From NCBI GenBank assembly GCA_030613245.1, contig JAUWMI010000041.1:1-38801 (forward strand): DNA of 38,801 nt, given 5' to 3'. Within the stretch, counting starts at the first letter, position 1, and every line of letters starts with the position of its first letter. The translations under genes and the position numbers were made by a program. The notes beneath the pieces are model-generated. The model worked only from the letters and a program-made list of their open reading frames with translations, did no database searches and was not told where the DNA came from. Below are positions 1-38,801 of this stretch, piece by piece. The stretch is from Candidatus Sumerlaeota bacterium. Lineage in GTDB: Bacteria; Sumerlaeota; Sumerlaeia; MWCT01; JAUWMI01.

Positions 1-1
1 C

Positions 2-1174
2 GGCCCAACGCCGACCCCAACTCTACCATTAACAGTAAACCCAAGGCGGACGCCTCCCCCGACAGTACCAGGCACACCAACTCCCACGCCAACTCCAACA
101 GGAACAGGTACTGCAACTCCGACACCGACGCCAACCGCGACACCAACGACAACCACACTCGTCAAGCAATATACGTTTGATACGGGTCTTGAGGACTGGG
201 GATTCCTGGGGTTAAGTGGTTCGGGGTTCTCCGGCGCATCGTCCAGCTATAGCGGTGGCCGCATAGGCATCAGTTCAGCGGATGATACAACGAACCGCGT
301 GGGATTCTGGAACGGGCCAACGGAGATTGCTTACGTGGCGGGTAATGTGTACCGGGCAAGGTTCCTGGTCTCCTCCAGTCAAGCCACGGCATCTCAGAAT
401 CCGCAGTTCCGCATGCGCTGGACCCATGATCAATCTCTTGAGTCCGCAACACAGGTAGTGAATGCATCAGTCCCGTACAGCAACTCCCTGTCAGCTGACC
501 CAACAACGAGCACATATAGCTGCTATTTTGCGCCGGTGGTGAGCGGCAACCTCGGTGTTGCCTTTGACATGCTTGACTTCAGCGCAGCGCAGTATGGAGT
601 GCACTATGTGGATGAGGTTACCGTGGAGCGGTTCCCAGATCCGGCAGCAGGCGCAGCGGTAAGGACGTATGCCAGTGGCGGAGACTTTTCCAACTGGGGA
701 TTCGTGACCAACGTTGGCTTTGGTCCAGTGACGTCGGGCGGAGCAGGCACGGGCACGCTCACGATTGCGTCCGGCACTACCAGCGCAAGTAATTTTGGAT
801 GGGGGCAGTCGAGAGCAACGGCAACTGAGCGGACCTATGTAGCGAATAAGCTCTATCGGGCTACGTACACGCTGAGGTGCGCGAGTGATGCGGCCCGAAA
901 CACCATGCCACAGGTCAGACTGCGTTGCCAGAATGAAGACAGCCAGATGACGCAGACCATGGAGCTGAACAGCCAGGGCACTGGCCCCGGAGCAATGCCG
1001 ACAGTTGGTGGTACTGACTACGGCCTCTACTTTGAGACGCCGACTCTGCCCGGCTCACCGACGACGGGACAGGATGGATTCATTGTGACGCTTGACCTGC
1101 TCGACTTCAGCTCAGCCCAGGGCGGCACCATCTACATGGACAGCGTTGCGGTTGATTATCTCACGATTCCTTAG
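2..1174 (+). CDS. Secreted/surface protein, C-terminal part, two tandem beta-rich repeats
   Basis: The frame is open from base 2 to the TAG at 1172-1174 with no start in the window, so this is the C-terminal 390 residues of a longer protein. The first ~55 residues are a Pro/Thr linker (many PTPTPT-like steps), typical of extracellular spacers. Two homologous segments follow, roughly residues 57-217 and 223-390. Both start with an aromatic/Gly patch ending in WGF, both contain a YVA(G/N)xxYRA strand followed by an RMR/RLR strand, and both end in a (D/L)xLDFSxAQ ... Y(V/M)D motif. They look like jelly-roll or carbohydrate-binding-like domains, but I do not recognise a named family. There is no sorting signal or membrane segment at the C terminus, which ends VDYLTIP. 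Secretion and glycan binding are inferences from the architecture. An apparent start near 299 is only a valine GTG inside repeat 1. Confidence 0.8.
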   Translation, partial: GPTPTPTLPLTVNPRRTPPPTVPGTPTPTPTPTGTGTATPTPTPTATPTTTTLVKQYTFDTGLEDWGFLGLSGSGFSGASSSYSGGRIGISSADDTTNRVGFWNGPTEIAYVAGNVYRARFLVSSSQATASQNPQFRMRWTHDQSLESATQVVNASVPYSNSLSADPTTSTYSCYFAPVVSGNLGVAFDMLDFSAAQYGVHYVDEVTVERFPDPAAGAAVRTYASGGDFSNWGFVTNVGFGPVTSGGAGTGTLTIASGTTSASNFGWGQSRATATERTYVANKLYRATYTLRCASDAARNTMPQVRLRCQNEDSQMTQTMELNSQGTGPGAMPTVGGTDYGLYFETPTLPGSPTTGQDGFIVTLDLLDFSSAQGGTIYMDSVAVDYLTIP

Positions 1175-1246
1175 AGACACTATCAAAATGCAATTCTAAT
1201 ACGCCTAGGGCGTATAAACCACTACGACACAACGTACACGACGGGA

Positions 1247-1272
1247 GTAGGGGCGACCCGGTGGGTCGCCCC
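1247..1272. repeat. GTAGGGGC-type palindromic repeat
   Basis: GTAGGGGC followed by an inverted GACCC/GGGTC core and closing GCCCC; the terminal TAC is lost. It is one of two family members in the 386-bp gene-free stretch 1175-1560, in which I see nothing else clear. Confidence 0.8.
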
Positions 1273-1336
1273 AACATTCTCATCCTCGACCGCGCAACTA
1301 TCGAGATTCTCTCACCGCCGACCTTACCGTGATTTC

Positions 1337-1364
1337 GTAGGGGCAATTCATGAATTGCCCCTAC
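1337..1364. repeat. GTAGGGGC-type palindromic repeat
   Basis: Perfect 28-bp palindrome with GTAGGGGC and GCCCCTAC outer arms and the core AATTCATGAATT. It lies between the convergent ends of the partial surface-protein gene and the PIG-L gene. Same family as copies at 5057, 18799, 26042, 26223, 35703 and the 3' array. Confidence 0.85.
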
Positions 1365-1560
1365 AATAATTCTCGGAATGTACGGGTACGCCGTGGCGCA
1401 TCCCTACTATTTCCTACCTGCTTTTCTTGCATTCTGGCAAGCAGTCACACACGATGCACTGAGGCTTGGCCAAACCGGATTGAAAGTTACACTAAAAGAA
1501 GAAGTCGAAGAACAAAGGGCATGAAGGAGACCCTTCACGCCAGATGAGCACAAGGTGTTA

Positions 1561-2289
1561 TTAGAAAATGAGGACCGGTTCGTTAATAGGGAAGAACCGG
1601 AGGCCACGTTTGCGGGAGATGGGTGGCAGGGAGAAGGTCTGCGCTCGGGCAAATCCTACCTCGGCGCCGCGCATGGCAGTAAGGCCGGTGTAATAGCGCA
1701 TGTAGTCAAAGCGGGCGACTTCGCCACGAAATAGTGCGTGGCATTTCAGCGCCTCGATCCATTCATCGTACACTTCTGACACGTCAATCCATAAATCCGG
1801 CTTATAGTGAAACGGATCTTCCCAGTTCTCAGCGTAGTAGAGCGCGGTGAGCTGATGTGCGGGGAGCTCGCGCTTGATGCCTGGCAGCGCAGCGTAGAAA
1901 GTGCCTTCCATCACGAGTTCGTAGCAATTGCGGTGGTCGCGATGAAAGCTCCCCTTCCAGTGAGTGATGACGATATCGGGCTTGATCTTGCGCATGAGAT
2001 CGCAGATAGAGAGTTTAACCTCTTCTGTGAGCGGCAATTCGCCGTCTTTATAGTCTAGGACGATACATTTTGCCCCGAGGATGTTCGCAGCCGCCTCAGC
2101 CTCTTTAATCCGTTGTGCACGGTATTTCTCGGGTGGCATTTTGACGTTGCCCTTTTCCCCAGCAGTGAGATGAACGATGGTAGCGGCATGTCCGGCCTTG
2201 GTGTACTTACGAACGGTTGCGCCTGCGGTAATCTCTGCATCGCCGCAGTGAGCGCCAAAGACTGCGATGTGAAGCTGCTTGTTCGTCAT
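1561..2289 (-). CDS. PIG-L/LmbE family deacetylase
   Basis: A 242-residue protein of the PIG-L (LmbE-like) zinc-dependent N-acetylglucosamine deacetylase family. Members act on GlcNAc-containing small molecules such as mycothiol or bacillithiol precursors, or on antibiotic sugars. The N-terminal motif is AHCGDAEI at residues 13-20, where the family consensus is AHPDDxE. H14 and D17 would be zinc ligands. The second motif HRDH at 116-119 supplies the third ligand, H119. The Asp that normally acts as general base is Gly16 here, so activity or mechanism may differ. The ATG is preceded by AAGGAG at good spacing. It lies downstream of the GH26 and GNAT genes on the same strand; a remnant of the GNAT 3' end sits just upstream, suggesting GNAT and PIG-L were once adjacent. 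The substrate cannot be told from sequence. Confidence 0.88.
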   Translation of the reverse strand: MTNKQLHIAVFGAHCGDAEITAGATVRKYTKAGHAATIVHLTAGEKGNVKMPPEKYRAQRIKEAEAAANILGAKCIVLDYKDGELPLTEEVKLSICDLMRKIKPDIVITHWKGSFHRDHRNCYELVMEGTFYAALPGIKRELPAHQLTALYYAENWEDPFHYKPDLWIDVSEVYDEWIEALKCHALFRGEVARFDYMRYYTGLTAMRGAEVGFARAQTFSLPPISRKRGLRFFPINEPVLIF

Positions 2290-2326
2290 GGTGCAACTCC
2301 TTTTTGATTACAAAATGCCTCGGTGG

Positions 2327-2378
2327 CTGCACTGTAGATATGGCTACAGGCTTCGTTTCATAATAGCAAACTTTCGGG
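2327..2378. repeat. 52-bp direct repeat, copy A (remnant of GNAT gene 3' end)
   Basis: Matches 4061-4112 at a fixed offset of 1734 bp with about eight mismatches. Read on the minus strand, it encodes the last residues of the acetyltransferase (RKFAIMKRS), then one changed residue and a stop. Copy A is therefore a duplicated 3' end of that gene stranded downstream of GH26. Confidence 0.85.
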
Positions 2379-2387
2379 CACTTTGAG

Positions 2388-3881
2388 TCAGTTATATATT
2401 GGCCATTCGTTTACCGACGATTCCAGTCCGAGAAAATAGCTGTCCGCTGCGCCTGCTGTGTAGGCGCTTAGCGATTCTGAGGAAGAATCAATCCGGTAGT
2501 TTTTCGTCGCACTTGCATAATTAAACCAGACACACGCTTTCATTCCGGGATAGGTGTTTGTTAAGCTGCTGAACCACTCGGTAATCCATTGAGGCTTATT
2601 GAAGGAAGTTGTTTCAATTGCCGCTCCTTCTGCGATCATCATTGGCTTGTTCGAGCTATAATTACCATAGCCCTCTGAAATAAGCGCCGTAGGTGTGTCA
2701 CTATCTTGAGACGAATACACACTCAAACCTACCCAGTCTACGTACTGATGCCCTGGATAATAGTTCGTCATATTATTCCATGGCTCATTGGGGTAACTTT
2801 TTGCATTCGGCGACCAAACAAATATTTGTTTTTCGCCGGTAGCTCCAACCTGTTCAGCGATGTTATACATTCTGCGCCAGGCCCACCGGTATGTTTGGGA
2901 GTCTCCTCCGTACTTTAGATAACCTGAAGAAGTACTGAACGTCCAGGAACCGTTCATCTCGTTCATAGGTCTTATCCACACCGGATAATTCTTATTCCTT
3001 AAATCGGTAAACCAATTTTTCAGAAAAGTATCGTAATTTCCGGATGCGATTTCCCCACTTGTTGCGTTGTAGGGAAGGAATCCCACTTCCAGATAGCGGC
3101 CATTAAGATGAGTATCTATGACATAGCCGATGGAATTCTGGAAAGGGGTGGTCCAATCGGCATACCAGAGAACCATTACTATTGATTTTTGGGCAAGTGT
3201 TTCGAAATTGGCAATATCGAGATATCCATGTCCACCAGTATCCGTGGGATATGCCCCATGATAGCATCCATAAGAAGGAACGTATTTTGAGCTGTCCTCA
3301 ATCGTCCCTTCTACCCGTAGCTCGTCCAGAAAAACCCAGGAACCACTGGTGCTTACGCTATACTTTACGTATCGGGTGTTGACCCATCCACCGTTGGCGG
3401 TAACCGAGGCAACAGAATAGTCAGACGTGTCCGCTGGGAATGTTAGAGGACTACCATACAGGGTCCAAGAGGTTGCATCCGTGCTGGCATGAAGAACTAC
3501 GGATGATGGATAAGCAATCCCCAGGGTTGTCTGACTTCGGGCGTGAAGATGCATGTGAGAAACCGGATACACTTTGCCAAGGTCCACGATGATCTCAACG
3601 GACGCGTTGTACCATCCCACCCATTTATCCAAGGGCCAACTTTCTCCGAGAAGTTCATCAGTGAGTTTCACACCATCAGTAAATTCATTGCTCCATCTGT
3701 CAGGATACGTTGACGATGGTTGGACCGAATAGGTGTAGAACTTCCCAACGCTTAGATTCCCCCATGTTGTATTCGCAGAACAAACGGGGTTTAATAGTGC
3801 AACGACTACAAAGATAACCCACACTACACACAAGAGGTTAGAAACGCGATCTGGGTATCTGGTGTCCATCGAGGCGCTCAC
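2388..3881 (-). CDS. Secreted glycoside hydrolase family 26 (beta-mannanase-like) with N-terminal discoidin-like domain
   Basis: A 497-residue extracellular glycosidase. It has an N-terminal signal/membrane segment (about 15-35), an F5/8 type C (discoidin-like) carbohydrate-binding domain (about 40-193), and a GH26 catalytic domain (about 200-490). The GH26 signature residues are present: acid/base Glu308 in RPMNEMNG and nucleophile Glu418 in MIAEGA, plus a YVDWVGLSVY strand near 380. GH26 enzymes mostly hydrolyse beta-1,4-mannan, and some act on xylan or mixed-linkage glucan. The first start is GTG at 3881; an in-frame ATG at 3869 is an alternative, and neither has a strong ribosome site. 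The gene is somewhat more AT-rich than its neighbours. It is bracketed by the 52-bp direct repeats at 2327 and 4061, suggesting it arrived as a cassette. Substrate is inferred from the family only. Confidence 0.88.
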   Translation of the reverse strand: MSASMDTRYPDRVSNLLCVVWVIFVVVALLNPVCSANTTWGNLSVGKFYTYSVQPSSTYPDRWSNEFTDGVKLTDELLGESWPLDKWVGWYNASVEIIVDLGKVYPVSHMHLHARSQTTLGIAYPSSVVLHASTDATSWTLYGSPLTFPADTSDYSVASVTANGGWVNTRYVKYSVSTSGSWVFLDELRVEGTIEDSSKYVPSYGCYHGAYPTDTGGHGYLDIANFETLAQKSIVMVLWYADWTTPFQNSIGYVIDTHLNGRYLEVGFLPYNATSGEIASGNYDTFLKNWFTDLRNKNYPVWIRPMNEMNGSWTFSTSSGYLKYGGDSQTYRWAWRRMYNIAEQVGATGEKQIFVWSPNAKSYPNEPWNNMTNYYPGHQYVDWVGLSVYSSQDSDTPTALISEGYGNYSSNKPMMIAEGAAIETTSFNKPQWITEWFSSLTNTYPGMKACVWFNYASATKNYRIDSSSESLSAYTAGAADSYFLGLESSVNEWPIYN

Positions 3882-3994
3882 TTGCTCTAAATATAACGAC
3901 CATAAGGAGTGTTATAAGCAGTACTCATTCAGAAGCTTTTTTGAGAGAAGTTTTATTATGGATCTAGCCGGGAATAGGTGTCAAAGAGAGAAGG

Positions 3995-4059
3995 ATTGTA
4001 AAATGAACATTCCCAATATCAACTTTTAAATTTTCATTTTTCATTTTGCAATTTACAAT
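3995..4059. repeat. Solo remnant of four-helix-bundle element ends
   Basis: Starts ATTGTAAAATGAA and ends in a CATTTTGCAATTTACAAT-like arm, so the two ends are imperfect inverted repeats of each other. The same end sequences flank the four-helix-bundle ORF at 22988-23420. Here there is no ORF between them, which fits an internally deleted copy. Confidence 0.55.
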
Positions 4060-4060
4060 T

Positions 4061-4112
4061 CAGCACCGTTTGTATGGCTACACGCTTCGTTTCATAATAG
4101 CGAATTTTCGGG
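4061..4112. repeat. 52-bp direct repeat, copy B (3' end of GNAT gene)
   Basis: Parent copy of the repeat at 2327-2378. It spans the stop codon and last ~11 codons of the acetyltransferase gene plus 17 bases downstream. Confidence 0.85.
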
Positions 4113-5025
4113 TGGCATGGAGGCCAAAACGTTCGTAGAAGCGCGCAGCATCTTCGTCGGCCCAATTAAACCATACCGTCCTGCCATCAGCAGCCTTGAT
4201 GCGACGCACCGCTTCGACGAAGAGTTTCGCACCGATCTTTTTCCCTCGAATGTCGGCGCGGACGCCAAATGGGCCGAAGTGTTCTCCTTCCCACTGGCAG
4301 TAACCCACCACGGTATCCTTAACCAGCGCGATGAGTACTTCATCGAGAGGCCCGGAAGCAAGCTTGGCACGAGCTGCAGCGTTCCAATCGCCCTTAAAGT
4401 GCGTGGCGAGAAATGCGAGAAAGTCCTGTAAGCGTTCCGGCGTGAGCGCCTCGACGACGACTTCCTCCCTGCCAGTTGACCAAGCCTCATCGTAGCACTT
4501 TTTGTAGTCAAAATCAATAATGTCACCCGACATGGCAATGGGTTCGTGGTCAATAGTAAACCCGTGTTTTTTGAAGAATGCGAAGCCCGAGGGATAGGCA
4601 TCTCCATCGACACCAGGGAAGATGTAGCCGGGGGCTGAGCCGGTGTTGCCGCAAACCCAGACCGTACGGCGGCCGTGCGATTTGAGAAAATCAAGCGCAG
4701 CATGAAGCAGCTGGGTGCCGATCGTTTTGCGTTGATATTCCGGCCGGACAAAGAGAACAGAAATCCAGCCATCGTGCTCTTCAAATCCCAGGCCATCATT
4801 AGGGGCAAGGCGCATGATGGCGCGAATGAAGCCGACGATCTTGCCCTGGGTCTCAGCGACGTAGCAGCCGCGCGCATCCGTTGGCGAGAAATTAATATCT
4901 AGGTGAATGGAACTGATAAGGCGGCCAACGGTAATTGTATCGCGCACGAGCGTTTCATTCCACGCTTCGAAAATAGAGAGAATATCTTTTCCGGCCATAG
5001 TGCGAATAGTGACGTTTGAACTCAT
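4078..5025 (-). CDS. Double-domain GNAT N-acetyltransferase
   Basis: 315 residues made of two GNAT domains in tandem. The first (about 1-165) has the acetyl-CoA motif VRPEYQRKTIGTQLL near 93-107. The second (about 190-315) has VRADIRGKKIGAKLF. Both match the Q/R-x-x-G-x-G/A pattern that holds the CoA pyrophosphate, and both end with the typical Y/F-E/K-(R/K)-(F/H)-G-F/L strand (FFKKHGF; FYERFGL). Tandem GNATs include mycothiol synthase-like enzymes and aminoglycoside or amino-acid acetylases. A PIG-L deacetylase close downstream on the same strand makes a thiol-cofactor or amino-sugar pathway conceivable, but this is only inference. The ATG at 5025 follows AGAGG at usual spacing. Its 3' end was duplicated to 2327-2378. 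Confidence 0.88.
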   Translation of the reverse strand: MSSNVTIRTMAGKDILSIFEAWNETLVRDTITVGRLISSIHLDINFSPTDARGCYVAETQGKIVGFIRAIMRLAPNDGLGFEEHDGWISVLFVRPEYQRKTIGTQLLHAALDFLKSHGRRTVWVCGNTGSAPGYIFPGVDGDAYPSGFAFFKKHGFTIDHEPIAMSGDIIDFDYKKCYDEAWSTGREEVVVEALTPERLQDFLAFLATHFKGDWNAAARAKLASGPLDEVLIALVKDTVVGYCQWEGEHFGPFGVRADIRGKKIGAKLFVEAVRRIKAADGRTVWFNWADEDAARFYERFGLHATRKFAIMKRSV

Positions 5026-5056
5026 GTGAGCATCTGCCTCTTGGTTTTTGGCTGCC

Positions 5057-5084
5057 GTAAGGGCGTATTATAATACGCCCCTAC
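5057..5084. repeat. GTAGGGGC-type palindromic repeat
   Basis: GTAAGGGC and GCCCCTAC arms around a GTATTATAATAC core, between the stop of the secreted protein and the start of the GNAT gene. Confidence 0.8.
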
Positions 5085-5089
5085 AATTG

Positions 5090-6043
5090 CTATTTGTCCA
5101 CTTCCTTCAGGAGCTTCAGGAGCGTCTGGTGGAATTCAGGATCGTCTGTGCAATACTTAAAATCTTCTGGCTTGACAGCAAAGTTGCCCGGCTTGGTTGT
5201 TGGCACTGCCCGATCTTCCTTCCACACGTGGTGTACCTGATTTTTCCAGGTTCGGAACACGTCTTTTATCGCCTCAAAATCCTTAGTGATATAGAGCCAG
5301 TAGAGCAAGCCGTGCTTGTTGTATTTCGAGCCGAGCAGAAGCTGCTTGGCATAGAAGCCGGTATCGCGTTTCATTTCAGGCGTAATGTCTTTCCAGTTGC
5401 CACTTGGGGGAACAGCGAGAGGACTTTTGTCCCAGGCACCCTGGCCAATCTCGCCCTTCGCGTATGCCTCAAGCCAGAAGTAGCGTTGAATAGCATACGG
5501 TGAGCGAAGGCCGTAGTCGTCATAGGATAATTGGATGTAGTCGCTGATCATCATGGCCTGAATTTCGGGATGTTCGCGGCAGTAGTCATTGACCTGCTTG
5601 TTGGTCCACTCCTTTTTCACGCCGTAAGGTGGACCGTAAATATTCTTTACGTTCGTCACGGTAATCTGCCAGGGGCCGATAGTGGTTTGGCCGATCATGT
5701 CGTGAGTCTCCTGAGCAGTGGTGCGACCCCAGCGCTTGTCAGGCTTGTTGAACAGGCTCCGGCCTTCTTTGATTGCGTGAGCCCAGAGGTCTTCGATAGA
5801 GACAAGCGGCCATTTGCCTTTTGCTTTGCCTTTGGCGAGGGCAAAGTAGGCGACATCGAGCACCATACGGCCACCCGGGGCATATTCATCTATGTTTTGC
5901 GAAATGCGTTCGTACTTCTCCAGCAACGTAATGAGGGGATCTGCTGTTGACTGGGTGGTCTGAGCGCAACAAGGGAGTGGTGCCCATGCTGTTGAGACTG
6001 CAAAGATCGTGAGTAGCACAAGGATGGAGCGGATAACGGCCAT
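5090..6043 (-). CDS. Secreted protein, possibly lysozyme/transglycosylase-like
   Basis: A 317-residue exported protein with an N-terminal signal peptide (MAVIRSILVLLTIFAVSTAW..., cleavage near CAQ, residue 28). The frame opens 12 codons further upstream, but ATG at 6043 is chosen because AAAGGAGG sits just before it. The mature part contains TIGPWQITVTNV at 121-132, which resembles the G-P-W/F-Q-I-T/S-xxT strand of lysozyme-fold enzymes. It also has an acidic segment (VSIEDLW) and many aromatic residues. I do not recognise a named family, so a muramidase role is a guess supported by the next gene upstream, a DUF1460 peptidoglycan amidase-like protein. The 231-bp gap between the two argues against tight cotranscription. 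Confidence 0.75.
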   Translation of the reverse strand: MAVIRSILVLLTIFAVSTAWAPLPCCAQTTQSTADPLITLLEKYERISQNIDEYAPGGRMVLDVAYFALAKGKAKGKWPLVSIEDLWAHAIKEGRSLFNKPDKRWGRTTAQETHDMIGQTTIGPWQITVTNVKNIYGPPYGVKKEWTNKQVNDYCREHPEIQAMMISDYIQLSYDDYGLRSPYAIQRYFWLEAYAKGEIGQGAWDKSPLAVPPSGNWKDITPEMKRDTGFYAKQLLLGSKYNKHGLLYWLYITKDFEAIKDVFRTWKNQVHHVWKEDRAVPTTKPGNFAVKPEDFKYCTDDPEFHQTLLKLLKEVDK

Positions 6044-6274
6044 GATCGTATCCTCCTTTATTGAGTTGTGAACTCTCATTAATTGATATAGGTACTTCTT
6101 TACTGACAGATATACCGCTATGAAATCTGCCTTTAAGATGAGACCCTAGCCCGCTGAGCGGATGATTTCAAGGCTTTTTTCCAGTACGTAACATCCTGCT
6201 GAGCGAGCGCTGGAGTGCGGTGACGCTTTGCTCAAAAGAAGAGCGCATCGAATCTTTGCGATTAACCGTTACTT

Positions 6275-7192
6275 CTACATGGGCTCGTCATTAAGAAATG
6301 CCTTGCCATGGGTAAGTTTCTCCGGGCCGATCCAGCGTACGGTTTCGCGTACGCGCATAAAGCTCATGCCGAGGTACTTGGGTTTCTTACTCAAGCCACT
6401 GATGTATTCTTCGTACGGGACATCCAGCGTTGTCTTGGCGCTCATGCTGGCGTGACGGAAATAGGCCTGGCCCTTTTTGTTCTTGTAAATCATGAGCATG
6501 TGGGCTGAAAAAATAGCTGGCCTATTCTGGATGAGCGATACGATGTCGCCTGAATTCAAGCGATCCACGACCTTGGAGAGGTTGGCCATTGGGATGTACC
6601 AGATTGTGACGTCGCGGTCGGGCAGCACATCGCGGACATCGCTCAGGCCTTTTCCCTCGAAGAACTTCCGATGACTAATCGTGCGAGTGAGCGTGGTGGC
6701 GAGATCCCCGGCCACCTCGCGGGTGATATCGCGCAGACACCAGGTGTTTTCCGCAATCCAATCCGCCATGGTATAGTGGTTGCGCGTGGCCATGCCGATG
6801 ATCCCGTCGCGATAGCGAATGTGCTGAAGCACATTGAACATCTCTTCGTAATGCGACGAGAGTGCCAGGGCTAGCACCTGTTCACAATAGGTCATGCAAT
6901 TGATCTGCTGGAAGTTCATCAGGGGGCCGGTCTCATAGCGAGCGTAGGGGCCATCGCCCTGACAGACCAATTCGTAGCGAGTGCCGAGAAATCGGCTGCT
7001 GTAGTAGTCAATCTTTTCGGCGTTGCTCATGGGCCCAGCGCTGATCTGGCGAATCAGCTGGTCTAACTCGACGACAGAGAGTTCGCCGAGGCGCTTTTCC
7101 ACTTGTTGTCCCATCAGCCCAAGGGGAAGCAAGCAGAGGATCGCAACCACCATAATTGAGCCGAGGAAGTGTGCAGTGCGCTGTGATTTCAT
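6275..7192 (-). CDS. DUF1460 family N-acetylmuramoyl-L-alanine amidase-like protein
   Basis: 305 residues with a signal peptide (1-29). The body matches the DUF1460 (PF07313) branch of the NlpC/P60 cysteine-peptidase fold, whose members hydrolyse peptidoglycan or recycled muropeptides in the periplasm. Visible signatures are the FLGTRYE stretch at 68-74, the presumed catalytic Cys99 in QINCMTYCEQ, a later HMLMIYK strand (His231) and a YFRHAS strand (His247). The ATG at 7192 is preceded by AAGGAGG. It lies between a secreted protein of unknown role and a sugar nucleotidyltransferase on the same strand, so an envelope role is consistent. The exact cleavage site is not shown by sequence. Confidence 0.78.
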   Translation of the reverse strand: MKSQRTAHFLGSIMVVAILCLLPLGLMGQQVEKRLGELSVVELDQLIRQISAGPMSNAEKIDYYSSRFLGTRYELVCQGDGPYARYETGPLMNFQQINCMTYCEQVLALALSSHYEEMFNVLQHIRYRDGIIGMATRNHYTMADWIAENTWCLRDITREVAGDLATTLTRTISHRKFFEGKGLSDVRDVLPDRDVTIWYIPMANLSKVVDRLNSGDIVSLIQNRPAIFSAHMLMIYKNKKGQAYFRHASMSAKTTLDVPYEEYISGLSKKPKYLGMSFMRVRETVRWIGPEKLTHGKAFLNDEPM

Positions 7193-7255
7193 CCGAAACC
7201 TCCTTCCACAAAATGTTTTATGTCAATAGTGAGTAGCCCGTGAGGATGTTTCCCA

Positions 7256-8023
7256 TTACCAGACACGGAATCCAAACTCCTTAATAGTGGCGTGATTGAG
7301 TGCTTGATTGGCGCGCGCGAACGAGTCAAGAGTGCTGATCGCGAAGACGTACGAGTTAATCTTCAGGGCATATACATGTTTTTGCTTGTGCAGCCACGCG
7401 ATGAAGTTCCCTGGCGCATCGGGATTATGCCCTTCATGAAGGTAGCGAGGAATCAAAGCAAGGGTGTCGCGCCGGAAGTAGTAGATCGGGGGGATGGCCC
7501 AGTTGGACTGCGGCTGCTGGGGCTTTTCTTCAAAGTTGCTGATGCGACCATTAGATTCTATTACAGCGATCCCTGTGCGCTGACGAGTCGCCAGATCGTC
7601 AACATTGCGTGCAACTACGCAGTCGGCCTGCTTCAAATGGGCGAAACGAACGAGCTCTGTGAGCGAAAACTGAAAGATATTATCGCTGCCCAGTACGAGC
7701 ACGTCGTCCTCAATATTCTGACGTTCAATTGTCAGAGCCAGGTCTCCGATAGCGCCCAGTCGCGATTCATTCGATACGGTTCCATCATCAATCAGCGTAA
7801 TCTCAGAAGGAGGCCTTCGCCAGTTCAGCCAATTCTCAAAATGTGGGTAAAACTTATGGTTGGTGACAAGGGAGATGTTCTGAAGCTCGCTCAGATCCAA
7901 CAGCTTTGACACCAGATAGTCAATAATCTGCACACCACCAACAGGTAAAAGCGCCTTAGGGCAATTTTCCGTAAGCGGAAGCATGCGCGTGGCATACCCT
8001 GCAGCTAGGATGACGGCGTGCAT
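7256..8023 (-). CDS. Sugar-phosphate nucleotidyltransferase (NTP_transferase family)
   Basis: A 255-residue cytosolic enzyme of the RmlA/GlmU-N/LicC-like superfamily, which joins a sugar or choline phosphate to an NTP with release of pyrophosphate. The N terminus MHAVILAAGYATRMLPLT followed by ENCPKALLPVGG is the classic nucleotide-binding loop with its PK(A)LLPV signature. The LGSDN motif near residue 101 would hold the metal-binding Asp. A GISxFxEKPQ-like segment (RISNFEEKPQQPQS) is also typical. At 255 residues it is close to the minimal catalytic domain, with no left-handed beta-helix extension. The sugar substrate is unknown. It starts 63 bp upstream of the DUF1460 gene on the same strand and may be cotranscribed with it. 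Confidence 0.85.
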   Translation of the reverse strand: MHAVILAAGYATRMLPLTENCPKALLPVGGVQIIDYLVSKLLDLSELQNISLVTNHKFYPHFENWLNWRRPPSEITLIDDGTVSNESRLGAIGDLALTIERQNIEDDVLVLGSDNIFQFSLTELVRFAHLKQADCVVARNVDDLATRQRTGIAVIESNGRISNFEEKPQQPQSNWAIPPIYYFRRDTLALIPRYLHEGHNPDAPGNFIAWLHKQKHVYALKINSYVFAISTLDSFARANQALNHATIKEFGFRVW

Positions 8024-8507
8024 AGTTGACTCGATCCTTGCCTTTATCGTGGTACGCGTGCTCTCAACGATTTCTGTCTCACTATTTCAAGTCTTTTTAC
8101 AAGGGGCAGCGTCTGCAGATAACGCGACGAACATGTAAACAGGGCGCTTCTCACGGAGGTGGACAAATCACAGATACTCAAGGAATAGTGCGGTGTCAAG
8201 AAGGAAGGCGCAGGGTTGTAGGCCAGTTGTGGATGGGTGGCAATTGAGCAATGCTAAGCAAATCTTAAGAAAAGCTTGGCGGCGAAAGGTGTACTATTGC
8301 ACCGTCACGCGGTTTAATATTGATTTTCATAATCTGATTAGATAGAAGATAAAGATCTTCCGAGGCGGGTATTCGATATACAGGATTGAAGACTAAACAA
8401 TATTTCTGGCATGATTGCCTTGAAAGTACTCTCGTTTTTTCGGGGCATAGGGAACTTTGCAACGGCGAGAAAGATGCGGGTAAAGAATAATGGAAAGGAT
8501 ATACCTT
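8024..8507. other. Gene-free divergent region
   Basis: 484 bp between the divergent nucleotidyltransferase and deacetylase genes. It must hold promoters for both, but I could not pick a convincing -35/-10 pair. No member of the palindrome family is present. Confidence 0.5.
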
Positions 8508-9602
8508 ATGAAACGTGCCTCTTTAATCCTATGTGGCGTATTGCTGGTTCTAGAGATGCTTGGATGCGGACTGGTGTTTGAGCGGCAGCAGCCAGCGCGT
8601 GAAGCACCGGGAACGACAGAAATTTGTCTGTGGAAGGGTGATAAGCAGGCAGCTATTAGCCTGACGTTTGATGACGCGCTTCTGGGGCCAACGCAGACGT
8701 ACGTGCAACTGCTCAATGCCCGCGGCATGCAGGGCACTTTCTTTGTGCCCACGGATTGGATTGATAATCCGGATGCTGAAATCAAGGATTATGCGAATGT
8801 GGATGTTGATCATGGAACGTGGGCCGACTGGCGCGCTTTTGCCGCGCACGGGCATGAAATCGCCAGCCATACGCATACGCATCCGCATCTGGCAGAGCTA
8901 GAGTCGGAAGATGTAATTCGCGAGGAATTGAATCTCCCAAAACAGATATTGGAAAGAGAGCTTGCGCCGCTTCGCTGTCTCACTATCGGGTTTCCTTACG
9001 GCAGTTCTGATGAGCGGGTGCAGCGCATCGCCGCTGATTACTATATCGCAGGCCGTGCACCGCAGGGGATTAACGCTGCACGACCTCCTGATTTTTTCGC
9101 TATCAAGCGTCTCGGGCCGCGTTCTAATACCGCGCTTACCACCATGACAGGTTGGATGGACGAAGCCATTGCCGAGTGCGGCTGGTTGATGGTGACATTT
9201 CACGGGATTGATGGTGTAGCATGGGAGCCGCTGTCCCGAGAGCGGTTCATTCAATTTCTCGACTCCGTGCAGAATCGGCGTGAAATGCTCTGGGTTGCGC
9301 CATTTGTCTCTGTAGTCAAATATATAAAAGAAAGAGAAGATGCCAGAGTTTCAGACGTATCAGTGGACGCGGAGAAAATCACATTTCAGCTGACCGACGA
9401 CTTGCCGGATGACATCTATAATGAGTCGTTGACCCTGATCACATACGTGCCGCAAGCATGGACGAGGGTACTCGTAATGCAAGGGAAAAACTGGCAGCGG
9501 GTGGATGTGTCTCGTGATGATGAAGCGACGTACGTACTCTATGAGGCGGTGCCCGATCAGGGACATGTTCGCATCAGACCTATACGGTATATTGATAAAT
9601 GA
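8508..9602 (+). CDS. Lipoprotein polysaccharide deacetylase (NodB fold)
   Basis: 364 residues counted from the ATG at 8508, chosen because AAGGA lies ~10 bases upstream and because it places a lipoprotein signal at the N terminus, with Cys20 in the context MLGCG. The NodB domain (about 48-260) shows TFDD (Asp55, Asp56), the zinc-binding SHTHTHPHL segment, and FPYGSS. The family removes N- or O-acetyl groups from chitin-like, peptidoglycan or exopolysaccharide chains. A late H-G-I-D segment (TFHGIDG) supplies the second His motif. The C-terminal ~100 residues look like a beta-sandwich extension and are not recognised. The lipobox is slightly off consensus (Met at -3). Likely periplasmic and membrane-anchored; the polymer acted on is not determinable here. 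Confidence 0.87.
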   Translation: MKRASLILCGVLLVLEMLGCGLVFERQQPAREAPGTTEICLWKGDKQAAISLTFDDALLGPTQTYVQLLNARGMQGTFFVPTDWIDNPDAEIKDYANVDVDHGTWADWRAFAAHGHEIASHTHTHPHLAELESEDVIREELNLPKQILERELAPLRCLTIGFPYGSSDERVQRIAADYYIAGRAPQGINAARPPDFFAIKRLGPRSNTALTTMTGWMDEAIAECGWLMVTFHGIDGVAWEPLSRERFIQFLDSVQNRREMLWVAPFVSVVKYIKEREDARVSDVSVDAEKITFQLTDDLPDDIYNESLTLITYVPQAWTRVLVMQGKNWQRVDVSRDDEATYVLYEAVPDQGHVRIRPIRYIDK

Positions 9603-9860
9603 TACCAGGCGAAGCGGACGATGTTTGGGAGTGGTTGTGGCGAAGCGAGCTGTGCGCTGCAATGCTCCGGTGTAAATGTATATCTCGCGCTTACAAGATT
9701 GTGGTTTGTGTAGTCTCTTAGCGAGGTATGACTTGACAAAGGCGGGGCACTGCGGGCAAGAATTTCTTAATAGACAAGCGGTGGTGCAAGGTTATTCCCG
9801 ACTGAACGAAAAAGTTGCGCGCAGGGTAGGCCTTAACCAGATCATGGGAGGGAGAAGAAC

Positions 9861-10820
9861 ATGAGAGTTTTGCAGCGTGAGTTTTCGAAAAAAGAGAAAG
9901 CGGAACGCCTGTTGTCGAATCTCGAGAAGCTGAAGAGCGAAGGAGCAGTTGCTGACGATCAGTATGAAGCGCTGAGGCAGAAGTATAGCACTGCGATTGA
10001 ACTGGCGAGCGACGTGATTACCGCGCGAAAGGAAGAGATGAAGGCGCGACTGGAGGAAGCCGAGAAGTCCGTGGTGGTGTATGCGCAGGAATTGAAGAAT
10101 CTGGAAGTGAAATTCAAGGTTGGCGAGCTTCAAGCTGATCAGTATCAGCGCGAGGAGCAGCGTAACAGCCTGCGCCTGGCAAGAGCCAAGCAGGAAATCG
10201 CCAAATTGCAACAGGCGATCGCCTCGACTTCATCGGAAGGGGTTGGAGGATTCATTGATGTGGATCTGGAGGCAAGAGGAGCCGCAGCCAAGCTGGGCGA
10301 GATCGAGATGCTCACAGGCCCGATCGAGCTTGGGGCTCCGGGAACGGTGCAAGGTTATCTCCAGGATGCTATCAATGCGATCAAGAATCCGATGACCTTT
10401 TTTGAGCGGATGCGCGTTGGAACAGGACTGCTGGAGCCGATGATCTTCGGTGGCGTCGTCTGTTTCATTAGCACGTTCCTCAGGCTCCTGTTTGGTGAAG
10501 TGCCGCTGGGTATTGGGATCGTGTACTTTTTGTCTCTTGTAGTCGGGGTTGCTGTTGGTGCTATTGTGATCCTGATTATGACAAAGCTCTTGCAAGGGGA
10601 AGGAAATCTGGAATCATCGGTGCGGATTACTGCCTATAGCATTCTGCCGATTATCGTGTGGTTTATTCCGTATAATATTGGGATCCTGATTTCTCTCTAT
10701 GGCGTCTACATAATGTTTGCGGGAATACAGAAGCTTCATTCCCTAACGGCAGAGAAATCCGCAGTGGCTGTCCTTGTGACGATCGTTATTTACGCACTCT
10801 TGCTTTCTCTGTTGCGGTAG
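9861..10820 (+). CDS. Coiled-coil protein with C-terminal Yip1-like membrane domain
   Basis: 319 residues. The first ~135 are highly charged and heptad-like (SKKEKAERLLSNLEKLKSEG; LEEAEKSVVVYAQELKNLE), predicted to be a long coiled coil. From about 165 there is a Yip1-type domain. It opens with the usual amphipathic lead AIKNPMTFFERM and is followed by four or five hydrophobic helices (about 185-205, 210-238, 250-285, 295-318). Yip1-like proteins in bacteria are inner-membrane proteins without a settled function. There is no signal peptide, so the coiled coil should face the cytoplasm. GGGAGGGAG lies just upstream of the ATG at 9861. A TTGACA at 9733-9738 could be part of its promoter, but no matching -10 is clear. 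Confidence 0.82.
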   Translation: MRVLQREFSKKEKAERLLSNLEKLKSEGAVADDQYEALRQKYSTAIELASDVITARKEEMKARLEEAEKSVVVYAQELKNLEVKFKVGELQADQYQREEQRNSLRLARAKQEIAKLQQAIASTSSEGVGGFIDVDLEARGAAAKLGEIEMLTGPIELGAPGTVQGYLQDAINAIKNPMTFFERMRVGTGLLEPMIFGGVVCFISTFLRLLFGEVPLGIGIVYFLSLVVGVAVGAIVILIMTKLLQGEGNLESSVRITAYSILPIIVWFIPYNIGILISLYGVYIMFAGIQKLHSLTAEKSAVAVLVTIVIYALLLSLLR

Positions 10821-11264
10821 GCTGATTAGCGCAGAGTCTCAAAAGGGATACAGTGGATTTGTGTGCACTAAGAGCGCTTCTTCCACTGATAAAGCGTTGT
10901 ACAGAAATCATTCTTGCTGTGCTCGTATTAAGTTTTACTCATACAGGTGTATGTGATTCGCCCTCCAAATTTGCTATTTACGTAAACATGTGATTCCCAA
11001 TTTTTGAGATATGTAATAATCTTTGCCTACAAAATCCATCCCCCCCCCATATCTCTATAAAAATCAATCGTTTATAAAGCGCCCTTGCAATCCGGTTTAA
11101 TCCTGTTTATAATTGCTTTAATTTTTTTTCTTGAAAATGTAATTACCCCTTATGTATTGATAGAGGCAAAAGGACTAATGGGGCGAGCTTAATGATTTCT
11201 TGCCCTGCCTAGTTTTTAGAAGTTTAGATGTAATATTAATATTTTGGAAAAGGGGGGTAATAAA
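10821..11264. other. AT-rich gene-free region with a C9 tract
   Basis: 444 bp marking the left edge of an AT-rich island. It holds a run of nine C at 11040-11048 and several A/T runs. I see no ORF, hairpin terminator or member of the palindrome family. Confidence 0.5.
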
Positions 11265-12344
11265 ATGAAAAAAGCAAACTCAGTTCGTAAGATTTTTGCT
11301 CTTTGCGTGTTGCCGGTAGTTTTACTTGTTGGTGTACTCAGTATGTTCAGGGTCTTAGCTGTAGCTGAACCCCAACACACCACTACAAAAATCGAGTCTT
11401 GGGCAGAGTACTATGATGCCTCTTTACAAAACTTGAAGTCTAACTGTAAAATGAAATACATTCAAATCTCTGAAGCTCCGGGACCCCCGACCCCGGATAA
11501 CCCAATACCCCAAAGTACTATGTCGCTAGAGCCCCTTGACCTTACTGATGAGCAAGTCCGTGCAATGGCGCAAGAATTGTCGGAAGGCTCATTCTCGATT
11601 GAAGATCATAGAGTGTATAGAGTAGCAGAGGTATATTATAGTCAAGGTAAGTTCAAGTACGTATCGAAAATATTCTCAAAAGAAGCGCCTGGAGGTTTCT
11701 CTGTGCTAGTAAGCGACAATTCAGGCCCTGTTTGGCTGTATTACGAAATAAAAGACGATATGCACCGAGACCATAAAGCTCTTGTATTGGGTGTAGATCT
11801 TGATAGGGCCCTATTTACAGCTCTAACACCGGATATGTTTCTACAGGACTATATGTTTTGGTCCTGCGGAGAAGAAGACAAATTCATTCATATTCAATAT
11901 AAAGATCTAATTATGATTGCCGATGAAAAAACGATTCAGGAAACAGGTAATGCTATCTGTTTTGATACAAAGTGTTTCAGTTATGACCTCGACGGACAGA
12001 TTATTCTAAACGACGAATCAACAAAGCAACGTGTGGCTTTTGAAATCGATAAGTCAAGTGGACTCATTTTGAAAAGTAGTTGGTTCAATTACACCGGAGA
12101 TCACGCATCGGATCTGTTTATCACTAAGACAAAATCCATTGGCGATATAACAGTTCCTGCACGAATGTATAATGAAATGGTAAGACCTGATGGTAGTATT
12201 TTTACGAGAAACTTATTTCTTGTCTACGATGCTAGCACTGAGCCTATCTCGAATGACGAGTTCGAGATGAGTAAGATCGTGCCCGCAGGGGTTCCTATGT
12301 ATGATAACGAGCTACAGCTCGGAAACTTGACTTATCAGCCGTAA
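11265..12344 (+). CDS. Orphan secreted protein of AT-rich island
   Basis: 359 residues from the ATG at 11265, which follows AGGGGGG at good spacing; an in-frame ATG at 11244 is less likely. There is a clear signal peptide (MKKANSVRKIFALCVLPVVLLV..., cleavage near VAVAEP). The mature protein has no membrane segment and no motif I recognise. It is rich in charged and aromatic residues with beta-strand-like alternation (YYSQGKFKYVSKIF; DLFITKTKSIGDITVPARMY). The late part VPARMYNEMVRPDGS resembles outer-membrane-lipoprotein-sorting-like beta strands, but weakly. Its codons are markedly richer in A/T than genes on either side, suggesting acquisition from another source. Function unknown. Confidence 0.8.
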   Translation: MKKANSVRKIFALCVLPVVLLVGVLSMFRVLAVAEPQHTTTKIESWAEYYDASLQNLKSNCKMKYIQISEAPGPPTPDNPIPQSTMSLEPLDLTDEQVRAMAQELSEGSFSIEDHRVYRVAEVYYSQGKFKYVSKIFSKEAPGGFSVLVSDNSGPVWLYYEIKDDMHRDHKALVLGVDLDRALFTALTPDMFLQDYMFWSCGEEDKFIHIQYKDLIMIADEKTIQETGNAICFDTKCFSYDLDGQIILNDESTKQRVAFEIDKSSGLILKSSWFNYTGDHASDLFITKTKSIGDITVPARMYNEMVRPDGSIFTRNLFLVYDASTEPISNDEFEMSKIVPAGVPMYDNELQLGNLTYQP

Positions 12345-12392
12345 GATTGGTAATGTCAGCGGGATTATAGTCATCCAAACTACAAATATAAA

Positions 12393-12419
12393 TTGAATTT
12401 TGCTAATAAAGAATATAAT
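12393..12419 (+). promoter_or_regulatory. Candidate sigma-70 promoter
   Basis: TTGAAT (12393-12398), 15-base spacer, perfect TATAAT (12414-12419). It lies upstream of the C39-like relic. The spacer is short, so this is tentative. Confidence 0.35.
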
Positions 12420-12583
12420 AGAAGATCTCAATAGTTTGCTACGCCCAGCGATGAATACGGGCAGTCGTCCCAATAGTTTTCCCTCAAATAATGTTTATTA
12501 TAGTTCTGCCCTGTAGTTATAAGTTCCCTAAATACGAGTCCTTAAACCTGCAGGAAAGTTGGCAAAGAGCTGTGCTTATTCAA

Positions 12584-12927
12584 ATGAGTAGGACAATTAA
12601 GCTTTTTAAAATTGTAACCTATGTTTTAATAAGTTTTTCATGCAGTTCAGTTGCTTTTTGCGAGGCGCAGGAAAAAGATAAATTAAATAGCAGCGTGTCA
12701 GCCTTGTGGTACATAGCACAGCTAAAGGGATTGCCTATTGGCATTGAGGAAATCGAAGCTTTTCTTCCACAAAAAGCTATCGCATGTGAAATGGATGACT
12801 TGTCCCAGGCGGCGGGCGAGGCTTCAAGAGCGCTATGAAGGACGTTAAAATACACGAATTATCCACGATGGCTTTAGTTGAGGTTCTGAAGTCGATCTCT
12901 TTCGCCATGCCCTCGATGCACGAATAA
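12584..12927 (+). pseudogene. Frameshifted, truncated C39-like peptidase relic
   Basis: The first frame (ATG 12584, stop at 12836-12838) gives a signal peptide (MSRTIKLFKIVTYVLISFSC...) and then ALWYIAQLKGLPIGIEEIEA and EMDDLSQAAG. This matches the spacing of the N-terminal helix-helix part of papain-like C39 domains (A-L-Y-L-x-x-L-x-G-x-P-x-x-x-x-E-L ... S-M-x-D-L-x-x-A-A). At about 12814 the continuation GRGFKSAMKDVKIHELSTMA is found in the +1 frame, which runs to TAA at 12925-12927. It resembles the expected G-F/L-x-x-x-x-x-x-V-x-I-x-x-L strand. The expected His/Asp half is missing, so even with the frameshift repaired it is truncated. An in-frame upstream start at 12491 is possible but less likely. 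Confidence 0.45.
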
Positions 12928-12947
12928 TCCAGGCTCTCTTCATTTGA

Positions 12948-12965
12948 GGCCGCCTTGAGGCGGTC
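12948..12965. repeat. Short GC-rich hairpin
   Basis: GGCCGCC, loop TTGA, then GGCGGTC. It has no T-run after it on either strand, so it is not an obvious intrinsic terminator. Confidence 0.5.
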
Positions 12966-13201
12966 TCTCCTTTGCACCCATCTTCAGGGGGGGTGAAAGC
13001 GAAAGTGGGCTAAATAACAACCACCAGGGCGCTTTAGCGTCGCTTATCCAATCCCGCGGCTTTAGCCATTGAAATCTGACCAACTGCGAGAAGCCACGCT
13101 GAAGCGCGCTGTGCGAAAGAATTCTTCTTGAACCCCCCAGCTAAAGCAGGGGGCAAAGAAGAGTCCGCCGAGGCGGACTAAAACTAAAATGGCAGATTCT
13201 C

Positions 13202-13351
13202 CTTAGAGCCTATCCCCAAAATCGCGTCTTCCACAATGTCATTCTGAGCTCTTAGCCTCCGCTCAGGATAAACTCAGCGAAGAATCTCACCGCTTGGAGA
13301 TGCTTTCCCGCCGTGGCGGGTCAGCATGACAATTTTGAAATAGGCTCCTAG
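13202..13351. mobile_element. MITE-like element with nested inverted repeats
   Basis: Outer arms CTTAGAGCCTAT (13202-13213) and ATAGGCTCCTAG (13340-13351) are inverted repeats with two mismatches, followed inward by CCAAAAT/ATTTTG. Nested inside are TGTCATTCTGAG (from 13237) and the inverted TCAGCATGACA (to 13331). The internal element has the look of the widespread 'GTCATTCTGAG ... AGAATCTC' repeat. It contains no ORF, so any movement would need a transposase in trans. Confidence 0.55.
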
Positions 13352-13864
13352 AACAATGTGGCGAAGGCGTCACAGGTGAAAATCGAGAGCTGCGGGAATT
13401 TCGTTCAGCTCGCCACGCCTAAGGCGGGCAAGCCTCGCGAAAAGGTTTTGTATTCAGGCCTTAAAGCGACCGAAATTCACCGTGCCAAAAGCGGGTAAAC
13501 CGCCTCGACTACCTTGGCTAAGGCTGCCAGTAGTTCTTACGGCTCGAAGGATTCAAAAAGTTCTAAAGCTCACTAAATAGTAGCACATAAGAGGCATCCA
13601 TCAGTATTGCCGAAACAAGAATTTAAAGCTCGTAATGCGATCACTACAGGAGCTGTGTGACTGCCTGGGCCAGTAACGTCGGAGGTGAACTAGAGCAGGC
13701 AAAGGAAACCAGAAGATCAACTGAAATATACGACTGCGCGGCACACACGCAGAGGCATGTTTGCTCACCGCCCCGATGGAATCTGTCTCCATGGGGGCGA
13801 TGGATTAGTATATCCTGCGCCTTTTGGGTGCTGTTCGGACGCGTAGGATTCTGCACCAGTGGCT

Positions 13865-16294
13865 TTAGGGTTGTGGCGAGAGCTTAACATTTGCCGAAGC
13901 TGTCTCCGTTCCAGCAATCTGGAGCTCGATCGTAGTCGGTTTATGATTGATAGCCCGGACAGTGAGTCGGTATGTTCCTGGACGGAGAAACTTAAACAGG
14001 AATTTCCCATCCGCTTCGGTCTGAAACGGCAGTGTGTCGTTTAGTACGATATAGGCATTAGTCAACGGCAAGCCTGTCTGCGTATTCACCACTGAGCCTT
14101 CAATTTTTCCCAGCCGGGTGTCATCCAGCCCACTCAAATCCAGGAAGCCATAGAGCACTGACAATGCTTCTTTGCGATTGCACGCAATGCGCGAGAGTCG
14201 CTCGTCATTTCCTGCGGCAGTCATCATCAACGGACTGACCTCAAACGCATTGAATTCCTTTTGAGCGTGCATGATTTCCCAGGTGGACGACGCGATGATG
14301 TTTCCTTCAGCAGTGCCGAGCATCTCGACCATGTGGCGGGGAAAATGCTCGGCGAAGCGCCTGGATTCCGACCATTTCCAGTACGCACGGGAGATGTTCC
14401 AATCAAGCGGTTCGTTATGGCCTGGAAAAGGGGCACGGTGGCCAACGGTGATGTAATAATCGGCATCTCTGTCGAGGCCGAAGAGTACGCGCTCGATGTT
14501 GTCCATGGTTTTGTCAGTCTCGCGTGTCATTAGCACGGTTGCGCCTGCACGGCGCAAATAGTCAGCCAGAAAGTGCCCAACGCGGAGGTTTACGTCGCTG
14601 GCACGAAGGCCATTTTTCCCGCGCTCGCCGGTTTTTTCGCCGCCAAATTCCGGGTCAACAAGGATTTGCTTCCCCTGCAGCGCGCCGCCAAACAGCGGCT
14701 CAAGCAGAATAGGTGCGGAGGATGAGGGGAGTTTTTGAGTTAGTGTCCAGTAGCCTGGAGAGCGAATCGTAATCGGCGCATTTCTCTCATAGCCTGGCTC
14801 AAGCATGAACCAACCATTGGGATCGGAGATAGCGAGGATTTCGCCACTAGGCGCACAGAGCAAGGCGCCAGGGATGCCGCGCCTGGTGCGTGCATCGCGG
14901 ATGAAGTTGGTGTAACTCTGCTGTGTTGGCTTGTTAGGATCAATTGGAACCGGGAACTCATGGCTGCTCTCGTACTTTGCAAGCTGTGGGGTTTCCGGTT
15001 GAATCTGTAGTTTAGTTGTAATATTGACATCACACTGTAACTGTATTTGTCCTTTCTTCAACGGGGATTGCACGTCTTCTCGCTCGGAAGAAACATTTTT
15101 CAGAGGATCCGGGCAATTAAAGTAGATCAGTATTTTTCCATCCTGCACGGTGGTGCTAGTGGTTAGCAGGCCCAGGAGCGAGGATTCGATCGTAACTGGC
15201 GTGCCATCCGGAAGTGGATTATTCCATTTGTCTTTCTGTGGAACAGCCATGCGTGCATTGGTAAGATTTTTCATCGGGAAGGAAGAGGGAAATATCTGAA
15301 TATTGCCATTCGTCACGCCTTCCCAATCCAATTTAACTTCGATCTCCTGGCTGATAACATGGGCGCTATTGCCGTTCAGATTTTTCGCCTCGATGCGCAG
15401 CGGATATTTGCCTGCGGGCACTGGCTCTGGAGCGGCAGCATAGAGCATCTCGCTATCCCAATCATAGACGCAGAGAAGGAGTTGATCCTCGAGCCAAACG
15501 CGGATGCTCGTAGGATCAATCAGGGCGCGGTGATCAGAATCCTCAATCCGTGCGACAATCTTCACCTGGGGGGACTGTTCAGCAAGGCTGGTCATGGTTA
15601 TGCCTGGTGTCCCCTTTTCAAAAAAGCGCTTGATGCCATGAAAGTATGCCAGGGCTTCGGAGCGGAGCCGTTCATCGGTGCGTAGCCGTGCTTCCTCTTG
15701 GGGGTTTGAAATGTAGTGGGCTTCGCCCAGAATAGCAGGGAACGTATTACGCCGCAGCACGCCGTATGCCCAGCAGCAATAGCTTTTGCTGTCAGGCAGG
15801 CCAAAGGCCACTTCCAGTTCGCGCAGCACTTCACGCGCTGCATCCTCAGACGGGCCCCCGAGATCCTTATAGTGATAGAACACTTCCGTGCGGTTTTGCG
15901 TGCGGTCACTCTGCGCGTTGGCATTATGGTGAATCGAAACGAAGAGATCGGAATTGTGCTTCACATTGAATTCTGCGCGCTCGACGATACCGACGTCCTC
16001 GTCGTCCTGCCGCGAGAAAATCACCCTGGCACCTTCTTGCTCGAGGAGGTCTTTCAAATACGAGGCCACAGTGAAATTGATCGCCTTCTCCTCTAGGCCT
16101 CGGATGCCAACCGCGCCTTTTGCGCTGCCGCCGTGGCCTGCATCAATGCAGATGAGTTTGCCGCGCAGTGCCTTATCAGGCGAGGCTGCGGATTGGCTGT
16201 ATCCTTGCAATGCAGCAGTAAAGAGCAGACATGCACACAGCATGCCAAGCACAAGGTAGACCGCTAATTGCCGCATCAAACCGGAACGATGCAT
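13865..16294 (-). CDS. N-acetylmuramoyl-L-alanine amidase (Amidase_3) with a second degenerate amidase domain
   Basis: 809 residues, exported (signal segment 8-35). Domain 1 (about 45-228) is an intact Amidase_3 zinc amidase that cuts the MurNAc-L-Ala bond. Zinc ligands are His54 (DAGHGG), Glu69 (GLEEKAIN) and His122 (SIHHNA), with catalytic Glu191 (ILGEAHYISN). A beta-rich middle (about 235-535) looks like Ig- or carboxypeptidase-regulatory-like modules. Domain 2 (about 543-730) repeats the fold, but DAGHGG has become DPEFGG (547-552), the Glu of the GLxEK motif is Ala565, and SIH has become TVG (616-618). At least two zinc ligands are therefore gone and it should be non-catalytic. The C terminus (about 735-806) is a carboxypeptidase-regulatory-like beta domain (IEGSVVNTQTGLPLTNAYIV). 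GGAGG precedes the ATG at 16294. It is divergent from the L,D-transpeptidase gene. Confidence 0.88.
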   Translation of the reverse strand: MHRSGLMRQLAVYLVLGMLCACLLFTAALQGYSQSAASPDKALRGKLICIDAGHGGSAKGAVGIRGLEEKAINFTVASYLKDLLEQEGARVIFSRQDDEDVGIVERAEFNVKHNSDLFVSIHHNANAQSDRTQNRTEVFYHYKDLGGPSEDAAREVLRELEVAFGLPDSKSYCCWAYGVLRRNTFPAILGEAHYISNPQEEARLRTDERLRSEALAYFHGIKRFFEKGTPGITMTSLAEQSPQVKIVARIEDSDHRALIDPTSIRVWLEDQLLLCVYDWDSEMLYAAAPEPVPAGKYPLRIEAKNLNGNSAHVISQEIEVKLDWEGVTNGNIQIFPSSFPMKNLTNARMAVPQKDKWNNPLPDGTPVTIESSLLGLLTTSTTVQDGKILIYFNCPDPLKNVSSEREDVQSPLKKGQIQLQCDVNITTKLQIQPETPQLAKYESSHEFPVPIDPNKPTQQSYTNFIRDARTRRGIPGALLCAPSGEILAISDPNGWFMLEPGYERNAPITIRSPGYWTLTQKLPSSSAPILLEPLFGGALQGKQILVDPEFGGEKTGERGKNGLRASDVNLRVGHFLADYLRRAGATVLMTRETDKTMDNIERVLFGLDRDADYYITVGHRAPFPGHNEPLDWNISRAYWKWSESRRFAEHFPRHMVEMLGTAEGNIIASSTWEIMHAQKEFNAFEVSPLMMTAAGNDERLSRIACNRKEALSVLYGFLDLSGLDDTRLGKIEGSVVNTQTGLPLTNAYIVLNDTLPFQTEADGKFLFKFLRPGTYRLTVRAINHKPTTIELQIAGTETASANVKLSPQP

Positions 16295-16580
16295 GATTTC
16301 TTCCTCCCTGTTCTATGATGAGGCTAACCTGCTGGCAATTTGGCCAGTCAGTTTCACGAAATCCTGGAACGATATATGCAGAACAGCCACAGGCTTTCAA
16401 GCGCTTTTTCCTGGTGCGAACAGCCTGAGGCCCGCATAAGAGGGGTAGCGCTAAGCCTTATGGATGCAATCATGTTGGATGCAGGCTAACAGCGAGTGCA
16501 AAGCGGGGCCTTGGCGTTAGAATCCGTTGGCGCCTTTTCTCACGTCTTTTCCGGCAGGAGTCCTCATTGTTTTTTCGCTG

Positions 16581-16608
16581 TTGACACTCTGAAAATTTCT
16601 CTGATAAT
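16581..16608 (+). promoter_or_regulatory. Sigma-70-type promoter for the L,D-transpeptidase/hisG/kds run
   Basis: TTGACA (16581-16586), 16-base spacer, GATAAT (16603-16608), the latter overlapping a TG dinucleotide. It lies 123 bp before the start of the L,D-transpeptidase. The gene-free stretch 16295-16731 (437 bp) must also hold the divergent amidase promoter, which I could not place; nothing else is evident there. Confidence 0.6.
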
Positions 16609-16731
16609 GTAAACCCCGAGTTATTGCGGACAAGGCTCTTTAATGCCCAGTTGAATTTCCCAATTCTGTGCCATTATTATCGTGGTCGACTCTTATGGTT
16701 CTAGTTCTAAACGGAAGGAGCGGTTGAGCTG

Positions 16732-17901
16732 ATGAAATTTAAAACGGCAGTTGGATTCTTTGCAGTAGTTATTGTGCTGGCGGTGCTTGGTGGGGGTGCC
16801 GTGTATCTTTCCATGCACTATCAGCAAAAGCAAGCAGTCGAGAAGTTGACTCTTGCTGAAGCCTTGCTCGCCAAGAAGGAGTACGAGGGAGCGGTGAAAC
16901 AGCTTGAGGAGCTGCATACAAAATATGGGAAGATGGCGTTTGACGCGAAAGTGACTGCGCTGTTGGCAGAAGCACTTTTTCATCAAGGTGCCTACGAAGA
17001 GGTTCGCGAGTATAGTGATGAGATATTGGAGAAGTATCCGAGGAGCGCTTACGTGGGCCAGGCAATGTACCTTAAGGGAAAGAGCCTTATGGAAGAGGGC
17101 CAGAACGTTGGCGAAGCAAAGACGCTCTTTAAGGACGTCGTTGATCGCTTTCCCGAGGACGAGGTGGCTGATCGGGCGATGTATGGGCTTGCTGAGATAG
17201 CGAGGAAGCGTGGGAATCTCGTCGAGGCGAAGGAATACTTGGACAGGTTGCTTGAGACGCATCCAGATACACTGGTGCGCGGTGAAGTTGAGACGTTGCT
17301 TGGAGAAGTGAACATAAAGATTCTTTTCTCCCGCCAGACAGTCAACGGCGATATTATCTACACGGTTGAGGCAGGGGATAGTATTTATAAATTAGCCAGG
17401 CAGCAGAACGTGTCGCAGGAGCTATTGCTGCGAAGCAATCAGATTCGCGACCCGCTCCTGCTGGGCGTGGGCCAGCGCCTGAAAATTCCCAAATGCGATT
17501 TTTCAATTGTTGTAGATAAGAGTGACAATACCCTGACCCTCTATTCCGGGGAAACGTTTTTTAAGAAATACCCGGTTCGCACAGGGGAGTATGATTTCCA
17601 GACGCCGGTTGGGGAGTATGTGATTGAAAATAAAAAGAAAGATCCTGAATGGTACAATCCGCGCGATCATAAGCGGTATCCGCCGGGGCACCCGGAAAAC
17701 GAGCTCGGCACGCGCTGGATGTCGTTTTATAGAGATCAGCTGGGAATTCATGGAACCATACACCCCGATACCATTGGCCAGTATGCTTCCTTTGGCTGTG
17801 TGGGGATGCTGAAAGAGGACGTTGAAGAGTTGTTCGACATTGTGCCGCTCAAGACGCCGCTCAAAATCATAGGTGAGACAAAAGCGGAAGGACAAATCTA
17901 G
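16732..17901 (+). CDS. L,D-transpeptidase (YkuD) with TPR and LysM domains
   Basis: 389 residues anchored by one N-terminal helix (7-28). Residues ~38-190 form TPR-like helical hairpins ([32 protein letters not shown]). Residues 209-253 are a LysM peptidoglycan-binding domain ([13 protein letters not shown] ... GVGQRLKIP). Residues ~256-380 are the YkuD domain that makes L,D cross-links or attaches proteins to peptidoglycan. His340 (GIHGT) and Cys356 (SFGCVGM) are the catalytic pair. The position after GCV, usually Arg, is Gly here. GGAAGGAG precedes the ATG. It is the first gene after the promoter at 16581 and ends one base before the hisG start, so the two are probably translationally linked. 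It acts in the periplasm. Confidence 0.9.
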
Positions 17902-17902
17902 T

Positions 17903-18781
17903 ATGGTAGACAAACTGCTCAAATTAGGCTTGCCAAAGGGAAGCCTGCAAGCTGCCACGCTCACGCTCATGGAGAAGGCGGGCTACACGTTTCAGGTAGG
18001 GCCGCGCTCTTATCATGCTGCGTGTGACGATCCAGAGATAACGGGCATGCTCGTGCGAGCTCAGGAGATGGCTCGCTACGTGGAGGCGGGGGTATTCGAT
18101 GCAGGGCTGACCGGGCTCGACTGGATTAAAGAAAGCAAGGCCGACGTGGTCGAAGTGGCCGATTTGATCTACGCGAAGCAATCCATGGGGCCCGTGAAAT
18201 GGGTGCTCGCTGTTCCGGAAGCGTCGTCCATAACGTCAGTGAAGGATCTTGAAGGCAAGCGCATTGCCACAGAGGCGGTCAATCTGACAAAGGCCTATCT
18301 TGCGAAGCACGGCGTGAGCGCACATGTCGAATTCTCCTGGGGTGCTACGGAAGTCAAGGCGCCGGAGCTGGTAGATGCGATTGTTGAAGTGACGGAGACG
18401 GGCGAGTCGCTGCGCGCGAATCAGCTGAAGATTCTGGATGTGGTGTTGGAATCGTGGACGAAGCTTATCGCCAATCGAACGAGCTGGCAGGACGAGTGGA
18501 AGCGCGAGAAGATCGAAAATGTCGTGCTCTTGCTGCAGGCTGCGATTGCGGCTGAGGGGAAGGTCGGGCTGAAGTTGAATGTGGAGAAGACGCATCTCGA
18601 CACGGTGTTGAAAATTCTGCCTGCCATCACCTCGCCTACGGTCTCGTATTTATCGGACGACCGGTGGGTGGCGCTGGAGACGATACTTGATGAGAAGGAA
18701 GTGCGGCGGCTGATTCCGCAATTGCGGCGGGCCGGTGCTGTTGGGATTATCGAGTATTCACTTAACAAGGTGGTCTATTGA
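17903..18781 (+). CDS. hisG: ATP phosphoribosyltransferase, long form
   Basis: 292 residues; the first step of histidine biosynthesis, condensing ATP and PRPP. The N terminus [11 protein letters not shown] is the HisG substrate-binding start. [11 protein letters not shown] (about 75-85) and the phosphate-binding [12 protein letters not shown] (about 122-133) are conserved. The PRPP loop region carries [16 protein letters not shown]. The C-terminal ~75 residues ([17 protein letters not shown] ... [12 protein letters not shown]) are the ACT-like regulatory domain, so this is the long hexameric form with histidine feedback and no need for HisZ. Start chosen at 17903, one base after the preceding stop, with GGAAGGA upstream. 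No other his gene is nearby; it sits inside an envelope operon. Confidence 0.93.
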
Positions 18782-18798
18782 ACTACGCAAGGCCATTT

Positions 18799-18826
18799 GC
18801 AGGGGCGATTCATGCAATTGCCCCTA
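18799..18826. repeat. GTAGGGGC-type palindromic repeat
   Basis: GCAGGGGC and GCCCCTAC arms around a GATTCATGCAATT core, in the short gap between hisG and kdsB. It would be transcribed in the operon and fold as a hairpin. Confidence 0.75.
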
Positions 18827-18867
18827 CGATCTGAGCCGGACGGCTTCTGCATGGGATTGGGCTTTCA

Positions 18868-21269
<2,402 letters not shown>

Positions 21270-21425
21270 CCCCGTCTTAGGCTCCCAAATCTTCACCTGC
21301 TTCAGTCATCTGAGCTAATAGAGACTGTCGCCACCGGCTAATAAGGTGGAATTCAAAAGAACGTGGGCCGCTTCGTCGTCCATGCAGAAGGCCCGTTTCG
21401 CGGAGGAGCGCATAGAGGATCTCAT

Positions 21426-21956
21426 ATGGAAGAGAGCAACGACCTAAAAAAGCATCTCCAACAGGTGAAAGTGCTCATTCTGGATGTGGATGGCGTAATG
21501 ACCGATGGCGGTCTCCTGCTGGGAGAATCTGAGGAGTGCAAAGAATTTAACACCATGGATGGAGCGGGTGTGAAGTATCTGCAGCGTGCGGGGATTCGAG
21601 TGGCCATTATCACAGGACGTTGTTCTGGCGCAGTGGCGCGGCGTGCTCAGGAGCTTGGCATTAGCGATGTGCATCAGAAGGCATTGAAAAAACTCCCGGT
21701 GTTTCAGCAATTGTTGGCAAACTATAATCTGGTTGCCTCCGAGATCGCCTACATTGGAGACGACCTTCCCGATTTACCATTGCTAATTAGGGTTGGGTTA
21801 CCTATTGCCGTTGCAAATGCCTGTCCCGAGGTGAAGGCTCGCGCAATGTACATCACGACAAGAGGTGGTGGTAAAGGGGCAATCAGAGAGGTGGCGGAGC
21901 TCATTCTCAAAGCGCAGGGTAAATGGGATCGAATAGTTGAAGGGTATCTTGAGTAG
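21426..21956 (+). CDS. kdsC: 3-deoxy-D-manno-octulosonate 8-phosphate phosphatase (KdsC-type HAD)
   Basis: 176 residues from the ATG at 21426, which has AGAGGA just upstream; the frame extends to 21363 without a better start. The HAD motif LILDVDGVMTDG has nucleophile Asp20 and Asp22. It lacks a cap domain, as KdsC does. FNTMDGAGVKYLQRAG and IITGRCSGAVARRA match the KdsC signature regions, and YIGDDLPDLPLL is motif IV. GGGKGAIREVAELIL near the C terminus is the substrate-lid strand of the tetramer. It removes phosphate from Kdo-8-P to give Kdo, the substrate of the adjacent KdsB. The end overlaps the next gene's start region. Confidence 0.93.
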   Translation: MEESNDLKKHLQQVKVLILDVDGVMTDGGLLLGESEECKEFNTMDGAGVKYLQRAGIRVAIITGRCSGAVARRAQELGISDVHQKALKKLPVFQQLLANYNLVASEIAYIGDDLPDLPLLIRVGLPIAVANACPEVKARAMYITTRGGGKGAIREVAELILKAQGKWDRIVEGYLE

Positions 21957-22911
21957 GCGGTGGTTAAAGAAAATTACGCGGCCTGTGCGTCATTGGGCCG
22001 TATACGTTGCGGCGCTGTGTATGCGCCGATTGGTTCTCTTGCTTCCCCTGAACAGGGCAATTCGGTTTGGTGGAGCGGCTGGCTGGGTGGCCTATTTTGC
22101 TTTGCGAAGAGAACGGCGCATAGCATTGCGTAATCTCGAGCAAGCCCTTCCAGAAGTTTCACCCACGCGCCAGAGGCGTAAGCTCGTGCGGGAGGTCTTT
22201 CGCAATTGCGGACGCGGCCTGGCCGAGGTCTTCTGGTTTCCTAAATATACCAAAGCGCTGGTTGCGGAACGGGTCAGTATTGTCGGGTCCGAGCATTTGC
22301 TTGGTGCGTATGCGCGGGGCCAGGGGTTTATTTGTCTGAGTGCGCATTTCGGCAACTGGGAACTGCTTGGCGCATATGTGGCGCAAGTTCTGGGAATTCC
22401 CTTCGGGGTGGTTGCTCGTGATCTCAAAAACCCGCGGGTAGACGAGCTGGTGCGGCGCAATCGCCAGAAGATGGGAATTAACGTGATTATGCGAGGCAAA
22501 AGCGGTATAGCAATTTACCGCCGGTTGGGTAAAGGCGAGTGTGTAGGGATTCTGGGCGATCAGGATACGAGAGGCGAGGGTATTTTTGTTAATTTCTTTG
22601 GGCAGCTGGCATATACACAAAATGGAATTGGACATCTCTGCGTGAAGACTGGAGCCGATATTATCCCGATATTTATCATCCGTAATCCTGATAAAGTGAC
22701 GCACACCATCTATGTTGAGCCTCCACTCCGGGTTGAACGAACCGGGGACCACCACCGTGACGTCCAGGAGATTACTCAGAATTTTACGAAGGTCATTGAA
22801 GGCTATGTCCGACGCTATCCCGCACAATGGATGTGGTTTCACCGGCGTTGGCGGCGCAAGCCACCGGCTGACCTTGCAAGAATCTCAACACCGCAGGCCC
22901 GTTCTACCTGA
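21937..22911 (+). CDS. LpxL/HtrB-family lipid A acyltransferase
   Basis: About 324 residues with non-ATG initiation: TTG at 21937, or TTG at 21949 with GAAGGG just before it. Either overlaps the end of kdsC. An N-terminal hydrophobic helix (about 17-36) anchors it in the inner membrane. The catalytic HX4E motif is HFGNWE (His near residue 135). Downstream are the GDQDTRGEGIFVNFFG segment and the WMWFHRRWRRKP end, both hallmarks of the LpxL/LpxM family that adds secondary acyl chains to Kdo-lipid IVA from acyl-ACP. Next to the kds genes it is most likely the lipid A late acyltransferase. Which chain position it modifies is not determinable. Confidence 0.9.
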   Translation: MKGILSRRWLKKITRPVRHWAVYVAALCMRRLVLLLPLNRAIRFGGAAGWVAYFALRRERRIALRNLEQALPEVSPTRQRRKLVREVFRNCGRGLAEVFWFPKYTKALVAERVSIVGSEHLLGAYARGQGFICLSAHFGNWELLGAYVAQVLGIPFGVVARDLKNPRVDELVRRNRQKMGINVIMRGKSGIAIYRRLGKGECVGILGDQDTRGEGIFVNFFGQLAYTQNGIGHLCVKTGADIIPIFIIRNPDKVTHTIYVEPPLRVERTGDHHRDVQEITQNFTKVIEGYVRRYPAQWMWFHRRWRRKPPADLARISTPQARST

Positions 22912-22987
22912 GCAGTAGAAGCGCCTGCGGCAACGCTGCCTGAAGTGGCGTTTGTCCACACGTTAGGCGACATTCTACGAATGTCGA

Positions 22988-23420
22988 ATTGTAAATTGAA
23001 GATTGCAAATTGCAAATTTTAAAATGGAAGAAAAAGCAACGGAACTTTCAGAGAGATTATTAGATTACGGTGTTGAAATTGTAAAACTTACTACAAAGCT
23101 TGGCAAAACGCCAGGTAGGAAGCATATAGCCAATCAATTATTACGATCAGGTACTTCTGTTGGGTCTAATTATGAGGAAGTGTGTGGTGCGCAAAGCAAA
23201 GCGGATTTCATACATAAACTTCAGATTGTTTTTAAAGAAATTCGCGAATCATTGTATTGGTTAAGATTGATTGAAAAGTCAGAAATCTTAAATGGACAAA
23301 GCTTAAGTAATATTATTAAGGAAACAAGACAAGTGAGTAATATTATAGCTAAATCAATCATTACGGCAAAAAAGGGGAAGTAAATTTGCAATTTAAAATT
23401 TCCAATTTTCATTTTACAAT
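22988..23420 (+). mobile_element. Four-helix-bundle ORF flanked by imperfect inverted repeats
   Basis: The left end ATTGTAAATTGAAGATTGC and the inverse of the right end ATTGTAAAATGAAAATTGG match in most positions. They are followed on both sides by TTTTAAA/TTGCAAATTT-rich sequence that abuts the ORF. The 433-bp unit sits between the acyltransferase and lptC genes, with AT-rich codons unlike either neighbour. No transposase is present. Confidence 0.6.
23024..23383 (+). CDS. Four-helix-bundle protein (S23 rRNA-intervening-sequence protein family)
   Basis: 119 residues from ATG 23024. It matches the small four-helix-bundle family first known from ORFs inserted in 23S rRNA genes and related to Avd of diversity-generating retroelements. 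Signature parts are KTPGRKHIANQLLRSGTSVGSNYEE, here split around the (G)TSVGSNYEE turn, and a later F-I-H-K-L-Q-I-x-x-K-E-I-R-E-S-x-Y-W-L-R-L. The family forms pentamers with a basic surface; its role is unclear. Start at ATG preferred over an in-frame TTG at 23003. AT-rich codons and terminal inverted repeats suggest it travels as a small unit. Confidence 0.88.
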   Translation: MEEKATELSERLLDYGVEIVKLTTKLGKTPGRKHIANQLLRSGTSVGSNYEEVCGAQSKADFIHKLQIVFKEIRESLYWLRLIEKSEILNGQSLSNIIKETRQVSNIIAKSIITAKKGK

Positions 23421-23421
23421 T

Positions 23422-23525
23422 TTGTATTCACGAAGTATCAGAACGTCGCTTAACAAAATATTCACGTCGCGGTTTTTTCGCCCTTGCCGTTCGGGAAATC
23501 CCCTACCGCGAGTTCGTGAATACAA
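23422..23525. repeat. Nested inverted repeats upstream of lptC
   Basis: TTGTATTCACGAA (23422-23434) is a perfect inverted copy of 23513-23525. Inside it, TTCACG plus TCGCGGT (23461-23473) pairs with ACCGCGA plus CGTGAA (23505-23520). The same right arm can thus pair with two left arms, giving alternative hairpins in the 141-bp leader of lptC. Confidence 0.7.
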
Positions 23526-23561
23526 GACGACATGTCCTGGAAATGGGATAGGTAGACCATA

Positions 23562-24158
23562 ATGAATACGGTTGGGAAACGCATAGGCTTGTCCATTATG
23601 GTAGCCGGGTTAGCCTTGATACTCAGCGGGTGTACGGAGATTCAGTTTCTTGATCAAGACACAGCCGAGGCAAGCAGTGAACAGACCATAAGTATGAGTG
23701 AAGTGGAGGTGTACATTACCAAAGAGGGCGAGGTGCAACAGAAAATCGAGGCTGCAAAAGGGCAGCTCTTTGAAGTTCAGAACAAGATCGAAATGATGGA
23801 GATAGGCATCACATTCTATTCTCACGATCAGCCCGTAGGCATTATCAATTCAGATAAGGGTATTTTCTACCTTGCGGAAGATAAAGATAAGCGTGTGAAT
23901 AAGAACGACTTCGTTCTCACTAACAATGTTCGCTATACTGCGGAAGATGGCACTATGTTGGTGACGAAAGAAATCCGCTGGAACAGTATCCTTGAGCGAA
24001 TTATCTCCCCCTTCGCGTTTTCACAGCGCAAGACTATGCCCGAGGGTATCCTGCTCTTTACCGGTAAGGGTTTCGAGACCGATAAAACTTTTAGTAGTTG
24101 GGTCTATAAAGGTGGCGAGATGACCATTTTGCCAAGATCTGATACTCAAGAGGAGTGA
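23562..24158 (+). CDS. lptC: LPS export protein LptC (lipoprotein form)
   Basis: 198 residues. The N terminus ends in a clear lipobox (ALILSGC, Cys near residue 24), unlike the single-helix anchor of enterobacterial LptC. The body is the LptC/YrbK OstA-like jelly-roll: SEVEVYITKEGEVQQKIEA, then VQNKIEMMEIGITFYSHDQP, GIINSDKGIFYL, and later VRYTAEDGTMLVTKEIRWN, the typical 'x-Y-x-x-x-D-x-x-x-x-x-x-x-x-x-W' order. In the family it receives LPS from the inner-membrane ABC transporter and hands it to LptA. The next gene is LptA-like, 3 bp downstream, consistent with this role. Confidence 0.85.
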   Translation: MNTVGKRIGLSIMVAGLALILSGCTEIQFLDQDTAEASSEQTISMSEVEVYITKEGEVQQKIEAAKGQLFEVQNKIEMMEIGITFYSHDQPVGIINSDKGIFYLAEDKDKRVNKNDFVLTNNVRYTAEDGTMLVTKEIRWNSILERIISPFAFSQRKTMPEGILLFTGKGFETDKTFSSWVYKGGEMTILPRSDTQEE

Positions 24159-24161
24159 CAC

Positions 24162-24818
24162 ATGAGAATCTGCTGGCAGCACGGGAAGGTGGCAATCTTG
24201 TTGCTCTGCACTGGACTGGCAGTTTTGAGCGGCGCCCAGGAGTCAGAGGAAGATACAGGCGGTCTGCCAGGCATCTTTGGTGTCTTCGGTATGCGCGCGA
24301 AACTCACCACCGACCCTGACGGCTCTATAACTATGATAACAGACGAGAAAACCAGAAAGCTTGTGTCAATTATAGCTAAGAAGAACGTTCGACTGGATGC
24401 AAAAGATCGCGATTTGTATCTGAGCTGTGATCGGCTTGTGTATGATGGCAAAGAAAACAAGCTTACTGCGACTGGGCAATCTGTGCACGTCAAGATGCGA
24501 GCCGCCGAGGCCACCTGTGGTTTATTCGAGTACTTTCCCGAAACACGGCGCTCTGAACTCTCCATTGATCCGGTCATTTACAATGAAGATCCAGAAGGCC
24601 GCAGAACTACTACCACGGGTAGCCGCATTATCATTGAACAGAACGACCAAGGGATGTCCTCCATGATTATTAAAGGCGAAGGCAAAGTGCCGGTTGAGCT
24701 TGTGCTGAGGCCAGTTGAGGAAATAGCCACGGAGGATCGCCCCACCACACCTACTGGCCCCGTTAAGATTGATGAAAACAACGTGAACGAGATCAAGGAG
24801 CTGGAAGTTACAGAGTAG
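24162..24818 (+). CDS. lptA: LptA/OstA-like periplasmic LPS transport protein
   Basis: 218 residues with a signal peptide (about 1-26, ending SGAQ). Successive beta-hairpins follow, typical of OstA repeats: KNVRLDAKDRDLYLSCDRLVY, NKLTATGQSVHVKM, then TCGLFEYFPETRRSEL and GSRIIIEQN. The D-x-x-L-x-x-x-C/S-D-x-L-x-Y pattern is the LptA bridge repeat. The C-terminal ~45 residues are polar and Pro/Glu/Thr-rich. It starts three bases after lptC ends, so the two form a pair. LptB is not in the window. It is somewhat divergent from classical LptA, so the symbol rests on fold and context. Confidence 0.75.
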   Translation: MRICWQHGKVAILLLCTGLAVLSGAQESEEDTGGLPGIFGVFGMRAKLTTDPDGSITMITDEKTRKLVSIIAKKNVRLDAKDRDLYLSCDRLVYDGKENKLTATGQSVHVKMRAAEATCGLFEYFPETRRSELSIDPVIYNEDPEGRRTTTTGSRIIIEQNDQGMSSMIIKGEGKVPVELVLRPVEEIATEDRPTTPTGPVKIDENNVNEIKELEVTE

Positions 24819-25009
24819 GACACGATAAAACCTCTGTGGGCATCGTGGAGCACAACTGAACACATTGAGGTTCCGAAAGACGTTGTCCAAATGCAAAATG
24901 CAGGTTTATTTTATTTTCAGTACCTGAGATTCTCCATCAATTTTTCCAACAGTTACTCTACCTGCTAATGCAGTGCACTCGGTTGCTGCAGCATAAAGGA
25001 TAAGGAAGA

Positions 25010-25960
25010 ATGGCAAGTGTTGTCACAGGAGTTGCGGGCTTCATCGGCTCCTCGCTCGCTGAGAAGTTGCTTGATAGAGGCGAGCAGGTAATAGGAATTG
25101 ATTGCTTTATTGACTACTATCCCAGGGCATTGAAAGAGAAGAACCTGCAGGGATTGCTTGCCAACGCCCGATTTCGTTTTATAGAGCAGAACCTGGTTGA
25201 CGTGGACCTTGCGTCTCTCTTGGCCGATGTGGACATAGTCTATCACCAGGCCGCACAGGCAGGGGTGCGCGCCAGCTGGGGAAAGGATTTTTCGATCTAT
25301 ACGCGGAACAATATTCTGGCTACCCAGCGATTGCTCGAAGCGCTAAAAGGGACGAAAATCAAATTGATCAACGCCTCATCATCGTCCGTCTATGGCGAGG
25401 TGGTGACGCTGCCGATGCGCGAAACGGATATTCCGCAGCCAGTGTCGCCTTATGGGGTGACCAAGCTGGCAGCGGAGCATCTCTGTTGTCTGTATGCCAG
25501 AAACTATGGCGTGGAGGCTGTGTCGTTGCGTTACTTCACGGTTTATGGGCCGCGTCAGCGTCCGGATATGGCCTTCCATCGGTTTATCAAAGCCATGCTG
25601 CGCGGCGAGGAAATCGAGATATATGGCAATGGGGAACAGACGCGCGATTTCACGTACATCCAGGATGCCGTGTCGGCAAATCTGCTCGCTGGAGAGCGTG
25701 GGCAGCGCGGCGAAGTATATAATATCGGTGGAGGCGCGCGGATTACGGTGAATAACGTGCTGGAACTCCTGGAGCGCCTCACCGAAAAGCCCGCAAAAGT
25801 ACGCCATCGCGAGCCGCAGAAAGGCGACGTCACGCACACCTACGCCGACACTCAAAAAGCGCAAGATGACCTCCTGTTTAAGCCCACAACGACGCTTGAG
25901 GATGGCCTCAAGCGCCAGATTGAATGGATGCAAAAGGAAATCCTACCCTTCCAGTTCTGA
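25010..25960 (+). CDS. NAD-dependent nucleotide-sugar epimerase/dehydratase
   Basis: 316 residues of the extended short-chain dehydrogenase family. The NAD loop is TGVAGFIGSS (6-15, Gly7, Gly10 and Gly13). The catalytic pair is Tyr148/Lys152 in SPYGVTK, with the NASSSSVYG strand supplying the Ser/Thr. The segment RYFTVYGPRQRPDMA and the later GNGEQTRDFTYIQD are standard for UDP-hexose epimerases. The closest known groups are UDP-glucuronate or UDP-GlcNAc(A) 4-epimerases, and substrate cannot be fixed by eye. AAGGATAAGGAAG precedes the ATG. It lies 191 bp after lptA and may supply sugar for LPS outer parts. Confidence 0.9.
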   Translation: MASVVTGVAGFIGSSLAEKLLDRGEQVIGIDCFIDYYPRALKEKNLQGLLANARFRFIEQNLVDVDLASLLADVDIVYHQAAQAGVRASWGKDFSIYTRNNILATQRLLEALKGTKIKLINASSSSVYGEVVTLPMRETDIPQPVSPYGVTKLAAEHLCCLYARNYGVEAVSLRYFTVYGPRQRPDMAFHRFIKAMLRGEEIEIYGNGEQTRDFTYIQDAVSANLLAGERGQRGEVYNIGGGARITVNNVLELLERLTEKPAKVRHREPQKGDVTHTYADTQKAQDDLLFKPTTTLEDGLKRQIEWMQKEILPFQF

Positions 25961-26041
25961 GTTCACAAAACAGAATCAGACATCACCCATCCAGAGCGGG
26001 ATATGTACGCATTGTGGATTCATTAATAGTTGTAAATATTT

Positions 26042-26066
26042 GTAGGGGCGACCCGGCGGGTCGCCC
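26042..26066. repeat. GTAGGGGC-type palindromic repeat
   Basis: GTAGGGGC arm, GACCCGGCGGGTC core, closing GCCC without the final CTAC. One of the repeats in the 323-bp gene-free stretch 25961-26283. Confidence 0.75.
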
Positions 26067-26128
26067 TCGCATATTTACTTGCAAAATCAGCTTCGTTTAG
26101 CAAACGAGTATAATGGAATACGAAATAT

Positions 26129-26161
26129 GATTAAGACAGGATGTACAAGATTAACAAGATT
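26129..26161. repeat. Possible dispersed GATTAA-type repeat
   Basis: GATTAA, a GACAGGATGTACAA core, then GATTAA and CAAGATT. The wording resembles a widespread intergenic repeat (GATTAACAGGAT...ACAAGATT) of bacterial genomes. Single copy in this window. Confidence 0.35.
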
Positions 26162-26222
26162 CATTTCTTAACTGGTCTATTTCCATGGCGCAATGGTGAA
26201 GCTCTGTCCGATGATAACAAAT

Positions 26223-26250
26223 GTAGGGGCACGCTGCAGCGTGCCCCTAC
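26223..26250. repeat. GTAGGGGC-type palindromic repeat
   Basis: Perfect 28-bp palindrome, GTAGGGGC and GCCCCTAC arms around ACGCTGCAGCGT. It sits 33 bp beyond the stop of the minus-strand pseudopilin gene; a run of A/T lies between them. Confidence 0.85.
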
Positions 26251-26283
26251 GGGTTTTATTTTTTTTGCGATTAGAAATGTATG

Positions 26284-26943
26284 CTATGGGGGCGGGAGAT
26301 TATAGCGATTATAAAAGTCCTGGCGGCCGTTACGTAACTCGACGCGTGAATTAGAAAAAAGCACGCATTCTTCTTCCCGTGTCTCTCCGTGCGGATAGGG
26401 GATCTCCTCTGATGGTTTGAAACTGCGTTCATAGGGTACCCACAGACACCGCACAAACCAAATGTCGCCTGAATTGTACTCAATATGATCAGCCCCTCCT
26501 GAAGGGCCTCCTGTATTCAATGCCGAACTGTTATAGGCATAGCGAAAGTTCTGCACGCGGCCCTGATAGCGCTTCTTTAAAGTAGGACAGAAGAGATACT
26601 CATCGCTTGAGAGGTAGCCGAGTGTGACCAGCAGACGCGGCACGCCATCCCAGGAGCCGTTTGCTGCGGGGCCGTTCCCTACCTCGGTGCGGTTTGGTGT
26701 TGGCTCCAGGCCTGCAACGCCGTCAGCCAGGGGATAGCGGTTGCAATCAATTCGATAGGCATAGAGGGCATAGGCAATCGCTTTCAGGTTGCTGCTACAT
26801 TTAGCGACTTCCGACCGCCCGGTGGCTAGCATGAGATTTGGAAGTGCAATAGCGGTCAGAACACTAATAAGTGCCACTACAATGAGCAGTTCGATCAGCG
26901 TAAAGCCCCTATGGAAGGGATCCAGGTTTCTCATGATTTGCAT
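26284..26943 (-). CDS. Type II secretion-like pseudopilin
   Basis: 219 residues with a type IV prepilin signal: a short basic leader ending RG, then FTLIELLIVVALISVLTAIAL (residues ~14-34), with the Glu at +5 after the cleavage Gly. The body follows the pattern of large planctomycete/verrucomicrobial-type pseudopilins: SNLKAIAYALYAYRIDCNRYP, then GLEPTP and a Cys/aromatic C-terminal part (FCPTLKKRYQGR; NFRYAYNSSAL). Start at 26943, or 26934 if the second Met is used. It is the last gene of the cluster below the cobalamin riboswitch, 288 bp after the surface-protein gene. It would need a prepilin peptidase and a secretion ATPase encoded elsewhere. Confidence 0.87.
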   Translation of the reverse strand: MQIMRNLDPFHRGFTLIELLIVVALISVLTAIALPNLMLATGRSEVAKCSSNLKAIAYALYAYRIDCNRYPLADGVAGLEPTPNRTEVGNGPAANGSWDGVPRLLVTLGYLSSDEYLFCPTLKKRYQGRVQNFRYAYNSSALNTGGPSGGADHIEYNSGDIWFVRCLWVPYERSFKPSEEIPYPHGETREEECVLFSNSRVELRNGRQDFYNRYNLPPP

Positions 26944-26982
26944 GCTTTTATCCCGGAGTTTTCATTTGGGTATTGCGAGGGG

Positions 26983-27002
26983 GACCCTTTGGAAAAAGGG
27001 TC
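26983..27002. repeat. Hairpin with GACCCTTT stem
   Basis: GACCCTTT, 4-base loop, AAAGGGTC, followed by GCCCC. It looks like a decayed member of the GTAGGGGC family in the gap 26944-27231. Confidence 0.5.
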
Positions 27003-27037
27003 GCCCCGAGCGCTCCCCTCCTAAACCTTTAGTTACG

Positions 27038-27082
27038 GGCGATTTCATTCGCCTTCGCCAGGCTTCGCCGAATGAAATCGCC
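27038..27082. repeat. Long hairpin between surface-protein and pseudopilin genes
   Basis: A 14-base perfect stem, GGCGATTTCATTCG at 27038-27051 with its inverse at 27069-27082, around a 17-base loop. On the minus strand it lies between the two genes without a T-run, so it could stabilise or separate the upstream mRNA rather than terminate it. Confidence 0.65.
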
Positions 27083-27231
27083 ACTTGCTCCTGCCTCACC
27101 TTGTGGTGAGCCAGGAAACAGTAGTGATACTAGGTGTTAGTGACAGTGTCCTTCCTTTGGTAAGCGTGCTTTTAGCTGCTTTTCGCTCCAATGAAACTGC
27201 AATACTTGGATCTATAGCCCATGGCAGCCGA

Positions 27232-28044
27232 TTATTGGTAAAGATTCCAATTGATCGACGCGCCGCTCGGTGTCCAATCAGCCGAGTTGATGGCCGCAAC
27301 TGCATCCAAATCAAAGCCAAGCTTTCCGAAGGCAACATCCGCTGTTTCATTTCCCGGATCGTCAACTGCGTCGCCCTGGCTGTCCTTCGTCTCAGTTGGT
27401 GTGCCTGGGGTACCAGTATCAGTGATCTTGACGAATCGTGCCCATGCCAGGCCAACATCAGCAAGGTCAAAGAAATCACCGCCAGAAACAGCTGGATCAA
27501 CCGGACTAATCCCATTGGTAGGATTTGAAAAGACCGGATGGATGCCAGCGAAATTGATGTAGTCGCTCATCCCGCCAAGACGGCCTTCTTCCGGGGGTGG
27601 TATGAAGTCATAGGGAAAAGTAAAAAAGGTCTCGCCATCCTGGCTGACTGCCACGATCGCTGCTTCGCAGAAGGAATAGCCCACATCCCCAATGGCGATC
27701 AGCGGATTTTCAAACACGGCCAGATCTACTCCTTGGCCATCAATAACGATATTGTCCAGGAACTCCAGCACGATCTCTCCGCCATCGCCAAGACTCAGCA
27801 GGTGGCTCTCAGAGGCCTGTGGGATTGCCTCGCTTTCATTGCCGTGTGGTGGCCCCAGCACATTTCCCGGAAAGTAACCTTCTCCGAACCCAGCTCCAAT
27901 CCCGGGCTGAAAGGAGACAACCCGGTCGGCAAACGGATCGCCGCAGAATCCCACTGACATGAAGCTCCAGCAGAGACCTATAAGGAATGCTAGCCGGACG
28001 ACTTGTCCTGAATTTATGTATTGTATATGATGGTTAGAAGGCAT
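27232..28044 (-). CDS. Secreted cell-surface beta-sandwich protein
   Basis: 270 residues from the ATG at 28044, chosen over an upstream in-frame Met because GGAGG precedes it. Signal peptide about 12-32 (VVRLAFLIGLCWSFMSVGFC). The mature protein has the pattern SLGDGGEIVLEFLDNIVIDG, then GVDLAVFENPL, FCEAAIVAVSQDGETFF and a late GFDLDAVAAINS. This wording is familiar from 'cell surface protein' genes of many phyla (a G-G-x-I-x-L-x-F ... D-G-x-G-x-D-x-x-V-F-E-N motif). Those often accompany beta-propeller genes in cobalamin-regulated loci; that association is from memory and should be checked. It lies 178 bp downstream of the beta-propeller gene on the same strand. Confidence 0.82.
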   Translation of the reverse strand: MPSNHHIQYINSGQVVRLAFLIGLCWSFMSVGFCGDPFADRVVSFQPGIGAGFGEGYFPGNVLGPPHGNESEAIPQASESHLLSLGDGGEIVLEFLDNIVIDGQGVDLAVFENPLIAIGDVGYSFCEAAIVAVSQDGETFFTFPYDFIPPPEEGRLGGMSDYINFAGIHPVFSNPTNGISPVDPAVSGGDFFDLADVGLAWARFVKITDTGTPGTPTETKDSQGDAVDDPGNETADVAFGKLGFDLDAVAAINSADWTPSGASINWNLYQ

Positions 28045-28222
28045 TGCCCGAAGAACCTCCGGGTAATGCTTTCTTGTTACGAAACGTGACGCAAAATTCA
28101 AAGCGGCTGTGTACATTGGTCTAGTAGTCTAAAAGTACCTTTCAAAATGAGCATTGCATTTTCCTTATCCCAAGCAATTAGAAGTTAAGGAAGACGTAGC
28201 ATGGGCATCTTGCCCATGCCAC

Positions 28223-29362
28223 TCAGTGATAAAGCGTCCAGAACTTAGCCTGTGTTGGCGGCGACGGCATAATGATGGTAAGGCATCCATCGAAGTCACC
28301 ATCCGCAATGATCAGTTTTGCTGCGTTTGGACCTGATTCTGGACGAAAGGATTTCATAGGGTCATCGAAAACCAAATCGCCAAGAAAATAATACGATGGA
28401 AAGGTAGCAAAGTCTGAGACGGCTCCTGTGGCCCGATCAACCAGTTGCACACGGTTTCCGTTTGTAACAAACAGCCGCTCATCCTTATCAAGAGCGATGT
28501 CGTAGATGCCCGACAGTGTTCCTGATGAGATAATATCCATCTCGCCAGCGTCAATGGCATCACCATCTGGTGGCACGGAAAGGTCACGCAGCGCGAGTAA
28601 TCCCGCGGGATTCGGAAAAGAGCTGTTGCCGACGTACAGAGTGCCGGTCTGGTCAAAGCCAAGCCCTGCGCCGTAATCAAGGCCTTCATAAAAGACAGTG
28701 ATCGAGGGGGAAGTGATTGGCGACGAAATGCGCAGCACTTCGCCAAGGCCACCTCCGTCGGCAGTGACAATGTACACATTGTCCGCAGTGTCTACTTCAG
28801 CTTGCTGGCCCGTGAATCCGCCCCAGCCAGTGCCTGGGAGGGTGTTGATCGGCGTGATAAGCTCAATCACCTCAGGTGTTGGAGTTCCTCCGACATCAAC
28901 GATGTCCCGGGCATCGCCGTCGCCGTTAAGATCTCGTGCCAGGTAGATCGTGTCGCCAGGAACCAGTGGCGGGCCGGTGATTTCATTATTTTCAACAATG
29001 ATCAGCTCACCAGTTGAAAGCACCGCCAAACCACTTGCAGTGGCAAAAAGAGAATCCAGGGCATTGTCTTCGTCATCGGGCCCTGTCAGGTTATACGCTC
29101 CAGTGGCAAAAGATGATGTTGTGGCTGTATCGCCCGAGAGGTCAATCCGAACAATACTGTGCGGGCCCCAGGCTCCAGCTGTGGCATAGAGAATATGGCG
29201 ATTTGTTGGATCAATAGCCAGGGAAGGGCCTTCAGGCAGGGACGAGATGCTAAGCAAATGCACTTCATATCCAGAGGGAATACTGATCTGTGAAATCGCA
29301 TCGGGAGCCAGGAGGGCAGCGAGCAGTATTGTGATGGAAATAGTATGTGATAAACGAGACAC
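28223..29362 (-). CDS. Secreted beta-propeller (NHL/YVTN-like) protein under B12 riboswitch
   Basis: 379 residues from a GTG at 29362, chosen because AAGGAG lies eight bases upstream; longer in-frame starts reach 29404. Signal peptide about 3-24 (SHTISITILLAALLAPDAIS). The rest is a run of beta-propeller blades: GPSLAIDPTNRHILYATAGA, GLAVLSTGELIIVENN, AEVDTADNVYIVTADGGGLG, GLGFDQTGTLYVGNSS, IALDKDERLFVTNGNRVQLV and GDLVFDD. There is one Asp-rich loop (LNGDGDARD) that may bind calcium. No catalytic motif is seen. It is the first gene behind the promoter, cobalamin riboswitch and terminator at 29558-29887, so it should be expressed when B12 is scarce. It may bind or pass on a corrinoid or another cofactor-linked ligand, but this is inference. 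Confidence 0.85.
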   Translation of the reverse strand: MSRLSHTISITILLAALLAPDAISQISIPSGYEVHLLSISSLPEGPSLAIDPTNRHILYATAGAWGPHSIVRIDLSGDTATTSSFATGAYNLTGPDDEDNALDSLFATASGLAVLSTGELIIVENNEITGPPLVPGDTIYLARDLNGDGDARDIVDVGGTPTPEVIELITPINTLPGTGWGGFTGQQAEVDTADNVYIVTADGGGLGEVLRISSPITSPSITVFYEGLDYGAGLGFDQTGTLYVGNSSFPNPAGLLALRDLSVPPDGDAIDAGEMDIISSGTLSGIYDIALDKDERLFVTNGNRVQLVDRATGAVSDFATFPSYYFLGDLVFDDPMKSFRPESGPNAAKLIIADGDFDGCLTIIMPSPPTQAKFWTLYH

Positions 29363-29557
29363 AGTGTATTCTCCTTGAAGAGATTGGTGTGGCATAGAGT
29401 CCACGGAGCGATTAGGGTACGCATGGTAGCCCGTTTTTCGTGACGATACCTGTTGAGAAAGCGTGCGTACGCTAGAGAATACAGTTCATCTTCACGCAGA
29501 CGCCTGGAAGGTAGAGGTGGTGGGTTTGCAATCAGGTCATCCTGGCATGGCTCCCAT

Positions 29558-29598
29558 AAAAAATCCCTCTTCGTTCCCAGCGAGGGAAAGAAGAGGGA
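29558..29598 (-). terminator. Intrinsic terminator of the cobalamin riboswitch
   Basis: Read on the minus strand: TCCCTCTTC stem (29598-29590), an inner TTCCC/GGGAA pairing, GAAGAGGGA (29572-29564), then six T (29563-29558). It lies ~65 bases after the B12 box, in the usual place for a transcription-attenuating expression platform. A ~195-base leader without clear ORF separates it from the GTG of the propeller gene. Confidence 0.88.
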
Positions 29599-29663
29599 AT
29601 GAGAAAAGCGGCTGTCATCACCCTTCACCTTCTCAGACACGAAGAAGTTAACATGAAGCACGC

Positions 29664-29819
29664 AGAGCCGGGTCTTCTGACTCTCGGATCGTCCTACTCC
29701 TTACACCTTCCCATCCGCCAACGCGGACAGTGGTACGTTGTAAGTTTCGTCCCCGATTACAGCGGCGTGTCCGTGATGGTCTTTCACCATCTTCCATCGC
29801 TCAGAGCATTACTGGCTCT
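29664..29819 (-). promoter_or_regulatory. Cobalamin (B12) riboswitch
   Basis: Read on the minus strand. P1 arm AGAGCC (29819-29814) closes with GGCTCT (29669-29664). GATGGTGAAAGACCATC forms the P3 hairpin with the GGTGAAA motif. GCCGCTGTAATCGG matches the conserved core. CCACTG and GATGGGAAGG follow in order. The B12 box AGTCAGAAGACCCGGC lies at 29682-29667 (consensus AGYCAGGAGACCTGCC). All elements occur in the order expected of the cobalamin riboswitch class, upstream of an intrinsic terminator. Cobalamin binding is expected to favour termination and so repress the propeller/surface/pseudopilin genes. Confidence 0.93.
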
Positions 29820-29858
29820 TGAGCTACGCCTCTGCGCAGAACTGTATTCTTGGACTTG

Positions 29859-29887
29859 TTTGTAGGCGTTGCAGACAGTGTTGTCAA
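29859..29887 (-). promoter_or_regulatory. Sigma-70 promoter for the riboswitch transcript
   Basis: On the minus strand: perfect TTGACA (29887-29882), 17-base spacer, TACAAA (29864-29859). Transcription would start near 29852, about 33 bases before the riboswitch P1 arm. Confidence 0.75.
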
Positions 29888-29980
29888 GAAAAAATATTGC
29901 ATTCTGGCCCGATAGCGGATAGGGAATTTCAATTGAAGGCTGGCAGTGTCGTGGCGAATATGAATTTTTGGTAGATTGCA

Positions 29981-30589
29981 ATGAGCCTACTTGAGTTAGT
30001 AATAGTCTTGCTGGTGGTCTATGTTTTGCACGGCTTCATTGATTTGCAAAGCCCGTGGTTTCCTGTTGCTGCGGTTGCGGTACTGGCAGGGGGCATTGGG
30101 GTGGCCCTGCTTCTCACTCGTGTGGTGGGAAGTATGATGATGCGCTTTCTTCTTGGTGATGAAGGTGGAACACCCAGCAAACCTCGCAAGCATCCTTTGG
30201 TGTATTGCGCCCTGCAGGAGCATCGTGATACGGATGCTGAGGTTCACTTGAAGCGCATCCTCGCCGAGCATCCCGACGATGCGGTTGCCTCGCAGTGGCT
30301 GGCAGACCTTTATTATAAGGCAGGGCGATACAGCGAATACATCGCGGAGCGAGAACGATACATGGAAGCTGCGTCTAACTTGCGAAAGGAAGAGAAGTGT
30401 AGCATTTACAACCGGCTTGCAGACCTTTGTATGGCCAATCTGCATAATCCAGCCAAGGCACTTCTTTACCTGAACAGTATTATTCTAGACTTTCCGCAGA
30501 CAAAAGAGGCAGTGGATGCCCGCAAGCGGATGCAGATCATCACGGAAGGGCTTGAGAAGCGCATCCCGGGTGACGATGAGAAGAAGTGA
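29981..30589 (+). CDS. Membrane-anchored TPR protein
   Basis: 202 residues. Two N-terminal hydrophobic helices (about 3-22 and 27-50) are followed by a soluble part with TPR-like helices: AEVHLKRILAEHPDDAVASQ, LADLYYKAGRYSEYIAERE, YNRLADLCMANLHNPAKALL and LNSIILDFPQ. The pattern L-x-x-I/L-L-x-x-x-P repeats every ~34 residues. No enzyme motif. It likely scaffolds a complex at the membrane. Weak ribosome site. It is divergent from the B12 riboswitch operon and upstream of a second TPR protein with a J domain, so the two may be related in role. Confidence 0.78.
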   Translation: MSLLELVIVLLVVYVLHGFIDLQSPWFPVAAVAVLAGGIGVALLLTRVVGSMMMRFLLGDEGGTPSKPRKHPLVYCALQEHRDTDAEVHLKRILAEHPDDAVASQWLADLYYKAGRYSEYIAERERYMEAASNLRKEEKCSIYNRLADLCMANLHNPAKALLYLNSIILDFPQTKEAVDARKRMQIITEGLEKRIPGDDEKK

Positions 30590-30913
30590 GAATTGACAGT
30601 GAACGCTGGCAGGTGGCAGCAGCCTGTAATGATGTCTTTTGATCATAACGCTACGCCACGGAACAGGGACGCAGGAGCTCAGACCTGTGTTGAACCTGCA
30701 CAAGGGAAGGTTTAGGAATAGGCCGGTCACGGTGGCTTTTGATGCAAGTTAGCCTGCACGAGGCCTAGACGACAGCCGTATAAGGGTAAGATTCTTTTGA
30801 CAGTTAGGGACAATAGACAAATACTTAATAGATTAACACGGCAGGGATACGTCTAGATTTCCTACAGGCAGAAGTGAATCTCTTCATTTCTGGAGGGGCT
30901 AGGTTTTTCGCAA
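30590..30913. other. Gene-free region upstream of the J-domain/Hsp70 pair
   Basis: 324 bp. A perfect TTGACA at 30797-30802 may be the -35 of the J-domain/Hsp70 genes, but the sequence ~18-19 bases on (TACTTA) is a poor -10. GGAGG near 30892 is far from the ATG. I see no CIRCE-type inverted repeat. Confidence 0.45.
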
Positions 30914-31627
30914 ATGGAGAAGAGCTACTATCAGATTCTGGGAGTTTCGGAAGAGGCGCCGGAAAAGGAGATCAAGCGGGTTTATCATAATCTGGCGCGG
31001 AGACTTCACCCGGATAAGGCCGTCTCTCCCGAACAGACGGCGCAGTTTGAGGGCGAGTTCGCCCTGGTTTCCAAGGCATACAATGTTCTGAAGGATCCAG
31101 CCAAACGAGCCGAGTATGACAAGATATTAATGAAGCTGGGTAATAAGCGCCAGGTCGTTGAGGCTGAAAAACCGAAGGCCGCTGCCAAGCTGTCAAGGGT
31201 AGTCACGACCGAGCGGGCCAATATTGCTCAGAAGGCCTATGCCAAGGGAATGCAATTGTTTAATATGGAAGAGTATGCACGGGCGATTGACTTTTTCGAA
31301 GCCGCGATTAATAACGATGATACCGAGCCGAATTATTACGTCAAATTGGCGCTGTCATTAATGCGCAGCCGCAAGAGCTTCACCCGCGCGGTCGAGGCAT
31401 GCAAGAAGGCAGTTGAACTGGATCGCTACAACATTGAGCTGAAGATCAATCTGGCAGAGATTTATGAAACTGTGGGTAGCACCTCAATGGCGATACAGGC
31501 TTATGAGGATGTGCTGAAATGGGATGCGAACAATGAGCAGGCTAAGCAGAAGCTAGCGCTGCTTGGTGGACATACGAAGGGCAAAGGGATTTTGGGAAAG
31601 TTTTTTAGTAAGTTCAGAAAGAAATAA
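30914..31627 (+). CDS. J-domain protein with C-terminal TPRs
   Basis: 237 residues. The N-terminal J domain (1-69: YYQILGVSEEAPEKEIKRVY ... VLKDPAKRAEYD) has the essential HPD motif at 32-34, which stimulates Hsp70 ATPase. After a basic linker come three TPRs (about 105-215: AKGMQLFNMEEYARAIDFFE; AVEACKKAVELDRYNIELKI; AIQAYEDVLKWDANNEQAKQ), and the tail is basic (ILGKFFSKFRKK). It lacks the Gly/Phe and zinc-finger regions of DnaJ, so it is a specialised co-chaperone. It ends three bases before the start of an Hsp70 gene, a strong sign that the two are partners. Confidence 0.9.
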   Translation: MEKSYYQILGVSEEAPEKEIKRVYHNLARRLHPDKAVSPEQTAQFEGEFALVSKAYNVLKDPAKRAEYDKILMKLGNKRQVVEAEKPKAAAKLSRVVTTERANIAQKAYAKGMQLFNMEEYARAIDFFEAAINNDDTEPNYYVKLALSLMRSRKSFTRAVEACKKAVELDRYNIELKINLAEIYETVGSTSMAIQAYEDVLKWDANNEQAKQKLALLGGHTKGKGILGKFFSKFRKK

Positions 31628-31630
31628 TCC

Positions 31631-33442
31631 ATGGGACGAACTATCGGCATAGATCTGGGCACAACAAACTCTGTCGTGGCGTTTCTTGAGCACGACCGCG
31701 CAGAGGTAATCCCCAATCCAGAGGGAAGTAAAACTACGCCCTCAGTGGTGTTTTTTAAAGAGGACGGCGAGATCATTGTTGGCGAGCTGGCCAAGCGGCA
31801 GGTCGTTAGCCATTCGCGTCATATCATCCGATCCGTGAAGCGCCTGATGGGCCAGCGCTATAGTCAACTTAAGGATAATCTGGACAGGTTTCCGTTCGAG
31901 ATAGTACAGGGTGAGGACGACCGTATCTTAATTGACGTTGGCTCAAAGCGGGTGTCGCCAGAGGAGGTTTCCGCAGAGGTTCTGAAGAAGATGAAGGCCA
32001 CAGCAGAAGGCTTTCTGGGAGAAATTATTAACGAGGCGGTTATAACAGTACCTGCGTATTTTAACGATAACCAGCGCCAGGCAACCAAGAAAGCAGCCGA
32101 GTTAGCCGGGCTGCAGGTGATGCGGATTATTAACGAGCCAACCGCAGCTTCGCTCGCCTACGGGTTGCGAAAGGAGAAGAACGAGAAGATTTCAGTGTTC
32201 GATTTTGGCGGTGGCACGTTTGACATTTCGATTCTGGAATTGAGTGAAGATATCTTTGAGGTTCGCAGCACGAATGGCGATACGCACCTTGGCGGTGACG
32301 ATATTGATGCGATCTTATATGACTACATTCGCCAGCGGATCCAGGACACCCACGGAATAGATGTTCAGCAGGACGTACAGGCTGTGCAACGAGTATGGGA
32401 ATGCGCGGAGAAAGTGAAGTGCGAACTGTCCACGCTAAAAAAGACGACCATCAGTCTGCCCTTCATTGTAGCTGATGAGTCAGGTCCGAAGCATTTTGCG
32501 GAGGAACTGTTGCGGGAGAAGTTCACGGAGCTCATTCAGCCGATACTCGAGCGCCTGATTCCGACTTGCCGCCGTGCTCTTATGGACGCCAAACTCTCAA
32601 CAACTGACATCACAACGGTGTTGCTCATCGGTGGCTCAACACGCATTCCTGCCGTGCAGGAGATGGTTAAAGAGTTCTTTGGCAAGACGCCGTGCAAAAG
32701 TGTCAATCCTGACGAAGCAGTGGCGGTTGGCGCAGCCATCCAGAGCGGAGTGATATCGGGTGCATTGCAGGAGGTGTTGTTGCTGGATGTGACACCCTTG
32801 TCGCTGGGTATTGAGTTGCAGGGCGGAATTTCCTCGGTACTCATTCCACGTAATAGTAACATCCCCACAACTGCGACCAAGCGTTTTACAACGGTCTCTG
32901 ACAATCAGACAGCTGTTCGGATCCACGTGCTACAGGGCGAGCGGAAGAGAGCCAGCGAGAATCGCACATTAGCGTATTTTCGCCTTATAGATATTGCGTC
33001 TGCGCCGAAAGAAGTCCCGGAGGTTGAGGTGAAGTTTCACATTGACGCCAATGGCATATTGAATGTTTCGGCAACCGATCTGTCGTCCGGCAGTATGAAA
33101 GAGGTTAAGGTGGAGGCGCATCAGCAGGTCACGGAGGCAGGGATTGATCAGATTGTCCGTGAAGCCGAGGAAAAAACTGAAGAAGACCGGATGTTTGTCG
33201 AGCAATCACGTAAAAAGACACGCGCTGAAAAGATCTACTCCATGCTCTCCTCCTTTATAGAATCCGAAGGCGCCAAGCTTACAGAGGAAGATCGGGACGA
33301 GATTAAAGAGGCGATGATTAGACTGGATTTTGCTATCCAGCAGAATGATTACGACGAGATGGAGAAGGCGGAAAAGATATTGCTGGAACTGGGCGAGAAA
33401 TACTCGGAGCTTTTTTATATCTACAAAATCACCGAGATGTAG
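31631..33442 (+). CDS. DnaK-type Hsp70 chaperone paired with the J-TPR protein
   Basis: 603 residues, shorter than the ~635 of housekeeping DnaK. The actin-like ATPase domain has IGIDLGTTNSVVA (5-17), AVITVPAYFNDNQRQATKKA, RIINEPTAASLAYGL and FDFGGGTFDISIL (phosphate loops), and VLLIGGSTRIPAVQEMV. The linker and substrate-binding domain begin VLLLDVTPLSLGIELQGG. The helical lid (about 505-603) is short and charged and ends ELFYIYKITEM, without the usual Gly-rich, acidic tail. I avoid the symbol dnaK because gene order (J-TPR partner, no grpE or dnaJ) and length suggest an accessory Hsp70; it may still be the only one. Cytosolic. Confidence 0.9.
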   Translation: MGRTIGIDLGTTNSVVAFLEHDRAEVIPNPEGSKTTPSVVFFKEDGEIIVGELAKRQVVSHSRHIIRSVKRLMGQRYSQLKDNLDRFPFEIVQGEDDRILIDVGSKRVSPEEVSAEVLKKMKATAEGFLGEIINEAVITVPAYFNDNQRQATKKAAELAGLQVMRIINEPTAASLAYGLRKEKNEKISVFDFGGGTFDISILELSEDIFEVRSTNGDTHLGGDDIDAILYDYIRQRIQDTHGIDVQQDVQAVQRVWECAEKVKCELSTLKKTTISLPFIVADESGPKHFAEELLREKFTELIQPILERLIPTCRRALMDAKLSTTDITTVLLIGGSTRIPAVQEMVKEFFGKTPCKSVNPDEAVAVGAAIQSGVISGALQEVLLLDVTPLSLGIELQGGISSVLIPRNSNIPTTATKRFTTVSDNQTAVRIHVLQGERKRASENRTLAYFRLIDIASAPKEVPEVEVKFHIDANGILNVSATDLSSGSMKEVKVEAHQQVTEAGIDQIVREAEEKTEEDRMFVEQSRKKTRAEKIYSMLSSFIESEGAKLTEEDRDEIKEAMIRLDFAIQQNDYDEMEKAEKILLELGEKYSELFYIYKITEM

Positions 33443-33569
33443 ACCAACGAGGAAATCACTATCTGGCTGAGGACGACTTCGGACTGGGAGGAGAAAAAAA
33501 CACTTGCGCTATGCCTGGAGTGGTGCTATAAAAAGACTGTTTAAATAAAAGCAATCTGAGAAAGGGACC

Positions 33570-34376
33570 GTGAGAAAAATGAAGGTCTGTTTCCATGTGA
33601 TAGTGTTAGCATTGCTTGCGGCAATGCCACTGGCCACGGCACAAACAACGCTCGATATTCAGGGGTTCCGCTACGAGGAAAAGGTCATCGAAGGATCGGA
33701 TAGTGTCGAGCGGGTTCAATATCCGCTTGCTGAAAAGGAGCGCCTCGACCAGGAGGCCGTTCAAAAGATTCTTGAAGCACCACAGCAGGGGACAGGACAG
33801 GGACCTGGCCAGATGCCCCTGTACATGATGGAAGGAGGACAAGCACAGGCACAGCCGGTAATGCAGGTACAGCAGGGACAGGATCCACAGGCTGTGGCTG
33901 CCTGGACTTACTTCTGGGAACAGCTGAAATTGTGGCAACTCTATATTGAAGAGCGCATCTTCTACCGCAATCTGGCCGTAAAGGCGGGGGATATGATTAA
34001 CTTTGAAGATCCAGGCGGATTGCCAACGCAACTTACGGGTCTACTTTTAGCTTTATACCAACAGGCGGGTGAAATTGATGAGGAAAAGTTCGAGGAGACC
34101 CTGGCATATCAACAGCGTCTGGTTAACCGTGCTAATTTGCGCGAAGCCTACAATGCTTGGCTGGAAGGCCAGAAAGAGCTGGTTCTTGAATTTTCCGGAC
34201 AATGGTTAAAGAAAATGCGCGGCGAGGAAGTTACCATTGATGGCAACCTCTATCTTATCTCGTCCGAACCCTTGCGTCGTGTTCCTCGAAATGCAGTCAA
34301 TATCATCACAAACAAGCTGACTCCGTACGATATTGTGAATGAGGACGGCACATTGAAATCCTATTCTCCCGAATAG
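33570..34376 (+). CDS. Secreted Q-rich protein of unknown function
   Basis: 268 residues from GTG at 33570 (an ATG at 33579 is equally possible; AAAGGG lies at 33561). The signal peptide is clear (VIVLALLAAMPLATA, cleavage near residue 25). Residues ~70-110 are low-complexity, rich in Gln, Gly, Pro and Met (QQGTGQGPGQM; QPVMQVQQGQDPQ). The following part is helical and aromatic (AWTYFWEQLKLWQLYIEERI). No family is recognised. It lies 127 bp after the Hsp70 gene on the same strand; a chaperone client or periplasmic scaffold is possible but unsupported. Confidence 0.78.
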   Translation: MRKMKVCFHVIVLALLAAMPLATAQTTLDIQGFRYEEKVIEGSDSVERVQYPLAEKERLDQEAVQKILEAPQQGTGQGPGQMPLYMMEGGQAQAQPVMQVQQGQDPQAVAAWTYFWEQLKLWQLYIEERIFYRNLAVKAGDMINFEDPGGLPTQLTGLLLALYQQAGEIDEEKFEETLAYQQRLVNRANLREAYNAWLEGQKELVLEFSGQWLKKMRGEEVTIDGNLYLISSEPLRRVPRNAVNIITNKLTPYDIVNEDGTLKSYSPE

Positions 34377-34400
34377 AGCCGCGGTAGCCCTAGCGGCTCT
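34375..34400 (+). terminator. Hairpin at the end of the Q-rich protein gene
   Basis: AGAGCCGC and GCGGCTCT form an 8-base stem around a 10-base loop, starting on the stop codon. No T-run follows, so termination is uncertain. Confidence 0.4.
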
Positions 34401-34457
34401 CGACCCGCAACATCAAACACCCCTGCTTCCGCGTCAATCCAGAGCATTTTTACCTTT

Positions 34458-34530
34458 GGTGGAACAGGCTTCTAGCCTGTTATTACTAGTAGCTAGAAAG
34501 GAACCGCAGGCAAGGATGCCTGCGCCACCA
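34458..34530. repeat. Compound inverted repeat with GGTGG/CCACC ends
   Basis: GGTGG and CCACC ends enclose two internal hairpins, AACAGGCTtctAGCCTGTT (from 34463) and GCAGGCAaggATGCCTGC. It lies in the 237-bp gap between the convergent Q-rich protein and leuB genes. Confidence 0.6.
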
Positions 34531-34613
34531 TTTGTAAATTGTCCCGCGCTGCTGTCTGCACAACACAAAACTGGTAAACCGGAAAAACCTCGCAAACCAA
34601 GGAACTGAGAATA

Positions 34614-35675
34614 TCAGAGCAGACTGGCGACCATGTCGCCGACCTCGGTGGTTGAGTAGCCCATCTTGCCGGCTGCGAGGCTTTTCAATTTTTCTGCCGT
34701 GACCTTCATTACCGCCCGCTCAATAGCGTCTGCGGCGTCCTCCTCGCCTAGGACTTCCAGCATCATTGCCCCGGCGCAGATCGCTGCTAGTGGATTAATC
34801 ACATTCTTCCCGGTGTACTTTGGCGCCGACCCTCCAATGGGCTCAAACATTGACACTCCCTCAGGATTGATATTTCCACCAGCGGCGATACCCATGCCCC
34901 CTTGGATCATTGCACCAAGATCAGTAATGATGTCGCCAAACATGTTGTCGGTCACAATCACGTCGAACCACTCGGGGTTCTTGATCATCCACATGCAAGT
35001 TGCATCCACATGGGCATATTCACGTTTTACATCGGAGAAGTCGCGCTCGCCAATTTCGTGAAACGCGCGTTCCCACAGGTCAAAGGCGTAGGTCAAAACA
35101 TTGGTCTTGCCACAAAGCGTGAGTGTGCGAGTCTTATTGCGCTTGTGCGTCAGCTCGAAGGCGTAGCGCAGACAGCGCTCCACGCCTTTGCGGGTATTGA
35201 CGGAGGTTTGGATGGCAACTTCGTCGGGCGTACCTTTTTTCAGGATGCCACCGGATCCCGAGTAGAGGCCCTCGGTATTCTCCCGTACCACCACGAAGTC
35301 AATTTCCTCAGGTCCTTTGTCCTTGATCGGTGTCCAGACTCCGGGATAAAGCTTCACGGGCCGCAGGTTGATATACTGGTCAAGGGCAAATCGCAGGTTA
35401 AGCAAGATGCCTTTTTCCAGAATGCCTGGTTTTACTTCGGGATGGCCGATTGCGCCTAGATATATGGCATCCATTTGTCTGATTTCCTCTAGACCGCTCT
35501 CAGGCAAGACTTCACCTGTACGTTTGTAGCGTTCGCCACCAAAATCGTATTCTGTGGTCTCGAGCGTGAGGTCAAACTTTTGGGCAGCGGCTCGTAGTAC
35601 CTTCAACCCTTCGCGAACAACCTCAGGCCCGGTGCCATCACCTGGAATCACAGCGATGCGGTAAGTCTTTCCCAT
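34614..35675 (-). CDS. leuB: 3-isopropylmalate dehydrogenase
   Basis: 353 residues, a beta-decarboxylating dehydrogenase. IAVIPGDGTGPEVV is the family start. The substrate helix reads EKGILLNLR, which keeps the E-x-G-x-L-L-x-L-R pattern of IPM dehydrogenase rather than the Ser-Asn pattern of isocitrate dehydrogenase. FVVVRENTEGLYSG is the conserved loop. The catalytic D-N-M-F-G-D-I-I-T-D-L box, GGSAPKYTGKNVINP and the NAD region are intact. The mode LRPVKLYPGV resembles actinobacterial LeuB. GAAAGGA precedes the ATG. Other leu genes are absent; the next gene upstream on the strand is an aconitase. A role on another malate-type substrate is not excluded. Confidence 0.88.
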   Translation of the reverse strand: MGKTYRIAVIPGDGTGPEVVREGLKVLRAAAQKFDLTLETTEYDFGGERYKRTGEVLPESGLEEIRQMDAIYLGAIGHPEVKPGILEKGILLNLRFALDQYINLRPVKLYPGVWTPIKDKGPEEIDFVVVRENTEGLYSGSGGILKKGTPDEVAIQTSVNTRKGVERCLRYAFELTHKRNKTRTLTLCGKTNVLTYAFDLWERAFHEIGERDFSDVKREYAHVDATCMWMIKNPEWFDVIVTDNMFGDIITDLGAMIQGGMGIAAGGNINPEGVSMFEPIGGSAPKYTGKNVINPLAAICAGAMMLEVLGEEDAADAIERAVMKVTAEKLKSLAAGKMGYSTTEVGDMVASLL

Positions 35676-35702
35676 TGATTAAATCCTTTCGTTCGATTTG
35701 AT

Positions 35703-35730
35703 GTAGGGGCAGTTCATGAACTGCCCCTAC
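35703..35730. repeat. GTAGGGGC-type palindromic repeat
   Basis: Perfect 28-bp palindrome, GTAGGGGC and GCCCCTAC around AGTTCATGAACT, upstream of leuB in the 249-bp gap behind the aconitase gene. Confidence 0.85.
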
Positions 35731-35924
35731 CGGCTCCCCAGGCAAAAATGCTCGACCGAGCTTGTACGGAGAAAATACAAGGAATGTCAACGCTTTTTTG
35801 GTGTGGATTCTGACTTAGTGTTGCAGCGACTTGTGTTTACTCTGTGTCTCAGTGCCTCAGTGGCTTTATTACGAGCAGCCACGAATTTCATTCAACGTAC
35901 AAAGCACAAAGGTGCACTCGCACG

Positions 35925-37850
35925 TCATGCGGACTGCTTTGTATAATTGAGTAGGCCGCCGGCTATCAGAATGGCGCGCTGACGCTCGCTGAAGGGATTC
36001 TGCATGAGATACTCGCGTCCTTTGGTGGTATTCTTGACGCGAATCGGCTTGTCTGCCTGGAGCTCTTCCTTAACGTTTGGCAATTCGAGCCGGTCGCCCG
36101 GCGATATCGTGTCATAGTCCGCGGGCACTTTGAATTGGAGTGGCAGGATGCCGAAATTAATAAGATTTGCCTGGTGGATACGCGCGAACGACTTTACCAT
36201 GACTGCTTTAATTCCAAGATACATGGGTGCAAGGGCTGCATGCTCGCGGCTGGAGCCCTGGCCGTAGTTTTCGCCACCTACCACAAAGCCCCCACCAGCG
36301 GCTTTTGCACGGCTGGCAAATTGCGCATCAACAACCGAGAAGACGTATTCGGAGATCGCCGGGATATTCGAACGCAGAGGCAGGATCTTCGCGCCAGCAG
36401 GCATGATATGATCCGTAGTGATGTTATCTTCCACCTGCAGCAGCACCGAGCTGGACAAGGCATCGGGCAGCGGTTCGTTTATGGGCAGCGGTTTGATATT
36501 GGGCCCACGAATAATCTCCACCTTATCGGGCCGTCTGGAGGGAGGAAGAATCATCGAGTCGTCAATGATGAACCGGGTAGGCGCCTTAATGCGCACGCCT
36601 GCACCGAGTTTGCGTGGGTCAGTGATTTCGCCGTAAATGGCTGCTGCTACGGCAGTCTCCGGGCTGCAAAGATAGACCTGGGCACTCTTTGTTCCAGAGC
36701 GTCCGAGAAAGTTGCGGTTGAACGTGCGCAGCGATACTGCGTCAGAGGGTGGGGCCTGGCCCATGCCAATACAGGGGCCGCACGTACATTCCAGCACGCG
36801 AGCGCCGGCACTGATAATATCCGCAAGCCCACCATTGGCTGTAATGTTCTGGAGCACCTGCTTTGATCCGGGTGAAATGCAGAGACTGACATCTTTGTGG
36901 GCGCCGTGCTTGCGCAATACGCGCGCGACCGTCATCAGGTCCGTATAGGATGAGTTCGTGCAGCTCCCGATTGCCACCTGCTGCACCTTGGTGCCGCGCA
37001 ATTTCTTCACTTCGATGACATTATCTGGAGAATGTGGTTGGGCAATGAGCGGCTCGATTTTCGAAAGATCGAGTTCGATCACTTCGTCGTACGTCGCATT
37101 CGGGTCAGCTTCGAGAAGCTTCCAGTCCTTGGGCCGCTTTTGCAGTTTGAGGAATTCGCGCGTGACTTCGTCGCTCGGAAAGATCGAAGTTGTGGCTCCG
37201 AGCTCGGCGCCCATGTTTGTAATAGTTGCGCGCTGGGGCACACTGAGCGACTTGAGGCCTGGGCCGGCATATTCGATGATTTTCCCGACGCCGCCTTTCA
37301 CAGTGAGTCGCCGCAACAGCTCGAGAATCACGTCCTTCGCACTCACCCATGGGCTGAGTTTGCCTGTGAGCACGACCTGACAGATTTTCGGCATTGCCAG
37401 GTGAAAAGACCCGCCACCCATAGCCACTGCCACGTCAAGGCCGCCGGCGCCAATAGCGATCATGCCAAGGCCACCAGCAGTTGGCGTATGACTGTCGGAC
37501 CCGAGCAGGGTTTGTCCCGGCATACCAAAGCGCTCCAGATGCACCTGATGGCAAATGCCATTGCCTGGTCGCGAAAAGTAAATTCCGTATTTGGCAGCGA
37601 CAGATTGCAGATAGCGATGATCATCCGCGTTCTCAAAGCCTGTCTGCAAGGTATTGTGGTCTACATAGCTGACCGACCGTTTGGTTTTGACTTTCGGGAT
37701 TCCCAGGGCTTCGAACTGAAGGGAAGCCATTGTACCCGTGGCATCCTGGGTCAGGGTTTGGTCAATACGAATAGCGATTTCACTGCCAGGCGTGAGATCG
37801 CCTGACACGAGATGCTTTTTGAGAATTTTTTGCGCAAGTGTAAACCCCAT
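35925..37850 (-). CDS. Aconitate hydratase (mitochondrial/Aquifex-type)
   Basis: 641 residues; isomerises citrate to isocitrate through a [4Fe-4S] cluster. Cluster ligands are Cys297 (GSCTNS), Cys357 and Cys360 (CTCGPCIGMG). The N-terminal catalytic region has DQTLTQDATGTMASL and the LLGSDSHTPTAGGLG strand. The swivel domain holds GGENYGQGSSREHAALAPMYLG and KSFARIHQANLINFGILPL, very close in wording to mitochondrial aconitase. It is much shorter than AcnA (~890) or AcnB (~865) and fits the ~640-residue class sometimes called Aquifex-type. AAAGGAG precedes the ATG. leuB lies 249 bp downstream on the same strand. Confidence 0.92.
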   Translation of the reverse strand: MGFTLAQKILKKHLVSGDLTPGSEIAIRIDQTLTQDATGTMASLQFEALGIPKVKTKRSVSYVDHNTLQTGFENADDHRYLQSVAAKYGIYFSRPGNGICHQVHLERFGMPGQTLLGSDSHTPTAGGLGMIAIGAGGLDVAVAMGGGSFHLAMPKICQVVLTGKLSPWVSAKDVILELLRRLTVKGGVGKIIEYAGPGLKSLSVPQRATITNMGAELGATTSIFPSDEVTREFLKLQKRPKDWKLLEADPNATYDEVIELDLSKIEPLIAQPHSPDNVIEVKKLRGTKVQQVAIGSCTNSSYTDLMTVARVLRKHGAHKDVSLCISPGSKQVLQNITANGGLADIISAGARVLECTCGPCIGMGQAPPSDAVSLRTFNRNFLGRSGTKSAQVYLCSPETAVAAAIYGEITDPRKLGAGVRIKAPTRFIIDDSMILPPSRRPDKVEIIRGPNIKPLPINEPLPDALSSSVLLQVEDNITTDHIMPAGAKILPLRSNIPAISEYVFSVVDAQFASRAKAAGGGFVVGGENYGQGSSREHAALAPMYLGIKAVMVKSFARIHQANLINFGILPLQFKVPADYDTISPGDRLELPNVKEELQADKPIRVKNTTKGREYLMQNPFSERQRAILIAGGLLNYTKQSA

Positions 37851-37887
37851 GGTATTCAGCTCCTTTCAGCTGACAACTCCTGTAGCG

Positions 37888-37903
37888 GTCGCATTTATGC
37901 GAC
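37888..37903. repeat. Short GTCGCAT hairpin
   Basis: GTCGCAT, two-base loop, ATGCGAC, preceded by GTAGCG. A small member of a related palindrome class, just upstream of the aconitase start. Confidence 0.5.
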
Positions 37904-38058
37904 AATGGGTGCTAATTGTCGGACGGCATCACAATTCGTGATCTGTGCGGCTCAGACACAACCGCCTCTACGTTTTTGCCAATCGGCAGCTGTTTAATCT
38001 ACGGCGCTCCCCGGGGAAGTCAACAGCTTATTTCCTGCTCAGACGGCTTGCGTGCACC

Positions 38059-38090
38059 AACGCCCCTACAGCTTATAGCGTGGCACTACA
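38059..38090. repeat. Truncated unit of the 3' tandem array
   Basis: AACGCCCCTACAGCTTATAGC followed by GTGGCACTAC is the end-of-unit sequence seen after the third palindrome in each full unit downstream. The gap 37851-38125 contains nothing else clear. Confidence 0.6.
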
Positions 38091-38125
38091 AGAGGAAATA
38101 ATGCTCGATACTGTTGTTCTGTAAT

Positions 38126-38801
38126 GTAAGGGCGTTAAATTTAACGCCCCTACGCATTGGATGGAACATTTGTCATCGCGACTAGGGTTTACCCATCGTG
38201 CGAATATTATGGCCAATCCATATGTAGGGGCAGACCTGCGTGTCTGCCCTGGGTATGTCTAGTTTCAAAAAGGGCGAACACATGGGTTCGTCCCTACAGC
38301 TTATAGCGTGCCACTTACAGACCTTTCACGACATGCGTACTAGCTTTTCTTTTCCGGGAGATCATTATAGCTAGGAATGATTGTAAGGGCGTTAAATTTA
38401 ACGCCCCTACGCATTGGATAGAACATTTCTTATCGCAGCCTGGGTTTACCCATCGTGCGAATATTATGGCCAATGCATTTGTAGGGGCAGACCTGTGTGT
38501 CTGCCCTGGATGTTTCTAAAAAGGGCGAACACCTGGGTTCGCCCCTACAGCTTATAGCGTGCCACTTACAGACCTTTCACGACATTCGTACTAGCTTTTC
38601 TTTTCAGCGAGAGTATTATAGATTGTAGGGCGTATTGCAATACGCCCCTACGCATTGGATGGAACGTTTGTCATCGCGACCAGGGTTTACCCATCGTGCG
38701 AATATTATGGCCAATGCATTTGTAGGGGCAGACCTGTGTGTCTGCCCTGGATGTTTCTAAAAAGGGCGAACACCTGGGTTCGCCCCTACAGCTTATAGCG
38801 T
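38126..38801. repeat. Tandem array of ~250-bp units with three palindromes each
   Basis: Unit 1 is 38126-38382 (257 bp), unit 2 38383-38624 (242 bp) and unit 3 38625-38801 (cut by the window end). Each unit holds, in order, palindrome A (38126-38153, 38383-38410, 38625-38651), the spacer CGCATTGGAT...AATATTATGGCCAAT, palindrome B with CAGACCTG/TGTCTGCC (38224-38250, 38481-38508, 38722-38749) and palindrome C with GGGCGAACAC/GGTTCGCCCCTAC (38270-38297, 38521-38548, 38762-38789), then AGCTTATAGCGT. The units are nearly identical except that palindrome A of unit 3 has a different, still self-complementary core. There is no ORF. The array ends the window and may continue. Confidence 0.88.

Follow-up and report, generated by a model that had tools for sequence, protein, structure and literature searches.

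The array that ends the 38,801-nt window (the whole stretch of DNA that was analysed, equal to contig C68) is almost certainly a tandem cluster of REPs, comparable to a BIME or REPIN cluster, with a probability of roughly 0.95. Large and well preserved, it exemplifies a type of bacterial repeat that is already known and is not a new system. Each palindrome in the array can be tied to a REP family with members inside a RAYT gene of this genome. In addition, the array preserves a small record of how a REP cluster grows and of how a stem can change amid constant surroundings, a record that bears on the origin of new REP families.

The array is the strongest tandem repeat of the whole window as scored by TRF (period 241, 2.7 copies, 89% matches, score 1022). 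By alignment, successive units begin at intervals of 257 and 241 bp, in agreement with an earlier sequence-only reading of units of about 250 bp that repeat at least 2.7 times and run off the end of the window. The window ends where the contig ends, within unit 3, so the number of units is a minimum. Every unit is laid out as palindrome A, a spacer of about 70 bp, palindrome B, a short spacer, palindrome C and a tail. The three GGGC/GCCC palindromes had been described as standing in a fixed order, and the order A-B-C does hold in all three units, but the A stem of unit 3 differs from the others. The units are further distinguished by substitutions and indels.

The A-B spacer has complementary ends, and A faces B across it as a tail-to-tail pair. 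B and C pair head to head as a heterodimer, their GTAG feet on the outside. As single-stranded DNA, unit 2 folds with a z-score of -5.5. To the left of unit 1, a 27-bp piece repeats the C arm and tail; it is what is left of one more, decayed unit, and with it the array reaches further left. The array is not a CRISPR, as had been recognized: what is conserved are palindromes, and the DNA separating them recurs from unit to unit, unlike the unique spacers between the short identical repeats of a CRISPR. An aconitase-family gene has its start 275 bp from the array, which lies upstream of it; no special function of the array came to light.

Features of the array, of the RAYT genes in the same genome and of a group of REPs with shared flanks
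Feature	Position	Strand	Description or evidence
Tandem array	38125-38801	.	TRF, window
Unit 0, decayed end	38061-38087	+	C-palindrome arm and tail CGCCCCTACAGCTTATAGCGTGGCACT; 93-96% identity to units 1 and 2; own-genome match
Unit 1	38125-38381	.	257 bp; TRF and alignment
Palindrome A, unit 1	38126-38153	-	GTAAGGGCGTTAAATTTAACGCCCCTAC; intact GTAG foot on - strand; near double-foot REP
A-B spacer, unit 1	38154-38223	.	Ends GCATTGG..CCAAT(G)C
Palindrome B, unit 1	38224-38249	+	GTAG-tagged REP
Palindrome C, unit 1	38272-38297	-	Inverted REP
Unit 2	38382-38622	.	241 bp; TRF and alignment
Palindrome A, unit 2	38383-38410	-	Stem GTTAAATTTAAC
Palindrome B, unit 2	38481-38506	+	
Palindrome C, unit 2	38523-38548	-	
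Unit 3	38623-38801	.	At least 179 bp, cut by contig end; TRF and alignment
Palindrome A, unit 3	38625-38651	-	Different stem GTATTGCAATAC; flanks conserved with unit 2
Palindrome B, unit 3	38722-38747	+	
Palindrome C, unit 3	38764-38789	-	
Aconitase-family protein (nearest gene)	35925-37850	-	Pfam Aconitase, E = 7e-113
Five RAYT loci	L033 1414-2103 and 2245-2751; L251 1513-1902; L249 1183-1692; L248 1516-2052		
C50 RAYT			KGVLQYAPT = GTATTGCAATAC kind (A of unit 3); NHLH/WQ/YIINNP; open frame
C74 RAYT			VGADLCVCP..GEHTGSPLH = B+C dimer; NHFH/WQ/YIQNNP; frame looks broken
C65 RAYT			RGV(L/Y)LNAPT = GTT..AAC kind, like A of units 1-2; NHLH/LQ/YIQNNP; looks broken
C1 RAYT			Another REP kind in slot; NHLH/WQ/YIVNNP; open frame
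C50b RAYT			Another REP kind in slot; looks broken or cut short
Nine REP places with homologous flanks and several stems	C49:58457, C50:34397, C50:34422, C59:20308, C65:110996, C65:111042, C86:83478, C16:53793, C31:23726		

A, B and C are all built from a GTAG foot and a GGGC/GCCC base, with the core GTAGGGGC...GCCC. Eight of the nine array palindromes match the pattern GTAGGGGCN{6,30}GCCC, and C of unit 1 departs from it by one change. The window holds 18 matches to this pattern, 8 of them within the array (0.06 expected from shuffles). Genome-wide, the REP core has 536 matches (265 + 271), compared with 11 (4 + 7) for a reversed control pattern. A detailed census, taken as stretches amounting to 1.93 of the 4.29 Mb (45% of the genome), yielded 321 tagged hairpins at 250 REP places, compared with 3 hairpins in the reversed sequence. 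Most of these places (233, or 93%) lie outside open reading frames of at least 200 amino acids; only 17 lie inside, even though such frames cover 77% of the sequence. In the same 1.93 Mb, 63 neighbors at distances of up to 150 bp were counted, where about 5 would be expected. The pairs comprise 25 head-to-head, 16 tail-to-tail and 10 head-to-tail arrangements; the first two types have favored spacings, and a 60-bp tail-to-tail spacer is conserved among several C-B pairs.

These properties are those of the GTAG-tagged REPs described by Di Nocera et al. (2013; PMC3733652), with which the palindromes share the foot, stems of 6-13 bp, high copy number and mainly intergenic placement, head-to-head and tail-to-tail dimers including heterodimers, structured tail-to-tail spacers, and RAYTs in the genome, here carrying the same REPs. 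Clusters in which REP dimers are reiterated in tandem together with flanking DNA are likewise known from that work, and the array has this arrangement. The sequence-only reading that it is not a simple REP cluster was mistaken in kind, since all the palindromes are GTAG-tagged REPs and such tandem clusters have been described. The array is compound solely in that each unit joins three REP families, A and the B-C heterodimer, which sets it apart from the published examples. A second difference is that the GTAGGGGC core and the B-C pair span many phyla, a wider range than that of a typical species-bound family. The REPIN and BIME clusters of E. coli and Pseudomonas (PMC8049555) have in common with the array their inverted REP pairs and local tandem amplification, whereas the unit here measures about 241-257 bp and includes one palindrome more, its third, as well as a long spacer. 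The REP/RAYT literature searched showed no array that combines REPs belonging to several RAYTs. Elsewhere in the census sample, only two other tandem arrays bear REPs, with two copies each (on C86 and C23).

Two other functions, both touched on by the sequence-only reading, were weighed for the array. In the first, the units would be a dedicated site that organizes the chromosome or binds proteins, for instance a BIME of the gyrase or IHF type, and that is kept for its action on DNA topology. Repeated palindromes, conserved spacers and strong single-strand folding are what such a site might display, but the A-B spacer occurs nowhere else in the genome and the palindromes belong to several families with hundreds of scattered copies, so this locus does not stand out; unit 3, moreover, has an exchanged A stem. 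This function is very unlikely, and no evidence for a dedicated site was found at the array. The spacer is also absent from the genome-contig and viral-contig collections searched. In those collections the genus and family are represented by this genome alone, and order-level relatives have 0-9 REP core matches each.

The second proposed function is a non-coding RNA array, whose units would be transcribed and processed into structured RNA. This we judge highly improbable: the hairpins are strong, and two of them, at B of units 2 and 3, are terminator-like, but no Rfam family matches above its gathering score, promoter-like sites are not in excess, and the same palindromes exist as scattered DNA repeats. 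A covariation test would need more than three units.

The REPs of the array are connected to specific genes. The genome encodes Y1_Tnp proteins that match the NCBIfam RAYT model NF047646, two of them above the cut-off and the C50 protein just under it (70.8 compared to 80). A protein search identified five loci of one kind, each a RAYT gene or a remnant. All five carry REPs in frame, which differ from gene to gene but occupy one shared slot that directly follows the HuH motif and precedes the catalytic-tyrosine motif. No RAYT was seen within the window itself.

In-frame REPs and double-foot REPs are characteristic of tnpA_REP genes of subclass 2.4 (Quentin et al. 2018; PMC6006769), which corresponds to group 4 of Bertels. 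The genes here resemble this subclass in their NHxH, WQ and YIxNNP motifs, in the combination of canonical long and double-foot REPs, and in the placement of in-frame REPs between HuH and Y. On the basis of motifs (NH[IFV]H, WQ, YIxNNP and an in-frame REP), C74, C50, C1 and C65 can be assigned to it, allowing for L in place of I/F/V in NHLH and for LQ in place of WQ in the C65 copy. Unlike the published genes, some of the five copies are without an intact frame. The occurrence of REPs inside RAYT genes is not new, having already been published for subclass 2.4. Among 60 other genomes, Y1_Tnp gene numbers and REP core counts show no simple relation, the probable reason being that RAYTs of other subclasses use different REPs.

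The exact B-C heterodimer is found in at least 115 contigs from many phyla. A RAYT frame was found at 13 B-C loci, and in 12 of these the dimer lies inside the frame at the same protein position. Within RAYT frames, the length of B-C is 1 mod 3 in all ten cases of one orientation and 2 mod 3 in both cases of the other. Elsewhere the lengths are distributed 35/30/40 over 0/1/2 mod 3. Because B-C always keeps the frame in RAYT genes and falls into all three classes elsewhere, the coding copies appear to be selected to stay open. The loci with B-C in the RAYT slot, in either orientation, are L129, L135, L157, L160, L166, L168, L201, L202, L205, L208, L214 and L218. A mainly viral spread of B-C was ruled out, as IMG/VR contains one contig with it.

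A full account, in which RAYT-driven spread of REPs is followed by local tandem duplication of the trio and its flanks by the host, is very likely. As inferred from the RAYT literature, the transposase would recognize a hairpin with its GTAG foot when the DNA is single-stranded. In this way A, a double-foot REP, and B-C, a head-to-head heterodimer, would have been seeded close together, upstream of the aconitase-family gene. Such seeding is likely by analogy, given the REP families that reside in frame inside RAYT genes of the same genome and the published behavior of these systems. The trio and its flanking DNA would then have been duplicated in tandem by host replication slippage or by unequal recombination between palindromes, a step that would not involve the transposase. 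This host-driven growth is probable, since flanking DNA is duplicated along with the REPs and since local amplification and loss of REPINs have been attributed to host machinery in published work. Four observations count against the full account: the window showed no RAYT, the RAYTs of C74 and C65 look broken, Y1_Tnp gene numbers in other genomes have no simple relation to the REP core, and the A stem of units 1-2 only approximates an abundant kind. Any effects on nearby transcripts, through hairpins that terminate or stabilize RNA, would be secondary.

The array also documents a change of stem. Palindrome A has the stem GTTAAATTTAAC in units 1 and 2, which is near, but not identical to, an abundant GTTTAATTAAAC kind, and GTATTGCAATAC in unit 3. 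Between units 2 and 3, the flanks of A are 95% and 89% alike, while the hairpin differs at 8 of 20 positions, all of them compensated. That an assembler multiplied one REP-rich unit is hardly credible: the array does stand at the end of a contig, and the assembly comprises 97 of these, but differences between units in length (257/241), substitutions, indels and the whole A stem argue against assembly stutter, as does the decayed further unit to the left.

Within the array, exchange of the stem after duplication is the simpler reading, and such exchange may recur beyond it. A comparison of REP-masked flanks gave 16 pairs that agree on either side of the hairpin and have unlike stems; many come from one group of nine loci, and one is the trivial pair of B with C within the array. 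The nine-locus group would be explained equally well by exchange or by separate insertions into a flanking repeat that the loci share. As a general proposal, REPs might be exchangeable sockets, in which a whole stem is swapped for the REP of another RAYT while the flanks are kept, with in-frame RAYT REPs as possible donors; we regard this as doubtful.

Several other REP contexts were encountered in the genome. The GTTTAATTAAAC double-foot REP lies at the center of a dispersed element, with about 80 bp of conserved flank to either side (C42:31911, C50:12760, C7:30241, C23:20992, C31:87 and C31:16906). At C86:66313-66631 a coding-like stretch is present as a 158-bp tandem duplication; the stretch closes with a stop codon, after which comes a REP. 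A membrane-protein-like open reading frame (L249 2077-3276, - strand) has a C-terminus, RRGVLLNAPDTPA, that looks like a translated REP.
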